This document shows positions 1-64,000 of a stretch of DNA of 64,000 bases, in pieces. The notes beneath the pieces are model-generated. The model saw only the letters and a list, made by a program, of their open reading frames with translations. It was not told where the DNA came from and ran no database searches. This DNA comes from Candidatus Aminicenantota bacterium (GTDB taxonomy: Bacteria > Acidobacteriota > Aminicenantia > Aminicenantales > Aminicenantaceae), in assembly GCA_011772495.1 (NCBI GenBank), contig WVZL01000044.1, positions 1-64,000 of the forward strand. The letters run 5' to 3'. The position numbers were made by a program, and so were the translations under genes. Positions within the stretch are counted from its first letter, which is position 1. The number at the start of each line of letters is the position of its first letter.

Positions 1-866
1 AGAGGTCTCATCTCCATCAGCCCCAGGTCATTCCTGACTATAGTCTTCGAGACTTCATCTCTTAGGTCTTTGGCCTGACTCCATTCGATGTTGATCTCAT
101 TGTCTTTCTTAGTAACTTTTTCGACACCGGATATTTGTTTGAGAAGAGGAATGGCTTTTTTTGTGTCTTTGACTTTGATGATGATTCCCTCTTTTTTTCT
201 GAAAGAGGCAGTGAGATCTTCTAAGGAGCCAGAGGCCATGAGTTGGCCTTCATTGATGATCACCACCCCATCGCAGGTTTGAGTGACCTCAGCCAGGATA
301 TGAGTCGAAAGCAGGATCGTGCGTTTTTTCTTCAGTGATTTTATGAGCTGTCGGATTTCGACAATCTGGGCCGGGTCCAGACCGATAGTCGGCTCATCAA
401 GGATGAGTACCTCGGGATCATGGATAAGAGCTTGAGCAATGCCAACTCGTTGCTTAAATCCCCGAGAGATGTTTTTGATGAGTCTTCCTTTTACTGTTTT
501 CAGTCCGCTTATGTCTATGGCTTTCTCTACAGATTTTTTCTTCTCAGCAGCCGGAATTTGCTTGATTTCAGAGGCAAAACTCAGAAAAGAATGAACTGTC
601 ATCTCTGGATACAGAGGCAAATTTTCAGGCAGGTAGCCGATATTTTTTTTCACCTCGTTGGGCTGCTCGAAAACATCAAACCCGGCTACATTCGCTTTTC
701 CTTCGTTAGCAGGAAGGTAGCCGGTCAAGATTCTCATGGTTGTTGTTTTTCCAGCGGCATTAGGGCCCAGAAGTCCCCATATTTTACCCTTATCGACTCT
801 AAAGCTCAGGTCATTCACAGCTACTAAGTCACCATATTTTTTGGTGAGATGCTCGACTTCAATCAT
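1..866 (-). CDS. ABC transporter ATP-binding protein (gliding/NatA/CcmA-like), truncated at window edge
   Basis: Reverse-strand translation from the ATG at 866 reads MIEVEHLTKKYGDLVAVNDLSF...GLLGPNAAGKTTTMRILTGYLP...ISRGFKQRVGIAQALIHDPEVLILDEPTIGLDPAQ...ILLSTH: Walker A, signature-like, Walker B and H-loop. It is missing from the ORF track because it runs off the window. Confidence 0.93.
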   Translation of the reverse strand, partial: MIEVEHLTKKYGDLVAVNDLSFRVDKGKIWGLLGPNAAGKTTTMRILTGYLPANEGKANVAGFDVFEQPNEVKKNIGYLPENLPLYPEMTVHSFLSFASEIKQIPAAEKKKSVEKAIDISGLKTVKGRLIKNISRGFKQRVGIAQALIHDPEVLILDEPTIGLDPAQIVEIRQLIKSLKKKRTILLSTHILAEVTQTCDGVVIINEGQLMASGSLEDLTASFRKKEGIIIKVKDTKKAIPLLKQISGVEKVTKKDNEINIEWSQAKDLRDEVSKTIVRNDLGLMEMRP

Positions 867-1042
867 TTTCTCGATACCTCCTCTGAGTTATTGACTCGAT
901 TTTATAAATAGTCGAGAACAGAATAAAAAGTAAATATTAAATAGTCCGTGATTGTAAGTCAACAACTGAATGAACCGCTTCTTTCTTTTTCTATTTCTGT
1001 ATAACTTGTATTTTTCCTGTTTTGTTTCTTAGGCCAGACTCT

Positions 1043-2980
1043 TTACATTCTTTCTGGGAGGGGGATTCCCAGCAGAGAAAAGGCTTTTCCAAGAACTTCC
1101 TTGATATGGTAGATCGTCAGGATACGAATTTGCTTGAACTGACTGTTTTCTGCGCCCAGGATAGAATAGAGATGATAATAAGCATTAAATTTCTGGCAGA
1201 GGTTGAAGGCGAATTTGGCCAGGTGAGAGAATTCCAGGGAATGGATAGAATGGAGGACCTCTTCTTCGAATTGAGAAGCATAAAGGACCAGATCCCAGAA
1301 GCGAGTTAATTCTTCACCAGATAACATTTCTAGGGGAATCTCACCAGAGGAAATGAGATCTTGAAGATCCTTTTCTCCAAAACTTTCTCTTTCCTCGAGT
1401 TTACGAAAAATACTGTTGAGCCTTACTAGAGTGTACTGAAGGTAAGGTCCTGTCTCTCCCTCGAAATTGAGGGCTTCATCAAAGTCAAAGACGATGATTG
1501 AATTCCGGGCGTATTTGAGCATAAAATAGCGCAAGGCCCCACAGGAGATCTGGCGTGCAATGGAAGTTTTTTGAGATTCAGTAAATTCAGGATTTCTTTT
1601 TTCCACCTCTGCTAAAGCCTTTTCTTCCAACCTGTCCAGCAGGTCATCAGCTTTGATTCCCAGGCCTTTTCTTCCTGAAACTTCAAGAAAGCTCCTCTCT
1701 TTGTCTTCTTCTGAGATTTCAAGGTTCAATTCTTCCAAGCTTTTTTGAGAAAGAGCAACCATTTCATAGGAAAAATGAATAGATTTTGCAGCCTGTTTAA
1801 AATATTTCAGAGATTTTAATCCTTGGACAACGATTTTTTGCAGATAAGCCTGTCTTATGTCGATGACGTTGTAAACTTGGCTTCCCCTCCCAAACTGGGG
1901 AGAATCTTTTTGGGGCGCAGACGCCGTTATCCAGATTGTTTTATCATCCTTTTTGATAAAGGGCTCATAGTAGAAATCTCTGCCCAAAAGACCGAATTTC
2001 CAGAGCTGGTAGGCAATATCTTTTCCGACATAAGTCACTGTCCCATCAGAGCGGACGATGACCTTCTCCTTTTGCCCTTCATCTTCGGTCTCCATGACCC
2101 AGCAGTCTTGGTTGGGACCGCTAGAGGCAAGGTAGACGGCTTTTTGTGCTTTTAACAGCGAAAATGCTTTTTCCCAAAACTTGAGGCCGAGAATATCGCT
2201 TTCGCAGGGGAGAAGATCATAGCTCACCCCAATCCTGTCCATGGTCTGAAGATGAGATTTGAGGATTCGGCGGGAAATATGGTGAGCGAGCTCCACTTCT
2301 GGTTTTTCTCTCTCTTCGATCTTTTTGAGAATTTCAGACCTCCGCTCTTGAGCTTCAGGATTTTTCTCAAAGTAGGCAGCCACTCTTCTGTAGAGGTCCC
2401 AGCAGTAATAATCGAATTTCTCTTTGATTTTCGCGATATCAGATAACTTCTTTTTTTCCATATCCATGAAACCGAAAACTACATCTCCAACCTGAACGCC
2501 GGTATCATCGACATAATTTTGAACTTCAACTTTTTCATCTTTGTATTTTAAACAACGCACCAGCGTGTCTCCCAAGCAGGCATTTCTTAGATGACCGATA
2601 TGAGCTGCCTTGTTGGGGTTGATGTTGGTGTGCTCGACGATGATGTGTTCTTCTTGAGGAGACAAGGATGGGGTATCAAGAGTGAGAAGCTGCTGTGAAA
2701 AGAAGCTTCTTTTATCGAGGAAGAGGTTGATGTATCCAGGGACAGCAACTTCAATCTTTTCGACTCCCTCGAGAGGAGAGATCAATTGCACGATTTCCTG
2801 GGCAACCTTCCTCGGCTCAGCCTTCATTTTTTTGGCCAGTTCGAAGGGAAACGTTAGAGCCAAATCCCCAAACTTAGCCTGCGGGGGATAACCTATTTCT
2901 AAGTCCTCGAGAGAAAGAGAGTGTTTTACCTTTAATTTATCGTGGAGTTTTTTTCTTAGGGAATTTTTGTATCTCAGCAT
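1043..2980 (-). CDS. argS: Arginyl-tRNA synthetase
   Basis: 645 aa; class I HIGH motif in NPNKAAHIGHLRNACLGDTLVR; C-terminal DALR-type anticodon-binding region (GPYLQYTLVRLNSIFRK...). Confidence 0.95.
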   Translation of the reverse strand: MLRYKNSLRKKLHDKLKVKHSLSLEDLEIGYPPQAKFGDLALTFPFELAKKMKAEPRKVAQEIVQLISPLEGVEKIEVAVPGYINLFLDKRSFFSQQLLTLDTPSLSPQEEHIIVEHTNINPNKAAHIGHLRNACLGDTLVRCLKYKDEKVEVQNYVDDTGVQVGDVVFGFMDMEKKKLSDIAKIKEKFDYYCWDLYRRVAAYFEKNPEAQERRSEILKKIEEREKPEVELAHHISRRILKSHLQTMDRIGVSYDLLPCESDILGLKFWEKAFSLLKAQKAVYLASSGPNQDCWVMETEDEGQKEKVIVRSDGTVTYVGKDIAYQLWKFGLLGRDFYYEPFIKKDDKTIWITASAPQKDSPQFGRGSQVYNVIDIRQAYLQKIVVQGLKSLKYFKQAAKSIHFSYEMVALSQKSLEELNLEISEEDKERSFLEVSGRKGLGIKADDLLDRLEEKALAEVEKRNPEFTESQKTSIARQISCGALRYFMLKYARNSIIVFDFDEALNFEGETGPYLQYTLVRLNSIFRKLEERESFGEKDLQDLISSGEIPLEMLSGEELTRFWDLVLYASQFEEEVLHSIHSLEFSHLAKFAFNLCQKFNAYYHLYSILGAENSQFKQIRILTIYHIKEVLGKAFSLLGIPLPERM

Positions 2981-3093
2981 AGTTTTTAATTATAGCAAAT
3001 TTAATAAAAATTGGGGACGGGTTGTCTATTTCTGTTTTTTCTTGCATCCCTAAAAATTATGTGATAGTAAATTAAACTCAGAGATCTGACATT

Positions 3094-4185
3094 ATGAAAA
3101 GAACGCGACTCAATGCTGCTCATAAAAAGCTCGGGGGAAAGATGATAGAATTTTTCGGCTGGGAGATGCCAGTCGAGTTTACAGGGATAATCGAGGAACA
3201 TTTAGCTGTCCGGGAGCGGGCCGGACTTTTTGATGTCAGCCACATGGGAGAAATCGTTATTTCCGGAAAACAAGCGCTTGATTTGGTTCAGTATTTGACT
3301 CCCAATGATGCTGCTCGTTTAGCTCCTGGCAAAGCGCAGTACTCAGCCTTAACCACTCCTGAAGGCACTTTTGTGGATGACTTGCTGGTTTATTGTTTGG
3401 ATGAGGAAAAATACCTGTTAGTGGTTAATGCCGCCAATTCTAATAAGGATTATGAATGGATCCTAAGCCACCAGGAAGGATTCGATGTCAAAGTCGAGAA
3501 TCGAAGCGATGACTACACTCAGCTTGCCCTTCAAGGTCCCAGGGCTTTGGAAATTCTTAAACCCATGACTGAGATCGATTTGGAAGAGATGAAGTCATTC
3601 AGGTTTGATTGGGGAAAAATATCTGGAGAGGAGGTCCTGGTTTCCAGGACTGGTTACACCGGAGAAGATGGTTTTGAGATCTACACTCTGTCCTCACAAC
3701 CTGAAAAGATCTGGGAGGAGGTTTTAGAGAGAGGAACATCTTATAATCTCCTCCCTGTAGGGCTGGGGGCAAGAGATACTCTGCGCTTAGAAGCTAAACT
3801 CATGCTCTATGGTAATGATATCAACGAGACAACGACTGTCTTGGAAGCAGGTTTGGGATGGCTCGTTAAATTCCAAAAAGGAGATTTCTTAGGAAGAGAG
3901 TTGCTTCTCAAGCAGAAAGAAAAAGGAATAACAAGAAAGCTGGTGGGCTTTGAGCTCGTAGACAAAGGGATAGCGCGTCCTCATCATCACGTTTTTGTGG
4001 AAGGGAATGAAGTCTCAGAAGTGACCTCAGGCACATATTCTCCTTATTTTAAAAAGGCCATCGGTCTGACTTATCTTCCCCTGGATTTCACAGAAATAGG
4101 AACAGAATTTGAGATTGAAATAAGAGACAAAAGAAAGGCCAGAGTTGTTCCTACTCCTTTTTACAAGAGACCAGAAAAAAGTTAA
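3094..4185 (+). CDS. gcvT: Glycine cleavage system T protein (aminomethyltransferase)
   Basis: 363 aa; ...VEFTGIIEEHLAVRERAGLFDVSHMGEI..., RTGYTGEDGFEIY, LGARDTLRLEAKLMLYGNDI. Confidence 0.96.
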   Translation: MKRTRLNAAHKKLGGKMIEFFGWEMPVEFTGIIEEHLAVRERAGLFDVSHMGEIVISGKQALDLVQYLTPNDAARLAPGKAQYSALTTPEGTFVDDLLVYCLDEEKYLLVVNAANSNKDYEWILSHQEGFDVKVENRSDDYTQLALQGPRALEILKPMTEIDLEEMKSFRFDWGKISGEEVLVSRTGYTGEDGFEIYTLSSQPEKIWEEVLERGTSYNLLPVGLGARDTLRLEAKLMLYGNDINETTTVLEAGLGWLVKFQKGDFLGRELLLKQKEKGITRKLVGFELVDKGIARPHHHVFVEGNEVSEVTSGTYSPYFKKAIGLTYLPLDFTEIGTEFEIEIRDKRKARVVPTPFYKRPEKS

Positions 4186-4339
4186 GCTGGCCCGAATTGC
4201 AAATAATACTCGGGTGTGCGAGTTAAGCACTAAAGCGACCTGGTGCACAGAAGAAAAACCTAGTTGTTGATTATTAATCAACGACCATTTACTATATATT
4301 TCTTGCTTTCGGCAAGTTTCTAAATTAAGGAGGCAGGAT

Positions 4340-4726
4340 ATGTATCCGGATGATTTTTATTACTCCAAGGACCATGAATGGGCTCAAGTAAAAGATGACA
4401 CAGCGACAGTGGGCATTACTGATTTTGCCCAGAAACAATTGGGAGATGTCGTTTATGTGGAACTGCCCAAAGTGGGGACAACACTAGAATTTCATCAATC
4501 CCTCGGCGTTGTAGAATCCGTCAAAGCCGTCTCTGATATCTACTCTCCTCTCTCGGGCGAGGTCATTGCCGTCAATGAAGAACTCAATGGCTCTCCAGAG
4601 CTTATTAATGAAGATTCCCATGGCAAGGGCTGGATAATCCGACTGAAAATAAAAGACAAGAGTGAGACAGAAAAATTGATGTCAGCCGCAGAATATGAAA
4701 AATTCCTAGAGGGTATTGAAGACTGA
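4340..4726 (+). CDS. gcvH: Glycine cleavage system H protein
   Basis: 128 aa; lipoyl domain YSKDHEWA...LGVVESVKAVSDIYSPLSGEVIAVNE; AAGGAGG-like SD just upstream. Confidence 0.96.
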   Translation: MYPDDFYYSKDHEWAQVKDDTATVGITDFAQKQLGDVVYVELPKVGTTLEFHQSLGVVESVKAVSDIYSPLSGEVIAVNEELNGSPELINEDSHGKGWIIRLKIKDKSETEKLMSAAEYEKFLEGIED

Positions 4727-6098
4727 GATTCTAAAAGAAAACAATAGGATCATGAATTACACCTCTCTCAGTGACAAAGATAAGAAAGAGATGATGGCCA
4801 AGATTGGGATCACCTCGGTGGATGAACTTTTTCGCTCCATTCCAGAAGGATTGAGGCTTAAAAAGGTCCTGAATATTCCTGCTTCCTTAAGTGAGCCAGA
4901 ACTTCTTTCTTTCTTTGAGAAAGTCAGAGTTCAGAACAAATGCTCTGATTGCCTTTCTTTCCTAGGAGGGGGAGCCTACAATCATTTCATTCCTTACAGT
5001 GTTGACTATCTAAGCTCAAGGGGAGAGTTCCTGACTCCTTACACACCATATCAGCCCGAGGTCAGCCAGGGAACGCTCCAGATTATTTTTGAATTCCAGA
5101 CCCTGATCTGTCAGCTCACGGGAATGGATATTGCGAACGCTTCGCTGTATGATGGGGCCTCGGCAACTGCAGAGGCTGTGCTTATGGCTCATCGCCTTCA
5201 AGGAAAGCCAAAAGCCTTGATCGCCAAAACTCTTAACCCCCAATACAGAGAAGTTATCGGAACTTATGTCAAAAACATGGCTATTGAAGCCGAGGAAGTT
5301 GGTTATTCATCGAGTGGTGAGATCGATTTTGAAGATTTAAAACAGAAAATTGATGAGGAAACGAGTGTCGTCGTTTGTCAATCGCCTAACTTTATGGGTG
5401 TTATCGAGAACATAAAAAAGATTTCAGAGCTGGCCCACACTCACCATTCACTCTGCACAGCAGTCATAGCAGAACCTGTCTCCCTGGGCATATTAGAAGC
5501 ACCAGGAAAGTTGGGCGCTGATATTGCGGCCGGAGAAGGGCAGTCCTTTGGAATCCCTCTAAGCTTTGGTGGCCCCTACCTTGGTTTTATGGCCTGTAAA
5601 AAGGATTTCATCCGGCAGCTTCCTGGTCGAATCGCAGGACAGACCACTGATGTGGAAGGGCGAAGAGGTTTTGTCCTGACTTTATCCACTAGAGAACAGC
5701 ACATTAGAAGAGAAAAGGCAACTTCCAACATCTGTACGAATCAGGCCTGGTGTGCTTTGAGAGCTACGGTATTCCTGGAATCTTTGGGCCAGGAAGGGAT
5801 GAAGGAACTCGCTTTGCAAAACATACACAAGGCTAATTATGCCCGCGAAAAACTCACTCAGTTAGAAGGAGTCAAAGCCATATTCAGTGGAAGCAGCTTT
5901 AATGAATTCGTCCTGCAACTTCCTAAGGATTTGACCCATATTAATGAATTTCTCGAAAAGAAGAAGATCATTGCTGGCTTGAAGCTCGAAGAATTCTATC
6001 CAGAGCTAAAAAATTGTGCCTTATTCTGTGTGACAGAGATGCATCGAAAGGAAGATATTGACAATCTGGTTAAATCCCTGAATGAGGGATTAGGATAA
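4716..6098 (+). CDS. gcvPA: Glycine dehydrogenase (decarboxylating) subunit 1
   Basis: 460 aa; FLGGGAYNHFIPYSVDYLSSRGEFLTPYTPYQPEVSQGTLQIIFEFQT, TREQHIRREKATSNICTNQAWCAL. The ORF overlaps gcvH by 11 nt; the real start is probably the ATG at 4752 (MNYTSLSDKDK...). Confidence 0.95.
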   Translation: MKTEILKENNRIMNYTSLSDKDKKEMMAKIGITSVDELFRSIPEGLRLKKVLNIPASLSEPELLSFFEKVRVQNKCSDCLSFLGGGAYNHFIPYSVDYLSSRGEFLTPYTPYQPEVSQGTLQIIFEFQTLICQLTGMDIANASLYDGASATAEAVLMAHRLQGKPKALIAKTLNPQYREVIGTYVKNMAIEAEEVGYSSSGEIDFEDLKQKIDEETSVVVCQSPNFMGVIENIKKISELAHTHHSLCTAVIAEPVSLGILEAPGKLGADIAAGEGQSFGIPLSFGGPYLGFMACKKDFIRQLPGRIAGQTTDVEGRRGFVLTLSTREQHIRREKATSNICTNQAWCALRATVFLESLGQEGMKELALQNIHKANYAREKLTQLEGVKAIFSGSSFNEFVLQLPKDLTHINEFLEKKKIIAGLKLEEFYPELKNCALFCVTEMHRKEDIDNLVKSLNEGLG

Positions 6099-6100
6099 GA

Positions 6101-7570
6101 ATGATACGTGAACCTTTGATTTTTGAGCTGAGCGCCAAGGGAAAAAGAGCTTTTGCTTTTCCCAAGCTAGATGTACCTGCGAATGAAGAGACTATTAAAA
6201 ACCTGGCCACAAGGAAAGAAATTGAAGGCTTTCCCGAGGTCTCAGAAGTAGAAGTCGTCCGCCACTTCACCCGCCTTTCCCAGACTAATCATTGTGTAGA
6301 TATCGGCTTTTATCCTCTAGGCTCCTGCACCATGAAGTACAACCCGAAAATAAACGAAAAAGTAGCATCATCTCCTGAATTTCTCTCAACTCATCCTCTT
6401 GCGCCTCCAGAGTTCGTCCAGGGAAACCTCGAGATTCTCAAGAAAACAGAAGGAATCTTGGCCGAGATAACAGGTATGGAGGCCTTTACTCTACAGCCTT
6501 CGGCAGGAGCGCAGGGAGAGCTGGTAGGCATGATGCTCATCCGGGCCTATCATCAGGAGCAAGGAAATCCGAGAAAATTTGTCCTCATTCCTGATTCAGC
6601 GCACGGGACGAATCCATCGAGTGCTCATATTTGTGGATACCAAGTCAAAGAAATAAAATCCAATGACAAAGGCACTATCGATACTGAAGACCTGGCTCAA
6701 AATATGACAGAGGAAGTGGCCGCCTTGATGGTCACGAACCCCAATACGTTGGGCATTTTCGAGAATGACATAAAAAAGATAACTCAAATCGTTCATGACC
6801 AAGGCGGATTTGTCTATATGGATGGAGCCAACATGAATGCCCTCACCGGAATCTGCCGGCCAGGAGATATGGAGGTTGATGTTATTCATTTGAACCTGCA
6901 CAAGACTTTCTCCACCCCCCATGGCGGCGGAGGCCCAGGAGCCGGGCCAGTAGGAGTGAACCGAAAGCTTGAGCCTTATCTGCCTATTCCTGTCATTGTA
7001 AAAAAAGAAGAGCGATGGTCTCTAGATTTCAACCGGCCTCAAAGTATCGGCAGAGTGAGGAGTTTTTTCGGGAATTTTTTAGTCGTTGTCAAAGCCTTGA
7101 GCTATGTTCTTTCCCTGGGCCCAGAGGGGCTTCAGGAAATTTCAGAGATCGCTGTTTTGAATTCCAATTATATCCGTAAAAGCCTGGAGCAGGATTTCCA
7201 CCTGAAATACCAAACTCCTACCCTCCATGAATGTGTTTTTTCGGATAAATTTCAGCGAGAGCAAGGAATTCAAAACATCGATATAGCCAAAAGACTAATT
7301 GATTTTGGGCTTCATCCTCCGACCATGTCTTTCCCTTTGATTGTTTATGGAGCTTTGATGATCGAACCCACAGAAACAGAAAGCAAGCGAGACTTGGACC
7401 TTTTTATCGAAGCCATGAAACAGATTGCAAAAGAAGCCAAGGAAAAACCAGAGATACTCAAGTCTGCGCCTCATCAATCTTATGTTCGACGACTGGATGA
7501 GACGACTGCTGCCCGAAAGCCTGTCTTAAGATGGGCTGCTCCCCAAAGTCAAGAAGGCAAGAAGGAATAA
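6101..7570 (+). CDS. gcvPB: Glycine dehydrogenase (decarboxylating) subunit 2
   Basis: 489 aa; LGSCTMKYNPKINE, PLP site NLHKTFSTPHGGGGPGAGPVGV. Confidence 0.96.
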   Translation: MIREPLIFELSAKGKRAFAFPKLDVPANEETIKNLATRKEIEGFPEVSEVEVVRHFTRLSQTNHCVDIGFYPLGSCTMKYNPKINEKVASSPEFLSTHPLAPPEFVQGNLEILKKTEGILAEITGMEAFTLQPSAGAQGELVGMMLIRAYHQEQGNPRKFVLIPDSAHGTNPSSAHICGYQVKEIKSNDKGTIDTEDLAQNMTEEVAALMVTNPNTLGIFENDIKKITQIVHDQGGFVYMDGANMNALTGICRPGDMEVDVIHLNLHKTFSTPHGGGGPGAGPVGVNRKLEPYLPIPVIVKKEERWSLDFNRPQSIGRVRSFFGNFLVVVKALSYVLSLGPEGLQEISEIAVLNSNYIRKSLEQDFHLKYQTPTLHECVFSDKFQREQGIQNIDIAKRLIDFGLHPPTMSFPLIVYGALMIEPTETESKRDLDLFIEAMKQIAKEAKEKPEILKSAPHQSYVRRLDETTAARKPVLRWAAPQSQEGKKE

Positions 7571-7577
7571 TTTCGTT

Positions 7578-8444
7578 ATGTCTGAAGGAAAAGTGATGAG
7601 TGTGCAAAATCTCATCATGAGTCTCCAGGAATTTTGGGCCCAACAGGGCTGCTATCTCGCTCCTTCCTACGACCTTGAAGTGGGTGCGGGAACCATGACT
7701 CCTGATACCTTCTTCAGAGTTCTGGATAGAAGGCCCTGGAAGGTCGCTTATGTCCAGCCGTCACGAAGGCCCACCGACGGGAGATTTGGCGATAATCCTA
7801 ACCGAGTGCAGAAACATTTCCAGTACCAGGTCATCATAAAGCCATCTCCTGCTGACATTCAACAGGTCTACCTCGACAGTTTATCCACTCTAGGCATAAA
7901 CCTCCAAGACCACGATATCCGTTTCGATGAAGACGATTGGGAATCGCCAACGATTGGCGCTTGGGGTGTCGGCTGGCAGGTTTTGTTGGATGGGTTGGAG
8001 ATAACTCAATTCACCTACTTCCAGCAAGCAGGTGGGATTGACCTCTCTCCCACGCCAGTGGAGTTAACCTACGGCCTGGAAAGATTAGAAATGTTTTTAG
8101 AGGAAAAAGATAACATTTATGATTTGAATTGGTCTGAGGATGTCAAATACGGAGATATGCGATTATTGGAAGAGAAGGAGTTTTCGGAGTACAGCTTCAA
8201 CTGGGCGAACAGAAGTACTCTTCAAAAGTCTTTTCGCCTTTATGAAAAAGAAGCTCAAAATCTTATCCAGAAAGATTTGCTGCTCCCAGCATACGATATG
8301 TGCCTCAAATGTTCGCATTTTTTTAACCTCTTAGATTCCAGAGGAGCGATCAGTGTGACCGAGAGAGTTAAATTGATTGCGCAGATCAGAAACCTGGTTA
8401 ATCAGATCGCCTATAAATACACCGCTAGGGAGGTTTCATCCTGA
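7578..8444 (+). CDS. glyQ: Glycyl-tRNA synthetase alpha subunit
   Basis: 288 aa; LQEFWAQQGCYLAPSYDLEVGAGTMTPDTFFRVL, YVQPSRRPTDGRFGDNPNR. Confidence 0.96.
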   Translation: MSEGKVMSVQNLIMSLQEFWAQQGCYLAPSYDLEVGAGTMTPDTFFRVLDRRPWKVAYVQPSRRPTDGRFGDNPNRVQKHFQYQVIIKPSPADIQQVYLDSLSTLGINLQDHDIRFDEDDWESPTIGAWGVGWQVLLDGLEITQFTYFQQAGGIDLSPTPVELTYGLERLEMFLEEKDNIYDLNWSEDVKYGDMRLLEEKEFSEYSFNWANRSTLQKSFRLYEKEAQNLIQKDLLLPAYDMCLKCSHFFNLLDSRGAISVTERVKLIAQIRNLVNQIAYKYTAREVSS

Positions 8445-10513
8445 AAGAGTTTCTCCTGGAAATCAATACTGAAGAGATGCCCTCTTCCCATATCAAGACA
8501 GCTCTTGTCCAGCTCAGAGAAAAATTTGAAGAGGAGCTTCGAGAGAATAATATTGACGTCGGAAAAATAAAAACACTTGGCACCTGTCGACGCTTAGTGA
8601 TCCTTGGGCATTTTTCTCCCCAACAAAAAGACAGAGAACAAGTTGTTGTTGGTCCCCCCAAGCATGTCGCTTACAGTAAAGATGGATCTTTTACTCCCGC
8701 GGCAAAAGGATTTGCTAAGTCCCAAGGAGCAAGCTTCAGCCAGCTTGAACTGATTGAAACCAAAAAAGGAGAATATTTGGGATTAAAGAAGATTGAAGCA
8801 GGTAAGCCGACCATAGATATTCTCCAGAAGTCCTTATCCCAGATTATTTCTTCTTTAACTTTTCCAAAAATGATGAGATGGGGAAAAAGCACCTTCAAGT
8901 TTTCACGGCCGATAAGGAATATTCTCTGCCTATTCGATGGGAAAATTCTTTCTTTTACTTCTGGAGGAGTAACTTCAACGAATTTTACAACCGGCCATAA
9001 GATTTATTTTCCCCAAAAAATCATAGTGAAGTCCTTCTCAGAATATGAAAGTCTCTTAAAAAAGAAGAAAGTCATTGTCAGTCAGGATGAAAGAAGGGAA
9101 AAAATCCTAAATCAGATTGAGAGGAAGCTGGCTCCTTTGGAGGCTCAACTCTTACCTGATAAGCAGCTCCTAGAGCAGTTAAGCTATGATGTTGAACAAC
9201 CCTATGTTTTTCTGGGGAAATTCCCTGAAGAATATCTGAAGTTACCTCTGGAAGTTCTGAGCACGGCCATGAAAGAAGGGCAAAATCTCTTTTCAGTAGT
9301 CAAGGGGAAGAAACAGTTGGCCTATTTTGTGGGTGTGGCGGATGCCTTCAAGGATGCTAAAGGTCTTATCCGAAAAGGAAATGAAAGGGTACTCATAGCT
9401 CGATTAGAGGATGCCAGGTTCTTTTGGGAACAGGACCGGAAGATTAAATTAAAAAAGAGAGCCAAAGGTTTAGACCGCATAATCTTTCAGGAGGAGCTTG
9501 GAACTTATGAGGATAAGGTTCTGAGATTGAAGAAAATCGTGACCTATCTGGCTCGCAAATTGGATGTCGAGAATGAAAAGCGACAGCTCATTCAGGCGGC
9601 GGAATTGTGCAAGGTTGATCTGCTCACCGAAATGGTGAGGGAATTCTCGTCTCTTCAGGGAAGAGCAGGAGGACTTTATGCCAGGGAAGAAGGATATCCT
9701 TCCTCAATTTGCAAGGCGGTTTATGAACATTATCAGCCTGTAAGCCTTGATGATGAATCTCCTCCTACCTTGGCTGGGGCAATACTCTCCATCTCTGATA
9801 AATTAGACTCCACGGTGGGAACAATAGGAATCGGGATTCAAGCCACAGGGTCAAAAGACCCTTTTGGTTTACGTCGGAATGCTCAGGGGATATGCAAGAT
9901 CATTCTGGGGAAAAAACTAAGTCTTTCTTTTTCACGCCTTTTAGATAAAGTGTTGGGAGTATACGGAGAAAAGCTTAAAATCCCAGTAGAAGAAGTGAAG
10001 AATTACTGTTTCGGTTTTTTTTCTGACCGCCTGCAATACATTTTTGAAAGGCAGGGTTATCGGTATGATCTCATCAAAGCTGCTCTGGGAGCCGGGATAG
10101 ATAATATCTATTACTCCGGTCTTAGGATAAAAGCTTTAGATAGCCTGAAGGAAAGTCCCAAATTCGGACCTCTAATACTCATTTCTAAAAGAGTCAACAA
10201 CATTCTCCGCAACCAACCTCTTTACAGGATCAATCCCGAACTGGTGCGAGAAAAGGAAGAAAGAGAGCTCTATACGACCCTGTTAATCATAAAAGAAAAT
10301 GTTCTTTCCCTGATTTCGAAAGGAGATTTTTCTCAGGCCCAGAGAATACTTTTCAGGATACGCTCATCCATAGATAATTTTTTTGACCATGTCCTGGTTA
10401 TGGACGAAAACCCGAGAATCAGGCGGAATCGTTTGGCCCTCCTCCAGGAAATCAGCAAGCTTTTCCTTCGAATGGCTGACTATTCTCAGGTTGTGTTCGA
10501 GGGCGGAAAATAA
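8441..10513 (+). CDS. glyS: Glycyl-tRNA synthetase beta subunit (apparent CTG start)
   Basis: The ORF track starts at the ATG at 8477, but the conserved N-terminus (KEFLLEINTEEMP) continues in frame to a CTG at 8441, preceded by GGGAGG (8428-8433). Internal motifs FSRPIRN, GLYAREEGYP, DPFGLRRNAQGI fit GlyS. Confidence 0.93.
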   Translation: MKEFLLEINTEEMPSSHIKTALVQLREKFEEELRENNIDVGKIKTLGTCRRLVILGHFSPQQKDREQVVVGPPKHVAYSKDGSFTPAAKGFAKSQGASFSQLELIETKKGEYLGLKKIEAGKPTIDILQKSLSQIISSLTFPKMMRWGKSTFKFSRPIRNILCLFDGKILSFTSGGVTSTNFTTGHKIYFPQKIIVKSFSEYESLLKKKKVIVSQDERREKILNQIERKLAPLEAQLLPDKQLLEQLSYDVEQPYVFLGKFPEEYLKLPLEVLSTAMKEGQNLFSVVKGKKQLAYFVGVADAFKDAKGLIRKGNERVLIARLEDARFFWEQDRKIKLKKRAKGLDRIIFQEELGTYEDKVLRLKKIVTYLARKLDVENEKRQLIQAAELCKVDLLTEMVREFSSLQGRAGGLYAREEGYPSSICKAVYEHYQPVSLDDESPPTLAGAILSISDKLDSTVGTIGIGIQATGSKDPFGLRRNAQGICKIILGKKLSLSFSRLLDKVLGVYGEKLKIPVEEVKNYCFGFFSDRLQYIFERQGYRYDLIKAALGAGIDNIYYSGLRIKALDSLKESPKFGPLILISKRVNNILRNQPLYRINPELVREKEERELYTTLLIIKENVLSLISKGDFSQAQRILFRIRSSIDNFFDHVLVMDENPRIRRNRLALLQEISKLFLRMADYSQVVFEGGK

Positions 10514-10737
10514 TTCCCTCTTTTTGACCCAAAACGTCTCAAATTAGGTGCAGTCTACGCAAGTTAATATTAAATCGAAATCTATATTTAATAAGTCAAA
10601 TTTCCTTGCCAGTTCTTGAATCTTGAATCTGGAGACCTGACTCCTTGACTGCTTGATTTTCGACCTACTTTGATATTCACAGATCAGAATTGCAGAGCTG
10701 AAGGGTTCAGCTGATTATCTCGCTGACTGAATTGTTA

Positions 10738-11136
10738 TCAGCTTTTATTCGGAGTGAATTTATTCTCTAAGGCAATGAGCCTTTCCAGGTTTTCGGGTGA
10801 GTTTTGTCCGCTCTCTTCTCCATAAGGATTGAATTGAACTCCGATCTGGTATTTATAACTCTTCCCGGGATTGAAAGAAGTCCACCGCACCTGTCCCGTC
10901 AAGTTCATAGGAGCACTTTCACCAGGAATAGATATTTTCAAATAAGCTCTAGTGTTGCTCTTAAGAGGCTTCTGACACAGAAACCGGAACCCTCCGCGGC
11001 TCATATCCAAAACAGGCCAAAACTCCTCTTCGTCCTTCTCTTGGGCAGAGAAAAGTTTCTTCTCCTGGTAGATCACTGTTGCCCCAGGGACTTCGAATCG
11101 AACGCAGGCTCTGTTTTCTATTTCATTTTCAACCAT
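10738..11136 (-). CDS. PilZ-domain protein
   Basis: 132 aa; ENRACVRFEVPG...LDMSRGGFRFL...MNLTGQVRWTS...YQIGVQFNP matches the PilZ domain (RxxxR-like and D/NxSxxG motifs). Confidence 0.8.
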   Translation of the reverse strand: MVENEIENRACVRFEVPGATVIYQEKKLFSAQEKDEEEFWPVLDMSRGGFRFLCQKPLKSNTRAYLKISIPGESAPMNLTGQVRWTSFNPGKSYKYQIGVQFNPYGEESGQNSPENLERLIALENKFTPNKS

Positions 11137-11506
11137 GGATTTAATCCTCTTTACGAGATTGCCTTTTTTCCATACAAGTCGTGACTGAACTATATTCTAA
11201 TCCGCGAAAAAAGTCAATTTGAATTTATCTTATTTGTTTAATATCAATTGGTTAGCTGGATTCGGTTCCATGAATTCCGGGCTTGCGTCATCACGCCGAG
11301 CATTCCGGGACGTAATTTCTGATTCTTTGAAGATCGATTAAAATTGACTTTATGTGTATCCTGTGTTATTTCCTCTCGAGAAGTAAGAAAGAATAATAAG
11401 ACACAAAATTGGGAAAATCGTCGCCAAAAGGAAATTCCTGTCGTGTGAAGCTCAAATTTGGGGATAAGGATCGATTCCCAATCGATTTGAAGGAGGCAAG
11501 ATAACA

Positions 11507-12565
11507 ATGAAAAAAGGAGTTTTACTGGTCAGTGTTTTAATCCCATTGTTTTTAATTTCTGGCTTTTTTATCATTCAAGCGACTGAAGAAAAAGCTGTTC
11601 CAAAGGAAAGCAATTTCTATGAAAAAAGTCTGCACTACACGAATAAAGGATTTGAGTACTGGTACAGCAAAGAACAGGGAGGTCTGGAAAGGCTTACTGG
11701 AATTCCCTTTTCCCGATTAGATTGCACAAGATGCCATGTCAAGACCTGCGACACCTGCCATAAGAAAGAAGTCGACGGGAAGCCTACCTACTCGCTGGAA
11801 CCTGCCCGAGCTGAGGAAGTCTGTCAGAGCTGCCATTCAATGGACACGTTGGAAAAAGCGAAAAAAAATAAAAAAGCTTCTGGTTTAGACGTTCATTTCA
11901 AGAATGAGATGAAATGCATGGATTGCCATTCGCCCAGAGAAATTCATGGCGATGGAACACCGTATAATTCCATACAGCAGCCAGGGGCTATGGATACAAA
12001 ATGCGATAACTGCCACAGTCCGCTGCCAGAAAGCACAAGCCATACGGTTCACAAAGGCAAGCTTGATTGTAATGCCTGTCATGTGAGAAATGTTCCTACC
12101 TGCTACAACTGTCATTTTGATACCAGGATAAAGGAAAACAAAAGCGTCTCTCTCCCGTTAAAAAATATTCTCTTCATGGTCAATCATGAAGACAAGGTCA
12201 CCTTGGCCAATTTCCATACTTTCGTCTATCAAAATAAAGCCATGATTGCTTTTGCACCAGCGTTCCCTCATGATGTGATGAAGGAGGGAAGACAATGCAA
12301 AGAATGCCATAATACCCAGATCATTAAAGATATAAAAAAGAATAAATTTTCTTTGTTGGTATTCGAAAAGGGTGAATTAAAGAATGTTGAGGGAGTGGTA
12401 CCTGTCCTTGAAGCCTTGAAATGGAATTTAGTTTATTTGAATTATACGGAAGGCAAATGGATCCCCATAGAAGATCCTGTAGAACCTCTAATCAATTACT
12501 CGGGCTACAGCAGCCCTCTAACTCATGAACAATTGAAAAGGCTGGAAAAAGCTCCTTCTGATTAG
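11507..12565 (+). CDS. Exported multiheme c-type cytochrome (8 CXXCH)
   Basis: 352 aa; N-terminal hydrophobic signal/anchor; CTRCH, CDTCH, CQSCH, CMDCH, CDNCH, CNACH, CYNCH, CKECH. Confidence 0.9.
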   Translation: MKKGVLLVSVLIPLFLISGFFIIQATEEKAVPKESNFYEKSLHYTNKGFEYWYSKEQGGLERLTGIPFSRLDCTRCHVKTCDTCHKKEVDGKPTYSLEPARAEEVCQSCHSMDTLEKAKKNKKASGLDVHFKNEMKCMDCHSPREIHGDGTPYNSIQQPGAMDTKCDNCHSPLPESTSHTVHKGKLDCNACHVRNVPTCYNCHFDTRIKENKSVSLPLKNILFMVNHEDKVTLANFHTFVYQNKAMIAFAPAFPHDVMKEGRQCKECHNTQIIKDIKKNKFSLLVFEKGELKNVEGVVPVLEALKWNLVYLNYTEGKWIPIEDPVEPLINYSGYSSPLTHEQLKRLEKAPSD

Positions 12566-12869
12566 GGCCGGACTAAGTTGTCTTCTTTATTTTAAAATGG
12601 ATAGATACTTCTTAGAGCTGCTATTTGCCCTTGGAACGTTAAAATTGTAAGTATAAACGCCACTTAGCAGCATATCTTTTTCAAAACCTATTTTGCATCC
12701 TTCTATGTGTTTTCTCAGTGATCCTTATAAAAAGCTGGTCAATATAGAGGGAATTCTCACTCACCTGGCTTTCTGTATTTGACCAAGATTTTTTACTGTG
12801 GTATTAGCTATAAAGTAGATTGGCTGAGGAAATTCAAAGAATGGAGAAAACAGGGAATAAATAAATTAA

Positions 12870-15800
12870 ATGAAGTTAATTTTCAAATCCACCTGCCTGA
12901 CCATCTTCATAAGTTTGAGTTGTTTCCTAAATTTAATCGCCCAAAAAAATAATATAAAGTTTTGGCAAATCACACTTGAAGAAGGTTTATCCCAGAGCGG
13001 AGTAAATTGTATTCTGCAAGACAGCCAAGGGTTTATGTGGTTTGGAACAGGAGATGGATTGAATAAATATGATGGATTCAATTTTACAGTATACAGATAC
13101 GATCCAGATAAACCCAATAACCTGAGCAGCAATGATGTGCGAGCAATCTACGAGGACCGATCTGGTGTCCTCTGGATTGGAACTTGGGGAGGCGGACTCA
13201 ATAGATTTAACCGTGAGGAGGAAACATTCACCCATTGGATGAGCCAACCAGCAGACCCCGATAGCATAAGTGATAATGATATATATTCAATCTATGAGGA
13301 CCGGTCAGGTGTCCTCTGGATTGGAACTTGGGGAGGCGGCTTAAATAGATTTAACCGTGAGGAGGGAACGTTCACCCATTGGATGAACCAACCAGGAGAC
13401 CTTGATAGCATAAGTGATAATCATATTTACTCAATATATGAAGATCAATCTGGCGTGCTCTGGATTGGGACGGTTAACGGGTTAAATAGATTTGATCGAG
13501 AACAAAAGAAATTTACATGTTGGATAAGCGAACCAGAAAATCCCAATAGTTTAAGTCATAATGAGGTTCGCGTAGTTTACGAAGATCGATCAGGGCTGAT
13601 TTGGATTGGGACTGATGGTGGCGGTCTCAATAGATTTGATCGTAAGAAGGAAACATTTACGCATTGGGTAAGCGAACCTGGAAAGCCTAAAAGCATAAAT
13701 CACAATGAGGTGCGAGCAATCTACGAGGACCGATCTGGTGTACTCTGGGTTGGGACTTGGGGAGGGGGGCTAAATAGATTCAATCGTGAGGAGGAAACAT
13801 TTGCACATTGGGTAAACAATCCCGAAAATCCCAGTAGCTTGAGTGACAATAGTGTTTATTCAATCTATGAAGACCGTTCTGGCGTGCTCTGGATTGGGAC
13901 GGTTAACGGGTTAAATAGATTTAAGATAGGCCGGGAGAAATTTACTCAATGGGAAAAAGAACCTGGAAATCCTGATAGCTTGAGTCATAATTTTGTTTTA
14001 TCAATCTATGAGGACCGATCCGGTGCACTTTGGGTTGGGACTGATGGTGGTGGTCTCAGTAGATATGATCCCGTGAATGAAACATTTACCCATTGGATAA
14101 ACGAACCAGGAAAACCCAACAGCTTGAGTAGCAATAATGTGCGGACAATCTCCGGAGACCGTACAGGAGCGCTCTGGCTTGGAACAAAGGGTGGGCTTGA
14201 TAAGTTTGATCCCGAGAAGGAAACATTTACCCATTGGAGGAATGAGCCTGGAAAACCTGATAGCTTGAGCAATAATGAGATTTTATCCATTTATGAGGAC
14301 AGAACAGGAGTGCTCTGGATCGGGACAAATGGAGGCGGACTCAATAGATTTAATCGTGAGAAGGGGACATTTACCCATTGGATAAACGAACCTGGAAACT
14401 CCAGCAGCTTGGGTCACAATGCTATTGTTTCAATCTATGAGGATCGGAAGGGAGTGCTCTGGATCGGGACAAATGGAGGCGGACTCAATAGATTTAATCA
14501 TGAAGATGGAACATTTACGCGTTGGATAAACGAACCTGGAAATCTAAATAGCTTGAGCAACAACAAGATTTTGTCTCTTCATGAAGACCAATCGGGTATA
14601 CTCTGGATTGGAACTCTTGGGGGTGGCCTCAACAAGTTTGATCGGGAAGAAGAAACATTTACACGCTATACAGAGAAAGATGGCCTCCCTAATAATGTGA
14701 TATACGGGATTTTAGAAGATGATGATGGTTATCTTTGGCTCAGTACTAATAAAGGATTATCAAAATTCAGCCTCCAAACAGAGTCTTTTAGAAATTACGA
14801 TATCCATGATGGACTTCAGATGAATGAGTTTAATCAGGGAGCTTTTCATAAAAATAATGGCAAACTGTTTTTTGGGGGTATCAAAGGATTCATTGCTTTT
14901 TTCCCAGATAATATAAAAAACAATCCAAACATCCCTTCAATCGTTATCACGAAATTCAAAAAATTTGACGAAATCATCAAAACGAACGTTACAGATACAG
15001 AAAAAAGTGTATTATCCTATAAGGACAAATACTTTTCCTTCGAGTTTGCAGCTCTCGATTACAGAAATCCTGATAAAAATCAGTATGCCTATATGATGGA
15101 AGGGTTCGATAAAGATTGGATTCATTCAGGCACAAGACGTTCTGCAACTTATACACAATTGGATCCGGGGGAATACATTTTTCGTGTGAAAGGCTCAAAC
15201 AATGATGGAGTTTGGAATGAAGAGGGGGTATCTATAAAAATAATTATTCCCCCACCTTTCTGGCAGACCTGGTGGTTTAGGATCTTAGCGGCTATGTTTC
15301 TATTGGGGCTTATTTTTATCGGGTACAGGAAGCGGGTAGAGTATATTGAAGCTCAGAAGAAAAAGCTTGAAATTCAGGTTGCAGAGAGAACCAAAGAAAT
15401 AGCGAACAAAAACAGACAACTTGAGGTAGCATTGCGCGAGCTAAAAGAGGCTCAATCTCAACTTGTTCAGGCTCAGAAAATGGCATCCTTAAGTAATCTA
15501 GCCGCTGGGATAGCCCATGAAATCAATAATCCCATTGGCGCAATCAATAGTGCGGCCAATACTTCTTCCCGTTCATTAAGTAGAATTATCGCAACGCTTG
15601 AAGTGTGCAGGAACTTAAAGGAAATAAAAGAAGATAAAGATTTTACGAAAGCGCTGAATATTCTCAAAAGTAATAATAGGACTACAGAGATGGCAACCGA
15701 GCGAATATCAAAGATCATTAAGAGTCTCAAAAACTTTTCAAGGCTTGAGGAGGCGGAATTTCAGGAAGCAGATGTTCATGAAGGTCTGGAGAGCACTTTA

Positions 15801-16217
15801 ATTTTGCTACATCACGAGATCAAAAACCGGATAAAGGTTGTAAAAGAATTCGGAGACATCTCGAAAATTTATTGCTATCCAAACCAGCTTAACCAGGTAT
15901 TCATGAATGTGCTTGCCAATGCTGTTCAAGCAATAGAAAACAAAGGAAATATTATTATTAGAACATCAGGAACTGATAGCAAGGTCATTATCAGTATCTC
16001 TGATGACGGAATGGGCATCAAAAAAGAAAATTTAAAGAAAATTTTCGACCCAGGGTTCACGACCAAAGGGGTTGGAGTAGGTGCTGGTCTCGGCCTTTCC
16101 ATCAGTTATAACATCATTAAGACTCATAAAGGCGACATAAAAGTCAACAGTGAAGAAGGTAAGGGAACTGAGATTATTATCACCTTGCCGATAAAGCAAG
16201 CAGGAGTTCCGACCTAA
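12870..16217 (+). CDS. Two-component-propeller sensor histidine kinase (Reg_prop repeats, Y_Y_Y domain, TM, HisKA-HATPase)
   Basis: 1115 aa; repeated SIYEDRSGVLWIGTxGGGLNRFxREExTFTHW; YMMEGFDKDWIHSG...Y_Y_Y; TM FLLGLIFIGY; H-box GIAHEINNPIGAINSA; ATP lid [21 protein letters not shown]. Confidence 0.95.
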   Translation: MKLIFKSTCLTIFISLSCFLNLIAQKNNIKFWQITLEEGLSQSGVNCILQDSQGFMWFGTGDGLNKYDGFNFTVYRYDPDKPNNLSSNDVRAIYEDRSGVLWIGTWGGGLNRFNREEETFTHWMSQPADPDSISDNDIYSIYEDRSGVLWIGTWGGGLNRFNREEGTFTHWMNQPGDLDSISDNHIYSIYEDQSGVLWIGTVNGLNRFDREQKKFTCWISEPENPNSLSHNEVRVVYEDRSGLIWIGTDGGGLNRFDRKKETFTHWVSEPGKPKSINHNEVRAIYEDRSGVLWVGTWGGGLNRFNREEETFAHWVNNPENPSSLSDNSVYSIYEDRSGVLWIGTVNGLNRFKIGREKFTQWEKEPGNPDSLSHNFVLSIYEDRSGALWVGTDGGGLSRYDPVNETFTHWINEPGKPNSLSSNNVRTISGDRTGALWLGTKGGLDKFDPEKETFTHWRNEPGKPDSLSNNEILSIYEDRTGVLWIGTNGGGLNRFNREKGTFTHWINEPGNSSSLGHNAIVSIYEDRKGVLWIGTNGGGLNRFNHEDGTFTRWINEPGNLNSLSNNKILSLHEDQSGILWIGTLGGGLNKFDREEETFTRYTEKDGLPNNVIYGILEDDDGYLWLSTNKGLSKFSLQTESFRNYDIHDGLQMNEFNQGAFHKNNGKLFFGGIKGFIAFFPDNIKNNPNIPSIVITKFKKFDEIIKTNVTDTEKSVLSYKDKYFSFEFAALDYRNPDKNQYAYMMEGFDKDWIHSGTRRSATYTQLDPGEYIFRVKGSNNDGVWNEEGVSIKIIIPPPFWQTWWFRILAAMFLLGLIFIGYRKRVEYIEAQKKKLEIQVAERTKEIANKNRQLEVALRELKEAQSQLVQAQKMASLSNLAAGIAHEINNPIGAINSAANTSSRSLSRIIATLEVCRNLKEIKEDKDFTKALNILKSNNRTTEMATERISKIIKSLKNFSRLEEAEFQEADVHEGLESTLILLHHEIKNRIKVVKEFGDISKIYCYPNQLNQVFMNVLANAVQAIENKGNIIIRTSGTDSKVIISISDDGMGIKKENLKKIFDPGFTTKGVGVGAGLGLSISYNIIKTHKGDIKVNSEEGKGTEIIITLPIKQAGVPT
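13140..14650 (+). repeat. In-frame tandem propeller-blade DNA repeats, unit about 144 nt
   Basis: A 49-bp identical copy (ggagtgctctggatcgggacaaatggaggcggactcaatagatttaatc) occurs at 14307 and 14451, offset 144. A 44-bp copy (ctggcgtgctctggattgggacggttaacgggttaaatagattt) occurs at 13450 and 13879, offset 429. Confidence 0.9.
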
Positions 16218-16220
16218 ATT

Positions 16221-16258
16221 AATTTCCAAGCGATTTTAATCAGCTGATCTTGGAAATT
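16221..16258. terminator. Stem-loop downstream of the propeller kinase, without a T-tract
   Basis: AATTTCCAAG (16221-16230) and CTTGGAAATT (16249-16258) are a perfect 10-bp inverted repeat. Confidence 0.4.
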
Positions 16259-16340
16259 GAACTTCACGTTTATGCAGAGGAGTCTTGTAGTGAAGAGAAA
16301 TAAATTAAGGGAATTTCACAAAATTCGATAAGAAAATGAG

Positions 16341-18227
16341 GTGATGAAAATAACGAAAACTACGAAACCAAAAATATCTGTTACCACAAGAACCATTCAC
16401 AATCCAGAACCTGATTATACTAGACCTCTATTGAAGCTTTCGAAAGAATCATTCGAGCGGTTGCATAGCCGGCTGCGTGCCCTTTACAGCGAACCAGCAG
16501 CTCGAACCACAATGCTCGAACTGGAGCGAATCCTCATGGTTTTCTATGCCCATAAACCGCAGGAACTCATCGAAAAGGAGAAGGATTTTCATTCTTCAGA
16601 AAGGTTTACACAGAAGGACGTTATCTTGATCACTTATGGTGACCTCTTGCGAGGAGAGGAGAGTTCACCCCTGGCAACGTTGGCAAAGTTTTGTGATACA
16701 TATCTCAAGGGTACTATCAACACCTTACATATACTGCCCTTCTTTCCTTCCTCTTCTGATAAAGGGTTTTCCATCGTCGACTTTGAAACAGTGGATCCCA
16801 ATCTAGGGTCATGGCATGACATAGAAGATCTGGAAAATCGTTACCAGCTTATGTTCGATGGAGTCATAAATCATGTGTCATCTAAAAGCAGGTGGTTTAG
16901 TGAATTCTTAAATAACAATCCCTACTATAAGGATTTTTTCATCTCATTTAAATCTCGAGAGGATCTGACTCCAGAACAGCGCCGCTTGATATTTCGTCCT
17001 CGAACATCAAAACTTCTTACAGAATTTCAGTCACTTAAGGGATCATTATATGTCTGGACAACATTTTCTCCTGACCAGGTGGACCTTAATTATAAAAATC
17101 CAAATGTCTTATTGCGTGTTGTTGAGGTCCTGCTCATGTATGTGAGGCATGGAGCAGATATTATTCGTCTTGATGCTGTGATGTACCTTTGGTCAGAGCC
17201 TGGAACTAGATGTGTTCATCTGGAGCAGACTCATGAAATTGTTAAGTTCTTTCGTGACATCTTAAATATTGTTGCTCCACATGTCACCCTGGTAACCGAA
17301 ACAAATGTCCCTCATGATGAAAACATCACCTATTTTGGTAATGGTCATGATGAGGCACAGATGGTATACAACTTTGCCCTACCTCCCCTTGTCTTGTATT
17401 CGTTCCATACCGAAAATGCAACAACCCTCTCTGCTTGGGCAAAAGGCCTCAAGAAGGTTTCAAACACTGCAACATTCTTTAACTTTTTGGACTCGCATGA
17501 CGGTATAGGGCTTATGGCAGTCAAAAACATCCTAAGAAAAAAAGATATTGATTATATGGTTGAAAGAGCGAAAAAACATGGAGGGTATGTCTCGTATAAA
17601 TCAGCTGAAGACGGTACTGAAATACCTTATGAAATCAATATTACCTGGTATAGTGCCCTAAACCAGAAAGGGAGTGATGAAGGCATTTCGTTTCAGATTA
17701 AGCGTTTCATTGCCTCAAGGTCAATAGCTCTTGTTATCCAGGGAGTCCCCGGGATTTATCTACACAGTCTATTCGGAACTCACAATGATCATAAAGCTGT
17801 TGAGGTCACCAAAAGAAAGAGAGCAATTAATCGTACTGTCGTTGACGTAAATTCAATAATGAGATCTATGAATTATCCCCGTTCAAAGAAATCTCAAATT
17901 AACAAGAGCCTTGGAAAGCTCATCGAGATCCGAACCAAGAACCGAGCCTTTCATCCCAATGGAGATCAACGAGTATTAATGATATCTCCATCTGTATTTA
18001 CGGTCTTTCGAACTTCACCAGAATTGAATCAACATATTTTAACAATAACCAATGTGACAAGTAAGGAGTGCCAGTTAGAAATTTCACTACCAGAGATTGA
18101 TTCATTTGAATCCCAATGGTATGATCTCATAAGCGGAAAAGATTGGATGGCCGAAAATCAAAAGTTGAGTATCACTCTGCAGCCATACGATGTTATCTGG
18201 TTACAGCCATCAAGTGAGCTAGAGTGA
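16341..18227 (+). CDS. GH13 sucrose phosphorylase-like / glucosylglycerate phosphorylase-like enzyme
   Basis: 628 aa; LHILPFFPSSSDKGFSIVDFETVDPNLGSW, DGVINHVS, IIRLDAVMYLWSEPGT, VTETNVPHDENITYFG, NFLDSHDGIGLM. Substrate not determinable by eye. Confidence 0.85.
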   Translation: MMKITKTTKPKISVTTRTIHNPEPDYTRPLLKLSKESFERLHSRLRALYSEPAARTTMLELERILMVFYAHKPQELIEKEKDFHSSERFTQKDVILITYGDLLRGEESSPLATLAKFCDTYLKGTINTLHILPFFPSSSDKGFSIVDFETVDPNLGSWHDIEDLENRYQLMFDGVINHVSSKSRWFSEFLNNNPYYKDFFISFKSREDLTPEQRRLIFRPRTSKLLTEFQSLKGSLYVWTTFSPDQVDLNYKNPNVLLRVVEVLLMYVRHGADIIRLDAVMYLWSEPGTRCVHLEQTHEIVKFFRDILNIVAPHVTLVTETNVPHDENITYFGNGHDEAQMVYNFALPPLVLYSFHTENATTLSAWAKGLKKVSNTATFFNFLDSHDGIGLMAVKNILRKKDIDYMVERAKKHGGYVSYKSAEDGTEIPYEINITWYSALNQKGSDEGISFQIKRFIASRSIALVIQGVPGIYLHSLFGTHNDHKAVEVTKRKRAINRTVVDVNSIMRSMNYPRSKKSQINKSLGKLIEIRTKNRAFHPNGDQRVLMISPSVFTVFRTSPELNQHILTITNVTSKECQLEISLPEIDSFESQWYDLISGKDWMAENQKLSITLQPYDVIWLQPSSELE

Positions 18228-18376
18228 ATAGTAATAGCAATTGTAGTTTTCATGCAATTGTACAAAAACTAACAGAAAAATTTGATTTAAGTACGGACAA
18301 TTTTATCGCTAAAAAAAGAAATCGTCATGGAGTATTCAGATAAACAAACCCGATTTCACAGAACTGGAAAAATTGC

Positions 18377-19477
18377 GTGAAGTCAATCATAAGATTTTAT
18401 AAACAGCATCCCTTCCTTTTCAACCTGCTTAAATTATTGATTTTTCTTTATATATTTATATTCAGCCTTGAATTGATGGGCACATCCCTAAAAATGGTTG
18501 GAAAAGGGTTGGCGACCACCCTGATCCAAACCACTACTAATCCGTTTGTGGGTTTGTTCATCGGGATTCTGGCAACTTCTCTTATTCAATCATCTTCTTC
18601 TACAACTTCCATTGTAGTAGGGCTTGTAGCCGGAGGTGCTTTAAATGTGGCCAACGCTATTCCCATAATAATGGGGGCCAATGTAGGAACTTCCGTTACT
18701 AATACTCTGGCATCTCTCACGCAAATTAACCGCGGTACAGAATTTCAGCGGTCTTTTTCGGTGGCTATTGTGCACGATTATTTCAATCTGCTGGCGGTAC
18801 TCGTGTTATTTCCGTTACAATATTTTACTAACTTTTTGGGTCGGATTGCTACTTTTATGGGGCAGGAATTCCAGCACATAGGCGGTCTAAAGTTCTTAAG
18901 CCCTGTAAAAGCATTAACCAGTCCTCTGGTCGAAATTCTAAAGCATTGGATTGGAGCGTATCCATGGATTTTGTCGGTTTTGTCTCTCATTCTTTTGCTA
19001 TTTGCTTTAACGCAGATGGTGAAGGCTTTGAAGGTTTTAATCGCCAAAAAAGCGGAGGCCTGGTTCGACCGCTTTTTGTTTAAAACGGCTCTCCGGGCAT
19101 TTTTTGTGGGATTGCTATTAACTGCAATGGTGCAAAGTAGTTCCATTACCACTTCTTTGGCAGTGCCGATGGCGGGGGCGGGCCTGTTAACAATAGTTCA
19201 ATTTTTTCCTTATACATTGGGGGCCAATTTGGGGACAACTGTGACTGCGATTCTTGCAGCCTTAGTGACGGGTAATCTGGCGGCAATTATTGTTGCTTTT
19301 TCACATTTATTATTCAATATATCAGGAATGATTATTTGGTGGCCCTTTAAATTTATTCCCATATTTTTAGCCCAAAGATTCGCCCGGTTCTCCACGCGTA
19401 ATAAATTGTTCCCTATTATGTACATCATAATAGTTTTTTTTGTTATACCTGTATTAGTGATTTATTTTTTGAGGTAG
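18377..19477 (+). CDS. Na/Pi cotransporter family protein
   Basis: 366 aa; paired QSSS repeats LATSLIQSSSSTTSIVVGLVAGGAL and AMVQSSSITTSLAVPMAGAG; IMGANVGTSVTNTLASL. Confidence 0.92.
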   Translation: MKSIIRFYKQHPFLFNLLKLLIFLYIFIFSLELMGTSLKMVGKGLATTLIQTTTNPFVGLFIGILATSLIQSSSSTTSIVVGLVAGGALNVANAIPIIMGANVGTSVTNTLASLTQINRGTEFQRSFSVAIVHDYFNLLAVLVLFPLQYFTNFLGRIATFMGQEFQHIGGLKFLSPVKALTSPLVEILKHWIGAYPWILSVLSLILLLFALTQMVKALKVLIAKKAEAWFDRFLFKTALRAFFVGLLLTAMVQSSSITTSLAVPMAGAGLLTIVQFFPYTLGANLGTTVTAILAALVTGNLAAIIVAFSHLLFNISGMIIWWPFKFIPIFLAQRFARFSTRNKLFPIMYIIIVFFVIPVLVIYFLR

Positions 19478-19483
19478 GGAGAA

Positions 19484-20161
19484 TTGACAATGTTAAAAAA
19501 TTTGTTTGCTATCTTTAAAAAAGACACATTGATGGATCGTGCCTATCATCAGTCTTTTTTGATGTTTGATATTATTCGTGGAATGTATATAGCAGCCAAA
19601 GAATCGCTGCGGTATAGGGAAGATAGTGAAATTGATGTAGATATTTTTGATGACGACGCTGAAGTCAATCGTTTTGAGCGCGAAGTTCGCCGAGATGTGT
19701 TTAATCATTTGGCAGTCAGAGGTACAGGAAGGCTACCTTCCGGTCTGGTTTTAATCAGTATCATAATCGACCTTGAAAGAATTGGCGATTACACAAAGAA
19801 TATTGTTGAGCTGGCAATGAACCATCCCGGCAAATTGAACGGTGGGAAATTTGAAGATGACTTGCAACGGGTAGAAACCGCAGTGGCAGACAATTTAGTC
19901 AGAACTAGAAATTGTTTTGAATCTGGGGAAGAGGCTCCCGCCTTAAAGCTTCTGGAGGACTATGATTGGGTGAATCCTCTTTGCGATAAAAAGCTGATGG
20001 CATTGGTCAAGGAAGAAGATAAAAGTATTCGGCCTGGTGATGCAGTTTCTCTTGCTTTGTATTTCCGTTGGTTAAAACGGATTAATTCCCATTTACGCAA
20101 TATCACCACGAGTGTTGTCAACCCATTTGATAGAATTGGCTTCAGGTCCAAAAAGGAATAA
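19484..20161 (+). CDS. PhoU-domain-like protein
   Basis: 225 aa; helical, LISIIIDLERIGDYTKNIVELA matches the PhoU E/DxxxD signature; 6 nt after the Na/Pi transporter. Confidence 0.8.
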   Translation: MTMLKNLFAIFKKDTLMDRAYHQSFLMFDIIRGMYIAAKESLRYREDSEIDVDIFDDDAEVNRFEREVRRDVFNHLAVRGTGRLPSGLVLISIIIDLERIGDYTKNIVELAMNHPGKLNGGKFEDDLQRVETAVADNLVRTRNCFESGEEAPALKLLEDYDWVNPLCDKKLMALVKEEDKSIRPGDAVSLALYFRWLKRINSHLRNITTSVVNPFDRIGFRSKKE

Positions 20162-20314
20162 ATTTTTCATTCGTACAATTAGGTGGGCTTGTTAAAATCC
20201 AGCCCCAGATGATTCAAGCAGTTGATTGTTATATCTTTCCTTGTGCAAAATTGACATCATTTTGTTCCTGTGATATAAGCGAGGTAAGAAGTCAGCAAAA
20301 GAAATAAGACAGAA

Positions 20315-21832
20315 ATGGAAAAGGCTTTTAGAGAAAAAAAAAAGAAGTCCTTATCTTTCAAACAGATAATCTCCTCCTGGGTTAACTATTTCGTCCCTGA
20401 TATGCATGAAAAGGACCAAAAATTCCGCAATTATCTTGCCCGTCTTAGCAGTGCTGGTATGCTTGTGGCGGGTATTCTGGCCATGGTGGCCATAATACTT
20501 CTCATCAGTATTTACGCGCTCCTTGGTGTGAACCTTTCTTGGACCCATAGGACTGGAGAATCACCACTCACTTTAGCCTTGGCACCCCAAGTGATAATCT
20601 TCATCATTGGGGGAATAGGTGTTGTTTTGTCTAGAATTCATCAAAGTCCTCAATGGGGACGCTTAGTAGTTTTTGTGCTTATTCTAGCAGTATGTGCAGC
20701 AACCGTCTGGGAGGATGTCGATAAGGGAGACATTTCTTTTTCAGCGAGCTATTTGACACTAGCGATGTTAGTCGCAGCAGTCATAATGCCCTATCGACCA
20801 TGGCAGGTTTTTCTGCTGGGGGGGATTATCACCTCTTCATTTTTTTTATCGATTCCCTATCTTCCATTCCCGGAGGGAATGGAATTGACTTTACCTAAGG
20901 CCAATTCTCTTATGATATTGATTATAGCCACTATTTTGTTCACTATCATTACGGGAGCGATCTATAGAAGCAGGGTTCTTCTGTATCAAGCACGCCAGAA
21001 AGAAATCTTTTTGCGGCAGGCTATCGCAGAACATGCCCATAACCTGGAGGAAATAAACTTGAAGCTCCGCGAGACTCAAGACCATCTGGTTCAGTCAAAA
21101 AAAATGGCAGCTCTGGGTAATCTTGTAGCCGGCGTGGCCCATGAAATCAATACTCCCCTGGGTGCGATCAATTCCAATGCTGACACAGCTCTACGAGCCC
21201 TCAAGGTCATCAACAGCAACATAGAAGGCGATGATAGTATCCCTTGGTCGGAAGAGAAAGAGGAAAAAATTAAGCAAGCCATAAAAACAATCACAACCCT
21301 ACACAGTTCTACAACTCTTGCTGCCGGGCGCATCGATAAAATCGTAACGGCGTTGCGCGGTTTTGCTAGCCTTGATGAAGCTGAATATCAGACCTTCGAC
21401 GTGCATAAGGGAATCGAGGATACGATTACTCTTTTGAAGGCCAATCTTAGAAAGCAGGTTAAAATAAAGAGAGATTTTATCCTCCCTCAAAAACTTTACT
21501 GTAACCCAGGACAGCTAAACCAAGTATTTATGAACCTCTTGACTAACGCTGAGCAGGCAATAGAAAAGCAGGGAGAGGTGACCATAAGGACTCGAATCGA
21601 AAAAGGATGGGCGGTGATTCAGTTTATTGATAATGGAAAAGGGATTGCCAGCCAGGATCTCGATCGTATCTTTGATCCTGGTTTCACCACTAAAGGGGTG
21701 GGTGTTGGAACCGGGCTGGGGCTGTCTATCTGCTATCGAATTCTTGAAGATCACGGAGGGTCAATTGACGTCTCTAGTGAAGAAGGCAAGGGGGCAACAT
21801 TTACTATCCGGTTGCCTCTGACTGAGGCTTGA
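20315..21832 (+). CDS. Membrane sensor histidine kinase
   Basis: 505 aa; several N-terminal TM segments; H-box [48 protein letters not shown]. Confidence 0.93.
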
Positions 21833-21975
21833 GCGCTTAATGAAGGGCAGATTCCTGCCTAAGCATTTGAAATACTCGGCTTGATTCAAGCCCCTGATGC
21901 TTTATACTGGAATCAATCAGGTTTAGATCGGTATAGAAGTTGTTGTCGGAGATTTCATGCAATGAAGGGGATATT

Positions 21976-22458
21976 CTAAACAAATGTCTTAACAATCTCG
22001 CGCTGAAGATCTTGAAGTTCTGAGTAGGCTTTATTAATTTCTTTTATTTTTTCCTCGAGCTTCTTCATCAGCTTTTTCTTTTCTAAGCCATTTCGGAAGA
22101 TGATCAGGATATCTTCATTATCCCATGGCTTTTCAATATATTGAAATAAACCGACTTCATTGATTGCTTTTATAGCATTCTCTTTGTCAGCATAACCGGT
22201 GAGAATAATCCGTGGCACCTCCGGTTTTATTTCCCTAACTTTGGACAGAAAGGAAATGCCATCCATTTTAGGCATCAGATAGTCCGAAACGACGAGGTCC
22301 ACATTATTATTTTTGATAAATTCTAGAGCTTCTTTAGGGTAGACAAATGTTTTGATGTTGTAATCGGTTTCTAAAGATAAGAATGAGCTGAGGCTTGTTA
22401 AAACCATCTCCTCATCATCTACGATGACAATAGTTGAGTTTTTATTTGAATTGTCCAT
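21976..22458 (-). CDS. Response regulator (REC domain plus C-terminal coiled coil, no obvious output domain)
   Basis: 160 aa; TIVIVDDEEMVL...VDLVVSDYLMPKMDGISFL...RIILTGYADKENAI...YIEKPW. Confidence 0.92.
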   Translation of the reverse strand: MDNSNKNSTIVIVDDEEMVLTSLSSFLSLETDYNIKTFVYPKEALEFIKNNNVDLVVSDYLMPKMDGISFLSKVREIKPEVPRIILTGYADKENAIKAINEVGLFQYIEKPWDNEDILIIFRNGLEKKKLMKKLEEKIKEINKAYSELQDLQREIVKTFV

Positions 22459-22541
22459 AGGTCCTCCTAAGAATTCTTTTTCCTACTTCAATATTTGTCT
22501 TTACTTTTTATCGAGCCTGGCTTGTTTAGTCCTAATGAATT

Positions 22542-22973
22542 TTACTTGTTAATACGGGTCATTAATTTTCTCAACCTTTTGGCCATCACCTTCAAGATGC
22601 TCTGGGTAATTTCAACATGGTCAGCCAATAGATCAATGAAATCCTCTTTATCGATCTGCAATAAGCGAGTGTCCTCGAGAGTAGCAGCGGTTGCCACCCT
22701 AGGTTCGTCATCAAAAAGAGCCCAGGTTCCGAAAACATCTTTTTGCTTGGCAACCATCACCTCTTGGTTTTCTCTGGTCAGGCTGACACTTCCCTCGATA
22801 ACCATATACATTGCATCTGGAAATTCCCCCTCTTTGAAGATGGTTTTATTCGCTTTGAACTCGATCTCATCGGTGATGGTAGCGATATGGGCCAAATTTT
22901 CCGTTGAGGTATATTCAAAGATATCGATATCCTGGAGGAATATTACTTTTTCTACTGTTGTTAACACGAGCAA
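22542..22973 (-). CDS. Cyclic nucleotide-binding domain protein
   Basis: 143 aa; FKEGEFPDAMYMVIEGSVSLTRENQEVMVAKQKDVFGTWALFDDEPRVATAATLEDTRLLQIDKEDF. Confidence 0.85.
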   Translation of the reverse strand: MLVLTTVEKVIFLQDIDIFEYTSTENLAHIATITDEIEFKANKTIFKEGEFPDAMYMVIEGSVSLTRENQEVMVAKQKDVFGTWALFDDEPRVATAATLEDTRLLQIDKEDFIDLLADHVEITQSILKVMAKRLRKLMTRINK

Positions 22974-23040
22974 TCCTGCATTGATAATGATTTATTAACA
23001 GCATTACAGAAATTAACACATCTGTAGCCTTATCGTCAAA

Positions 23041-25887
23041 CTAATTCGAAATACCAATTCTCCTTAAATAGTATTTAGCGGTTTCCTTAACTATTGGATC
23101 TGGATCGTCGACAAGCTTGGCAATAGTGTCCATAGGTTTATCGTAGTTCAACTCGGCAATGAGATACAATGTGCATATCTTAAGCCAATTGTCATCTCCT
23201 TCTAGAATGAAATTGATCCATTCGAGTTCCTCTGGAATATCAAACCCGAAAAGTTCTTGGACTTTGGCTAGTAGATTTTCATCAGTGGTTGATTCAATGA
23301 TCGGGATTAGAATCCTCTTCAGGTTCATCTCAAGAATGTTGTCCAGGAATTCGACTGAAGTTGCTCTAAGCTCAGATCTGTTGCTTTTTACGGCAAGGTA
23401 GGCGTTGAACATATCCTTGGCAGGGTGTTTTAAACCAAGAAGACGAAAAACCCGCTCTAGATTGTTGTCTAGCTTTTCCTCCAGGGCAGCCATCAAAAGC
23501 CTTCTTGCCTTTAGTTTTCGATCGGAACCATCTTTTGACGATGAGACTGCTTTATCAGTTGATAGGGAAATTTTCTGTCGTTGCAATAAGGTGAGAATTC
23601 GGTAATATTGCACAGTTTCGTCCATAATTCTCGCCTCGATACGCTGTTTGTCAAATTTAAGCAATGGAAATTTTACTCGGAGTTTGTTTAGAGCTTTTAT
23701 GATTTCGTAACGTAAAAGTAAATCACTTTGAGCCAGATTTCTGGTCAGGAGGTCTACAGATTTCTGAGAGCCGATTAAAGCCAACACCTTGGGAATTGCC
23801 AGCCGAATTTTTTTCTTCTCACTAGCATTTTCGATATGCTCCGCCAGGATATCGATTATGTCTTCGTCGTATTCTGCTAGAGACTCTCGGGCATATTTAC
23901 GGACATGTTTCGTGTCAAGATGAGAGATCAGAGTGGGGATAAACTCTTTGGCCTGACTTTGCCCGACGCTTATAACGGCCGCTTGAATGACTTCCACAGA
24001 TTCATCGTTGAGTAATATATGGAGGTAAGAATAAAGTTCAGGATTGTTGGCTTCCCCGATGGCCCTGGCGGTATTAATCTTAATGAACTGTTTTTGGGCG
24101 TTGTCCTCTTTTTTTCGCTGAAGGCCCTTAAGCATCCCATCAAGCAGCCCTTTTATATTGATGTCTTTCCTGAACTCCTTGCTCTCTCTCCATTCTCTGG
24201 AGACACACATTAGGGCTGCGCTACGTACATGATAATCATCATGGTCTAAATACGTTTTCAGGATTGATGTCTTATCATCGGAGCGCTTGCATAAATAATG
24301 AATTGCCTCAGTTCGCAATGTCTGGTCGTTATTATCGATTGAACTTTTAGCTTCTGCAGTCATATCGAGTTCTTCATACCGGGGGACCATCTTCAAGACT
24401 AGAGATTTGACCTCGTTAGATGGATGCTTTATAAGTTTTTTTAAATACGGAATTAGCTCTTTGTTTTTAACATCTTCTAATAAATTTAAGACATATATTA
24501 TCTGTCTCTCGTTTTTTGTATCCAGCACTTTAAGAAAACTCTTAAATACGGAAGCATCCTGTAAATTTAACGATTGCTCTTCAATATCTATCGACCGTTT
24601 CTCTATGGCCATCCTGAAGGAGTTAACATACTCACCCTTCACCCTGGTGATTAACAAAATCCAAGCAGCAATTAAGCCAATTGTGAATAAGCTGATGTAT
24701 CGAACAGAAAATCCCAACCCTAGCGTCATAGCTATCAGAAGGATGCCGCCTAAGCCTTTGGCAAAGTTTTTAATGAAAACATCGATAAAAGCTTTGGCTT
24801 TGTTTTTGATCTCGGGAATTATGGGCAGGGCTAAGAGCTCAGTTCCAGCTTTGTTGATTGAATGCTTAAGGCTCCCATCGTTCACCTTGATAAGAATCGC
24901 TGTCCAGAGTGTGGGATTCACAAGGACAGCGACAGCTCCCACGAATAGGGCAACCGGTAGAAAGAAGAGTGAAGAGGCCACACCGAGATATTTCATTACC
25001 CTGTTGGTAAAAAATAGTTGAATTAACAGTGATGCGATACTCAGAGTGGACATCCAGAAGCCAAAGAAAGCTGTTAGCCGGTCTGTATCAGAGATGACTC
25101 TGGAGGCGACGTCGCTGAACTGATAATCAACGAGGTTGGCAACAACAACGCTTATCCCGATTATGCCGGCAAGGTAAACAAGGTGGCGCGAATTTAGAAT
25201 CAATTTTATTGGGTTATCGGAAGTTTCAAACCGATCTATTTGCCTTTGCCTGTAAACTCTTCTACTAGGGATGTAGTGGACGCTTTTTTTCCAGATCAAC
25301 AAGAGCAGAAATGAGCTTATTATTAAAAATCCAATGCAGAAAAAGATTAGGTTTTCTGTTTTTAGTCGTGGCGCTAGCAAGTTTGTCAGATAGCCACCAA
25401 AAATTCCCCCTAAAATCGCCCCGGCGCCGATAAAACCAAACAGACGCTTAGCTTCGCGAGCATTGAATATATAATTAGCTAAAAGCCAGAACTGGGTACT
25501 TGTTATGACAGCGAATATAGCCACCCAGATATAAAAAGCATATAAAATCCAGCCCCTTTGATATCCGAAATGAAGCACAAACCAAAAAACCAGAAGGCAA
25601 GCGATCGATATGAATATAGTGTTTAATACAAGATAGATGAGCCGGGTGTTTTTGGAGTATCTCGAATAGAGGGAGGCGACTAAAGCTGAAAAGAAGGCCA
25701 CCAGTATGAAAACATAGGGAAGCTTTTTAACGCCGAACTCGACCAAAAAGAGTGAATTGCGAACGGGCTTGACTATCATTAATGAAGCAATAAGTAAAAA
25801 GATATAGAAAAACATCAAAAGAGCTCTTAATGTCTCCCCCTCGCGAATGTCGAACAGTTGGCGAAAAAGCTTTCTCATTAATGCCAC
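23041..25887 (-). CDS. ATP/ADP-translocase-like (NTT/MFS) membrane protein fused to C-terminal HEAT repeats
   Basis: 948 aa; about 12 TM N-terminal half (MIVKPVRNSLFLVEFGVKKLPYVFILVAFFSALVASLYSR...), then repeated HEAT-like helices (NNPELYSYLHILLNDESVEVIQAAVISVGQ..., DDPDPIVKETAKYYLRRIG). Confidence 0.8.
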   Translation of the reverse strand: MALMRKLFRQLFDIREGETLRALLMFFYIFLLIASLMIVKPVRNSLFLVEFGVKKLPYVFILVAFFSALVASLYSRYSKNTRLIYLVLNTIFISIACLLVFWFVLHFGYQRGWILYAFYIWVAIFAVITSTQFWLLANYIFNAREAKRLFGFIGAGAILGGIFGGYLTNLLAPRLKTENLIFFCIGFLIISSFLLLLIWKKSVHYIPSRRVYRQRQIDRFETSDNPIKLILNSRHLVYLAGIIGISVVVANLVDYQFSDVASRVISDTDRLTAFFGFWMSTLSIASLLIQLFFTNRVMKYLGVASSLFFLPVALFVGAVAVLVNPTLWTAILIKVNDGSLKHSINKAGTELLALPIIPEIKNKAKAFIDVFIKNFAKGLGGILLIAMTLGLGFSVRYISLFTIGLIAAWILLITRVKGEYVNSFRMAIEKRSIDIEEQSLNLQDASVFKSFLKVLDTKNERQIIYVLNLLEDVKNKELIPYLKKLIKHPSNEVKSLVLKMVPRYEELDMTAEAKSSIDNNDQTLRTEAIHYLCKRSDDKTSILKTYLDHDDYHVRSAALMCVSREWRESKEFRKDINIKGLLDGMLKGLQRKKEDNAQKQFIKINTARAIGEANNPELYSYLHILLNDESVEVIQAAVISVGQSQAKEFIPTLISHLDTKHVRKYARESLAEYDEDIIDILAEHIENASEKKKIRLAIPKVLALIGSQKSVDLLTRNLAQSDLLLRYEIIKALNKLRVKFPLLKFDKQRIEARIMDETVQYYRILTLLQRQKISLSTDKAVSSSKDGSDRKLKARRLLMAALEEKLDNNLERVFRLLGLKHPAKDMFNAYLAVKSNRSELRATSVEFLDNILEMNLKRILIPIIESTTDENLLAKVQELFGFDIPEELEWINFILEGDDNWLKICTLYLIAELNYDKPMDTIAKLVDDPDPIVKETAKYYLRRIGISN

Positions 25888-26329
25888 TTTACTCGGAGTG
25901 GACTATTTAAACATCACAAGACAAGTCCTTGAAGAATTCAAGAAATACTACACTTAATTTTTATTATTCTCAAGAATATTTTCAAGATTCATATGATATT
26001 CAAGTTGTTTCTTCAATTGTGATATGTAGAAATCTTTTTTCTATTACTTTATAGGTATTTTGATATAGTGGTTTGGACTTTTTAGGAATTTTAATATTTT
26101 TGTTCTTCGAAATCAACATGATAAGCCAGATCATCAGGTTTCCTAATCTTGGAAGTGCTTTTGATGCCTGTTTTTAGTCTGCACTATCGGTTGCGGACAA
26201 AATGCCAGATAGAGAGGATATAAATTTTGGCATTATTGATTTAAGAAAATCATTATTCCTAGGAGGCAGGTATTTAATAACTTTACAGGGCTAAACGACA
26301 TGAGTACTAAAATTATAATGGCGCTTATT

Positions 26330-29179
26330 TTAGAACGAGAAGCCGCTCCTTACGTAGAGGCTAGTTCGTTCGTCGGACTTGGCTACGGCGATGCTGAAAG
26401 TGTATCTTCTCTCCAGAAACGTGACCCAGATGCCACCCCCTATAGCCGAGTGCCATGCGTTTGAATTTTCACCATCGAGGAAGACCCTGCCCACATCAGC
26501 GAGGCCGAACAGGCCTATCTCGCCGGGAAGGAATAAGTACAGGTTGCTAAGCCGGAATCGCAGCTCTAAGTTCCCGTATAGGGAACTGTCACCAGCAAAA
26601 CGTTGAGCGCGGAAACCGCGGACGGTCGAGCCGGTGCCGGTGAGCCCGCCCCCGCCGATGAAAGCCGCTTCCTGGAAGGGGTAGGTCCCGAAGATCTTCT
26701 TACCTCCTATCCTGAAGGCTAACGTCGGTTCTAAAGGAATCGAGGAGGCTGTAAGGAAAGCCGAAGCATAGCCGCGCACGTCACCGAAAGCACTCTTGAC
26801 ACTCCAGAATTTCGGGAAGTATCGCCCCTCGAGGGAGATCCGGATGCCTCGGGTCGCAGCGATCGGATGGTTCTTTTTATCGAAGTGAAGACCGGTGCGG
26901 ATTCCCAGCTGACTGAAGTCCTCAATGCCATACGGTCGCGCGGCATGAATGAAGCGATCGTCCTCGAGGTTTGTGATGGAGTACTTCAATGTGGGGCCCA
27001 CGCTGAAATACAGCGAGTCGACAAGTGCCATCATAAGAGAAAAATGCAGGGAGTACTGCTCTTGTTCGACCTTGTAAAAATCGTCAGGTTCCTCATTGGA
27101 GGTCTCATTGCCAAAGCCGTAGAAGCGAAGGATTTCGAATCCAGACGCCCTGGCTGATACATTGAAGAAGGACCTAGAATTCTCCAAGTGAAATTCCCCC
27201 TGGTAGTCTACCCTAAATTTCTTCGGGATAGTGGTGTACCCGGCTCGAACAGTATGATAAGAGCTGAAGGGATGCTTCCGGAAGCCGTAAATTTTGGCGG
27301 AGAAGCCAGCCCCCAGGAAGGCTCCGACATCCGGCCCACCCCCGAACCAAAGCACAGGGATTGTACGTTGTCCCCAGTCCCTTGGAGGAGCCCAGGGGGC
27401 TCTAGGGTTCGGAGGCGGTGGAACGTACTTGCGCTTATCGAGAATTGTGCCGGGCCCTGGGATCATCTTGAGTTTACCTGTAGAGTCGGAGATTCGGAGA
27501 CTGCCACCCTTGGAGTCATCCACAGTATCTTGGCCAGGGCCTCCGATTATGCGAAAGATGATTCCACTGTCCAGAGTACCTCGTGTAATCACTTTATCGT
27601 CACCGCCTCGCAAATACAAGCGTATCTCTCTGGTCTCATGGCGATGAAACCGACGCTGGTAATAGGGCTTTGGTGCCAAATGATCTCCATCGGCAGGCCG
27701 CAGAGAGATGCGAACCTCCGCGGTGTTGTTGTCGATCTGGACGACCTCGGCCAGCTCTTCCTTGTCAGTCATATGAATATCCACTTCGCGGGCAAGGTGG
27801 TGGTAATACCGGTCTGCCACCTCTAGCAGGCGGTCTCTTCGCTTCTTGAGATCGGACTCGAGCCGGGCGCTATCGAGGACGTAGTACTCAGGAGGAAGGA
27901 GTTGGATAGCTTTCTCGATTACAGAATCGGTCAGGCGTGTCTTTAGATTCGTAGCCACGGTTTGCCAGTCTGATTTCTCTAATTCAGTGAGGAGGTAGCG
28001 GTCTAAATCCCAGCCGCCAAATGTCATGCCTTCTATGCCTGAATACTTCTCTCCAAAGTTGAGGATATAAGGAAAGGTGTACCTGACGATGGAGAGGAAC
28101 AGCCCGTCGTACCTGCAGAATGCCTGGTCCCGGTCTTCAGGGAGTGGCTGCCAGAAGGGCTTCCCAGGGATCTTAGCCCAACGCCACTGCTTTCGATGCC
28201 GATCCCAATCGCCGATGAAAAGGTCTACCAAGCGAGCCCTCAGAAAGGCCAGAGAGTCGACTCGGTCAGAGGGGCTGGCCTCGAGTCTCTCCCACATCTC
28301 TATGTAGTTCAGGATCTCTGTGGCACCCATGAAGCCAGGGCTTGTATCAGAGACAGGAGTAGGATATTCGTGGAAGGTGCCGAGTAAACCTGCAAATTCG
28401 GCGCGAAACTCACCCAGAGCGGGATCGTCAGGCATAATCACAAGGCGCGCCTTGGTATGGAGCACTCCAGCAGCCTCAATGATCGGCCCAACGACCACTG
28501 GCGCTGCTGGATGAGAGGAAGAGATCTGGTCCTGGACGAGCCGATCGGCGATAGTTCCCTCAAGGTAAGGAGGAAGGACGGCTGTGGGATCTTTGTCAAC
28601 TCCACGAAATGTGTAGGAGCGCCCATCCGCGCCCCTGAAGGCAAGTCCCTTGGTTTGATGTCCACCGACGCGCATGACGGGTACGATGCCTCCAGCTTCG
28701 GTTTTGAGGTCCAGAAATCCCAACTTTAGGGGCTTCACCCAGAGTTTGCGGTAGTCGGTGCCTAGGATGATTTGGTATAGTCCTCGGGCCCGGTAACGTT
28801 CGCCTGCAGCCACTTTCCCTGTCTTCTCGGAAGAGTTTGAGTAAGCTCTATACCAGACTTCGTGGTTACCGCCTTGCATATTCTTGTCCTTGTCCATCCT
28901 CGTGCGGACAGCAAGGCTCAAGGCTGTTCCTAAATTTTTTGCAGTGGGGAGCACCTGAATCATTTCCGATGAAGTACTGGGCTTTTCGACTATCAGACCG
29001 GAATCCATAACATGAGCTTTTTCCTTAACAGCGATATCTTCTTTTAGAGCTACTGAGACATAGGGAAAAACAGACTTATCTTCAAGAGCAGCCTTTCTGT
29101 GACTATCCGAGGTTGAAGTCTGCAAAAGGGGTGATAACAGAATAGAAATCGTGATTAATAGGAAATAGAATTTTGTCAT
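26330..29179 (-). CDS. Exported protein with large N-terminal domain (possible kinase-like fold) and C-terminal Omp85/surface-antigen beta-barrel
   Basis: 949 aa; N-terminal signal MTKFYFLLITISILLSPLLQ; ARLVDLFIGDWDRHRKQWRWAKIPGKPFWQPLPEDRDQAFCRYDG; C-terminal IGGGGLTGTGSTVRGFRAQRFAGDSSLYGNLELRFRL...VRSGFSF with the VRGF motif and terminal Phe typical of Omp85 barrels. Confidence 0.75.
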   Translation of the reverse strand: MTKFYFLLITISILLSPLLQTSTSDSHRKAALEDKSVFPYVSVALKEDIAVKEKAHVMDSGLIVEKPSTSSEMIQVLPTAKNLGTALSLAVRTRMDKDKNMQGGNHEVWYRAYSNSSEKTGKVAAGERYRARGLYQIILGTDYRKLWVKPLKLGFLDLKTEAGGIVPVMRVGGHQTKGLAFRGADGRSYTFRGVDKDPTAVLPPYLEGTIADRLVQDQISSSHPAAPVVVGPIIEAAGVLHTKARLVIMPDDPALGEFRAEFAGLLGTFHEYPTPVSDTSPGFMGATEILNYIEMWERLEASPSDRVDSLAFLRARLVDLFIGDWDRHRKQWRWAKIPGKPFWQPLPEDRDQAFCRYDGLFLSIVRYTFPYILNFGEKYSGIEGMTFGGWDLDRYLLTELEKSDWQTVATNLKTRLTDSVIEKAIQLLPPEYYVLDSARLESDLKKRRDRLLEVADRYYHHLAREVDIHMTDKEELAEVVQIDNNTAEVRISLRPADGDHLAPKPYYQRRFHRHETREIRLYLRGGDDKVITRGTLDSGIIFRIIGGPGQDTVDDSKGGSLRISDSTGKLKMIPGPGTILDKRKYVPPPPNPRAPWAPPRDWGQRTIPVLWFGGGPDVGAFLGAGFSAKIYGFRKHPFSSYHTVRAGYTTIPKKFRVDYQGEFHLENSRSFFNVSARASGFEILRFYGFGNETSNEEPDDFYKVEQEQYSLHFSLMMALVDSLYFSVGPTLKYSITNLEDDRFIHAARPYGIEDFSQLGIRTGLHFDKKNHPIAATRGIRISLEGRYFPKFWSVKSAFGDVRGYASAFLTASSIPLEPTLAFRIGGKKIFGTYPFQEAAFIGGGGLTGTGSTVRGFRAQRFAGDSSLYGNLELRFRLSNLYLFLPGEIGLFGLADVGRVFLDGENSNAWHSAIGGGIWVTFLERRYTFSIAVAKSDERTSLYVRSGFSF

Positions 29180-29401
29180 TCTCTTTCTCTTTCTTCTTCC
29201 TTTCCGAAGATTCTATTATAAACAAAAAAAACAAGAGAGGTAAACATCCTATTTCATGTTGAGAGCTGCTGGGATTTCCTTTATACTGATTGCCATAAAT
29301 GGAAATGGAGACAAAGAGAAAATTTGAATATTTATTGCTTTTTGCTACCAGTTGATAGGGTGTTGTTAGTTATTAATTTTGATTGAGAATGGGAGAAAAG
29401 A

Positions 29402-30412
29402 GTGTTTCAAACTGAAATTGTGCTTTTTATTCAGTCTTTTGCATCGGATTTCTGGACTTTTTTCTTTAAGTTTTGGACTGAAATTGGCTCCAGCCGTTGG
29501 ACAGTCATACTGGTCTTGACCATTTTGTTCGGAATAAGCTTTCGTGCCGGTTATATTTTGGCCCATGCTGTTTTATGGAGTGGTTTGATTACCCTCTATC
29601 TAAAAGAATTGTTCGCAGTTCCACGTCCGGCCAATGTTGATCTGAATGTAAAACTTCTCGGCAAAAGCTTTCCCAATCCTTCCCATTTCGACAGCATGGG
29701 AGCTAAAGGTTTTTTTGAGTGGCTGCCTCGGGATGTGGTTGAGGCCTTGCGTGCAAATCCCGTCGATTCTTGGGGATTTCCCTCCGGACATACCAGCACG
29801 GCTATGACTTTCGGAAGCTCCATTTTTATGTTTTTTAAATTAACCTGGGTCAGGGTGATTGCCTTGGTCTTGATAGTTTTTATTCCTTTCTCCCGGATGT
29901 ATCTCGGGCGTCATTTTCTTGCTGATATCTTAGGGGGCTATTTTATAGGATTCATTACTTTTTTGATTTTCTATAACTTAGCCTTTAAAAGTCAGTGGTT
30001 TAAAGATTTTTTTGTTGGGAAATTGGAACTGAAACTCTTAGATTGGAAAACTTTGCTACTTTTATTTTATTTTTTAGTCCTCCCCTTTCTGCTATTATTC
30101 GTTCCTCATGTCGAGCATGAGGGCATCGGTATTTTTCTGGGACTTAACCTGGGCTTTTTGTTTTTATGGATACGCGGAATTCCAAAAGACTCCGGAAAAA
30201 TCATGCACAGAGTGGCCCGAGTTTTGATAGCCCTGGTATTGTATTTTGGGGTTGATTTTTTGCTCGAAAAAGGAAGCCATATTATTATTACTGGCGAGGC
30301 TGGGGTTGTTGAATTTATCAGAAGGGTTCTGACTATTATTCTGCTCATTTGGGGCTCAACAGAAATCAGCATCAAGCTGGGATTCTTTAAACGCGAAGTC
30401 TCTGTTCCATAA
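29402..30412 (+). CDS. PAP2-family membrane phosphatase
   Basis: 336 aa; complete signature: KELFAVPRP (KX6RP), PSGH, SRMYLGRHFLAD (SRX5HX3D). Confidence 0.92.
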   Translation: MFQTEIVLFIQSFASDFWTFFFKFWTEIGSSRWTVILVLTILFGISFRAGYILAHAVLWSGLITLYLKELFAVPRPANVDLNVKLLGKSFPNPSHFDSMGAKGFFEWLPRDVVEALRANPVDSWGFPSGHTSTAMTFGSSIFMFFKLTWVRVIALVLIVFIPFSRMYLGRHFLADILGGYFIGFITFLIFYNLAFKSQWFKDFFVGKLELKLLDWKTLLLLFYFLVLPFLLLFVPHVEHEGIGIFLGLNLGFLFLWIRGIPKDSGKIMHRVARVLIALVLYFGVDFLLEKGSHIIITGEAGVVEFIRRVLTIILLIWGSTEISIKLGFFKREVSVP

Positions 30413-30691
30413 ATGTATCTAGTGTTTGCCAGAAAAATATCAGGTATGAAACGTGTTACTGTTTTTTTGAGATTAATCAATCTGCTTTGGCCCCTTTGAC
30501 ATCAAATTTTGGCTATGTCATAATCTCCAGTTTAATTTAAAATAGAACCTGGTTATGCTAATGAGGAATTGCCAGAGGAGAGAAGCAGAAACAAAAAGGA
30601 TAAATCTCAAACAAATACTTGAACTTGCTACTCTACTTAGCAATTTCATTTTATATTCACAGTATACACGGCAGAGAAAGAGAGGGTTATC

Positions 30692-32851
30692 ATGAAAGTG
30701 ATTAGTAGATTAAAAGTACATATTTTAATTCTGTTAATATTTCTGTTAACAAATATTTCATCCGCTTTGGCTCAAGAGGTTGAGAAATTATTCAAGATGG
30801 ATATAGAGGATTTGATGAACATAAAAGTTGCTGTAGCCAGCCGTTCGGCAAGAAGCATTAAAGACCTTCCTTCTACAGTCCATATTATTACCAGAGAGGA
30901 AATTCTTAACAACAACTATTCTTCTTTAGTTGATGCCTTAAAAGATATCCCAGGAGTAAAAGTTTCTCAGCCTGGAACTGGAATTCATGGAGAAAAATAT
31001 TTGATGCGGGGTTTATGGGGAAATAATTATGCAAAAATTTTGGTTAATGGAATTCCGATCCGGCCCTCAGTCGTCGATGGAATGCCAATCGGAGAGCAAA
31101 TAAACATGAAAAACATTGAAAGGATAGAAGTCGTCTATGGACCTGCATCTGCGCTTTACGGGGCTGATGCCTTGGCTGGCATCATTAACATAGTCACGTT
31201 TAATCCAGAAGAAGATATGGTCTTGCTTGAAACTTCAGTTGGGACTTCTGGCTATATAAGCCCAAAATTTTTTATGAGTCACATAAATAAGAATATAAAA
31301 CTTAATATTTACGGCGGGTACAGCAAAAGAGACGATCTAAATATTGAAAAAGATGGAGAGGCTTTCAGTCAGACGAATTTGTTTGGAGGTGAGGTAAAGA
31401 TTGGCAGGCTACCCAGCGAGAGCAGGAATATCGGAATTGAAATAATGTTTAAAAATTTTCATTTAAGTTTTGATCATATGTATAGATATGATCCTAGCTC
31501 TTTAGAACAGGACTCCAGGTATTATATCTGGGATAATCCGGATTTGATATATGGAGAGACAATTCAGAAAGCGTCAATAAATCACAGTTTTAATATTCAT
31601 AAGTTGAGATTAAACAGTTTTGTCTCTTACTTGCGTTATCGGTTGGACACAGATTCCGCTTTTGGAATGATTTTTTATCCGACGCCTCTTTATAAATTTA
31701 CAGCATCGGATGACATATTGTTCGAAGAGAGTATCATTTATGAATTTAATGAATATTTGGAGTTTGTCGGGGGATTGAGTTATCAATATTCTGGCGCAAT
31801 GCCGAAATCTAATGATTTAATAAAGCCCTTTGATGATGAATTTTATAAGCCATTCAGCAAGGATATTCCAGAGCGAGGAATATATCAAGCTTTATTGCTT
31901 GGAGATTTTGGATTTAATCCTCTGACATACACGAATTTCGCAGGATTTCTGCAGGGCACGTATTCAACTAAAATGTTCACACTGATGATGGGTATCCGTT
32001 ATGATAACCATTCTGAATATGAGAGCAAGGTCAATCCTCGTTTAGCTGCGCTTTATAATATCACGAAAAGCACATCTATACGAGCCTCCTATAACCAGGC
32101 TTTCAGGGCTCCTCCACCATATAAAGTCTACAATTCGATTGCTGTGGATAATGGAGATGGATCCATATTTTATATACTGATTCCAAATGAGGCACTGGAA
32201 CCAGAAAAGTTTTCAGCTTTTGAGGTTGGGTTGAGACACCTATTCAATAAAAATACTTCATTGGAGATTATAGGTTATTATAATGAAATTTCAAGCTTGA
32301 TCACGAGCGGACGCAAAGAATTAGACCCTGCTCAATATCCTTATGCTGATGGAACGCATGCCAACGCGGACATAAATAGTCTCTCTGCCAAGTCTATTCT
32401 AAATGGAATAGATGTTATTGTCAGCTTAAACGACATATTCAAACCAGTGAATGTAAACGCCAGTTTTTACTTGAGTTATATGAACGGAAGAGAAACCCTG
32501 CCCAATAATGATAAAATCGATGTTTTCAGAAACGCACCTGAAATTCTAGTGAAATTTAGAGTAAATGCGACTCCACTCGAAAACTTTTATGTTGGTTTTG
32601 ACAGCATTTATTCCAGTGAATGGTACGCGAGAGTCTATTCTAAAGCTGATTTAAGCGTGCCGGAAAACAGATCTGATGGTTATTTCACAATGGATTTCAT
32701 CGCTCATTATAAAATCCCTTCAAAATACGGCGATTTTAGGCTTTATTTGAAGGTTAACAATGCGTTCGATGCCTCATACGGAGGCTTTAAATACAGAGAT
32801 AATCCTCAATACAAAAGAAGTTTTTACTTTGGAATTCGATACAGTTTCTAG
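30692..32851 (+). CDS. TonB-dependent receptor
   Basis: 719 aa; plug DLPSTVHIITREEI...LVDALKDIPGVKVSQPG...IERIEVVYGPASALYGADALAGIINIVT; C-terminal YKRSFYFGIRYSF. Confidence 0.93.
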   Translation: MKVISRLKVHILILLIFLLTNISSALAQEVEKLFKMDIEDLMNIKVAVASRSARSIKDLPSTVHIITREEILNNNYSSLVDALKDIPGVKVSQPGTGIHGEKYLMRGLWGNNYAKILVNGIPIRPSVVDGMPIGEQINMKNIERIEVVYGPASALYGADALAGIINIVTFNPEEDMVLLETSVGTSGYISPKFFMSHINKNIKLNIYGGYSKRDDLNIEKDGEAFSQTNLFGGEVKIGRLPSESRNIGIEIMFKNFHLSFDHMYRYDPSSLEQDSRYYIWDNPDLIYGETIQKASINHSFNIHKLRLNSFVSYLRYRLDTDSAFGMIFYPTPLYKFTASDDILFEESIIYEFNEYLEFVGGLSYQYSGAMPKSNDLIKPFDDEFYKPFSKDIPERGIYQALLLGDFGFNPLTYTNFAGFLQGTYSTKMFTLMMGIRYDNHSEYESKVNPRLAALYNITKSTSIRASYNQAFRAPPPYKVYNSIAVDNGDGSIFYILIPNEALEPEKFSAFEVGLRHLFNKNTSLEIIGYYNEISSLITSGRKELDPAQYPYADGTHANADINSLSAKSILNGIDVIVSLNDIFKPVNVNASFYLSYMNGRETLPNNDKIDVFRNAPEILVKFRVNATPLENFYVGFDSIYSSEWYARVYSKADLSVPENRSDGYFTMDFIAHYKIPSKYGDFRLYLKVNNAFDASYGGFKYRDNPQYKRSFYFGIRYSF

Positions 32852-32982
32852 AAAGTGATATGAAAAGGAAATTGCGAGCAGAAATAAACAGTGATGACTT
32901 CTTCACTAACGAAGATGGAGCCAAATCAAAGTGCCCTGTCATGTCAAGGTGAATGTAGAATACAAGGTTCATTCAAAGATAA

Positions 32983-35241
32983 ATGCTCAAAAAAATGAAG
33001 TTGTTAAATCGGCTGAGAGAGTCTCTTATAATTCTTTGTATCGGATTTTTAATTCCCATATCTGCTTTCGCACAAGAAGTGGAAAGACTTTTCAAGATAA
33101 GTTTAGAAGAGTTAATGAATGTAAGAGTAACTCTGGCCTCGGGAATAGAGGAGTCATTGATAGATGCACCAGCCACCATGATTATAATCACAGCAGAGGA
33201 TATTGAACAACGGGGCTATGCCAGCCTGATCGATGTGTTGATGGATCTTCCGGGGTTTGATATTTCAGTGTCGAATGGCCATTGGTATTTAGATGCCCAC
33301 CAACGGGGTTATCGTACCCCTATGACCGCAAGGACTTTACTGATGATTGACGGCAAAGTTGACAATAATTTATACAGCAATATTGCCCATATTTCTCGAC
33401 AGAACCCGCTTACCAGTGTGAAAAGAATCGAGGTCCTGTATGGCCCAGCTTCCGCTGTTTATGGTGCTAATGCATTTCTGGGAATTATTAATGTAATCAC
33501 GGATGACGGAAAAGCGATAGAGGATGGAGGCACTTCAACAAAAGTCAGTATTCAGGTTGGAAGCTTTAAAACCCGGGCTGTTGATGCATCTACCAGAGGT
33601 AGAATTGGAGATATAAGCTACACATTGTCCGCCAGGTTTTTCAGAAGTGATGAGCCAGATCTTTCTGACAAATGGGGGTTTCTGTCCAATGAAATGTATA
33701 GTAATAAAGACATCTGGGGACCTCTACTCGATATCGAAACAAATGGCAAGAAATTGGGGGAATATTATGATCCTACAGATGATTACGGAATTATTGGGAA
33801 TATTAGATATAAGAATCTAGAACTAGGTATTATCAAGTGGGAGCTAAGCGAAGGTTACGGCACTCGCTATCCGGCAGACAGAGGCCAAAACAATGGGCGT
33901 TGGGTAACTTCCTCGACGCAGCTTTTTCTGAGATACAAGAAAGATATCTTTAAGAATTTGAATTCCAATACATTGCTACTTTATAGGGAATCCGACAATG
34001 GTGGGGACTGGGCGGAAGCCACTCCAGATTGGAATCCCGGGATGGAAGACTATTCTTATATTAGTTTTACCTATTGGAATTGCCCTAACAGCAGTTGGCT
34101 CTTTAAACAGGATTTTGAAATAAATCTCAACGATAGCACAACAGTAATCACAGGTATCAAGTATGAAAGGAAAAAATTGACAAAGGCCTATGATATTCCA
34201 GGGTATTGGGGAGCATTTAGTTCTTCTGTCTCCGCAGATGATCCAGGCCCTTATGGTTACGGCTATGCTATCGGATACAGCACAGATTCAACTTATACCA
34301 TTACTCCCGCTCCAAGTTCAGAAATGCCAACAGCCAATCTTATTTATACAGAGGATCACGGCGGGTATATTCAGGGTATTTTGGATAAGGAAAAGATACG
34401 ATTTAATATGGGAATACGATATGACCATAACTCCCTCTATGGCGGATCTGCGAATCCTAGAATCTCGGCAATCTATAGATGGTCAAAAAAAGGAGCTCTT
34501 AAGCTCGTCTATGGAGAAGCATTCCAGGAGCCTCCGCCCATTCAGCTTTGGGGAGGGTGGCCAGGCCGATTAGCAAACCCTGACCTTAAGCCTGAAAAGG
34601 CTCGCAATCTTGAAGGCATAGCGATGTATCAAACCGGTCCATTTTTCCACGGCCTATCAATATTTAAAGCCCACTATAAAAATGTTATTAAAGAAGAAGC
34701 AGAGAATGCGGGGGAAAGAGATATTCACGGTTTAGAATACAGGTTGAGATTCTTGTTCGATAATTTTATTCCAAATTCACCTGATATCAGTGGATATTTA
34801 TACTATACTTACACAAGCTCGAAAAGCAGCATTTATTATAACCATGAAACTGGAGCCTGGGAAGATGGGGAGGCTAAACTAGGGGATATTGCCCCGCATA
34901 AAGTGAACTTCGGCGTAAATCTCCCGGTTATGGACAAACTGAATCTGTTTATCAGCGGAAATTATGTAGGAGAACAGGAATTGTATTTAAGAAATCCTTT
35001 GCGTGCCGAAAACAAGAAATTGGATTCCTATTTCGTAATAAATTGTAATATCAGATATCTGATTAAGCCTCTCTCAATTTCTTTAAAGGTATTAAACTTA
35101 TTCGACAAAGAATACTTTCATTCGGGCGTAGAAGCAGCCGACGCAGGGGATGATTTTGAACACCGGAGTCTGGGCTGGCACAACTCTCTTCTTCCGCAAC
35201 CAGGACGTTCCATCTTACTTAATATGACCATTGATTTTTGA
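32983..35241 (+). CDS. TonB-dependent receptor
   Basis: 752 aa; plug DAPATMIIITAEDIEQRGYASLIDVLMDLPGFD...VKRIEVLYGPASAVYGANAFLGIINVIT; barrel end SILLNMTIDF. Confidence 0.93.
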   Translation: MLKKMKLLNRLRESLIILCIGFLIPISAFAQEVERLFKISLEELMNVRVTLASGIEESLIDAPATMIIITAEDIEQRGYASLIDVLMDLPGFDISVSNGHWYLDAHQRGYRTPMTARTLLMIDGKVDNNLYSNIAHISRQNPLTSVKRIEVLYGPASAVYGANAFLGIINVITDDGKAIEDGGTSTKVSIQVGSFKTRAVDASTRGRIGDISYTLSARFFRSDEPDLSDKWGFLSNEMYSNKDIWGPLLDIETNGKKLGEYYDPTDDYGIIGNIRYKNLELGIIKWELSEGYGTRYPADRGQNNGRWVTSSTQLFLRYKKDIFKNLNSNTLLLYRESDNGGDWAEATPDWNPGMEDYSYISFTYWNCPNSSWLFKQDFEINLNDSTTVITGIKYERKKLTKAYDIPGYWGAFSSSVSADDPGPYGYGYAIGYSTDSTYTITPAPSSEMPTANLIYTEDHGGYIQGILDKEKIRFNMGIRYDHNSLYGGSANPRISAIYRWSKKGALKLVYGEAFQEPPPIQLWGGWPGRLANPDLKPEKARNLEGIAMYQTGPFFHGLSIFKAHYKNVIKEEAENAGERDIHGLEYRLRFLFDNFIPNSPDISGYLYYTYTSSKSSIYYNHETGAWEDGEAKLGDIAPHKVNFGVNLPVMDKLNLFISGNYVGEQELYLRNPLRAENKKLDSYFVINCNIRYLIKPLSISLKVLNLFDKEYFHSGVEAADAGDDFEHRSLGWHNSLLPQPGRSILLNMTIDF

Positions 35242-35337
35242 TAGACAAAGAGGTTTTGAGGAGAATTCCGTATCAACTGTTTCATTGGCGGAAACAAATC
35301 TGCGACAAGGCTCTTAATAGTTTAATGAGAATTTAAA

Positions 35338-35934
35338 ATGCGAGGATCGTTAGAATATAAAAATAAAAGGAACAAGAAATTGGTTAGGTGTTGGAAAGCA
35401 TATCTTATTGCTTTTTCTATGGTCCTTTCAATTTCCACGTCTGCTGTTACCCAGCAAAGCGAATACACAATTAAAGCCGTTTTTTTGGAACACTTTACCC
35501 GCTTTGTTGAGTGGCCGGAATCATGTGGTATCGCTGACACTTCTACTCCTTTTGTTATTGCAGTCATCGGTGAAAGTCCCTTTGGTTCAATCCTTGATCA
35601 AATCTATACTGAACAAAAGATAAGAAATAAAAAGGTAGAGATTCTGTATATCTCAACCCCAGATGAAATAACCGACTATCATATCCTGTTCATATCAAGT
35701 TCCAACAAAGAGATCCTCCCTGAGATACTTTCGCGCACGAGGAATAAGCCGATTCTCACGGTCAGCGATACAAACGGGTATGCAGAGGAAGGAGTTCTCA
35801 TTAATTTCATTCTTGCCGGAGACAAAATAAAGTTTGAAATCAATGAAGGCGCTGTTCATGAGTCGGGATTAGTCATGAGCTACAGGCTGTTAAACCTGGC
35901 AAAAATTGTAAACCCAGGTAGGGGGAGAAAATGA
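35338..35934 (+). CDS. YfiR-like (DUF4154) periplasmic protein
   Basis: 198 aa; signal-like N-terminus; EYTIKAVFLEHFTRFVEWPE...FVIAVIGESPFGSILDQI...ILTVSDTNGYAEEGVLINFILAGDKIKFEIN. Confidence 0.85.
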   Translation: MRGSLEYKNKRNKKLVRCWKAYLIAFSMVLSISTSAVTQQSEYTIKAVFLEHFTRFVEWPESCGIADTSTPFVIAVIGESPFGSILDQIYTEQKIRNKKVEILYISTPDEITDYHILFISSSNKEILPEILSRTRNKPILTVSDTNGYAEEGVLINFILAGDKIKFEINEGAVHESGLVMSYRLLNLAKIVNPGRGRK

Positions 35935-38900
35935 GATTATTTTTTAACCTGTCAATCAGAAATAAGCTGATAGGGATTATTCTTCTTGTTACGTTACTTG
36001 CCATGGGAATTGGGTTTGCATTAATTATCGTCAGTGACATTAAATCATTCAAAGAGGATATGAAGAACCAGACTGTTGTAACGGCCCAGGTTATCGGTGA
36101 ATACTGTGTGAGTCCACTGGTTTTTGAGGATAATGCAGGTGCCGAACAGATATTGGCTAAATTGGCTGATGTCCCCTCAATAGTGAAAGCTAGAGTCTAT
36201 GATCATAATTTAGAACTATTTGCTTCTTTTATTAGTTCTGAAGAACCAGGTACGACATCCCCTATAGTGTTAGAACATGCAAGTGAATTTGTAGATAATT
36301 ACTTGCACGTTTATCAACCCATACTTTATAAAAACGAACATTATGGAACGATATATATTCAAGCATCTACTCAGTTGCTCAGGGCAAAAATAAAAGATAA
36401 TTTGCGTTACATGGTATTTTTGATGGCTGGTTTAACAGCAGTTTCGATTCTTCTCGCTATCTATCTACAGCGTATTATTTCGAAACCGATTTTGAATCTA
36501 GCTGGTGTGGCGCGAAAGATAACTGAAGAAGAAAACTATTCTATCAGGGTAAAGAAAAAGGGCCATGATGAGATTGGACTGCTCTATGATGGTTTCAATA
36601 ATATGCTGGACCAGATCCAGAAGCGGGAAATAGAAAGAGACAAAGCAGAAGATGCTCTGCGGGAGAGCGAAAAGAAATTCAGAACCCTTACCTCTAACAT
36701 CCCGGGAGCAGTATATCGATATGGTAATGATCCTGACTGGACAGTGGACTTCATCAGTGATTTCATCGAAGAGATTTCTGGTTATGAGGCCTCGGATTTC
36801 ATCCAGAGCAAAGCGCGCACCTATGCCAGCATTATTCATCCGGATGATAAAAAAATGGTACAAAAGACCATCCATGATGCAATTTCAAAGCGTGTGCCAT
36901 ACATCATTGAATATCGGATTATTCGATCCAATGATAATATTAGGTGGGTCTATGAAAAAGGCCAGGGTATTTTTTCTGATGATGGGATGCTTCTCTGGCT
37001 TGACGGAGCTATTTTCGACATTAATGAGCGCAAGCAGGCTGAGCTAGAGCTGGCTGAATACAAAGAGCACCTAGAGGAGTTGGTTGAAACTCGCACCATC
37101 GAGCTTACAAATACCAATAAACAACTCCAGCAGGAGATTGTCGAGCGCAAGCAGGCTGAGGAGGCGCTGAGAGAGTCTGAGGAAAGATACAGAATGCTTT
37201 TTGAAAGTTCTCCTGAGGGGATACTTGTTGCAGATATTGAAACAAAGGAATTCAAATATGCCAATCCCGCAATTTGCAGAATGTTTGGCTATACTGAAGA
37301 TGAATTTAAAAGAATGAGCGTACCTGATATTCATCCCAAAGATGCTTTAGATCACGTGATTTCTGAATTCGAGGCTCAAGCTCGGGGGGAAAAAATATTA
37401 GCACCGAGCATACCCTGTTTGGTAAAAGATGGAAAGATAATTTATACAAATATTTCAACCACTCAAGCTTTAATAGATGGAAGGGAATGCAATGTTGGCT
37501 TCTTTACGGACATCACCGAGATCAAAGAGATGGACGAGGCATTGCGGGAAAGCGAAGAGCGCTTTCGAGATGTGGCTCTGAGTATCTCGGATTGGGTGTG
37601 GGAGATTGATAATAAGGGGCACTACACTTACTGTTCAGAGCGGGTAGTGGACGTGCTTGGCTATACTGCTGAGGAGATACTCGGCAAAACTCCCTTTGAG
37701 CTGATGCCGTCGGATGAAGCCATTCGTATCAAGAAAATCCTTAAGAAAATCGTCAAGAATCAGGAGCCTATTGTAGATCTGGAGAGCTGGAATATCAACC
37801 GACAAGGTCAAGAAGTTTGTTTACAGACCAACGGAGTGCCCATGTTTGACAAAGATGGAAACTTTTACGGTTACCGGGGTGTGGATAAAGACATCACCGA
37901 GCACAAGCGGGCAGAAGAGACTCTTAGGAAGAGTGAGGGAAAATACCGGTCACTAATTGCAAATATCCCGGATGTCACCTGGACGACTGATTCTGAAGGC
38001 AAGACAGTCTTTATCAGCCCCAATATTGAAAGAGTTTATGGGTACACTCAGAAAGAAATTTATAAAGCGGGTGATCGTCTCTGGCTTAAAAGAATCCATC
38101 CAGATGATGTTAAGCAGGTGAAAGCATCGTATGAATTGCTCTTCAAAAGGAAAGAGAGATTTGATGTTGAGTACCGAATCCAAAGAAAAGACGGACAATG
38201 GATTTGGCTACACGACAGAGCAATCGGAACCTATAAGAAAGATGACGTGATGTATGCAGACGGCGTATTTTCCGATATCACCGAGCGGGTGCGGGCACAG
38301 GAGGAATTGAAAGACATACAGACACAATTAGTACAATCTGAGAAGATGGCCTCGCTTGGTATGCTTGTTGCCGGGGTCGCTCATGAAATTAATACCCCAG
38401 TTGGCGCTGTCAGCAGTATGTATGATACTCTTGTCCGAGCGGTTGAAGAATTAAAGCTAGATTTGGATATAATATGTGCCAGGGATCCGAGTGAACAGAA
38501 AAAAGTCAAAAAATTGTTTAAGATAATCGAAGATGCCAACAAAGTGATTGCTTCGGGAACGGAACGGGTTACTAACATTGTCCGACGATTAAAGAGTTTC
38601 GCTCGCCTTGATGAAGTGGAAATCAGGAAAGTTGACATACACGAAGGGATAGAGGATACACTGACAATTGTCTACCATGAACTGAAACATAAGGCGGTTG
38701 TTATGCGGAACTTCGGGAATATCCCCCCGATTTCCTGCAACCCCAGTCAGCTTAATCAAGTCTTCTTGAATCTGTTGATTAATGCTGTGCAGGCGATTAA
38801 AAATAAAGGAGTAATAACTATTACAACTTTTCAGAAAGATGGCCAGGTGCACGTCCAGTTCAAGGACACCGGGGTTGGAATACCAAAAGAAGCGATGAAA

Positions 38901-39071
38901 AAAATCTTTGATCCCGGCTACACTACCAAAGGTGTTGGAGTCGGTACAGGTTTGGGGCTTTCGATCTGCTACCAGATTATAAAGGACCATCATGGTGAGA
39001 TCTTAGTTGAAAGCGAAGTCGGCCAAGGGTCAAAATTTACCGTTGTATTGCCGATAAAACCCAGTGCTTGA
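35931..39071 (+). CDS. Multi-PAS sensor histidine kinase with HAMP
   Basis: 1046 aa; two N-terminal TM flanking a sensor, HAMP ISKPILNLAGVARKI, several PAS/PAC modules, H-box [43 protein letters not shown]. Overlaps the YfiR-like stop codon. Confidence 0.95.
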   Translation: MRLFFNLSIRNKLIGIILLVTLLAMGIGFALIIVSDIKSFKEDMKNQTVVTAQVIGEYCVSPLVFEDNAGAEQILAKLADVPSIVKARVYDHNLELFASFISSEEPGTTSPIVLEHASEFVDNYLHVYQPILYKNEHYGTIYIQASTQLLRAKIKDNLRYMVFLMAGLTAVSILLAIYLQRIISKPILNLAGVARKITEEENYSIRVKKKGHDEIGLLYDGFNNMLDQIQKREIERDKAEDALRESEKKFRTLTSNIPGAVYRYGNDPDWTVDFISDFIEEISGYEASDFIQSKARTYASIIHPDDKKMVQKTIHDAISKRVPYIIEYRIIRSNDNIRWVYEKGQGIFSDDGMLLWLDGAIFDINERKQAELELAEYKEHLEELVETRTIELTNTNKQLQQEIVERKQAEEALRESEERYRMLFESSPEGILVADIETKEFKYANPAICRMFGYTEDEFKRMSVPDIHPKDALDHVISEFEAQARGEKILAPSIPCLVKDGKIIYTNISTTQALIDGRECNVGFFTDITEIKEMDEALRESEERFRDVALSISDWVWEIDNKGHYTYCSERVVDVLGYTAEEILGKTPFELMPSDEAIRIKKILKKIVKNQEPIVDLESWNINRQGQEVCLQTNGVPMFDKDGNFYGYRGVDKDITEHKRAEETLRKSEGKYRSLIANIPDVTWTTDSEGKTVFISPNIERVYGYTQKEIYKAGDRLWLKRIHPDDVKQVKASYELLFKRKERFDVEYRIQRKDGQWIWLHDRAIGTYKKDDVMYADGVFSDITERVRAQEELKDIQTQLVQSEKMASLGMLVAGVAHEINTPVGAVSSMYDTLVRAVEELKLDLDIICARDPSEQKKVKKLFKIIEDANKVIASGTERVTNIVRRLKSFARLDEVEIRKVDIHEGIEDTLTIVYHELKHKAVVMRNFGNIPPISCNPSQLNQVFLNLLINAVQAIKNKGVITITTFQKDGQVHVQFKDTGVGIPKEAMKKIFDPGYTTKGVGVGTGLGLSICYQIIKDHHGEILVESEVGQGSKFTVVLPIKPSA

Positions 39072-39128
39072 GGTTTTGAAGTTTGATCCTGAATTTCTAG
39101 CTTAGACCAAAATAACTCTTTACCCTTA

Positions 39129-40796
39129 TTATCTCAGGGTTCCTTCGTAGTGGGCGGTCAGCTGCCTTTTCCTCACCTCTTCAGGCGTATAAGAAGGCAG
39201 AAGAACGGGTGCGATGCGGTCAGTTTTGATTTTAGCTCTTTTCAGTTCATTCTCATAATTTTGAATATGCTCTAAGGTCAAGAGACCAAGTTTTGCGGAT
39301 TTAGCATATGCTGCGGCATATTCTCCAGCGCGGCGTCCGAAGACATTGTAATCCAGAACCGAATTCCCCATCAGTCGATTGCGTCCGTGCACACCGCCCG
39401 AAGCCTCACCCGCGACATACAGACCCGGAATATTGGTTTCACATCGCTCATTGATCTCGATCCCTCCGTTCTGATAATGAAGAGAAGGGAAGACGAGCAT
39501 AGGCTCTTTAGTGATGTCAATGCCGTAACGAATAAACTGGCGGAGCATGGCTGGAAAGTTTTTATCTATATAGCCATCTCCCTGGAGCATCTCGATGAGA
39601 GGGGAATCGAGCCAGACACCAAGGCGTCCGCTCGGCGTTTCGATGCCGTTCTTTTTTTCCAGACACTCTCTGATGAAAGCGGCTGACTCTACGTCTCTGG
39701 GTTCTCGGGGAAAGACAAAGAGTTCGCCAAATTTATTGAGAGGCTGACCGCCAGCGCCTCTTATTTTTTCAGTGATCAAGAAGCCGGCAATCTGTTCGGG
39801 AAAGACTGAGCCAGTAGGATGATACTGGACAGAGTCCATGTAGAGAAGCTTGGATCCTGCCCTGTAAGCCATGATCAGACCATCGCCAGTAGCTCCATAA
39901 TGATTGGTGGTGTCGAATCCTCTGATATGAAGCCGACCGTAGCCTCCGGTGGCAATAATCGTTACCTTGGCTTTAACGGTAAAATATTCTTCTGTTTCCA
40001 GGTTGAAAAATACGCCTCCAGCGCACTGTCCTTTATTATCCATGATGAGCTCGACGATGGGCATAAATTCGAGAACACTGATTTTATCAGGATGATTTCT
40101 CACCTCATCCATTAGAGTCCGCATGATAATGGCACCGGTATAATCGCGGCAGGAATGCATCCTCTTCCTTGATGTTCCTCCTCCATGGAGGACCTGTAGG
40201 GAGCCGTCATCGTTTTTGTCCCAGACCACGCCAAGGTCTTCTAGCCACTTGACCACATCAGGCCCATCCTCGGTAAGGGCTCGTACTAGGTCAGGCTTGT
40301 TCTCAAAATGACCTCCTCCGAGCGCATCCAGATAGTGACGGGTAGGGGAGTCCTGTTCTGTAACGGCAGCCTGCATGCCACCCTGAGACATCATGGAGTT
40401 GGCGTCGCCTAGGCGAAGTTTGGTGGAAATAATAGACTTTGCTCCTTTTTGCATGGCCACAATAGCGGCTGCGCAACCGGCGCCGCCACCACCAATGATC
40501 AAGATGTCTGTTTCATAATCAGGGCGTTTCAAATCGAAAAGTTCAGGCTTTATCCTGGAATGAGATTCCAGCATATCAGCCACTTCAGTGGTCAGCTTTT
40601 CTCCTTTATTCGGGCCTATATGGATCTTGCGTCTTGCCCCGGGCTTGTAGTCAGGATGAAATTTATTGAGGACGTCCTCCCTTTCTTCAGCACTCATCGG
40701 AGGGAAAACAGGTTTCCCTGACTTGGCAAGCTCAAACCTTTTGTTTCGGGTCTGGGAAACTTTTTTCAATGACTCATTCATGTAGTCTGGGTACAT
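39129..40796 (-). CDS. frdA: Fumarate reductase/succinate dehydrogenase-type flavoprotein with about 90-aa N-terminal extension
   Basis: 555 aa; DILIIGGGGAGCAAAIVAMQKGAK, MMSQGGMQAAV, VQYHPTGSVFPEQ, GGVHGRNRLMGNSVLDYNVFGRRAG. Confidence 0.85.
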   Translation of the reverse strand: MYPDYMNESLKKVSQTRNKRFELAKSGKPVFPPMSAEEREDVLNKFHPDYKPGARRKIHIGPNKGEKLTTEVADMLESHSRIKPELFDLKRPDYETDILIIGGGGAGCAAAIVAMQKGAKSIISTKLRLGDANSMMSQGGMQAAVTEQDSPTRHYLDALGGGHFENKPDLVRALTEDGPDVVKWLEDLGVVWDKNDDGSLQVLHGGGTSRKRMHSCRDYTGAIIMRTLMDEVRNHPDKISVLEFMPIVELIMDNKGQCAGGVFFNLETEEYFTVKAKVTIIATGGYGRLHIRGFDTTNHYGATGDGLIMAYRAGSKLLYMDSVQYHPTGSVFPEQIAGFLITEKIRGAGGQPLNKFGELFVFPREPRDVESAAFIRECLEKKNGIETPSGRLGVWLDSPLIEMLQGDGYIDKNFPAMLRQFIRYGIDITKEPMLVFPSLHYQNGGIEINERCETNIPGLYVAGEASGGVHGRNRLMGNSVLDYNVFGRRAGEYAAAYAKSAKLGLLTLEHIQNYENELKRAKIKTDRIAPVLLPSYTPEEVRKRQLTAHYEGTLR

Positions 40797-40834
40797 CTGA
40801 TGCTCCTTATTATTTTGTAGGCGATTGGCATAAA

Positions 40835-40939
40835 ATTGTCATGGCGAGCTTGAGAAAGAAGCGTGACAATCTCATAACTTAGAAGATCTAATTCTTTGTT
40901 AAGAGATTGCTTTGTCACTTCGCTCCTGGCAATGACAAT
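40835..40939. repeat. Imperfect palindromic (BIME/REP-like) intergenic element
   Basis: ATTGTCATGGCGAG...GTGACAATCTCATAAC is mirrored by GTTAAGAGATTGCTTTGTCACTTCGCTCCTGGCAATGACAAT. Confidence 0.8.
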
Positions 40940-40957
40940 AATTTGATTATATCGTTT

Positions 40958-41695
40958 CTATTCAAGGTCTCTTTCGTAGTAGAGTTTTTTGAGAGCTGCC
41001 TTTTTCATCTTCATGAATTCCTTATATTCTTTATCAAACTTATGCTCTTTGACTTCCTTTATTCTTTTCTTCAGCTGATTGCTTTTCTTGGCCAAGTACT
41101 TTCCATAGAGTCTTTTGGCCAGTAGGCCGACATTGTACTGGACTATTTCTGCCGGACACCGGATAGCACACAACCCGCAGCTGAGACAGTCGAAAGAAAG
41201 ATCCATGACAGCCTCGATATCTCCTCTGATTGTAGCTTGGATATAATCCATGACCTCTAAATCTTGAGGACAGGCCTTGGTGCAGGTGTTGCAGGCCACA
41301 CAGCGGAAGACTTCAGGATAGAGCTTTTGGAACGTAGCCACATCTGGCTCCAGCTTATTTAGGTCGTAAATCGGCTTTTGAGACGGGATAGAAGGCAACT
41401 GTGAAAGCCACATTCCCTCTTGGACGATAGTCGTACAGGCTAGTCCGGTATAAATTTTATAATCCCCAGGGAGCCGGTAGACTGTGGCACAGGCGCCGCA
41501 GAATCCTTCCCGGCATCCCGCGCCTCTCTTTATCTGATAGCCAACGTACTCGATAGCTCCCATTATCGTGGCATCAGCAGGCACTTCATGAGCTACTCCC
41601 ATAATGAATACTGTGGCCATTTCTTTTGAGGGAGCCTTTTTGGCCTTTGTTTTGGCCGGGGCTGGCTTCTTTTTCGCTGTTTTCTTAGTAGCCAT
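40958..41695 (-). CDS. frdB: Fumarate reductase/succinate dehydrogenase-type iron-sulfur subunit with Lys-rich N-terminal tail
   Basis: 245 aa; 2Fe-2S GAGCREGFCGACAT...TGLAC; two 4Fe-4S motifs CVACNTCTKACPQD and CLSCGLCAIRCPAE. Confidence 0.82.
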   Translation of the reverse strand: MATKKTAKKKPAPAKTKAKKAPSKEMATVFIMGVAHEVPADATIMGAIEYVGYQIKRGAGCREGFCGACATVYRLPGDYKIYTGLACTTIVQEGMWLSQLPSIPSQKPIYDLNKLEPDVATFQKLYPEVFRCVACNTCTKACPQDLEVMDYIQATIRGDIEAVMDLSFDCLSCGLCAIRCPAEIVQYNVGLLAKRLYGKYLAKKSNQLKKRIKEVKEHKFDKEYKEFMKMKKAALKKLYYERDLE

Positions 41696-41710
41696 CGTTG
41701 CAATCTCCTT

Positions 41711-42535
41711 TTAGTATTCCTGAGGCAAATTTTTGAGTTCGGCCCAGGAATAAACAGGTCCATCTTGACAGACATAATGCAAACCAATGTTGCACCTTCC
41801 GCATTTTCCGATTCCACATTTCATTTTGTTTTCCACGGTGGTGAATATCTGTTCATCCTTAAACCCGAGAGCTTCTAGGTTTTGGATGACATACTTAATC
41901 ATGATGGGAGGGCCGCAGGTTACAGCTATGGCATTCTCAGGAGAAGGTTTTTTTTCCAGAACATTGATCGGGACAAATCCCACGAATTCTTTCCACTCCG
42001 GCTCTTCCACGTCTATAGAGAGATGGACCTCTATCTTTTTTCGAAGTTCTTCTAATTCTTCCTTAAAGACAATATCGTTTGAAGTTCTAGCTCCGTAAAT
42101 CAGGGAGATCTTCCCATAATCCTCTTTTTTTCCTAGTGCGGTGTGAAGAACTGACCACATAGGAGCTATGCCGATTCCTCCCCCGATAAAGATGAGATTT
42201 TTGCCTTTCCACTTCTCGATAGGGAAGCCATTGCCGTAAGGACCCCTGACTCCGATGATGTCTCCCTCTTGCAGGTCATGGAGACTGGAAGTCACTCTTC
42301 CCATCTTCAAGATGCTGAATTGAAGATAATCCTCCACTAAAGGAGAAGAAGAAATGGAGATCATGGATTCTCCTCTACCAAAGATAGAAAGCATGGCGCA
42401 TTGCCCGCACCGGAAAGAAAAGCCATTCTCGCTCAAGAACTGAGTCCTAAAAGTCTTGACAGGGCGAGCGCCTCTCACCTCTTCCTTGATCTGGATTATC
42501 TTGGCTAGCTTTGGAATATAGGGATTAGGTTCCAT
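41711..42535 (-). CDS. flxA: FAD/NAD(P)-binding oxidoreductase subunit, FlxA-like
   Basis: 274 aa; FRCGQCAMLSIFGRGESMISISS, GVRGPYGNGFPIEKWKGKNLIFIGGGIGIAPMWSVL, C-terminal 2Fe-2S CGIGKCGRCNIGLHYVCQDGPVYS. Confidence 0.83.
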   Translation of the reverse strand: MEPNPYIPKLAKIIQIKEEVRGARPVKTFRTQFLSENGFSFRCGQCAMLSIFGRGESMISISSSPLVEDYLQFSILKMGRVTSSLHDLQEGDIIGVRGPYGNGFPIEKWKGKNLIFIGGGIGIAPMWSVLHTALGKKEDYGKISLIYGARTSNDIVFKEELEELRKKIEVHLSIDVEEPEWKEFVGFVPINVLEKKPSPENAIAVTCGPPIMIKYVIQNLEALGFKDEQIFTTVENKMKCGIGKCGRCNIGLHYVCQDGPVYSWAELKNLPQEY

Positions 42536-43565
42536 AATCTCTTACCTTGTCGAGGACTTCAATGATGTCTATTCCCACCGGGCATTTGGAGATACATCGA
42601 CCACAGCCCGTGCATTGGTAGTTCTTGTATCTTTCTACAAAGTATTGAAATTTATGCAAGATTCTCTGCCGCAATCGCGAGGCTTTATCCGGGCGTGGAT
42701 TATGCCCTGAAGAATGCATGGTAAAATCAGGAAACTGGCAGGTGTCCCAGGTTCTCACCCTTTTTCCTTCTATGGGAGACGAGGAAAGAACCTCATCCGA
42801 GATGTCGAAGCAGTGGCAGGTTGGGCAGAGATAGGTGCATATTCCACAACGGATACAGCTCATAGCCTCCTCATCCCAGAAAGGAGAATCAAACATTTCT
42901 TTGAGTTGGGGAGGGATCTTCTTTATTTCTTTGATTCGACGTTTGATTTTCTTCTCGCTCGCGAGGTTGATCTTTTCAAGGTCTTTCTTGTCCTTTGCTT
43001 TTGGCTCTTCGAAGAACTTATTGCCCAGGTTTAAGAGCTTATTCCCTTTTTCGGTCAAGGATTCAACATAATAGCGATCCCCCAAGTCAGTCATCAGAAT
43101 ATCCAAGCCTTCCTTAGAATGAGGGGAACCATTCACGGAGAGACAGAAGCAATTTGGCGAAGGGGGATTATGACAGGCTAACCCTACCAATATGGCTTGG
43201 TCTCTTCTCCTCCAGTAATAGAGGTCATCAAAGTCACCTCCGAAGACTGAATCTGTCAGGGTGAGTGCCTTGGCATCACAAGGCCTTACGCCGAAGATTA
43301 CGGAAGGATTTTCTTCTGGAAGAACCTCGTTGATCTCAGGGTTTCCGTCGTTAGAGGTGCTAAATTCTAGGAAGATTTCTCTTTGCGGAAAAATGATTTT
43401 CTTAGGAGAAAGCACACTATTGAGATAATCCAAGTCTATATCTTCTGAATGGTTGACAGCTTCATAATTCCAGACATCACCATTCTTAGCGGGTGCGTAT
43501 ATTTTGTAAGATTCAAGTTTCTTTACCCATTGAGGAAAGGACTTCTTTCTTAATATTTTTTGCAT
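42525..43565 (-). CDS. flxB: 4Fe-4S dicluster protein, FlxB-like
   Basis: CIRCGICTYLCPTCHCFDISDE and CTGCGRCISKCPVGIDIIEVL. Start trimmed to the internal ATG (MQKILRKKSFPQW) to remove a 29-nt overlap of the listed ORF (42525..43598) with the upstream gene. Confidence 0.78.
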   Translation of the reverse strand: MQKILRKKSFPQWVKKLESYKIYAPAKNGDVWNYEAVNHSEDIDLDYLNSVLSPKKIIFPQREIFLEFSTSNDGNPEINEVLPEENPSVIFGVRPCDAKALTLTDSVFGGDFDDLYYWRRRDQAILVGLACHNPPSPNCFCLSVNGSPHSKEGLDILMTDLGDRYYVESLTEKGNKLLNLGNKFFEEPKAKDKKDLEKINLASEKKIKRRIKEIKKIPPQLKEMFDSPFWDEEAMSCIRCGICTYLCPTCHCFDISDEVLSSSPIEGKRVRTWDTCQFPDFTMHSSGHNPRPDKASRLRQRILHKFQYFVERYKNYQCTGCGRCISKCPVGIDIIEVLDKVRDYGT

Positions 43566-43569
43566 GCTC

Positions 43570-44601
43570 TCACCTGATAAAATCTTCGGGGTCATCATCT
43601 TTAAAACTGGAGGCTAGGGAGGGTTTTTCAGGGTCGAAACCAACCTCATAGTCAAAGAGCTCTTTGGCTTCCTTTTCCAATTTTTTATTCAGCAAGCGAA
43701 CCGGAATATCCAGGGGACAGGCTCTCTCGCATTCACCACAGTCAATGCAGCGTCCTGCGAGATGAATGGCTCTGACCAAATGATACACAAAGTTTTCTGA
43801 GGAATCAGGAGATCTTTCGATCCATTTTATTTTTTGGGCTTTTTCCTCGGCAGTTGTATCTGCGGCCACAGCAAAGCTTATGGTATCCACCACGCATTCA
43901 TCGCAATAGCACATCGGGCAGACAGACCGGCAGGCATAGCAGCGGATGCACTTATCGAGCTGTTCTTTCCAGAAAGCCCATCTTTCTTCTTTGGATAGAG
44001 ATTCGATTCTTTCTATTGACTTGAAAGGGTCTTCTGGTCTCCTTTCGACTTTCTCTCCTAGAACCTCATCATATATGACCGGGAAATTGGCCCTGCATTC
44101 CAGGCATCTCTCGGCCAAGATCTCCTGAGCAGGAATTTTGATTTTTTCGCCATCGGAAGTGATGAGGAAATGATCTTTTTCGCTAAATTCTATTTTATCT
44201 GCCTTTTTCCCTTTCAATTTTTCAGTCAGTTTTTTCTCATCCACCACTCCAGCGCCCTCACAAGATACGCCAAGGATATAAACATCTTCCCGGTTTATGA
44301 ATTTCTCCTGGAGCAAAACAACCACGGCCCTGCTGTCGCATCCTTTGACCACGATAGCCACCGGCCTTGTATCTGGTTTCTTTTCCTTGGCTTTTCTTCT
44401 TTTTTCATCGACCAGAAAGCGGGTGAGATTATAAACGCAGCTCGGGTCCCATGTGAGTCTCTCCGCATCTTCTGGATTCTTGATGAAGGCGGGCATAGAC
44501 ATCATACCATTGGGGCTTCTCTCATAGCCGATAATGTATTTGATTTTTCCTTCTTCCAGGATTCGTTTGGCTTCTTTTTTCAGGTCTTCAAGGTTTACCA
44601 T
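43570..44601 (-). CDS. flxC: Iron-sulfur protein, FlxC-like (F420-hydrogenase beta-like N-terminus)
   Basis: 343 aa; VAIVVKGCDSRAVVVLLQEKFINREDVYILGVSCEGAG; CIRCYACRSVCPMCYCDECV; CIDCGECERACPLDIP. Confidence 0.78.
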   Translation of the reverse strand: MVNLEDLKKEAKRILEEGKIKYIIGYERSPNGMMSMPAFIKNPEDAERLTWDPSCVYNLTRFLVDEKRRKAKEKKPDTRPVAIVVKGCDSRAVVVLLQEKFINREDVYILGVSCEGAGVVDEKKLTEKLKGKKADKIEFSEKDHFLITSDGEKIKIPAQEILAERCLECRANFPVIYDEVLGEKVERRPEDPFKSIERIESLSKEERWAFWKEQLDKCIRCYACRSVCPMCYCDECVVDTISFAVAADTTAEEKAQKIKWIERSPDSSENFVYHLVRAIHLAGRCIDCGECERACPLDIPVRLLNKKLEKEAKELFDYEVGFDPEKPSLASSFKDDDPEDFIR

Positions 44602-45023
44602 TAAGAGCTTCTCCTCAGCTTGGTTTGAGGACCGATGGGTTTGAGCTCCTCGACAAAGTCCTTGATGATTTGGGTGTATTTCGTTCCTTCGGCGGCCGAG
44701 ACCCAGGACATCTGGAAACGCTGAGGCTCAAGACCGATAAACTCCAATAGCTTTTTGACCAAGGCTATTCTTCGTCGAGCATAAAAATTGCCTTTGATGT
44801 AATGGCAGTCTCCAGGATGGCAGCCTGAAACCAAGACTCCATCAGCGCCTTTTTTAAAAGCAGACAGAATATACAGGGGAGACATGCTTCCTGAACACAT
44901 GACCGTGATCGGAATCACATTGGGAGGATACTGCATCCGGGATACTCCAGCCAGGTCGCTTCCCGCTGAGGAACACCATTTACAGAGAAAGGCAACGATT
45001 TTCGGTTCGAATTCGTCTGCCAT
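44601..45023 (-). CDS. flxD: MvhD/FlxD-like hydrogenase iron-sulfur subunit
   Basis: 140 aa; FLCKWCSSAGSDLAG...VMCSGSMSPLYILSAFKKGADGVLVSGCHPGDCHYIKGNFYARRR. Confidence 0.9.
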   Translation of the reverse strand: MADEFEPKIVAFLCKWCSSAGSDLAGVSRMQYPPNVIPITVMCSGSMSPLYILSAFKKGADGVLVSGCHPGDCHYIKGNFYARRRIALVKKLLEFIGLEPQRFQMSWVSAAEGTKYTQIIKDFVEELKPIGPQTKLRRSS

Positions 45024-46972
45024 TACCGGCCTCCGAGGGACGCGTCTATCATTTCATGCACCTGCAAAGGAGTGAGGTTTTTAACCTGAATGGCTGCTCT
45101 CAGGCAGGTCGCCGAGCAGGTCCCGCATCCTTCACAGAGGACTTCGTTGACCTCGACTTTGCCATCCTTAAGAGAAAGAGATACATAGGGACATACCTCA
45201 ACACACATCCCGCAGCCCGTGCAGAGATTAAGGTTCACCTGGGCCACTGTGGGGGCATGGAAAAGCCTTTCCTGAGATAAGATGGCTACAGCTTTGGCGG
45301 CTGCGCCGCTGGCTTGAGCCACCGCTTCAGGGATATCTTTGGGTGCCTGAGCTGCCCCGGCAAGGAACATTCCAGGGGTCACGCTCTCCACTGGCCTGAG
45401 CTTCGGATGGGCCTCGGAGAGAAAACCGTCTTTATCCATGGCAATCTTGAGTTTCTTGGCCAACTCTCCGGCTCCTTGAGAGGGACGCATGGCTGTGGCC
45501 AAGACGACCATATCCGCATCGATCTCGATGTCTTTTCCAGTGAGAGTGTCTACCCCCCAGACTTTGATCTTGCCCTTGTCTTCGAATATTTTGGAAACCT
45601 TTCCTCTTAGATACAGGACTCCATCTTCCTCGACAGCTCGTTGCACAAACTCTTCGTAGCCTTTTCCCCCAGACCTAATATCAATGTAGAAAATATAAGC
45701 CTGGCCGTCAGGCACATGATGCTTGTAGAGCATGGCATGTTTGGCCGTGTACATGCAGCATATCTTTGAGCAGTAGGCACAGTGAAGTTCAGGATCACGG
45801 GAGCCGACGCACTGGATAAAGACGACCTCTTTGGGCTCCTTGTGGTCTGAGGGCCTGATAATTTTTCCCTGAGTAGGGCCTGAGGCAGAGCAGAGTCTTT
45901 CAAATTGAAGTCCGTCCAGAACATCCAGATATTTTCCATACCCGTATTCAGCCATCAATCCCTTGTCGTAAAGGTCATATCCAGTAGCCACGATGATCGC
46001 TCCGATGTCTTCTTCGATGATGTCGGGTTTCATATCGTAATCGATCGCCTCAGGTTCACAAACATCAGCACACTTTCCGCAGGCGATCGGGAGAAGACCA
46101 GGGCAGGATTTAATGTCAAGAGTGTAGGTGGCAGGAATTGCCTGTGGAAAAGGGATGTAAATGGCTCGCCGTCCGGTCAGGCCGATGTCGAATTCGTTGG
46201 AAACAACCACCGGACAGACCTTGGTGCATTCGTCACAGAGAGTGCATTTATCTGGGTCAACATAGGTGGGCTTTTTGAGAATTTTTACCTTAAAATTGCC
46301 GACATAGCCAGAAATTTCTTGAACTTCGCTGTAAGTCAGGAGTTTAATCTTGGGATGCTTGGAAACTTCCACCATCTTGGGAGTCAAGATGCACTGGGAA
46401 CAGTCAAGAGTAGGGAAAGTTTCCGAAAGCTGGATCATATGCCCTCCGATAGAAGGAGACCTTTCAACGAGGACCACCTCATAGCCACTGTTGGCTAGAT
46501 CCAAGGCGGATTGAATACCTGCAATACCGCCTCCAATTACCAGGGCTCTCCGGGTAACGGGTATACTTATCGGTTCCAAGGATTCATTCCTCCGTACTCT
46601 CTCCACAGCACTCTTGGTGATTTTGATCGCTTTTCTAGTCGCCTTTTCCATGTCTTTGTGAACCCAGCTGCACTGCTCTCTGATGTTGGCTATTTCACAC
46701 TGAAATTCATTGAGCCCTGCTTCTTTGGAAGTATTCCTGAAGGTCGTTTCATGGAGAGTGGGAGAACAGCAGGCAACCACTACGTTGTCCAGCTTCTTTT
46801 CTTTTATCGCTTCTGTAATGAGGTTTTGACCGGGGTCTGAACACATGTAGACATATTCTTCCGCGTGAGCCACTCCAGGATGGCGGGAGAGCTCCTTGGC
46901 GACTTTTTTTACGTCTACTGTCCCGGCGATGTTTATTCCGCAGTGACAGACAAAAACGCCAGTTCTTTTCAT
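45023..46972 (-). CDS. hdrA: Heterodisulfide reductase subunit A-like FAD/Fe-S protein
   Basis: 649 aa; FVCHCGINIAG, ALVIGGGIAGIQSALDLANSGYEVVLVERSPSIGGHM, CTLCDECTKVCP, CAYCSKICCMY, CTGCGMCVEVCP, CEGCGTCSATC. Confidence 0.92.
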   Translation of the reverse strand: MKRTGVFVCHCGINIAGTVDVKKVAKELSRHPGVAHAEEYVYMCSDPGQNLITEAIKEKKLDNVVVACCSPTLHETTFRNTSKEAGLNEFQCEIANIREQCSWVHKDMEKATRKAIKITKSAVERVRRNESLEPISIPVTRRALVIGGGIAGIQSALDLANSGYEVVLVERSPSIGGHMIQLSETFPTLDCSQCILTPKMVEVSKHPKIKLLTYSEVQEISGYVGNFKVKILKKPTYVDPDKCTLCDECTKVCPVVVSNEFDIGLTGRRAIYIPFPQAIPATYTLDIKSCPGLLPIACGKCADVCEPEAIDYDMKPDIIEEDIGAIIVATGYDLYDKGLMAEYGYGKYLDVLDGLQFERLCSASGPTQGKIIRPSDHKEPKEVVFIQCVGSRDPELHCAYCSKICCMYTAKHAMLYKHHVPDGQAYIFYIDIRSGGKGYEEFVQRAVEEDGVLYLRGKVSKIFEDKGKIKVWGVDTLTGKDIEIDADMVVLATAMRPSQGAGELAKKLKIAMDKDGFLSEAHPKLRPVESVTPGMFLAGAAQAPKDIPEAVAQASGAAAKAVAILSQERLFHAPTVAQVNLNLCTGCGMCVEVCPYVSLSLKDGKVEVNEVLCEGCGTCSATCLRAAIQVKNLTPLQVHEMIDASLGGR

Positions 46973-46980
46973 TTTGTCCT

Positions 46981-47577
46981 CTATTTTTTTGTTTTGGTAA
47001 CTTTCTTTTTAGTTACCTTCTTTTCTTCATCTAGAATTTTTTTCCCGTATTCATATCCTCTATCAAAAGCCTTGATGTTAAGGTCCAGAAACCTTGAAGG
47101 CACTAAACCAGGGAGAGCCTTCTTCATGGCTTCTGGAGAGACAATTCTAGTGATGGCCGTGAAAAATCCGAGCATGACGAGATTGGCAATGATCCGGTTG
47201 CCCAATTCTTCAGCAAATCGAGTGGAGGGTACGACATAGGTCTTGATATTCCCTCGGGGAGGCTTGGTCTTGACTAAATCCTTATCGATGATCAAAATCC
47301 CATCTTCGATGAGTTCTGGCTCGTATTTTTCATAAGCCTCCTGAGACATGGAGATGAGGATTTCTGGGGTTGAAATGTATGGATAGAGGACCCGGTCATC
47401 AGAGACCACCAGTTGTGAGCTGCAGGCACTGCCGCGGGCTTCGGGACCGAAACTTTGAGTCATGGTGGCGTGCTTATTGTCAAAAATAGCCAGGGCCTTT
47501 CCGGTAATTAGACCGCAGCGGATGATTCCCTGGCCGCCAAAACCCGAAAACCTAATCTCCGTCATGGTATACTCCAT
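46981..47577 (-). CDS. korC: 2-oxoacid:ferredoxin oxidoreductase gamma subunit (KorC-like) with Lys-rich C-terminal tail
   Basis: 198 aa; EIRFSGFGGQGIIRCGLITGKALAIFDNKHATMTQSFGPEARGSACSSQLVVSDDRVLYPYI; ends KKVTKKKVTKTKK. Confidence 0.88.
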   Translation of the reverse strand: MEYTMTEIRFSGFGGQGIIRCGLITGKALAIFDNKHATMTQSFGPEARGSACSSQLVVSDDRVLYPYISTPEILISMSQEAYEKYEPELIEDGILIIDKDLVKTKPPRGNIKTYVVPSTRFAEELGNRIIANLVMLGFFTAITRIVSPEAMKKALPGLVPSRFLDLNIKAFDRGYEYGKKILDEEKKVTKKKVTKTKK

Positions 47578-48430
47578 ATGGTTGGTATTTATCGCCTAAA
47601 ACCTTTCCGAGGTGTTCATTCATGCAATCAAGAAAAGTCGGCTTTTCCTTATCCACAAATTTGCCGACGATGAGTTTTCCCTGGTAACTGATATCAAGCG
47701 TTCTGGTGTCTGCTCCATGCTGAATTTCAGACTTTTCGTAATAATACTTCAGGAGATTCAATCCATCGCCAAGCCGATTGCGACGGGCATACAGAGTTAC
47801 ACAGGGAGTTATGACTTCGATAAAAGAAAAACCTCGTTTGCCCAAGGCTTCCTGGATAGATTTGGTCACTCTTCGGAGATGAAGAGCTGTCCAACGTGCC
47901 ACATAGGTTGCTCCACTTGCTTCAGCGAGATAGGGGAGACTGAAGGGGTATTCAAAGTTACCATAGGGAGCAGTAGAAGCATTGGCATCGATCGGCGTAG
48001 TGGCTGCAACTTGACCGCCTGTCATGGCGTAGTTAAAGTTGTTCACGCAGATGATCAAGATATCCATGTTGCGTCTCGCAGCATGGATGAAGTGGTTGCC
48101 TCCGATTCCCGCAATATCTCCATCTCCGCTGAAAACAACCACTTTCAATTCAGGATTGGCAAGTTTCAGTCCTGTGGCCACAGGAAGGGCCCGGCCATGG
48201 GTAGTGTGAATAGAATCCAGTTTAACATAACCGGCTACTCTTCCTGTGCAGCCGATCCCGGAGAGAATGGCAACCTTGTCCAAGTCCAATTCGCTCTTTT
48301 TCAGGGCTTCAGCAAAGGAAGTGACCACAGTTCCGATTCCACACCCAGGACACCAGATATGGGGAATCCGGTCCATTCTCAGGAAATCTTCTATGGGGGG
48401 TCTTTCTTGGAGACGATCTTCTTCTTTCAT
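47552..48430 (-). CDS. korB: 2-oxoacid:ferredoxin oxidoreductase beta subunit (KorB-like)
   Basis: 292 aa; IWCPGCGIGTVV, TPP-binding GDGDIAGIGGNHFIHAARRN...NNFNYAMTGGQ. Confidence 0.9.
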   Translation of the reverse strand: MKEEDRLQERPPIEDFLRMDRIPHIWCPGCGIGTVVTSFAEALKKSELDLDKVAILSGIGCTGRVAGYVKLDSIHTTHGRALPVATGLKLANPELKVVVFSGDGDIAGIGGNHFIHAARRNMDILIICVNNFNYAMTGGQVAATTPIDANASTAPYGNFEYPFSLPYLAEASGATYVARWTALHLRRVTKSIQEALGKRGFSFIEVITPCVTLYARRNRLGDGLNLLKYYYEKSEIQHGADTRTLDISYQGKLIVGKFVDKEKPTFLDCMNEHLGKVLGDKYQPYGVYHDGD

Positions 48431-49593
48431 TGGGCAGCCTCCTTGATGGCTTTGAAGATATCATCAGGATCGTGGACCCAACCACCGCAATGAGAAACAG
48501 GAATGGCTGGTGCCTGGCCAGCTGCGCATCGCTCCACTTCAATGACGACTTGGCCATAATTTATCTCAGGAACGATGAAGGCCTTTATTTTTTTGGCCAG
48601 CTCTTTGATCCGCTTTTCGGGAAAGGGCCAAACAGTGATCAGTCTTATGGTTCCGACTTTCAAGCCAGCTTCTCTTGCTTTCCTGACTGCTCTGGTAGTG
48701 ACTCTTGAAGTGATACCGTAAGAGATGACCACTACGTCAGCGTCATCCGTCTTGTCTTCTTCAAACCTGATGATTTCATCAGCCTTGGTTCTGATTTTAT
48801 CATTCAGATGGCGGACGCATACATCCTGGCACTCGGCGTTGATAACCGGATAGCCGCGTTCATCGTGGGTTAATCCTGTGATATGAAAATGGTAGCCATC
48901 GCCGGCTTTGACCATGAACGGAATCATGTCCTTGTCGGGCTTGAACGGCAGGTATTTGCTCTTGGGGCCTGTGTACCATTTCCGTTCGACCAGTTCAATT
49001 TCTTCAGCCGGAGGAATGACAACTTTCTCGTGCATATGTCCCACACACTCATCGGTCATGACAAAAACGGGGACACGGTACATCTCAGAGAGATTGAAAG
49101 CTTCGATAGTGAGGTCAAAGCACTCCTGAGGAGAGTCAGGAGAGAGAGCGATGATTTCATAATCACCATGGGATCCCCATTTGACTTGCATCATATCCTG
49201 TTGGCCCGTGAGAGTTGGAAGACCTGTCGAAGGCCCTCCTCTCTGGACATTGGCAATCACCAAAGGGGTCTCCAGCATACAGGCTAACCCTATGTTTTCC
49301 ATCATCAAGGAAAATCCTGGGCCGGAGGTGACAGTCATGGCTTTCTTTCCCCCCCACGCTGCTCCAATCAGGGCTGCGATAGAGGCCAGCTCATCTTCCA
49401 TCTGGATAAAGACGCCGCCAATGGTAGGGATTCTTTCGGAAAATCTTTCTGCTGTTTCTGTAGAAGGAGTTATAGGATAGCCAGCAAAGAATTGGCATCC
49501 CGCTGCCAGGGCTCCTTCGGCAATAGCATAGTCTCCGTCTAGATAGTGGGAACCGGTTAAGACTCCCTTAGGGTCTGCTTTCACCTTTTTCAC
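48427..49593 (-). CDS. korA: 2-oxoacid:ferredoxin oxidoreductase alpha subunit (KorA-like)
   Basis: GDYAIAEGALAAGCQFFAGYPITPSTETAE...AAWGGKKAMTVTSGPGFSLMMENIGLA. The listed ORF extends to 49677 inside korD; a GTG at 49593 preceded by AGGAGG on the minus strand is a more plausible start. Confidence 0.88.
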   Translation of the reverse strand: MKKVKADPKGVLTGSHYLDGDYAIAEGALAAGCQFFAGYPITPSTETAERFSERIPTIGGVFIQMEDELASIAALIGAAWGGKKAMTVTSGPGFSLMMENIGLACMLETPLVIANVQRGGPSTGLPTLTGQQDMMQVKWGSHGDYEIIALSPDSPQECFDLTIEAFNLSEMYRVPVFVMTDECVGHMHEKVVIPPAEEIELVERKWYTGPKSKYLPFKPDKDMIPFMVKAGDGYHFHITGLTHDERGYPVINAECQDVCVRHLNDKIRTKADEIIRFEEDKTDDADVVVISYGITSRVTTRAVRKAREAGLKVGTIRLITVWPFPEKRIKELAKKIKAFIVPEINYGQVVIEVERCAAGQAPAIPVSHCGGWVHDPDDIFKAIKEAAQ

Positions 49594-49843
49594 CTTTCTC
49601 CTCCTCTTTCTTGAGAGTGACATATATAGAAAACTCAGGGCATATGGTCTCGCAAAGCTGGCAATAAAGGCATTCATCCTCGTTCTTGATTCGAGGAGGA
49701 TGATATCCCTTTATGTTGAATTCTTCTGACATTTCAAGCACATCTTTCGGGCAATATTCTACGCAAAACCCACATCCTTTGCATCTGTCTTTTATGATGT
49801 GGATTTCTCCCTTTTTCTCTTTGAGGTCACCGAAATATTTCAT
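49568..49843 (-). CDS. korD: 2x4Fe-4S ferredoxin, delta subunit of the 2-oxoacid oxidoreductase
   Basis: 91 aa; CKGCGFCVEYCPKDVL and CLYCQLCETICPEFSI. Confidence 0.88.
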   Translation of the reverse strand: MKYFGDLKEKKGEIHIIKDRCKGCGFCVEYCPKDVLEMSEEFNIKGYHPPRIKNEDECLYCQLCETICPEFSIYVTLKKEEEKGEKGESRP

Positions 49844-49850
49844 TTGTCCC

Positions 49851-50729
49851 TCATATCAATCCTTTTTCTTTCAAAACAGGCTTGGGGTCGACATAATGAA
49901 GGTCCAGTCTTAGGTCTTCCACTGCGCAGCCTAGGGCAAGGGCGATGAGTTGAGTAAAATAGAGCACCGGGACATTCTTAAATTCAGGATACTTACGGAG
50001 GGTATCTTTCTGGCGGTGGTCAAGATTGAAAGCACAGAGAGGACAGCTTACAGCCATAACTTCAGCACCCTGTTCTTGGGCTGAAGTGAGGATATGATAA
50101 GTTCGTTCAGCCACGACCTCAGGTTTATCAACTGTCTGGTAGGCACTACAGCATTCTGTTTTATAGGGAAAATCTATCGGTTCTGCACCCAAAACTGCTG
50201 TGAGATTTTCTAGAATAACCGGGTTTTCGAGGTCGTCAAAACCAATCTCTTTGGGCCGTACCAAAAGACATCCGTAGTAGTTGGCAACCTTTAAGTTTTT
50301 CAGGGGCTTGACGACTTTCTTAGCAAGGTTTTCAAATTTAATCTCATCCCTCAGCAGCTCCAAGAGGTGCAATATTTTAACATCCCCAGTATATTCGACT
50401 TCCTCTCGGTCCATAAAATTGTTTATTTTCTCCAGGCTGTCTGGATCATTCTTGACCCGGTTATTGGCCCGTTTCAAGGTGTTGTAGCACATGGCGCAGA
50501 GAGTCATGACTTTATCAGAATCGGATTCTTTAACCCGGATAAGGTTGCGGATAGGAGCTACGTGATGAATTAAATCATCAGTTGCAAATGAAAAAACGGT
50601 CCCGCAGCAGTTCCACCTAGGAAGCTCTTCGACTTCTACTCCAAGATGTTTTAGGGAACATAAAGTTGAGTCTTCAAAGTTTTTCGCATTGTTTTTCAGG
50701 GTGCAGCCGGGGTAATAGCTTATTTTCAT
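49851..50729 (-). CDS. hdrB: Heterodisulfide reductase subunit B-like protein
   Basis: 292 aa; two CCG domains: YPGCTLKN...WNCCGTVF...LCAMCYNTLK and YYGCLLVRP...TECCSAYQ...SCPLCAFNLD. Confidence 0.92.
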   Translation of the reverse strand: MKISYYPGCTLKNNAKNFEDSTLCSLKHLGVEVEELPRWNCCGTVFSFATDDLIHHVAPIRNLIRVKESDSDKVMTLCAMCYNTLKRANNRVKNDPDSLEKINNFMDREEVEYTGDVKILHLLELLRDEIKFENLAKKVVKPLKNLKVANYYGCLLVRPKEIGFDDLENPVILENLTAVLGAEPIDFPYKTECCSAYQTVDKPEVVAERTYHILTSAQEQGAEVMAVSCPLCAFNLDHRQKDTLRKYPEFKNVPVLYFTQLIALALGCAVEDLRLDLHYVDPKPVLKEKGLI

Positions 50730-50783
50730 TATGATACCTTATATTATTTAGATAGAAAGAATGATATACCATACTATTAAGAA

Positions 50784-51191
50784 CTAAGACGTAAATTTTC
50801 TCATGCTGCTGATAAGGGCGATAGGCGGTAGGTTTTCTTTCTGCTCATCGGTAAGTTTTTCTACTCGGAGGTGGTCCTGTCTTTTCCGTAACAGGATGAG
50901 CCTGATGGCTTCGATGACTTCAGCTATGTTGATGCCTTTAGGGCAGCGGGAGTTACAGGTCAAGCAGGAAGCGCAGATCCAGATGGATTTTGACTTTAGA
51001 AGTTCATCTTTAAGACTGAGTTGGGCATAACGGATGATTTGATTGGGAAGAATATCCATCTCTGAGACCGCAGGACAACCGGCTGAGCATTTGCCGCATT
51101 GATAGCAGGCCAGAAGGTTTTGACCGCTGATTTTCTCCACTTTAGCCACGAAATCATCTTTTATCTTAGCTCGAGAGATGTTGATTCTCAT
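50784..51191 (-). CDS. hdrC: Heterodisulfide reductase subunit C-like protein
   Basis: 135 aa; CYQCGKCSAGCPAVSEMDILPNQIIR and CASCLTCNSRCPKGINIAEVIEAIRL. Confidence 0.92.
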   Translation of the reverse strand: MRINISRAKIKDDFVAKVEKISGQNLLACYQCGKCSAGCPAVSEMDILPNQIIRYAQLSLKDELLKSKSIWICASCLTCNSRCPKGINIAEVIEAIRLILLRKRQDHLRVEKLTDEQKENLPPIALISSMRKFTS

Positions 51192-51398
51192 GGATAAAGC
51201 CCTTTTCAGACTAAGATATGGAGTAATTAATTCCTATAATATTTATAGGATTAATACAGGAAAAAATTACTTTATAGTAAAACATATTTAGCAAAAACTG
51301 TCAAGAAATTTGTCTTTTCGTAAACATTTCCAAACACGTGATAAGAACAGCTCTTTGCAAATAGCTTCGCTTCGTCCGGTTTTACTCAGATAAGGCAC

Positions 51399-51464
51399 GG
51401 TTCTATTTTTTAATTCTTACCTATATCTCATGGTCCTAGGCTTTCTATTATAAAAAATAGAACC
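51399..51464. repeat. Palindromic repeat element, copy 1
   Basis: GGTTCTATTTTTT (51399-51411) and AAAAAATAGAACC (51452-51464), perfect 13-bp inverted repeat; same core as the element at 56786. Confidence 0.8.
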
Positions 51465-51487
51465 TTCCCCGTCTGTTTTTATGTCTT

Positions 51488-53629
51488 TTAGTGCTTTTTT
51501 AAGCCTCCAGCCAGAAAAAGGAAGCAAAACGAGTTAACAAGGAGCAGATACCTAACCAAGAGAGGAAGCCCGACTAAGGGTATGAGGAAGCTCGAGGCGA
51601 TGAGAGCACCCACAAAAGAGCCCATCAAGTCCAATCCATAGCCGAGGCCATAGTTCTTGCGGTCTTTTAGGAAGAGATGATTAGCGACGACAAACAAATC
51701 TCCCCCCAGAAAGCCTAGAGCTATCAGGAATAGAAAGGTGGAGAATTCAGGAGGTCGAATATTCAAAGAGAGGTAGAGGAGGAAAAGGAGGAAAAGGAAG
51801 CCGAATTGGACGAACAGAACCTGGCCCAGGTTAAACCTTTTTCTTTTCTGGCCTAGGAGGGCTCCCAAGTATAATCCAACCATGAAGGATGTCAAAAGGA
51901 GAGCAATCCTTCCGTAGAGGTATCCATACAGAGTTTGAAAAAAGATAATCACAATGATTTCCACAATGATGGTGGTGAATCCCATGACAGCCAAGGGCAA
52001 CAGGAAAAAGCTCGCTTTCTTTCGCCTGATCCAGAGGAGGAAAAGCAAAAAGACGAACAAAATCAGAGGAAAATCCAGGAGCCAGAAGAAAGGAAGTTCA
52101 GAAAGGAAGGAGAGAGCTCTTTTTTCGAGGCCCCTGAATTGAGTGCTCCAGAGCACAGAATTGTAAAAGTATGTGATGGGAATGAGGTCAAGGTTAGTCT
52201 TTTTTTTCCCGGAAATGATTTTTTCTTTCAGGAAATCCACTCTTAGAGGATTGAGACGGGCAAAAAGCAATTCGGGAATAACATATGAATTTTCCAGGTT
52301 CAGTTTTTCTATCTCTAGCGCTAATTTTTCGTGCTCTATGGAGAGCGGGGCAGCCGAGGCCAGGAAAATATTTGTATCTCCGGGAACAACTTCGATGATG
52401 GGAAAGGCTTCCAGCAGAGTAAAATACAGAGAAGAAAGAAAATTTTGAAGCTCAAGGCTGATATAGTTTTCAGCTGATGGCACTCGGAAAGAGAAGATGC
52501 CCTTCTCGGTGAGTTTCTCTTTAACAAGCAGGAAAAATTCTTTAGTATAAAAACGATTAATTTGGGCTGTGGATGGTTCGGGGAGATTAAGGATAATGAA
52601 GTCATACTGCTTGGCTGTGCGGTTTAAATAGCTCCTCCCATCCTCGAAATAAGTATGGACTCGCCGGCTCTCAAGATACTTGACTTCTTGTTTGGGGAGT
52701 AATTCCTGGGATAGATGGATGATTTCAGGGTCCAACTCAACATAGTCAACTTCGACAACGGGATATTTCAAAGCCTGCCTCAAACTTCCGCCAACACCTC
52801 CTCCTATCAACAAGACATTCTTGGCCTGAGGATTTTGGAGAAGTGCGAAATGAATGGATTCCTCGGTAGAAGCTAAATTGGGGTGAGAATAGACTAGCAA
52901 GCTGTTATCGTAAAGGGAGATCTGCTCTTCTGTTTTTATGGCTTGAAGCTTTCCGTAGCGGCTATCCTTGCTCTGGGTGAGATTAAAGGGCTTCCAGTAT
53001 ATTTTCTGGCTGGGCAAGTCGAATAAGGTAAAAGCGAGGAGAATAAGAAGAATAATGGCCAAGCCCCATCTATCTTTTCTATTCCCAAAAGTGAAGAAGG
53101 TCAGAAGAGAGATCAAGGCACCTATGAGTGCTGCCCCTTGCCAGTTGGAGAAAAAGGGAATGAAGAGAAAGTAGATGACCAGGCCGCCTAAAGAGGCACC
53201 TAAAGATTCCAGAAGGTAGACTCGGGACAGGTTTCCTTTCAAGAAGTGAACATTGAAGACGAACAGAATTCCGAAAGGAAGGCTTATGAAGAAGGTCAAG
53301 ATCAGGGAAGAGATAATTATGGGAATAAATCCGCTGATTTCTCCAGGAAGGATTTTCAGGAAGAACCGTGAAAACCTTAAACCAAGCAGAGAAATAGGGA
53401 AGAGCAGCGCAACCAAATAATAGAGCCGGTGAAGCCTTGACTGGGTGAAGTTGAATCTTGAGGCAGAAATGCTTCCTGCACCCCCCCAAAAAAGCCAGGC
53501 AGCAAGAAGAAGGCCGTAAGTAATTTCATTCCCGTAAAAATGAACAGAAAATTCTCTCAGAAGAAATATTTGAAAAGAAAGAGAAAAAAAGCCTAAGATA
53601 AAGGGAGGAAAAAAGTTTATCAACTCCAA
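51488..53629 (-). CDS. Spermidine/spermine synthase-like domain in a polytopic membrane protein
   Basis: 713 aa; many TM segments flank VLLIGGGVGGSLRQALKYPVVEVDYVELDPEIIHLSQELL...YFEDGRSYLNRTAKQYDFIILNLPEPST. Confidence 0.8.
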   Translation of the reverse strand: MELINFFPPFILGFFSLSFQIFLLREFSVHFYGNEITYGLLLAAWLFWGGAGSISASRFNFTQSRLHRLYYLVALLFPISLLGLRFSRFFLKILPGEISGFIPIIISSLILTFFISLPFGILFVFNVHFLKGNLSRVYLLESLGASLGGLVIYFLFIPFFSNWQGAALIGALISLLTFFTFGNRKDRWGLAIILLILLAFTLFDLPSQKIYWKPFNLTQSKDSRYGKLQAIKTEEQISLYDNSLLVYSHPNLASTEESIHFALLQNPQAKNVLLIGGGVGGSLRQALKYPVVEVDYVELDPEIIHLSQELLPKQEVKYLESRRVHTYFEDGRSYLNRTAKQYDFIILNLPEPSTAQINRFYTKEFFLLVKEKLTEKGIFSFRVPSAENYISLELQNFLSSLYFTLLEAFPIIEVVPGDTNIFLASAAPLSIEHEKLALEIEKLNLENSYVIPELLFARLNPLRVDFLKEKIISGKKKTNLDLIPITYFYNSVLWSTQFRGLEKRALSFLSELPFFWLLDFPLILFVFLLFLLWIRRKKASFFLLPLAVMGFTTIIVEIIVIIFFQTLYGYLYGRIALLLTSFMVGLYLGALLGQKRKRFNLGQVLFVQFGFLFLLFLLYLSLNIRPPEFSTFLFLIALGFLGGDLFVVANHLFLKDRKNYGLGYGLDLMGSFVGALIASSFLIPLVGLPLLVRYLLLVNSFCFLFLAGGLKKH

Positions 53630-54741
53630 ATTCCGGGGATAGGATGATTACAAAATCTACACTTTCCTCCGTCAAGCTCGACATTCTGGATATGGTAGCC
53701 GACTCTCTTGATAACAACTCTTTTGCATTTTGGACAAAAAGTGCTTTCTGCCTTATGTCCTGGGACATTGCCGATATAGACGTAATGAAGCCCTTCTTCT
53801 AAAGCCACTCTATGGGCTCTCTCCAGGGTGGAAACAGGCGTTGGAGGCAGATTTTTCACCAGATACATGGGATGGAATCGCGAGAAGTGCACCGGGACTT
53901 CAGGACCAATCTCTTCTAGGAGCCATCGGCACGTCCTGCGGATTTCCTTGACACTATCATTCAGGCTGGGGATCACGAGGTAGACGATTTCTAGCCAAAT
54001 TCCGCTTTTGGCAACTATTTTTATAGCTTCCAGCACAGGTTGGAGCTCACCTCTGACATAGTCGGCGTAAAATTGTTCGGAAAAAGCCTTTAGATCGATC
54101 TTTATAGCGTCCACGACTTCAGTTAAATCTCGGAGGGGCTCCGGATTGATATGGCCACCGGTGACAACCGTATTTCTCACTTGTTTTTTGCGAGCTTCCT
54201 CAGAGGTGTCGTACATATACTCAAAAAAAACCGCGGGTTCTGTATAGGTATAGGCAATCGAAGGACAGGTGTATCTTCGGGCATACTCTACAACCATTTT
54301 AGGGGGAAAATCTCTATGTTCAACCTGTTCTGGCCTGACCTGAGAAATCTCCCAGTTCTGGCAGAATTTGCAGTTCACGTTACAGCCAGCTGTGGCAATG
54401 GAGAGAGCATTGGTCTTGGGAAGAAAATGGAAGAAGGGTTTCTTTTCTATGGGGTCGACGTTGATGGCGCAGACCTTCCCGTAGACTAAAGTGTAGTACT
54501 TCCCGCCTATGTTTTCTCTCACGCCGCAATATCCTCTCTCCTTGTCGCCGAGTTTACAGAAGCGAGGACAGAGAAGGCATTCTATTTCTCTCTCAGGAAG
54601 CTCCTTATAATAACGGGCTTCAACTTGAGACAGGTTTGCTTTCCCACCGAAAGCATAGAGATCCATCAGCATAGAGGTCATGCCTGAGCATGACAGAAGA
54701 GTGACTCCGCCTGTCGTCTTAAAAAATTGCCTTCTGTTCAT
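53620..54741 (-). CDS. AmrS-like radical SAM enzyme with N-terminal Tat-type signal
   Basis: 373 aa; MNRRQFFKTTGGVTLLSCSG; radical SAM CNVNCKFCQNWEIS; CLLCPRFCKLGDKERGYCGVREN; C-terminal CPKC...CRFC. Confidence 0.85.
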   Translation of the reverse strand: MNRRQFFKTTGGVTLLSCSGMTSMLMDLYAFGGKANLSQVEARYYKELPEREIECLLCPRFCKLGDKERGYCGVRENIGGKYYTLVYGKVCAINVDPIEKKPFFHFLPKTNALSIATAGCNVNCKFCQNWEISQVRPEQVEHRDFPPKMVVEYARRYTCPSIAYTYTEPAVFFEYMYDTSEEARKKQVRNTVVTGGHINPEPLRDLTEVVDAIKIDLKAFSEQFYADYVRGELQPVLEAIKIVAKSGIWLEIVYLVIPSLNDSVKEIRRTCRWLLEEIGPEVPVHFSRFHPMYLVKNLPPTPVSTLERAHRVALEEGLHYVYIGNVPGHKAESTFCPKCKRVVIKRVGYHIQNVELDGGKCRFCNHPIPGIWS

Positions 54742-54761
54742 TCAACCATACCCTTCCTGTA

Positions 54762-55655
54762 TTATACCTCTTCTTCTATTGTTTGTATCTCTCTTACTTC
54801 CGCTGTTCCCAGCCCCATTTTGGCGGCTGTGAAGAGATATTCGGGTTCTCTGTCTTCTTCCCTCAAGGAGGGAAGACCTTTCTTTGCTCTCAGCTTTTCG
54901 ATAATCTGCCAGCCAGCAACGTCAGCCGCTACAGGATCAAAGCTAAAAAGCAGGGCGTTGTAATGCTCTGCCCACCGGCTGTGAAAGGAGGGGCCTCGGT
55001 GGTACTGGACAACCATGCAGTCCAGGATGGAGAGTTTGTGCTTATTCTTGATAGGTTGTGTGTCAAACAGCTCGGCCACGAAGGGATTGCAATTGAAATC
55101 GTGGTATTTATTGGGATTGTGTATGGCTCCAAAATAATTCTTCATTCCGGCTGTTACCCCTGCGAGCCCATGGTCTTTCAGGATGGCAAAGCTTATGGAA
55201 GCAGTTATGTGCTGAGCTTGAATGGAAGATAATCGACTGCCAATATTAAGATGGGAAACTAGAGTTGGATCATATCCCACACCCTCGGTATCGGTGCCAA
55301 AGACTTGGATCCCTTGACGCAGATTAAGACTGTATCCTGACGCTCTCAATTCTCGATTTGTTCTATCCCAGATTATGATATTTTTTTTCAGGGATCCTTT
55401 TCCTGCCAGAAGTTTGGCAAGCCCGAGGGTAACATCGGGCACAGAAGTCAATTCTCTTCCAGCGATAGTGTTGATTTTTAAGCCGAGTCTGTCCCGGTCA
55501 TGAAAAAATGAGCGAAATCCTTCCCTGAGGTCAGGTTGTCCAGTTAAAGCTCGAAATCCTCGCTCGTACATCTGGAGCAATTTCTTTTGATCGACTTCTC
55601 TTCTTGGAGAAAGGACTCCTCTTCCTCTTACGATGATGACTCTTGAAGCCTTCAT
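54762..55655 (-). CDS. DUF362-type protein
   Basis: 297 aa; RDRLGLKINTIAGRELTSVPDVTLGLAKLL...IIIWDRTNRELRASGY...AISFAILKDHGLAGVTAGMKNYFGAIHNPNKYH. Confidence 0.75.
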   Translation of the reverse strand: MKASRVIIVRGRGVLSPRREVDQKKLLQMYERGFRALTGQPDLREGFRSFFHDRDRLGLKINTIAGRELTSVPDVTLGLAKLLAGKGSLKKNIIIWDRTNRELRASGYSLNLRQGIQVFGTDTEGVGYDPTLVSHLNIGSRLSSIQAQHITASISFAILKDHGLAGVTAGMKNYFGAIHNPNKYHDFNCNPFVAELFDTQPIKNKHKLSILDCMVVQYHRGPSFHSRWAEHYNALLFSFDPVAADVAGWQIIEKLRAKKGLPSLREEDREPEYLFTAAKMGLGTAEVREIQTIEEEV

Positions 55656-55863
55656 ATCATTAAAAATAACTCTTCTTTTAGAATGATGTCAAATCTTCAC
55701 GGGGACAACTTAAGGATTGGGTCAAGTTCGTAACAGCAAGATTGACTCCCGCTAGATTTGACATGTTTTCTAGAAAAAGCTTTGAAAAAAGAAGCAAAGC
55801 TTGTCAAAAGAGGAATTTGAGATTATAGTGAATAACGGTCCTAGGAAACAAGGAGAATAGATC

Positions 55864-56781
55864 ATGAGATTTTATAGAATGTCCAAGATTGTCTTTCTTC
55901 AGCTTATTTTCTTCTCACTTCTAACAGCAAAAATAGACAGGTTAGAAGCCAAAGCAGCCTCATCTCTGCCTTCGCTTTTGCCCGAGGTCATGAAATGGGA
56001 GCTTTTAGAAGCGCCAGAGATGTATCTACCTGAAAATCTTTTCGAATACATTAATGGAGCTGCTGAGATATACATAGTCTATGAATTCAAGGAATTGATC
56101 GTGGGTCAATTTAAAAAGCAAGATGCTGCTCCTTCCCTGACCGTGGAGATTTACGACATGGGCCGAGTGAAAAATGCCTTTGGAATCTACAGTGCTGAAC
56201 GATTCCCGGATAGTCATTTTCTCTCGATAGGAAACGGAGGGTATGTAGAAGAGGGCGCTTTGAATTTCATTGTTGACAGATACTACATTAAGCTTCTTTG
56301 TTTTGATTGTGAGGATGATTCTGAAAAAATTCTAAAGAAATTTGCACAAGAGATCCTGAAGAAAGTCAACGACCCAAAAGGACTGCCAAGCCTTTTATCG
56401 GCTTTTCCTCAAGAAGGACTCCTAAAATACAGCAAAAAATTTGTCCTGCGCAATTTTCTGGGCTACAGCTTTCTCCACGATGGCTACGTAGCAAGCTTTA
56501 AAGTGGGAGAGCTGGAATTTGAGTGTTTCATTATTGAGGGAGAAGATGTTGCAGATGCCCAGAGAATGTTAAACCAGTATTTGGAAAAGAAAAAAGAAAC
56601 CGAAGTTTATGAAATTCCAAGCGGATACCGCCTTAAAGACCGCTATTACCACCATATCTATCTGGCCAGAGTTGAGAATCTTCTTTGTGGAGTGATGAAG
56701 ATTAAGGATGGGTATGAGGAAATAGGGGAGAAGTACTTGAAAAGCTTAGAAAATTCGTTAAAGAAGACTTCTAAAAAATAA
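55864..56781 (+). CDS. Exported protein of DUF6599-like family
   Basis: 305 aa; signal-like N-terminus; MYLPENLFEYINGAAEIYIVYEFKELIVGQF...TVEIYDMGRVKNAFGIYSAERFPD. Confidence 0.7.
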   Translation: MRFYRMSKIVFLQLIFFSLLTAKIDRLEAKAASSLPSLLPEVMKWELLEAPEMYLPENLFEYINGAAEIYIVYEFKELIVGQFKKQDAAPSLTVEIYDMGRVKNAFGIYSAERFPDSHFLSIGNGGYVEEGALNFIVDRYYIKLLCFDCEDDSEKILKKFAQEILKKVNDPKGLPSLLSAFPQEGLLKYSKKFVLRNFLGYSFLHDGYVASFKVGELEFECFIIEGEDVADAQRMLNQYLEKKKETEVYEIPSGYRLKDRYYHHIYLARVENLLCGVMKIKDGYEEIGEKYLKSLENSLKKTSKK

Positions 56782-56785
56782 TACA

Positions 56786-56858
56786 GGGGATGGTTCTATT
56801 TTTTCCTTTACAGAATCTAAAATCTTTATTTCTATTTTGAAAAAATAGAACTGTCCCC
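56786..56858 (+). repeat. Palindromic repeat element, copy 2 (also terminator-like)
   Basis: GGGGATGGTTCTATTTTTT (56786-56804) and AAAAAATAGAACTGTCCCC (56840-56858): 19-nt arms with two mismatches that become G-U pairs in RNA; followed by a run of 9 T. Confidence 0.85.
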
Positions 56859-56937
56859 TTTTTTTTTGCTTTTGTTAATAAAGGCTTTTGATTTGAAGAT
56901 AAGTCATTTATAATATAAGCAGTTAGATATTGGTTCA

Positions 56938-57963
56938 ATGCAAGGGAACAAAATAATCACGGCTTTCTTAGGGCTCATTGTTGTTTTTATTACAGGGGTT
57001 GTTATATGGTTGGCCAAGCCCATCCTTTTACCCTTTTTTTTGGCTATTTTTCTCTCATTTATCCTTTATCCTGTTCTTGATTTTTCTTCAAAACGGCTAA
57101 AAATCCCCAAAGTCATTTCCATTTTTCTAATTCTCATCATCACTTTCTTTGTCATTTATCTCCTCGGCGTTCTTTTCTACTCCAGCGGGAAAGCATTTGC
57201 CTCTGAGTTTCCGAACTATGGTCAAAAAATCAATTCGATTTTAGATTCTCTCCAGGAAAGATTGAAGTTGGCTCCTTTCAAATGGGACCCTTTGGCCTGG
57301 GTTGAACAGTTAGATATCAATAAAATAGGTTCCTTCCTGTTTGCTTCTCTGGGCACTTTTTTCTCGTTTATTTCGAATCTTTTTTTAATCCTGATTTTTC
57401 TTATTTTTATCCTGATCGGACGAGGCAATACTAAACCTAAGATTCAAATTTCTTTCAGTAAAAGAAGAGCTTCGAAAATTATCAATGTCATTCAGAACAT
57501 TGACACTCAAATTCAAAAATACCTGGCCATTAAAACCGTAGTGAGTCTTATTACCGGTGTTTTAGTAACCATTGTCCTTCTTCTATTCGGATTAGATTTT
57601 GCCATCGTCTTCGGATTTCTGACGTTTCTTCTGAACTATATCCCGACAGTTGGTTCGATCATCGCTACCGCATTTCCTGTGGTTATCGCCTTATTTCAGT
57701 TCGAGAGCTTGTGGCCAGCTTTGTGGATTCTGTTAATTCTAACTGTCATTCAACAGACCATAGGGGGCTTCATCGAGCCAAAGGTGATGGGGGAGGGATT
57801 AGGATTGAGTCCTCTGGTAGTTCTCTTTTTTCTGTTTTTTTGGGGCTGGCTATGGGGAATTTTGGGTATGATCTTAGCAGTCCCCATCGCGGCTATAGTA
57901 AAGATTGTCTGCAGCAACATCCCTTCCTTAAAGTTTGTAGGGGAACTCATGAGCAAAGCCTGA
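56938..57963 (+). CDS. AI-2E family transporter
   Basis: 341 aa polytopic; LAKPILLPFFLAIFLSFILYPVLDF...IPTVGSIIATAFPVVIALFQF...GFIEPKVMGEGLGLSPLVVLFFLFFWGWLWGILGMILAVPIAAIVKI. Confidence 0.93.
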   Translation: MQGNKIITAFLGLIVVFITGVVIWLAKPILLPFFLAIFLSFILYPVLDFSSKRLKIPKVISIFLILIITFFVIYLLGVLFYSSGKAFASEFPNYGQKINSILDSLQERLKLAPFKWDPLAWVEQLDINKIGSFLFASLGTFFSFISNLFLILIFLIFILIGRGNTKPKIQISFSKRRASKIINVIQNIDTQIQKYLAIKTVVSLITGVLVTIVLLLFGLDFAIVFGFLTFLLNYIPTVGSIIATAFPVVIALFQFESLWPALWILLILTVIQQTIGGFIEPKVMGEGLGLSPLVVLFFLFFWGWLWGILGMILAVPIAAIVKIVCSNIPSLKFVGELMSKA

Positions 57964-57978
57964 CCTTTCAGGGCCTGC

Positions 57979-58629
57979 CTAGGGTGGGGTGATCACTTTC
58001 TTTTTGAGGGACAGATCTTTGATTTTATCGAAACGCACCAGAAGCTCGTGCAGGTAGTTTCTTCCCTCAAAATTTCCCTGGGCGAAATGTTTTGCTGAAA
58101 GGATGATTCGCTCTAAGCATTTAACCTTTTCTTCTTTGGTATAAGATTGTATTTCTCCGGGAAGGATGATGTCTTTTTCATACCGACATTTTTCCATACT
58201 CTGATGGATAGCTTCTCCTATCTCATTCTTGGGCTTGATTTCCTCGCCTGGAAGGTGAATAAGTTTCTCTGCCTTTTCAAATTTTTCCTTAGCATACTCC
58301 AAGGCTAAGATCGCCTCTTTATCGGTGAAGGACTCTATCTTTTCTCCGTATACTTTTAAAGGAGCCTCAGCATGGAAGGCCAACCAGACCATTCTTTCAT
58401 CTTTTAGAATATCCTCTTCGGCTGCCCGATTCCTCGGTTCAACCGTCTCTTTTTTCTCTAAGATTCTTTTCTCCTGGTAAGGCCTATGCTTCACCAGAAA
58501 TGTACAGGTAGAGGGGCAGTGGATCTCTTTTTCACGGAGCATTCCACAGCATAGGCTGCAGAGATCATCTCCCAAGGCAGGGCAGTGGCGCTTTCCTTTC
58601 CTCTGTTTGCATTTCGCGCACTTTGACAT
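57979..58629 (-). CDS. Hypothetical protein with Cys-rich (zinc-binding-like) N-terminus
   Basis: 216 aa; MSKCAKCKQRKGKRHCPALGDDLCSLCCGMLREKEIHCPSTCTFL. Confidence 0.65.
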   Translation of the reverse strand: MSKCAKCKQRKGKRHCPALGDDLCSLCCGMLREKEIHCPSTCTFLVKHRPYQEKRILEKKETVEPRNRAAEEDILKDERMVWLAFHAEAPLKVYGEKIESFTDKEAILALEYAKEKFEKAEKLIHLPGEEIKPKNEIGEAIHQSMEKCRYEKDIILPGEIQSYTKEEKVKCLERIILSAKHFAQGNFEGRNYLHELLVRFDKIKDLSLKKKVITPP

Positions 58630-58674
58630 TCGGAACTAATATATTAGTATGACTCGAGGAGAGAATGCAATCTC

Positions 58675-59013
58675 TTAGCAAGTCAAGTGGAAAGCGCCTA
58701 CTGTTTTTTTGACCGGAGCAAGGGTGTTGAAGCTTTGGGTGGCTTTTTCGGTTTTTTCGATGACAAGGGTGATGCCTTTTTCTTGAGCATAGGTTCTGAC
58801 TTCTTCTTCCACTTTCATCAGACCTGTGAATCCGGTGCCGACAACTAGGGCTTCGGGCTCTTCTTTTATAACACTCTCTAGGTCTTGAAGACAGAGTTTG
58901 TGTCCTGTGACCCGCCACCAAGAGCTTTGAATTTTATTCGGGAAAACGATAAGATCAGAAGTGTATGCCTGGCCATCTATGACTATTTTTCCAAAACTAT
59001 ATGATTCAATCAT
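58675..59013 (-). CDS. Mth938-like (DUF498) domain protein
   Basis: 112 aa; IESYSFGKIVIDGQAYTSDLIVFPNKIQSSWWRVTGHKL...EALVVGTGFTGLMKV. Confidence 0.8.
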   Translation of the reverse strand: MIESYSFGKIVIDGQAYTSDLIVFPNKIQSSWWRVTGHKLCLQDLESVIKEEPEALVVGTGFTGLMKVEEEVRTYAQEKGITLVIEKTEKATQSFNTLAPVKKTVGAFHLTC

Positions 59014-59759
59014 CTTTTCTTCCTTTTAAGGAGGAAGGTATCTGAAGACATGGCTTTGATCCTTTTTCCGAGAAGGGTTTTGAGAGCTTTTTGAGCGGCT
59101 CTTTGCTCGGCGTTCTTTTTAGAATAACCTTTTGCTTTGGCCAAGGATTTTTTCTCGGATATGACTTCTACCACAAAGCTTTTTCTATGGTCAGGGCCTT
59201 TCTCAGTAACAATTTTGTAAACAGGGGTAGGAAGGTTTTCTTTCTGTAGGAATTCTTGGAGGGCAGATTTGTAATTGTCGACTTGGAATTTTTTAACCTT
59301 GATTTCTTTAAAATAGGGCTTTAAGAACTTCAATAGGAATTTTCTTGCTTCTTCCAGGCCACCATCCAGATAGATGGCGGCCACTACTGCTTCAAAGGCT
59401 CCTGCTAAAATTGTTCTTTTTTTTCTTCCTCCACTCTTTTCTTCACCCTTTCCTAGCAATATGTTTTTATCAAGCTTAATTTTCTTGGCAAAATGAGTGA
59501 GAGCGGAAGTGCTGGCGGCAGCAGATTTGAGCTTAGAGAGTTCTCCTTCGGTCAGTTTAGGGTAAGAACTGTAAATATGACCAGCGATGATAAGGCCAAG
59601 AACAGAATCGCCGAGAAATTCTAGAACTTCGTTATCGATAACCTCACTAGGTTGACTTTCATACGCATAGGAGCTGTGGGTGATGGCTTGAACCAGGAGG
59701 TCTTTTTGTTTGAATTTATATTTAATCTTTTTTTCGAGTTGACTTACGTTTGATGACAT
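59010..59759 (-). CDS. rnc: Ribonuclease III
   Basis: 249 aa; NEVLEFLGDSVLGLIIAGHIY; C-terminal dsRBD YKSALQEFLQKENLPTPVYKIVTEKGPDH...GYSKKNAEQRAAQKAL. Confidence 0.95.
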   Translation of the reverse strand: MSSNVSQLEKKIKYKFKQKDLLVQAITHSSYAYESQPSEVIDNEVLEFLGDSVLGLIIAGHIYSSYPKLTEGELSKLKSAAASTSALTHFAKKIKLDKNILLGKGEEKSGGRKKRTILAGAFEAVVAAIYLDGGLEEARKFLLKFLKPYFKEIKVKKFQVDNYKSALQEFLQKENLPTPVYKIVTEKGPDHRKSFVVEVISEKKSLAKAKGYSKKNAEQRAAQKALKTLLGKRIKAMSSDTFLLKRKKR

Positions 59760-59776
59760 GGAAAATGCTTTAATTG

Positions 59777-61054
59777 TTAGAATGGATAGACTTTTTTACC
59801 TCCCACAATGGTGATAGCCGGAGCTCCCTTTAGCTTCCAGTTGTGGAAGGGATTGTTCTGACTCTTGGATTTGAAATTATTGATGTCAACGATAATCTCT
59901 CTATAGAGGTTTAGGATAGTGAGGTCAGCATCCGCCCCCACGCTTATTCGACCCTTGTTTTTCAACCGTAGGATCTTGGCGGGATTCGTGGATATCATCT
60001 CGATAAATCTTTTCAGGGAAATGATTTTTTTATTAACCAATCTGTCCAGGATTAAAGAGACTGCGGTTTCCAGGCCGTTTATCCCAAAGGGTGCTTTATC
60101 GAATTCAACATCTTTCTCATCCGGAGCATGAGGCGCATGATCCGTAGCAATGACGTCCACCACTCCTTCCTTGACTGCTTCTCTTAGGGCCTGAACGTCT
60201 TCCTGGCTTCTTAAAGGAGGATTCATCTTCAGGTTCGTATCGTAGGTTTCAAGATAGGAATCATCCAGTAAAAGATGATGGGGTGTTGCTTCGGCTGAAA
60301 CTTTGATCTTTTTCTTCTTGGCCTGCTTGATAAGCTGAATAGCTCCTTTGACGCTTAAATGGGCAATATGGAGGCGAGCTTCAGCCTTCTCTGTGAGGAT
60401 GAGGTCGCGGGCTACGATTATCTCTTCAGAAGATTCCGGTATCCCCTTGAGGCCGAACAGATAAGAATAATGCCCTTCATGCATCACTCCTCCTTCGCTG
60501 AGGCTCTTGTCTTCGCAATGGTCGATGATGAGAGCATCCAAGAGTTTTGAATATTCGAGTGCCCGGCGCATGAGGTGGCTATTCAGAACAGGCTGGCCGT
60601 CGTCAGAGAAAGCCAGAGCCCCGGCATCCAAGAGGTCAGCCATTTCTGTCAGTTCCTTTCCTTCTTGATTTCTGCTGATCGAAGCGACGGGAAGGACATT
60701 GACCACAGCCTCTTTTTTGGCTTTGGAAAGAATGAATTCTGTGACTCCTCGATTGTCATTCACAGGTTCAGTGTTAGGCATACAGAGGATTGTCGTGAAA
60801 CCGCCTTTAGCAGCGGCCAGCGAACCAGTTTTTATTGTTTCTTTATGTTCCTGACCTGGCTCACGGAGATGAACATGCATATCGATAAATCCAGGGGCAA
60901 CCACGAGTCTCGAGGCATCAATGACATTTGCCTTGTTGGCGTCTATTTTTGGCTTGATATCCGCAATTTTACCCTTTTCGATGAGAATATCGAGAGTCTC
61001 ATCTATCCCTGAATGCGGATCGATGACTCTTCCATTCTTAATCAGCAGTCTCAC
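59777..61054 (-). CDS. pyrC: Dihydroorotase
   Basis: 425 aa; PGFIDMHVHLREPGQEHKETIKTGSLAAAKGGFTTILCMPNTEPV; VIATDHAPH. Confidence 0.95.
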   Translation of the reverse strand: MRLLIKNGRVIDPHSGIDETLDILIEKGKIADIKPKIDANKANVIDASRLVVAPGFIDMHVHLREPGQEHKETIKTGSLAAAKGGFTTILCMPNTEPVNDNRGVTEFILSKAKKEAVVNVLPVASISRNQEGKELTEMADLLDAGALAFSDDGQPVLNSHLMRRALEYSKLLDALIIDHCEDKSLSEGGVMHEGHYSYLFGLKGIPESSEEIIVARDLILTEKAEARLHIAHLSVKGAIQLIKQAKKKKIKVSAEATPHHLLLDDSYLETYDTNLKMNPPLRSQEDVQALREAVKEGVVDVIATDHAPHAPDEKDVEFDKAPFGINGLETAVSLILDRLVNKKIISLKRFIEMISTNPAKILRLKNKGRISVGADADLTILNLYREIIVDINNFKSKSQNNPFHNWKLKGAPAITIVGGKKVYPF

Positions 61055-61976
61055 GTTCTTTTCCTCCTAATAAAAGGTAGAGAACTGCCATTCTCACTGC
61101 GATTCCGTTTTCAACTTGTTTCAAGATGACAGATTTCGCAGAATCAGCCAGGTCTGTGGATAGCTCGACGCCTCGATTTATCGGGCCAGGATGCATGATT
61201 ATGGAGTTCTTTTTGGCCTTCTTGTACCTGTTTTTAGTCAGGCTGTAAAGGTTTCTGTATTCTCGAATCGAGGGGAAGGAATTGCTTTTCTGTCTCTCCC
61301 GCTGGATTCTGAGCATCATGATTGCATCTGCTCCCTCTACCGCTCGATCAAGACTGTAGTCAATCTCAACTCCAAAATTCTTAAACTCCGTTGGAAGAAA
61401 AGCAGGGGGACCAACGAGAATGATTCTTGCTCCCAGTTTTTGAAGTAGGAAGATATTTGATCGTGCCACCCTGCTATGAAGAATGTCTCCTACAATAACG
61501 ATTTTCAGGTCTTCGATCTTCTTTTTTTCCTGTTTTAGGGTGAGAGCATCGAGAAGAGCCTGAGTGGGGTGTTCATGATAACCATCGCCGGCATTGATAA
61601 CGTGACTCTGGCAGAAAGTGGAGATGAAGTACGGCGCACCTGCGCAATAATGACGGATAACCAAGGCATCAGGCTTCATGGCCTCAAGATTTAATACTGT
61701 ATCTTTAAGGCTTTCTCCCTTGGCAAGGCTGCTCGCTGTTTGATTGAAGTTGACGATATCAGCACTCAGTCTTTTGGCCGCTAATTCGAAGGAACCTCGA
61801 GTTCGAGTGCTCGGCTCGAAAAAGAGGTTAATGATTGTTTTTCCTCTCAAGGTGGGCACTTTTTTGATTTCCCGGGTGGAAATTTCAAGGAAAGATTCAG
61901 CTGTGCTCAAGATAGTATTGATTTCAGAAGGAGTTAGAGAACGGATTTCAAGAAGATGTTTGTGTTTAAAGGCCAA
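61038..61976 (-). CDS. pyrB: Aspartate carbamoyltransferase catalytic subunit
   Basis: 312 aa; FFEPSTRTRGSFELAAKRL; GDGYHEHPTQALLDALT; MHPGPINRGVEL. Confidence 0.96.
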   Translation of the reverse strand: MAFKHKHLLEIRSLTPSEINTILSTAESFLEISTREIKKVPTLRGKTIINLFFEPSTRTRGSFELAAKRLSADIVNFNQTASSLAKGESLKDTVLNLEAMKPDALVIRHYCAGAPYFISTFCQSHVINAGDGYHEHPTQALLDALTLKQEKKKIEDLKIVIVGDILHSRVARSNIFLLQKLGARIILVGPPAFLPTEFKNFGVEIDYSLDRAVEGADAIMMLRIQRERQKSNSFPSIREYRNLYSLTKNRYKKAKKNSIIMHPGPINRGVELSTDLADSAKSVILKQVENGIAVRMAVLYLLLGGKERETAD

Positions 61977-61990
61977 ACGCTCTCTTCCTC

Positions 61991-62545
61991 CTATTTGAGT
62001 TTTATCGGCTCGGTGATAAGAACTTCATCGCAATTGTCAATTTCTTTCAGTTTAACCTGGACGAGTTCCCTCTTCGAAGTAGGAAGGAACTTGCCCACAT
62101 AATCTGCTCTTATGGGTAGCTCTCGGTGTCCCCGATCGATGAGGACTAAAAGCTGGATTGATTTGGGGCGCCCCAGGTCAATCAGGCTATCCATGGCTGC
62201 CCTTATAGTTCTTCCAGTGAAGAGTACGTCATCAACCAGAAGAATGTCTTTTTTTGCAACTGAAAAATTTATTTCTGTTTTCCTTACCATGTGCTGGGCT
62301 TCGATTTTGGAGAAGTCATCTCTATAAAGAGTGATGTCTAAGACTCCCACGGGAATGTCCACCTTTTCCAGTTCTTTTATCAGTTTTGATATTTTCTTCC
62401 CCAAGTAAATTCCTCTTGTTCTTATTCCGACGATAACTAGATTTTTCAGATTCCGGTTGCGTTCGATGATTTCGGTTGTCATTCGATGAACAGCTCTTCT
62501 TATTTTGCGCGAATCCATAACTTTAGCTTTGATTTTTTCTTTCAT
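61991..62545 (-). CDS. pyrR: PyrR bifunctional regulator / uracil phosphoribosyltransferase
   Basis: 184 aa; VIVGIRTRGIYLGKKI; PRPP loop DILLVDDVLFTGRTIRAAMDSL. Confidence 0.94.
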   Translation of the reverse strand: MKEKIKAKVMDSRKIRRAVHRMTTEIIERNRNLKNLVIVGIRTRGIYLGKKISKLIKELEKVDIPVGVLDITLYRDDFSKIEAQHMVRKTEINFSVAKKDILLVDDVLFTGRTIRAAMDSLIDLGRPKSIQLLVLIDRGHRELPIRADYVGKFLPTSKRELVQVKLKEIDNCDEVLITEPIKLK

Positions 62546-62665
62546 GAACTAGCTCCTGTCTAGCTGAAGTGCCTTTTTTGCCTTCTCTCTAGAAGGAAAA
62601 TATAGTATTTTCTCTAAGAAAATGCCGTATCTTGGCAAAAATGTCAAGAAGATAAGGAAGCTCAG

Positions 62666-62801
62666 AGGCCAGTGGACTCAGTAACACGCTGCTTTTTCCC
62701 CAACGAGGAAAAAGCTACTCGGTTTCAGGCTTCACTCTTCTCTCCACAGGAGAGAAACCATGCCCACTCAGCCTTCAAACGGTTTTTTCATCCACTGGCC
62801 T
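62666..62801 (-). ncRNA. Candidate structured RNA or palindromic element with a possible three-way junction
   Basis: Perfect 11-bp closing inverted repeat AGGCCAGTGGA (62666-62676)/TCCACTGGCCT (62791-62801). It encloses a 9-bp hairpin GCTTTTTCC/GGAAAAAGC (62691-62715) and an arm 62722-62731/62770-62780 with an inner 8-bp hairpin TTCTCTCC/GGAGAGAA (62738-62756). Confidence 0.5.
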
Positions 62802-62856
62802 TCGCCTGATTATAAGAAGTGGTTCGGATACTTTCCAGGAATTTTAAAATATCTAT

Positions 62857-63780
62857 TCACTTATTTAGCTTGAAATAAGCTTTAGCTTGCTCTAGGTCTT
62901 TCTGGATTTGACTAGAAAGGGCTTCGGGTGATTTGAATTTGATTTCATCTCTGATCTTTCTTATAAATCTTACGGCAATTTCTTGTCCATAGAGCTTTTT
63001 GTCAAAGTCCATGATATAGGATTCAATCTGCATATCCTCTTGTCCAAAAGTAGGGCGGAACCCAGCATTGGTGAGGGAAGCATACGTTCTTGAGTCGATC
63101 AAGATCTGGGAGACATAGACCCCCTTGGGGATGATTTCGTTCTCAGTTTCTATGTTGGCGGTGGGAAAGCCAAGAGCTTTACCCCTATCCTTTCCCCTGA
63201 TTACCTTTCCTTCAATTTCATACGGCCTTCCTAACAATACATTTGCCTCTTCGATCTTTCCTTCTTGGAGAAGAGTCCTGATCATACTGCTGCTCACAGT
63301 TCTCCCCTTCTTGATGACCTTTGGGATCTCATGTACACGAAAATTCAGTTGAGCGCTCATTGCCCGAAGGGTGTTTATATTCCCCGCTCGATTTTTTCCA
63401 AAATGGAAATTTTCTCCAATCACGATTTCCTCTGCTTTGAGAGCGCTGACCACGATTCTATGGATGAACTCATCGCTCGATAGACTGGAGAACTCCTTAT
63501 TGAAAGGAGTGATAAGAACGCCATGAACACTGAATCTCTCAATAGCTTTCAACCGTTGATTCAGAGTCTGGATCATCTTGACCTTGCTTTTTCCCAAGAT
63601 GATGTCTGGGTGCGGTGAAAAGGTCAAGACTAATGAGAAGAGATCATATTTTTGGGACTCCTGAACCAGAAATTGCAAAATTTTTTTATGGCCCAGATGG
63701 ACGCCATCAAAGTTGCCTATAGTGATGATTGTTTTTTTTGGAAGAGAAGGTGAAGCCTTTAAGCCGTGTAAAACTTCCAT
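62857..63780 (-). CDS. ribF: Bifunctional riboflavin kinase/FAD synthetase
   Basis: 307 aa; TIGNFDGVHLGHKKIL; GRPYEIEGKVIRGKDRGKALGFPTANIE. Confidence 0.95.
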   Translation of the reverse strand: MEVLHGLKASPSLPKKTIITIGNFDGVHLGHKKILQFLVQESQKYDLFSLVLTFSPHPDIILGKSKVKMIQTLNQRLKAIERFSVHGVLITPFNKEFSSLSSDEFIHRIVVSALKAEEIVIGENFHFGKNRAGNINTLRAMSAQLNFRVHEIPKVIKKGRTVSSSMIRTLLQEGKIEEANVLLGRPYEIEGKVIRGKDRGKALGFPTANIETENEIIPKGVYVSQILIDSRTYASLTNAGFRPTFGQEDMQIESYIMDFDKKLYGQEIAVRFIRKIRDEIKFKSPEALSSQIQKDLEQAKAYFKLNK

Positions 63781-63784
63781 AAAA

Positions 63785-64000
63785 TCATGGTGTAATGATC
63801 TTTGCTTTTTCCAGGTAGATCATTTTCAGTTGGTCAATACTGGCCACTAAGAATTTTTCTTCTTCTGGGGTTAAATTTCCTTTGGTTTTTTCCTTTAGCA
63901 AATCAAGAATATCGATCAAGCGCTTGGCTAAATCTAGGTTTTCTTCTTTTTTTTGAGTCATGGGATTTTCGGTTTGGCCCAGCTTGATTAAGGCCTGGGT
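63785..64000 (-). CDS. DUF1844-like protein, truncated at window edge
   Basis: Reverse translation TQALIKLGQTENPMTQKKEENLDLAKRLIDILDLLKEKTKGNLTPEEEKFLVASIDQLKMIYLEKAKIITP*. Missing from the ORF track because it runs off the window. Confidence 0.75.
   Translation of the reverse strand, partial: TQALIKLGQTENPMTQKKEENLDLAKRLIDILDLLKEKTKGNLTPEEEKFLVASIDQLKMIYLEKAKIITP

Follow-up and report, generated by a model that had tools for sequence, protein, structure and literature searches.

The 13-gene locus and its proteins

The 64,000-nucleotide stretch of DNA analysed here (the window) comes from Candidatus Aminicenantes, a deep-subsurface bacterium, and carries a block of 13 genes at 39129-51191. 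A check of the open reading frames places all of them on the minus strand, in the order hdrCB-korDABC-hdrA-flxDCBA-frdBA. The original prediction had described 13 minus-strand genes, mostly overlapping or abutting, and all 13 frames are present at its coordinates. Its family assignments (HdrC, HdrB, four Kor subunits, HdrA, FlxDCBA and FrdBA) are upheld by profile, motif and PDB matches. Neighbouring genes overlap by 1-29 bp or are separated by at most 54 bp, with the sole exception of frdB and frdA, which lie 161 bp apart. The close spacing and overlap count for one machine, but this gap counts against it. Within the window, no RNA elements or tRNAs were found, promoter-like sites show no excess (15 versus 15.4 in shuffles) and terminator-like sites, at 24 versus 13.7 in shuffles, give no interpretable signal.

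HdrC (50784-51191; 135 aa; TIGR03290, E 4e-23) has CxxCxxCxxxC motifs at 29 and 73, i.e., two [4Fe-4S] sites, and would be the relay from HdrA to HdrB. HdrB (49851-50729; 292 aa; TIGR03288, E 8.5e-56) has two intact CCG motifs (Cys9-41/42-78/81 and 154-193/194-229/232). It also matches SdhE, the CCG subunit of 8-methylmenaquinol:fumarate reductase (E 2.8e-48), and this subunit sets a precedent for electron supply to FrdAB by an HdrB-like protein. HdrA (45023-46972; 649 aa), a protein with FAD and [4Fe-4S] clusters, is the proposed bifurcation site. Its full-length match to the bifurcating HdrA of PDB 5odc (727 bits) counts in favor of this role.

The four Kor genes lie between hdrB and hdrA. 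KorD (49568-49843; 91 aa; Fer4_7) has CxxCxxCxxxC motifs at 21 and 58 for two [4Fe-4S] clusters. KorA, the alpha subunit of a 2-oxoacid:ferredoxin oxidoreductase (48427-49593), scores 559 bits with PRK08659 against a cut-off of 411 and matches PDB 1yd7 and 8ys5; its start is most likely the GTG at 49593 instead of the ATG at 49677, and its overlap with korD is then 26 bp. The TPP-binding beta subunit KorB (47552-48430) has its best PDB match in 8ys5_C, the beta subunit of 2-oxoglutarate ferredoxin oxidoreductase (1.8e-58), and the gamma subunit KorC (46981-47577) matches PF01558 (1.1e-31). As to substrate class, the D-A-B-C subunits are present and the closest solved beta subunit is 2-oxoglutarate-specific, with the NCBIfam equivalog cut-off not reached.

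Of the Flx proteins, FlxD (44601-45023) belongs to the MvhD/FlpD family (PF02662, 1.8e-52), and FlxC (43570-44601; 343 aa) is a [4Fe-4S] protein with Fer4 domains, placed and ordered as in FlxABCD. FlxB (42525-43598; 357 aa) is sulfhydrogenase-beta/AsrA-like (PF17179, 9e-34; NF040829, 4e-60). FlxA (41711-42535; 274 aa), an FAD/NAD-binding, sulfhydrogenase-gamma/AsrB-like protein with a [2Fe-2S] cluster (PF00175, PF10418; NF006220, 1.9e-73), would be the entry point for NAD(P)H.

FrdB (40958-41695; 245 aa) matches the TfrB model over residues 36-107 (E 7e-9) and dhsB (1e-6). It has a [2Fe-2S] site at Cys61/66/69/87 and two CxxCxxCxxxC sites for [4Fe-4S] clusters, and all 12 cysteines are invariant across 36 homologues. 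A fold search with its predicted model (pTM 0.60) gave weak matches only, i.e., ferredoxin-type N-domains, with HdrC at rank 39. Though the predicted likeness to the methanogen thiol:fumarate reductase is apt, motif inspection of FrdB finds no CCG domain or motif of the kind present in TfrB. A literal methanogen-type Tfr is therefore rejected, and HdrB would have to supply the CCG function.

FrdA (39129-40796; 555 aa) is a flavoprotein best matched by the TfrA model (E 3e-106) and, in fold, by the FrdA of 1kf6. The equivalents of the E. coli FrdA active site are kept in 85/85 homologues (H326, T342, E343, R346, R367 and H440) or in 84/85 (R474), while the column of the covalent-FAD histidine holds Asn133 in all 85. 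The protein has a conserved N-terminal extension of 93 residues, and little sequence follows its FAD domain. L-aspartate oxidase and APS reductase are rejected as identities, since TfrA/FrdA outscore NadB and AprA in both model and structure searches, and other NadB/SdhA-like genes lie elsewhere in the genome (C49 and C8).

Relatives of the cluster

The FlxABCD-HdrABC system was reportedly described from Desulfovibrio vulgaris by Ramos and colleagues in 2015; its operon is not known to contain Kor or Frd. Here too there are an NAD/FAD protein FlxA, FeS proteins FlxB and FlxC, an MvhD-type FlxD and a complete HdrABC, and NADH-dependent bifurcation to ferredoxin is predicted. The methanogen thiol:fumarate reductase TfrAB, said to have been reported by Heim and colleagues in 1998, shares the best-matching TfrA model and the pairing of CCG chemistry with fumarate reduction, but its CCG domain is C-terminal in TfrB, whereas here it lies on the separate HdrB. 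In SdhABE, the 8-methylmenaquinol:fumarate reductase, an FrdAB-type core is likewise joined by a CCG subunit resembling HdrB (SdhE), but in our cluster HdrA/Flx take the place of a quinol-linked or membrane-anchoring part. The methanogen MvhADG-HdrABC (PDB 5odc) has the same HdrABC-MvhD core, and some relatives likewise use a hydrogenase as donor (L114, L120); its acceptors are CoM-S-S-CoB and free ferredoxin, in contrast to the Frd and Kor proposed here. Succinate dehydrogenases and quinol:fumarate reductases with covalent FAD differ in carrying the 8-alpha FAD histidine. The FrdABCDE of Hydrogenobacter thermophilus is a soluble NADH-dependent fumarate reductase of the rTCA cycle and is not known to use HdrA bifurcation.

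The closest published clusters are those of Rubin-Blum et al. 2019 (PMC6315080), where korABCD and tfrAB are interspersed with flxABCD-hdrABC in the rTCA clusters of tubeworm symbionts, Chromatiaceae (Thioflavicoccus mobilis) and a subsurface gammaproteobacterial MAG. That study already proposed the same complex, in which OGOR and fumarate reductase receive electrons directly, and gave the origin of the module as "a distant bacterial clade". The coupling idea is thus not new. A later study (PMC11636981, 2024) found co-expression of the gammaproteobacterial homologue in Endoriftia, which counts for one machine; in the same data, tfrAB departed from the differential expression shown by the rest of the cluster, which counts against it. 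The published clusters share korABCD between hdrA and hdrBC, flxABCD and homologous tfrAB with ours, but they also include acl, acn, idh, pntAB and rnf, whereas the Aminicenantes cluster has no citrate-cleavage gene, and no ATP citrate lyase or other rTCA gene typical of them lies within the window. Such genes accompany the published clusters, but the 13-gene module does not require them. The Aminicenantes block is therefore classed with the Hdr-Flx-Kor-Tfr module and not with the full rTCA cluster.

Aminicenantes carry the 13-gene set as a core trait, which is new here. Its order recurs across families of the order, including the single-contig chromosome CP070825 (L050), usually flanked by glyS-glyQ-gcvP. 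The gene-neighbourhood search proposed with the original prediction finds this order in many independent assemblies and conserved synteny across Aminicenantes and Proteobacteria, and this synteny supports its claim that Hdr, Flx, Kor and Frd are linked as one conserved functional unit. In every sufficiently long locus of Aminicenantes, Pseudomonadota and Omnitrophota, korDABC sits between hdrCB and hdrA, with the Kor order D-A-B-C throughout except in one Omnitrophota locus (L114). The frdBA pair, at the 3' end in Aminicenantes and the 5' end in proteobacterial copies, is found together with hdr genes even in kor-less phyla (Marinimicrobia L120, Spirochaetaceae L123, Myxococcales L127, Atribacteria L115), which counts for linkage. 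In some lineages, however, frdBA has been replaced in situ without the rest of the cluster, also a new finding, so its interface does not strictly follow the inheritance of the other genes.

The donor module can also be exchanged: it is flxABC in some clusters and a [NiFe] hydrogenase in others, while in others again no donor lies nearby, and this too is new. In Omnitrophota and Marinimicrobia (e.g., L114 and L120), Oxidored_q6 (MvhG) and [NiFe]-hydrogenase large-subunit genes after frdA replace flxABC. Some relatives lack flxABC, and one (L043) lacks flxD as well; NADH is thus not the universal donor. In the HdrA tree, flx-bearing and flx-less clusters are split (SH-aLRT 99.9), as would be expected if HdrA fits its donor. 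Proteobacterial HdrA is nested among Aminicenantes in this tree, which is new here, as is the 5' position of frdBA in those copies. FrdA is 71-73% identical to the proteins of tubeworm symbionts and Thiococcus and falls in the same tree group, and the 13 families share about 50-78% protein identity with the gammaproteobacterial clusters. The trees suggest that the tubeworm symbionts acquired the cluster from Aminicenantes-like bacteria.

Proposed electron flow and its alternatives

We lean, if by a narrow measure, towards reading the operon as the genes of a soluble, NADH-linked bifurcating machine built on Hdr, which would drive two consecutive reductive TCA steps. A hydride from NADH would enter at FlxA, and FlxB/C followed by FlxD would relay the electrons to the HdrA FAD. 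The low-potential electron would then reach KorABC via the ferredoxin-like domains of HdrA and KorD or free ferredoxin, for the conversion of succinyl-CoA and CO2 to 2-oxoglutarate. The high-potential electron would travel through HdrC, HdrB and FrdB to FrdA, where fumarate would be reduced to succinate. The net reaction would be 2 NADH + fumarate + succinyl-CoA + CO2 -> succinate + 2-oxoglutarate + CoA, at about -35 kJ/mol as calculated from textbook potentials, and the two steps would be coupled 1:1, as pathway flux needs. The single physical complex of Hdr, Flx, Kor and Frd, the contact between HdrB and FrdB and the reductive direction are what we infer.

Gene content elsewhere in the genome, probed family by family, bears on the purpose of such a machine. 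On another contig lies an operon (C36:83648-92150) with genes for CCS-like subunits, citryl-CoA lyase, and aconitase-family and isocitrate dehydrogenase-family proteins, so that the genome probably has a citryl-CoA synthetase/lyase (CCS/CCL) operon, which is new here. The lyase is above the NCBIfam cut-off (best PDB match 6hxp, 203 bits), but the assignment of the large CCS subunit is weak, as SucC matched better than CCS. It is quite possible, though short of probable, that the same bifurcation serves an anabolic or fermentative role, with 2-oxoglutarate made for glutamate and succinate as electron sink, and no autotrophic CO2 fixation. This alternative is about the role and can hold alongside the NADH-bifurcation mechanism. 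Citrate synthase is also encoded, and linkage of CCS/CCL to the cluster is loose (24/31 cluster-bearing versus 5/10 cluster-free genomes). Neither gene was detected in the cluster-bearing single-contig chromosome G012 or in G002, G005, G014 and G023; CCS/CCL are therefore rejected as an obligate partner, and a complete rTCA cycle is not the cluster's only context. The complete-looking CCS/CCL-Acn-Idh operon, with mdh, fum, sucCD and idh elsewhere in the genome, argues against the anabolic or fermentative role.

We regard it as rather unlikely that the genes form a regulon without a complex, in which Flx-Hdr reduces a protein disulfide (e.g., DsrC) and makes ferredoxin for Kor, while a separate carrier feeds FrdBA. 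The two complete CCG motifs kept in HdrB fit this idea, as does a DsrC that is encoded in the genome next to a DsrMK-like pair and has both C-terminal cysteines; DsrC is reported (Ferreira 2023) to bind FlxABCD-HdrABC in Desulfovibrio. However, FrdB has no CCG domain for taking thiol electrons alone, and frdBA remains with hdr across phyla. DsrC had no match in cluster-bearing G006 and G016 (each over 90% complete), and it is thus unsupported as an obligate partner.

Oxidative confurcation is unlikely. Here Kor would oxidise 2-oxoglutarate and Frd succinate, with HdrA merging the low- and high-potential electrons onto NAD+ during amino-acid or acetate oxidation. Aminicenantes are described as fermentative or heterotrophic (PMC6472368; also reference 14 of PMC9802188), in principle the enzymes can run both ways, and citrate synthase is present. 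By our own calculation, however, under standard conditions this direction would have to climb about 35 kJ/mol. Asn133 in FrdA with the active site kept, a separate membrane SdhA (with RSHS) suited to succinate oxidation and the CCS/CCL operon also favor the reductive direction over the 2-oxoacid oxidation to which the original prediction leaned.

An assembly artefact or chance neighbourhood has next to no likelihood, since the earlier worry of a misjoin is refuted by the order and flanks that many independent assemblies, single-contig chromosomes among them, have in common, and nothing was found in its favor.

Implications for the reverse Krebs cycle

Taken to its full extent, the bifurcating machine would be one physical complex that ties NADH oxidation 1:1 to fumarate reduction and reductive 2-oxoglutarate synthesis. 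This core rTCA machine, its donor and fumarate-reductase modules open to exchange, would have originated in Aminicenantes-like bacteria, from which Proteobacteria, the tubeworm symbionts among them, would have received it; we put this forward only tentatively. The mechanism can be tested, since the cultured Thiococcus pfennigii holds a homologue (L106). If true, a single bifurcating machine would serve two reverse Krebs cycle steps that differ greatly in their energetics, which would make the cycle cheaper to run. The locus also names a likely source of the rTCA module of tubeworm symbionts. For Candidatus Aminicenantes, usually called fermenters, it suggests a TCA cycle that is tied to bifurcation and is either reversed or reversible.

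The operon and its setting in Aminicenantes

The 13 genes hdrCB-korDABC-hdrA-flxDCBA-frdBA form a real, conserved operon. The original prediction placed them on the minus strand at 39129-51191, and every frame was found there with the family assigned to it. Neighboring genes overlap by 1-29 bp or lie within 54 bp of each other, the sole exception being frdB-frdA (161 bp); korA likely starts at GTG 49593. HdrB carries two complete CCG motifs, the cysteine motif of the HdrB/SdhE/TfrB type. FrdB has four N-terminal cysteines and two [4Fe-4S] motifs, and reading its sequence for motifs revealed no CCG motif. HdrA can be aligned from end to end with its counterpart in the solved MvhAGD-HdrABC complex (727 bits), and the nearest solved relative of KorB is a 2-oxoglutarate:ferredoxin oxidoreductase. 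The top fold match of FrdA is E. coli FrdA (1kf6). Equivalents of the E. coli active-site residues H232, T244, E245, R287 and H355 are invariant in 85 of 85 homologues, that of R390 is kept in 84 (one has a gap), and the position of the covalent-FAD His44 is Asn in all 85.

Scanning named genomes with a FrdA alignment assigns the window to Candidatus Aminicenantes, where the best matches reach 86-89%. At a threshold of E up to 1e-120, FrdA is found in 13 of 297 genomes of a wider Acidobacteriota sample, mostly from the window's own class. In Aminicenantes, the cluster is usually flanked by a spermidine-synthase-like gene with an amrS/amrB pair and, on the other side, by pilZ-glyS-glyQ-gcvPB-gcvPA-gcvT-argS; this conserved setting suggests that the cluster has long been inherited vertically. 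The former flank (51488-55655; a spermidine-synthase-like membrane protein and an AmmeMemoRadiSam-type gene pair) lies upstream of hdrC and is kept in many relatives. Both flanks are present in the window, yet pilZ and frdA are ~28 kb apart. These genes adjoin in many relatives; here, 11137-39128 encodes sensor kinases, TonB-receptor-like proteins and others. Records labeled Clostridiales, Bacteroidales and Pseudomonadota (L060, L065, L057) encode Aminicenantes-type FrdA (82-86%), and L060 also has the Aminicenantes flanks. Thus, some of these labels are probably wrong.

Electron transfer and direction

Textbook potentials are -320 mV for NAD, +33 mV for fumarate and about -490 mV for succinyl-CoA/2-oxoglutarate. 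By these values, bifurcation from NADH to Kor and FrdBA in the reductive direction comes to about -35 kJ/mol; running the reaction oxidatively, by confurcation, would be uphill by the same amount. By analogy with E. coli FrdA His44 variants, the absence of the covalent-FAD His here favors fumarate reduction as the direction of FrdA. In 8-methylmenaquinol:fumarate reductase, FrdAB is partnered by the HdrB-like CCG subunit SdhE, which the HdrB profile search matched. In methanogen TfrB the CCG domain is fused to the FrdB-type part, whereas here it sits on a separate HdrB. Because CCG subunits partner FrdAB in both systems, HdrB is a natural link to FrdB and may pass electrons to it.

Modular variation, probable transfer and replacement

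Comparison of gene order and content across phyla shows Hdr and Frd as the widest core, with Kor an addition and the donor module exchangeable. HdrA, KorA and FrdA occur together in 46 of 80 named loci. The Aminicenantes order is that of the window, and the Pseudomonadota order is frdBA-hdrCB-korDABC-hdrA-flxDCBA (Gallionellaceae/Nitrosomonadales, Rhodospirillaceae, Thiotrichales, Chromatiaceae and tubeworm endosymbionts). Some Aminicenantes are without flxABC and keep hdrA-flxD-frdBA (L073, L074, L079, L080, L084); L043 is without flxD as well. A genus with a flxABC-less main cluster has a second hdrA-flxDCBA locus elsewhere (L149:7010-12280 and L150); its two HdrA proteins possibly cooperate. 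In Omnitrophota (L114:11665-14099) and Marinimicrobia (L120:11683-14266, without kor), the place of flxABC is taken by genes for an MvhG/MvhA-like [NiFe] hydrogenase, immediately downstream of frdA; H2 would be the alternative electron donor. One further record (CP070750; L045/L059) retains a flxC fragment-flxBA-frdBA, with hdrCB-kor-hdrA-flxD not adjacent, reflecting real loss or an assembly fault.

The HdrA tree unites all Pseudomonadota with the flx-bearing Aminicenantes (SH-aLRT 99.9) and leaves the flx-less Aminicenantes outside this group. Forcing Aminicenantes into a group of their own that excludes Pseudomonadota gives a tree that is rejected (p-AU 0.0235); the constraint was chosen post hoc from the tree, and the outgroups are few and long-branched. 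In the FrdA tree, Pseudomonadota lie within a starred group beside Aminicenantes. Both placements are most simply read as Proteobacteria having received the cluster from Aminicenantes-like bacteria. FrdBA is of two types (83-89% versus 55-58% identity to the window FrdA) within clusters otherwise alike in HdrA and Kor. In L046 (4785-6691), a 57-residue type-1 FrdA remnant (89% identity) directly downstream of type-2 frdA is evidence that the fumarate reductase module was replaced in place in that lineage.

Pathway context and significance

In the window's own genome (G000), contig C36 (L134:5649-14151) carries a candidate citrate-cleaving operon. Its citryl-CoA-synthetase-like subunits are a SucC-like protein with a Citrate_bind match and a SucD-like protein; it also encodes a citryl-CoA lyase (best PDB match 6hxp), two pairs of aconitase-family proteins, a dehydrogenase of the isocitrate/homoisocitrate type and an HD-domain protein. 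It is possible that this is a citrate-cleaving operon of the reverse Krebs cycle in Aminicenantes. Contig C49 encodes canonical sucCD and, by reading of the sequences, a fumarase beta subunit, mdh and an idh-like gene, and C48 a citrate synthase. A DsrC that has both of its C-terminal cysteines is encoded on C49 too, and genes for DsrM-like and DsrK-like proteins come after it (L145:7900-10262). Membrane SDH genes on C8 (L147:4339-8911) include SdhA with the covalent-FAD-type motif RSHSVAAQGG; they adjoin Rieske and cytochrome b genes. A profile search detected neither citryl-CoA synthetase nor citryl-CoA lyase in some cluster-bearing genomes. Thus, the cluster by itself is no proof of autotrophy.

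korABCD and tfrAB are known to be conservedly interspersed with flxABCD-hdrABC, and direct electron delivery has been proposed (PMC6315080). Co-expression of the gammaproteobacterial cluster has been reported, with tfrAB the exception in differential expression (PMC11636981). Our literature search, which covered work other than subscription papers and preprints, found no earlier report of the cluster in Aminicenantes. Beyond the known module, our findings add clear modular variation and a likely donor lineage, Aminicenantes-like, for the tubeworm-symbiont copy.
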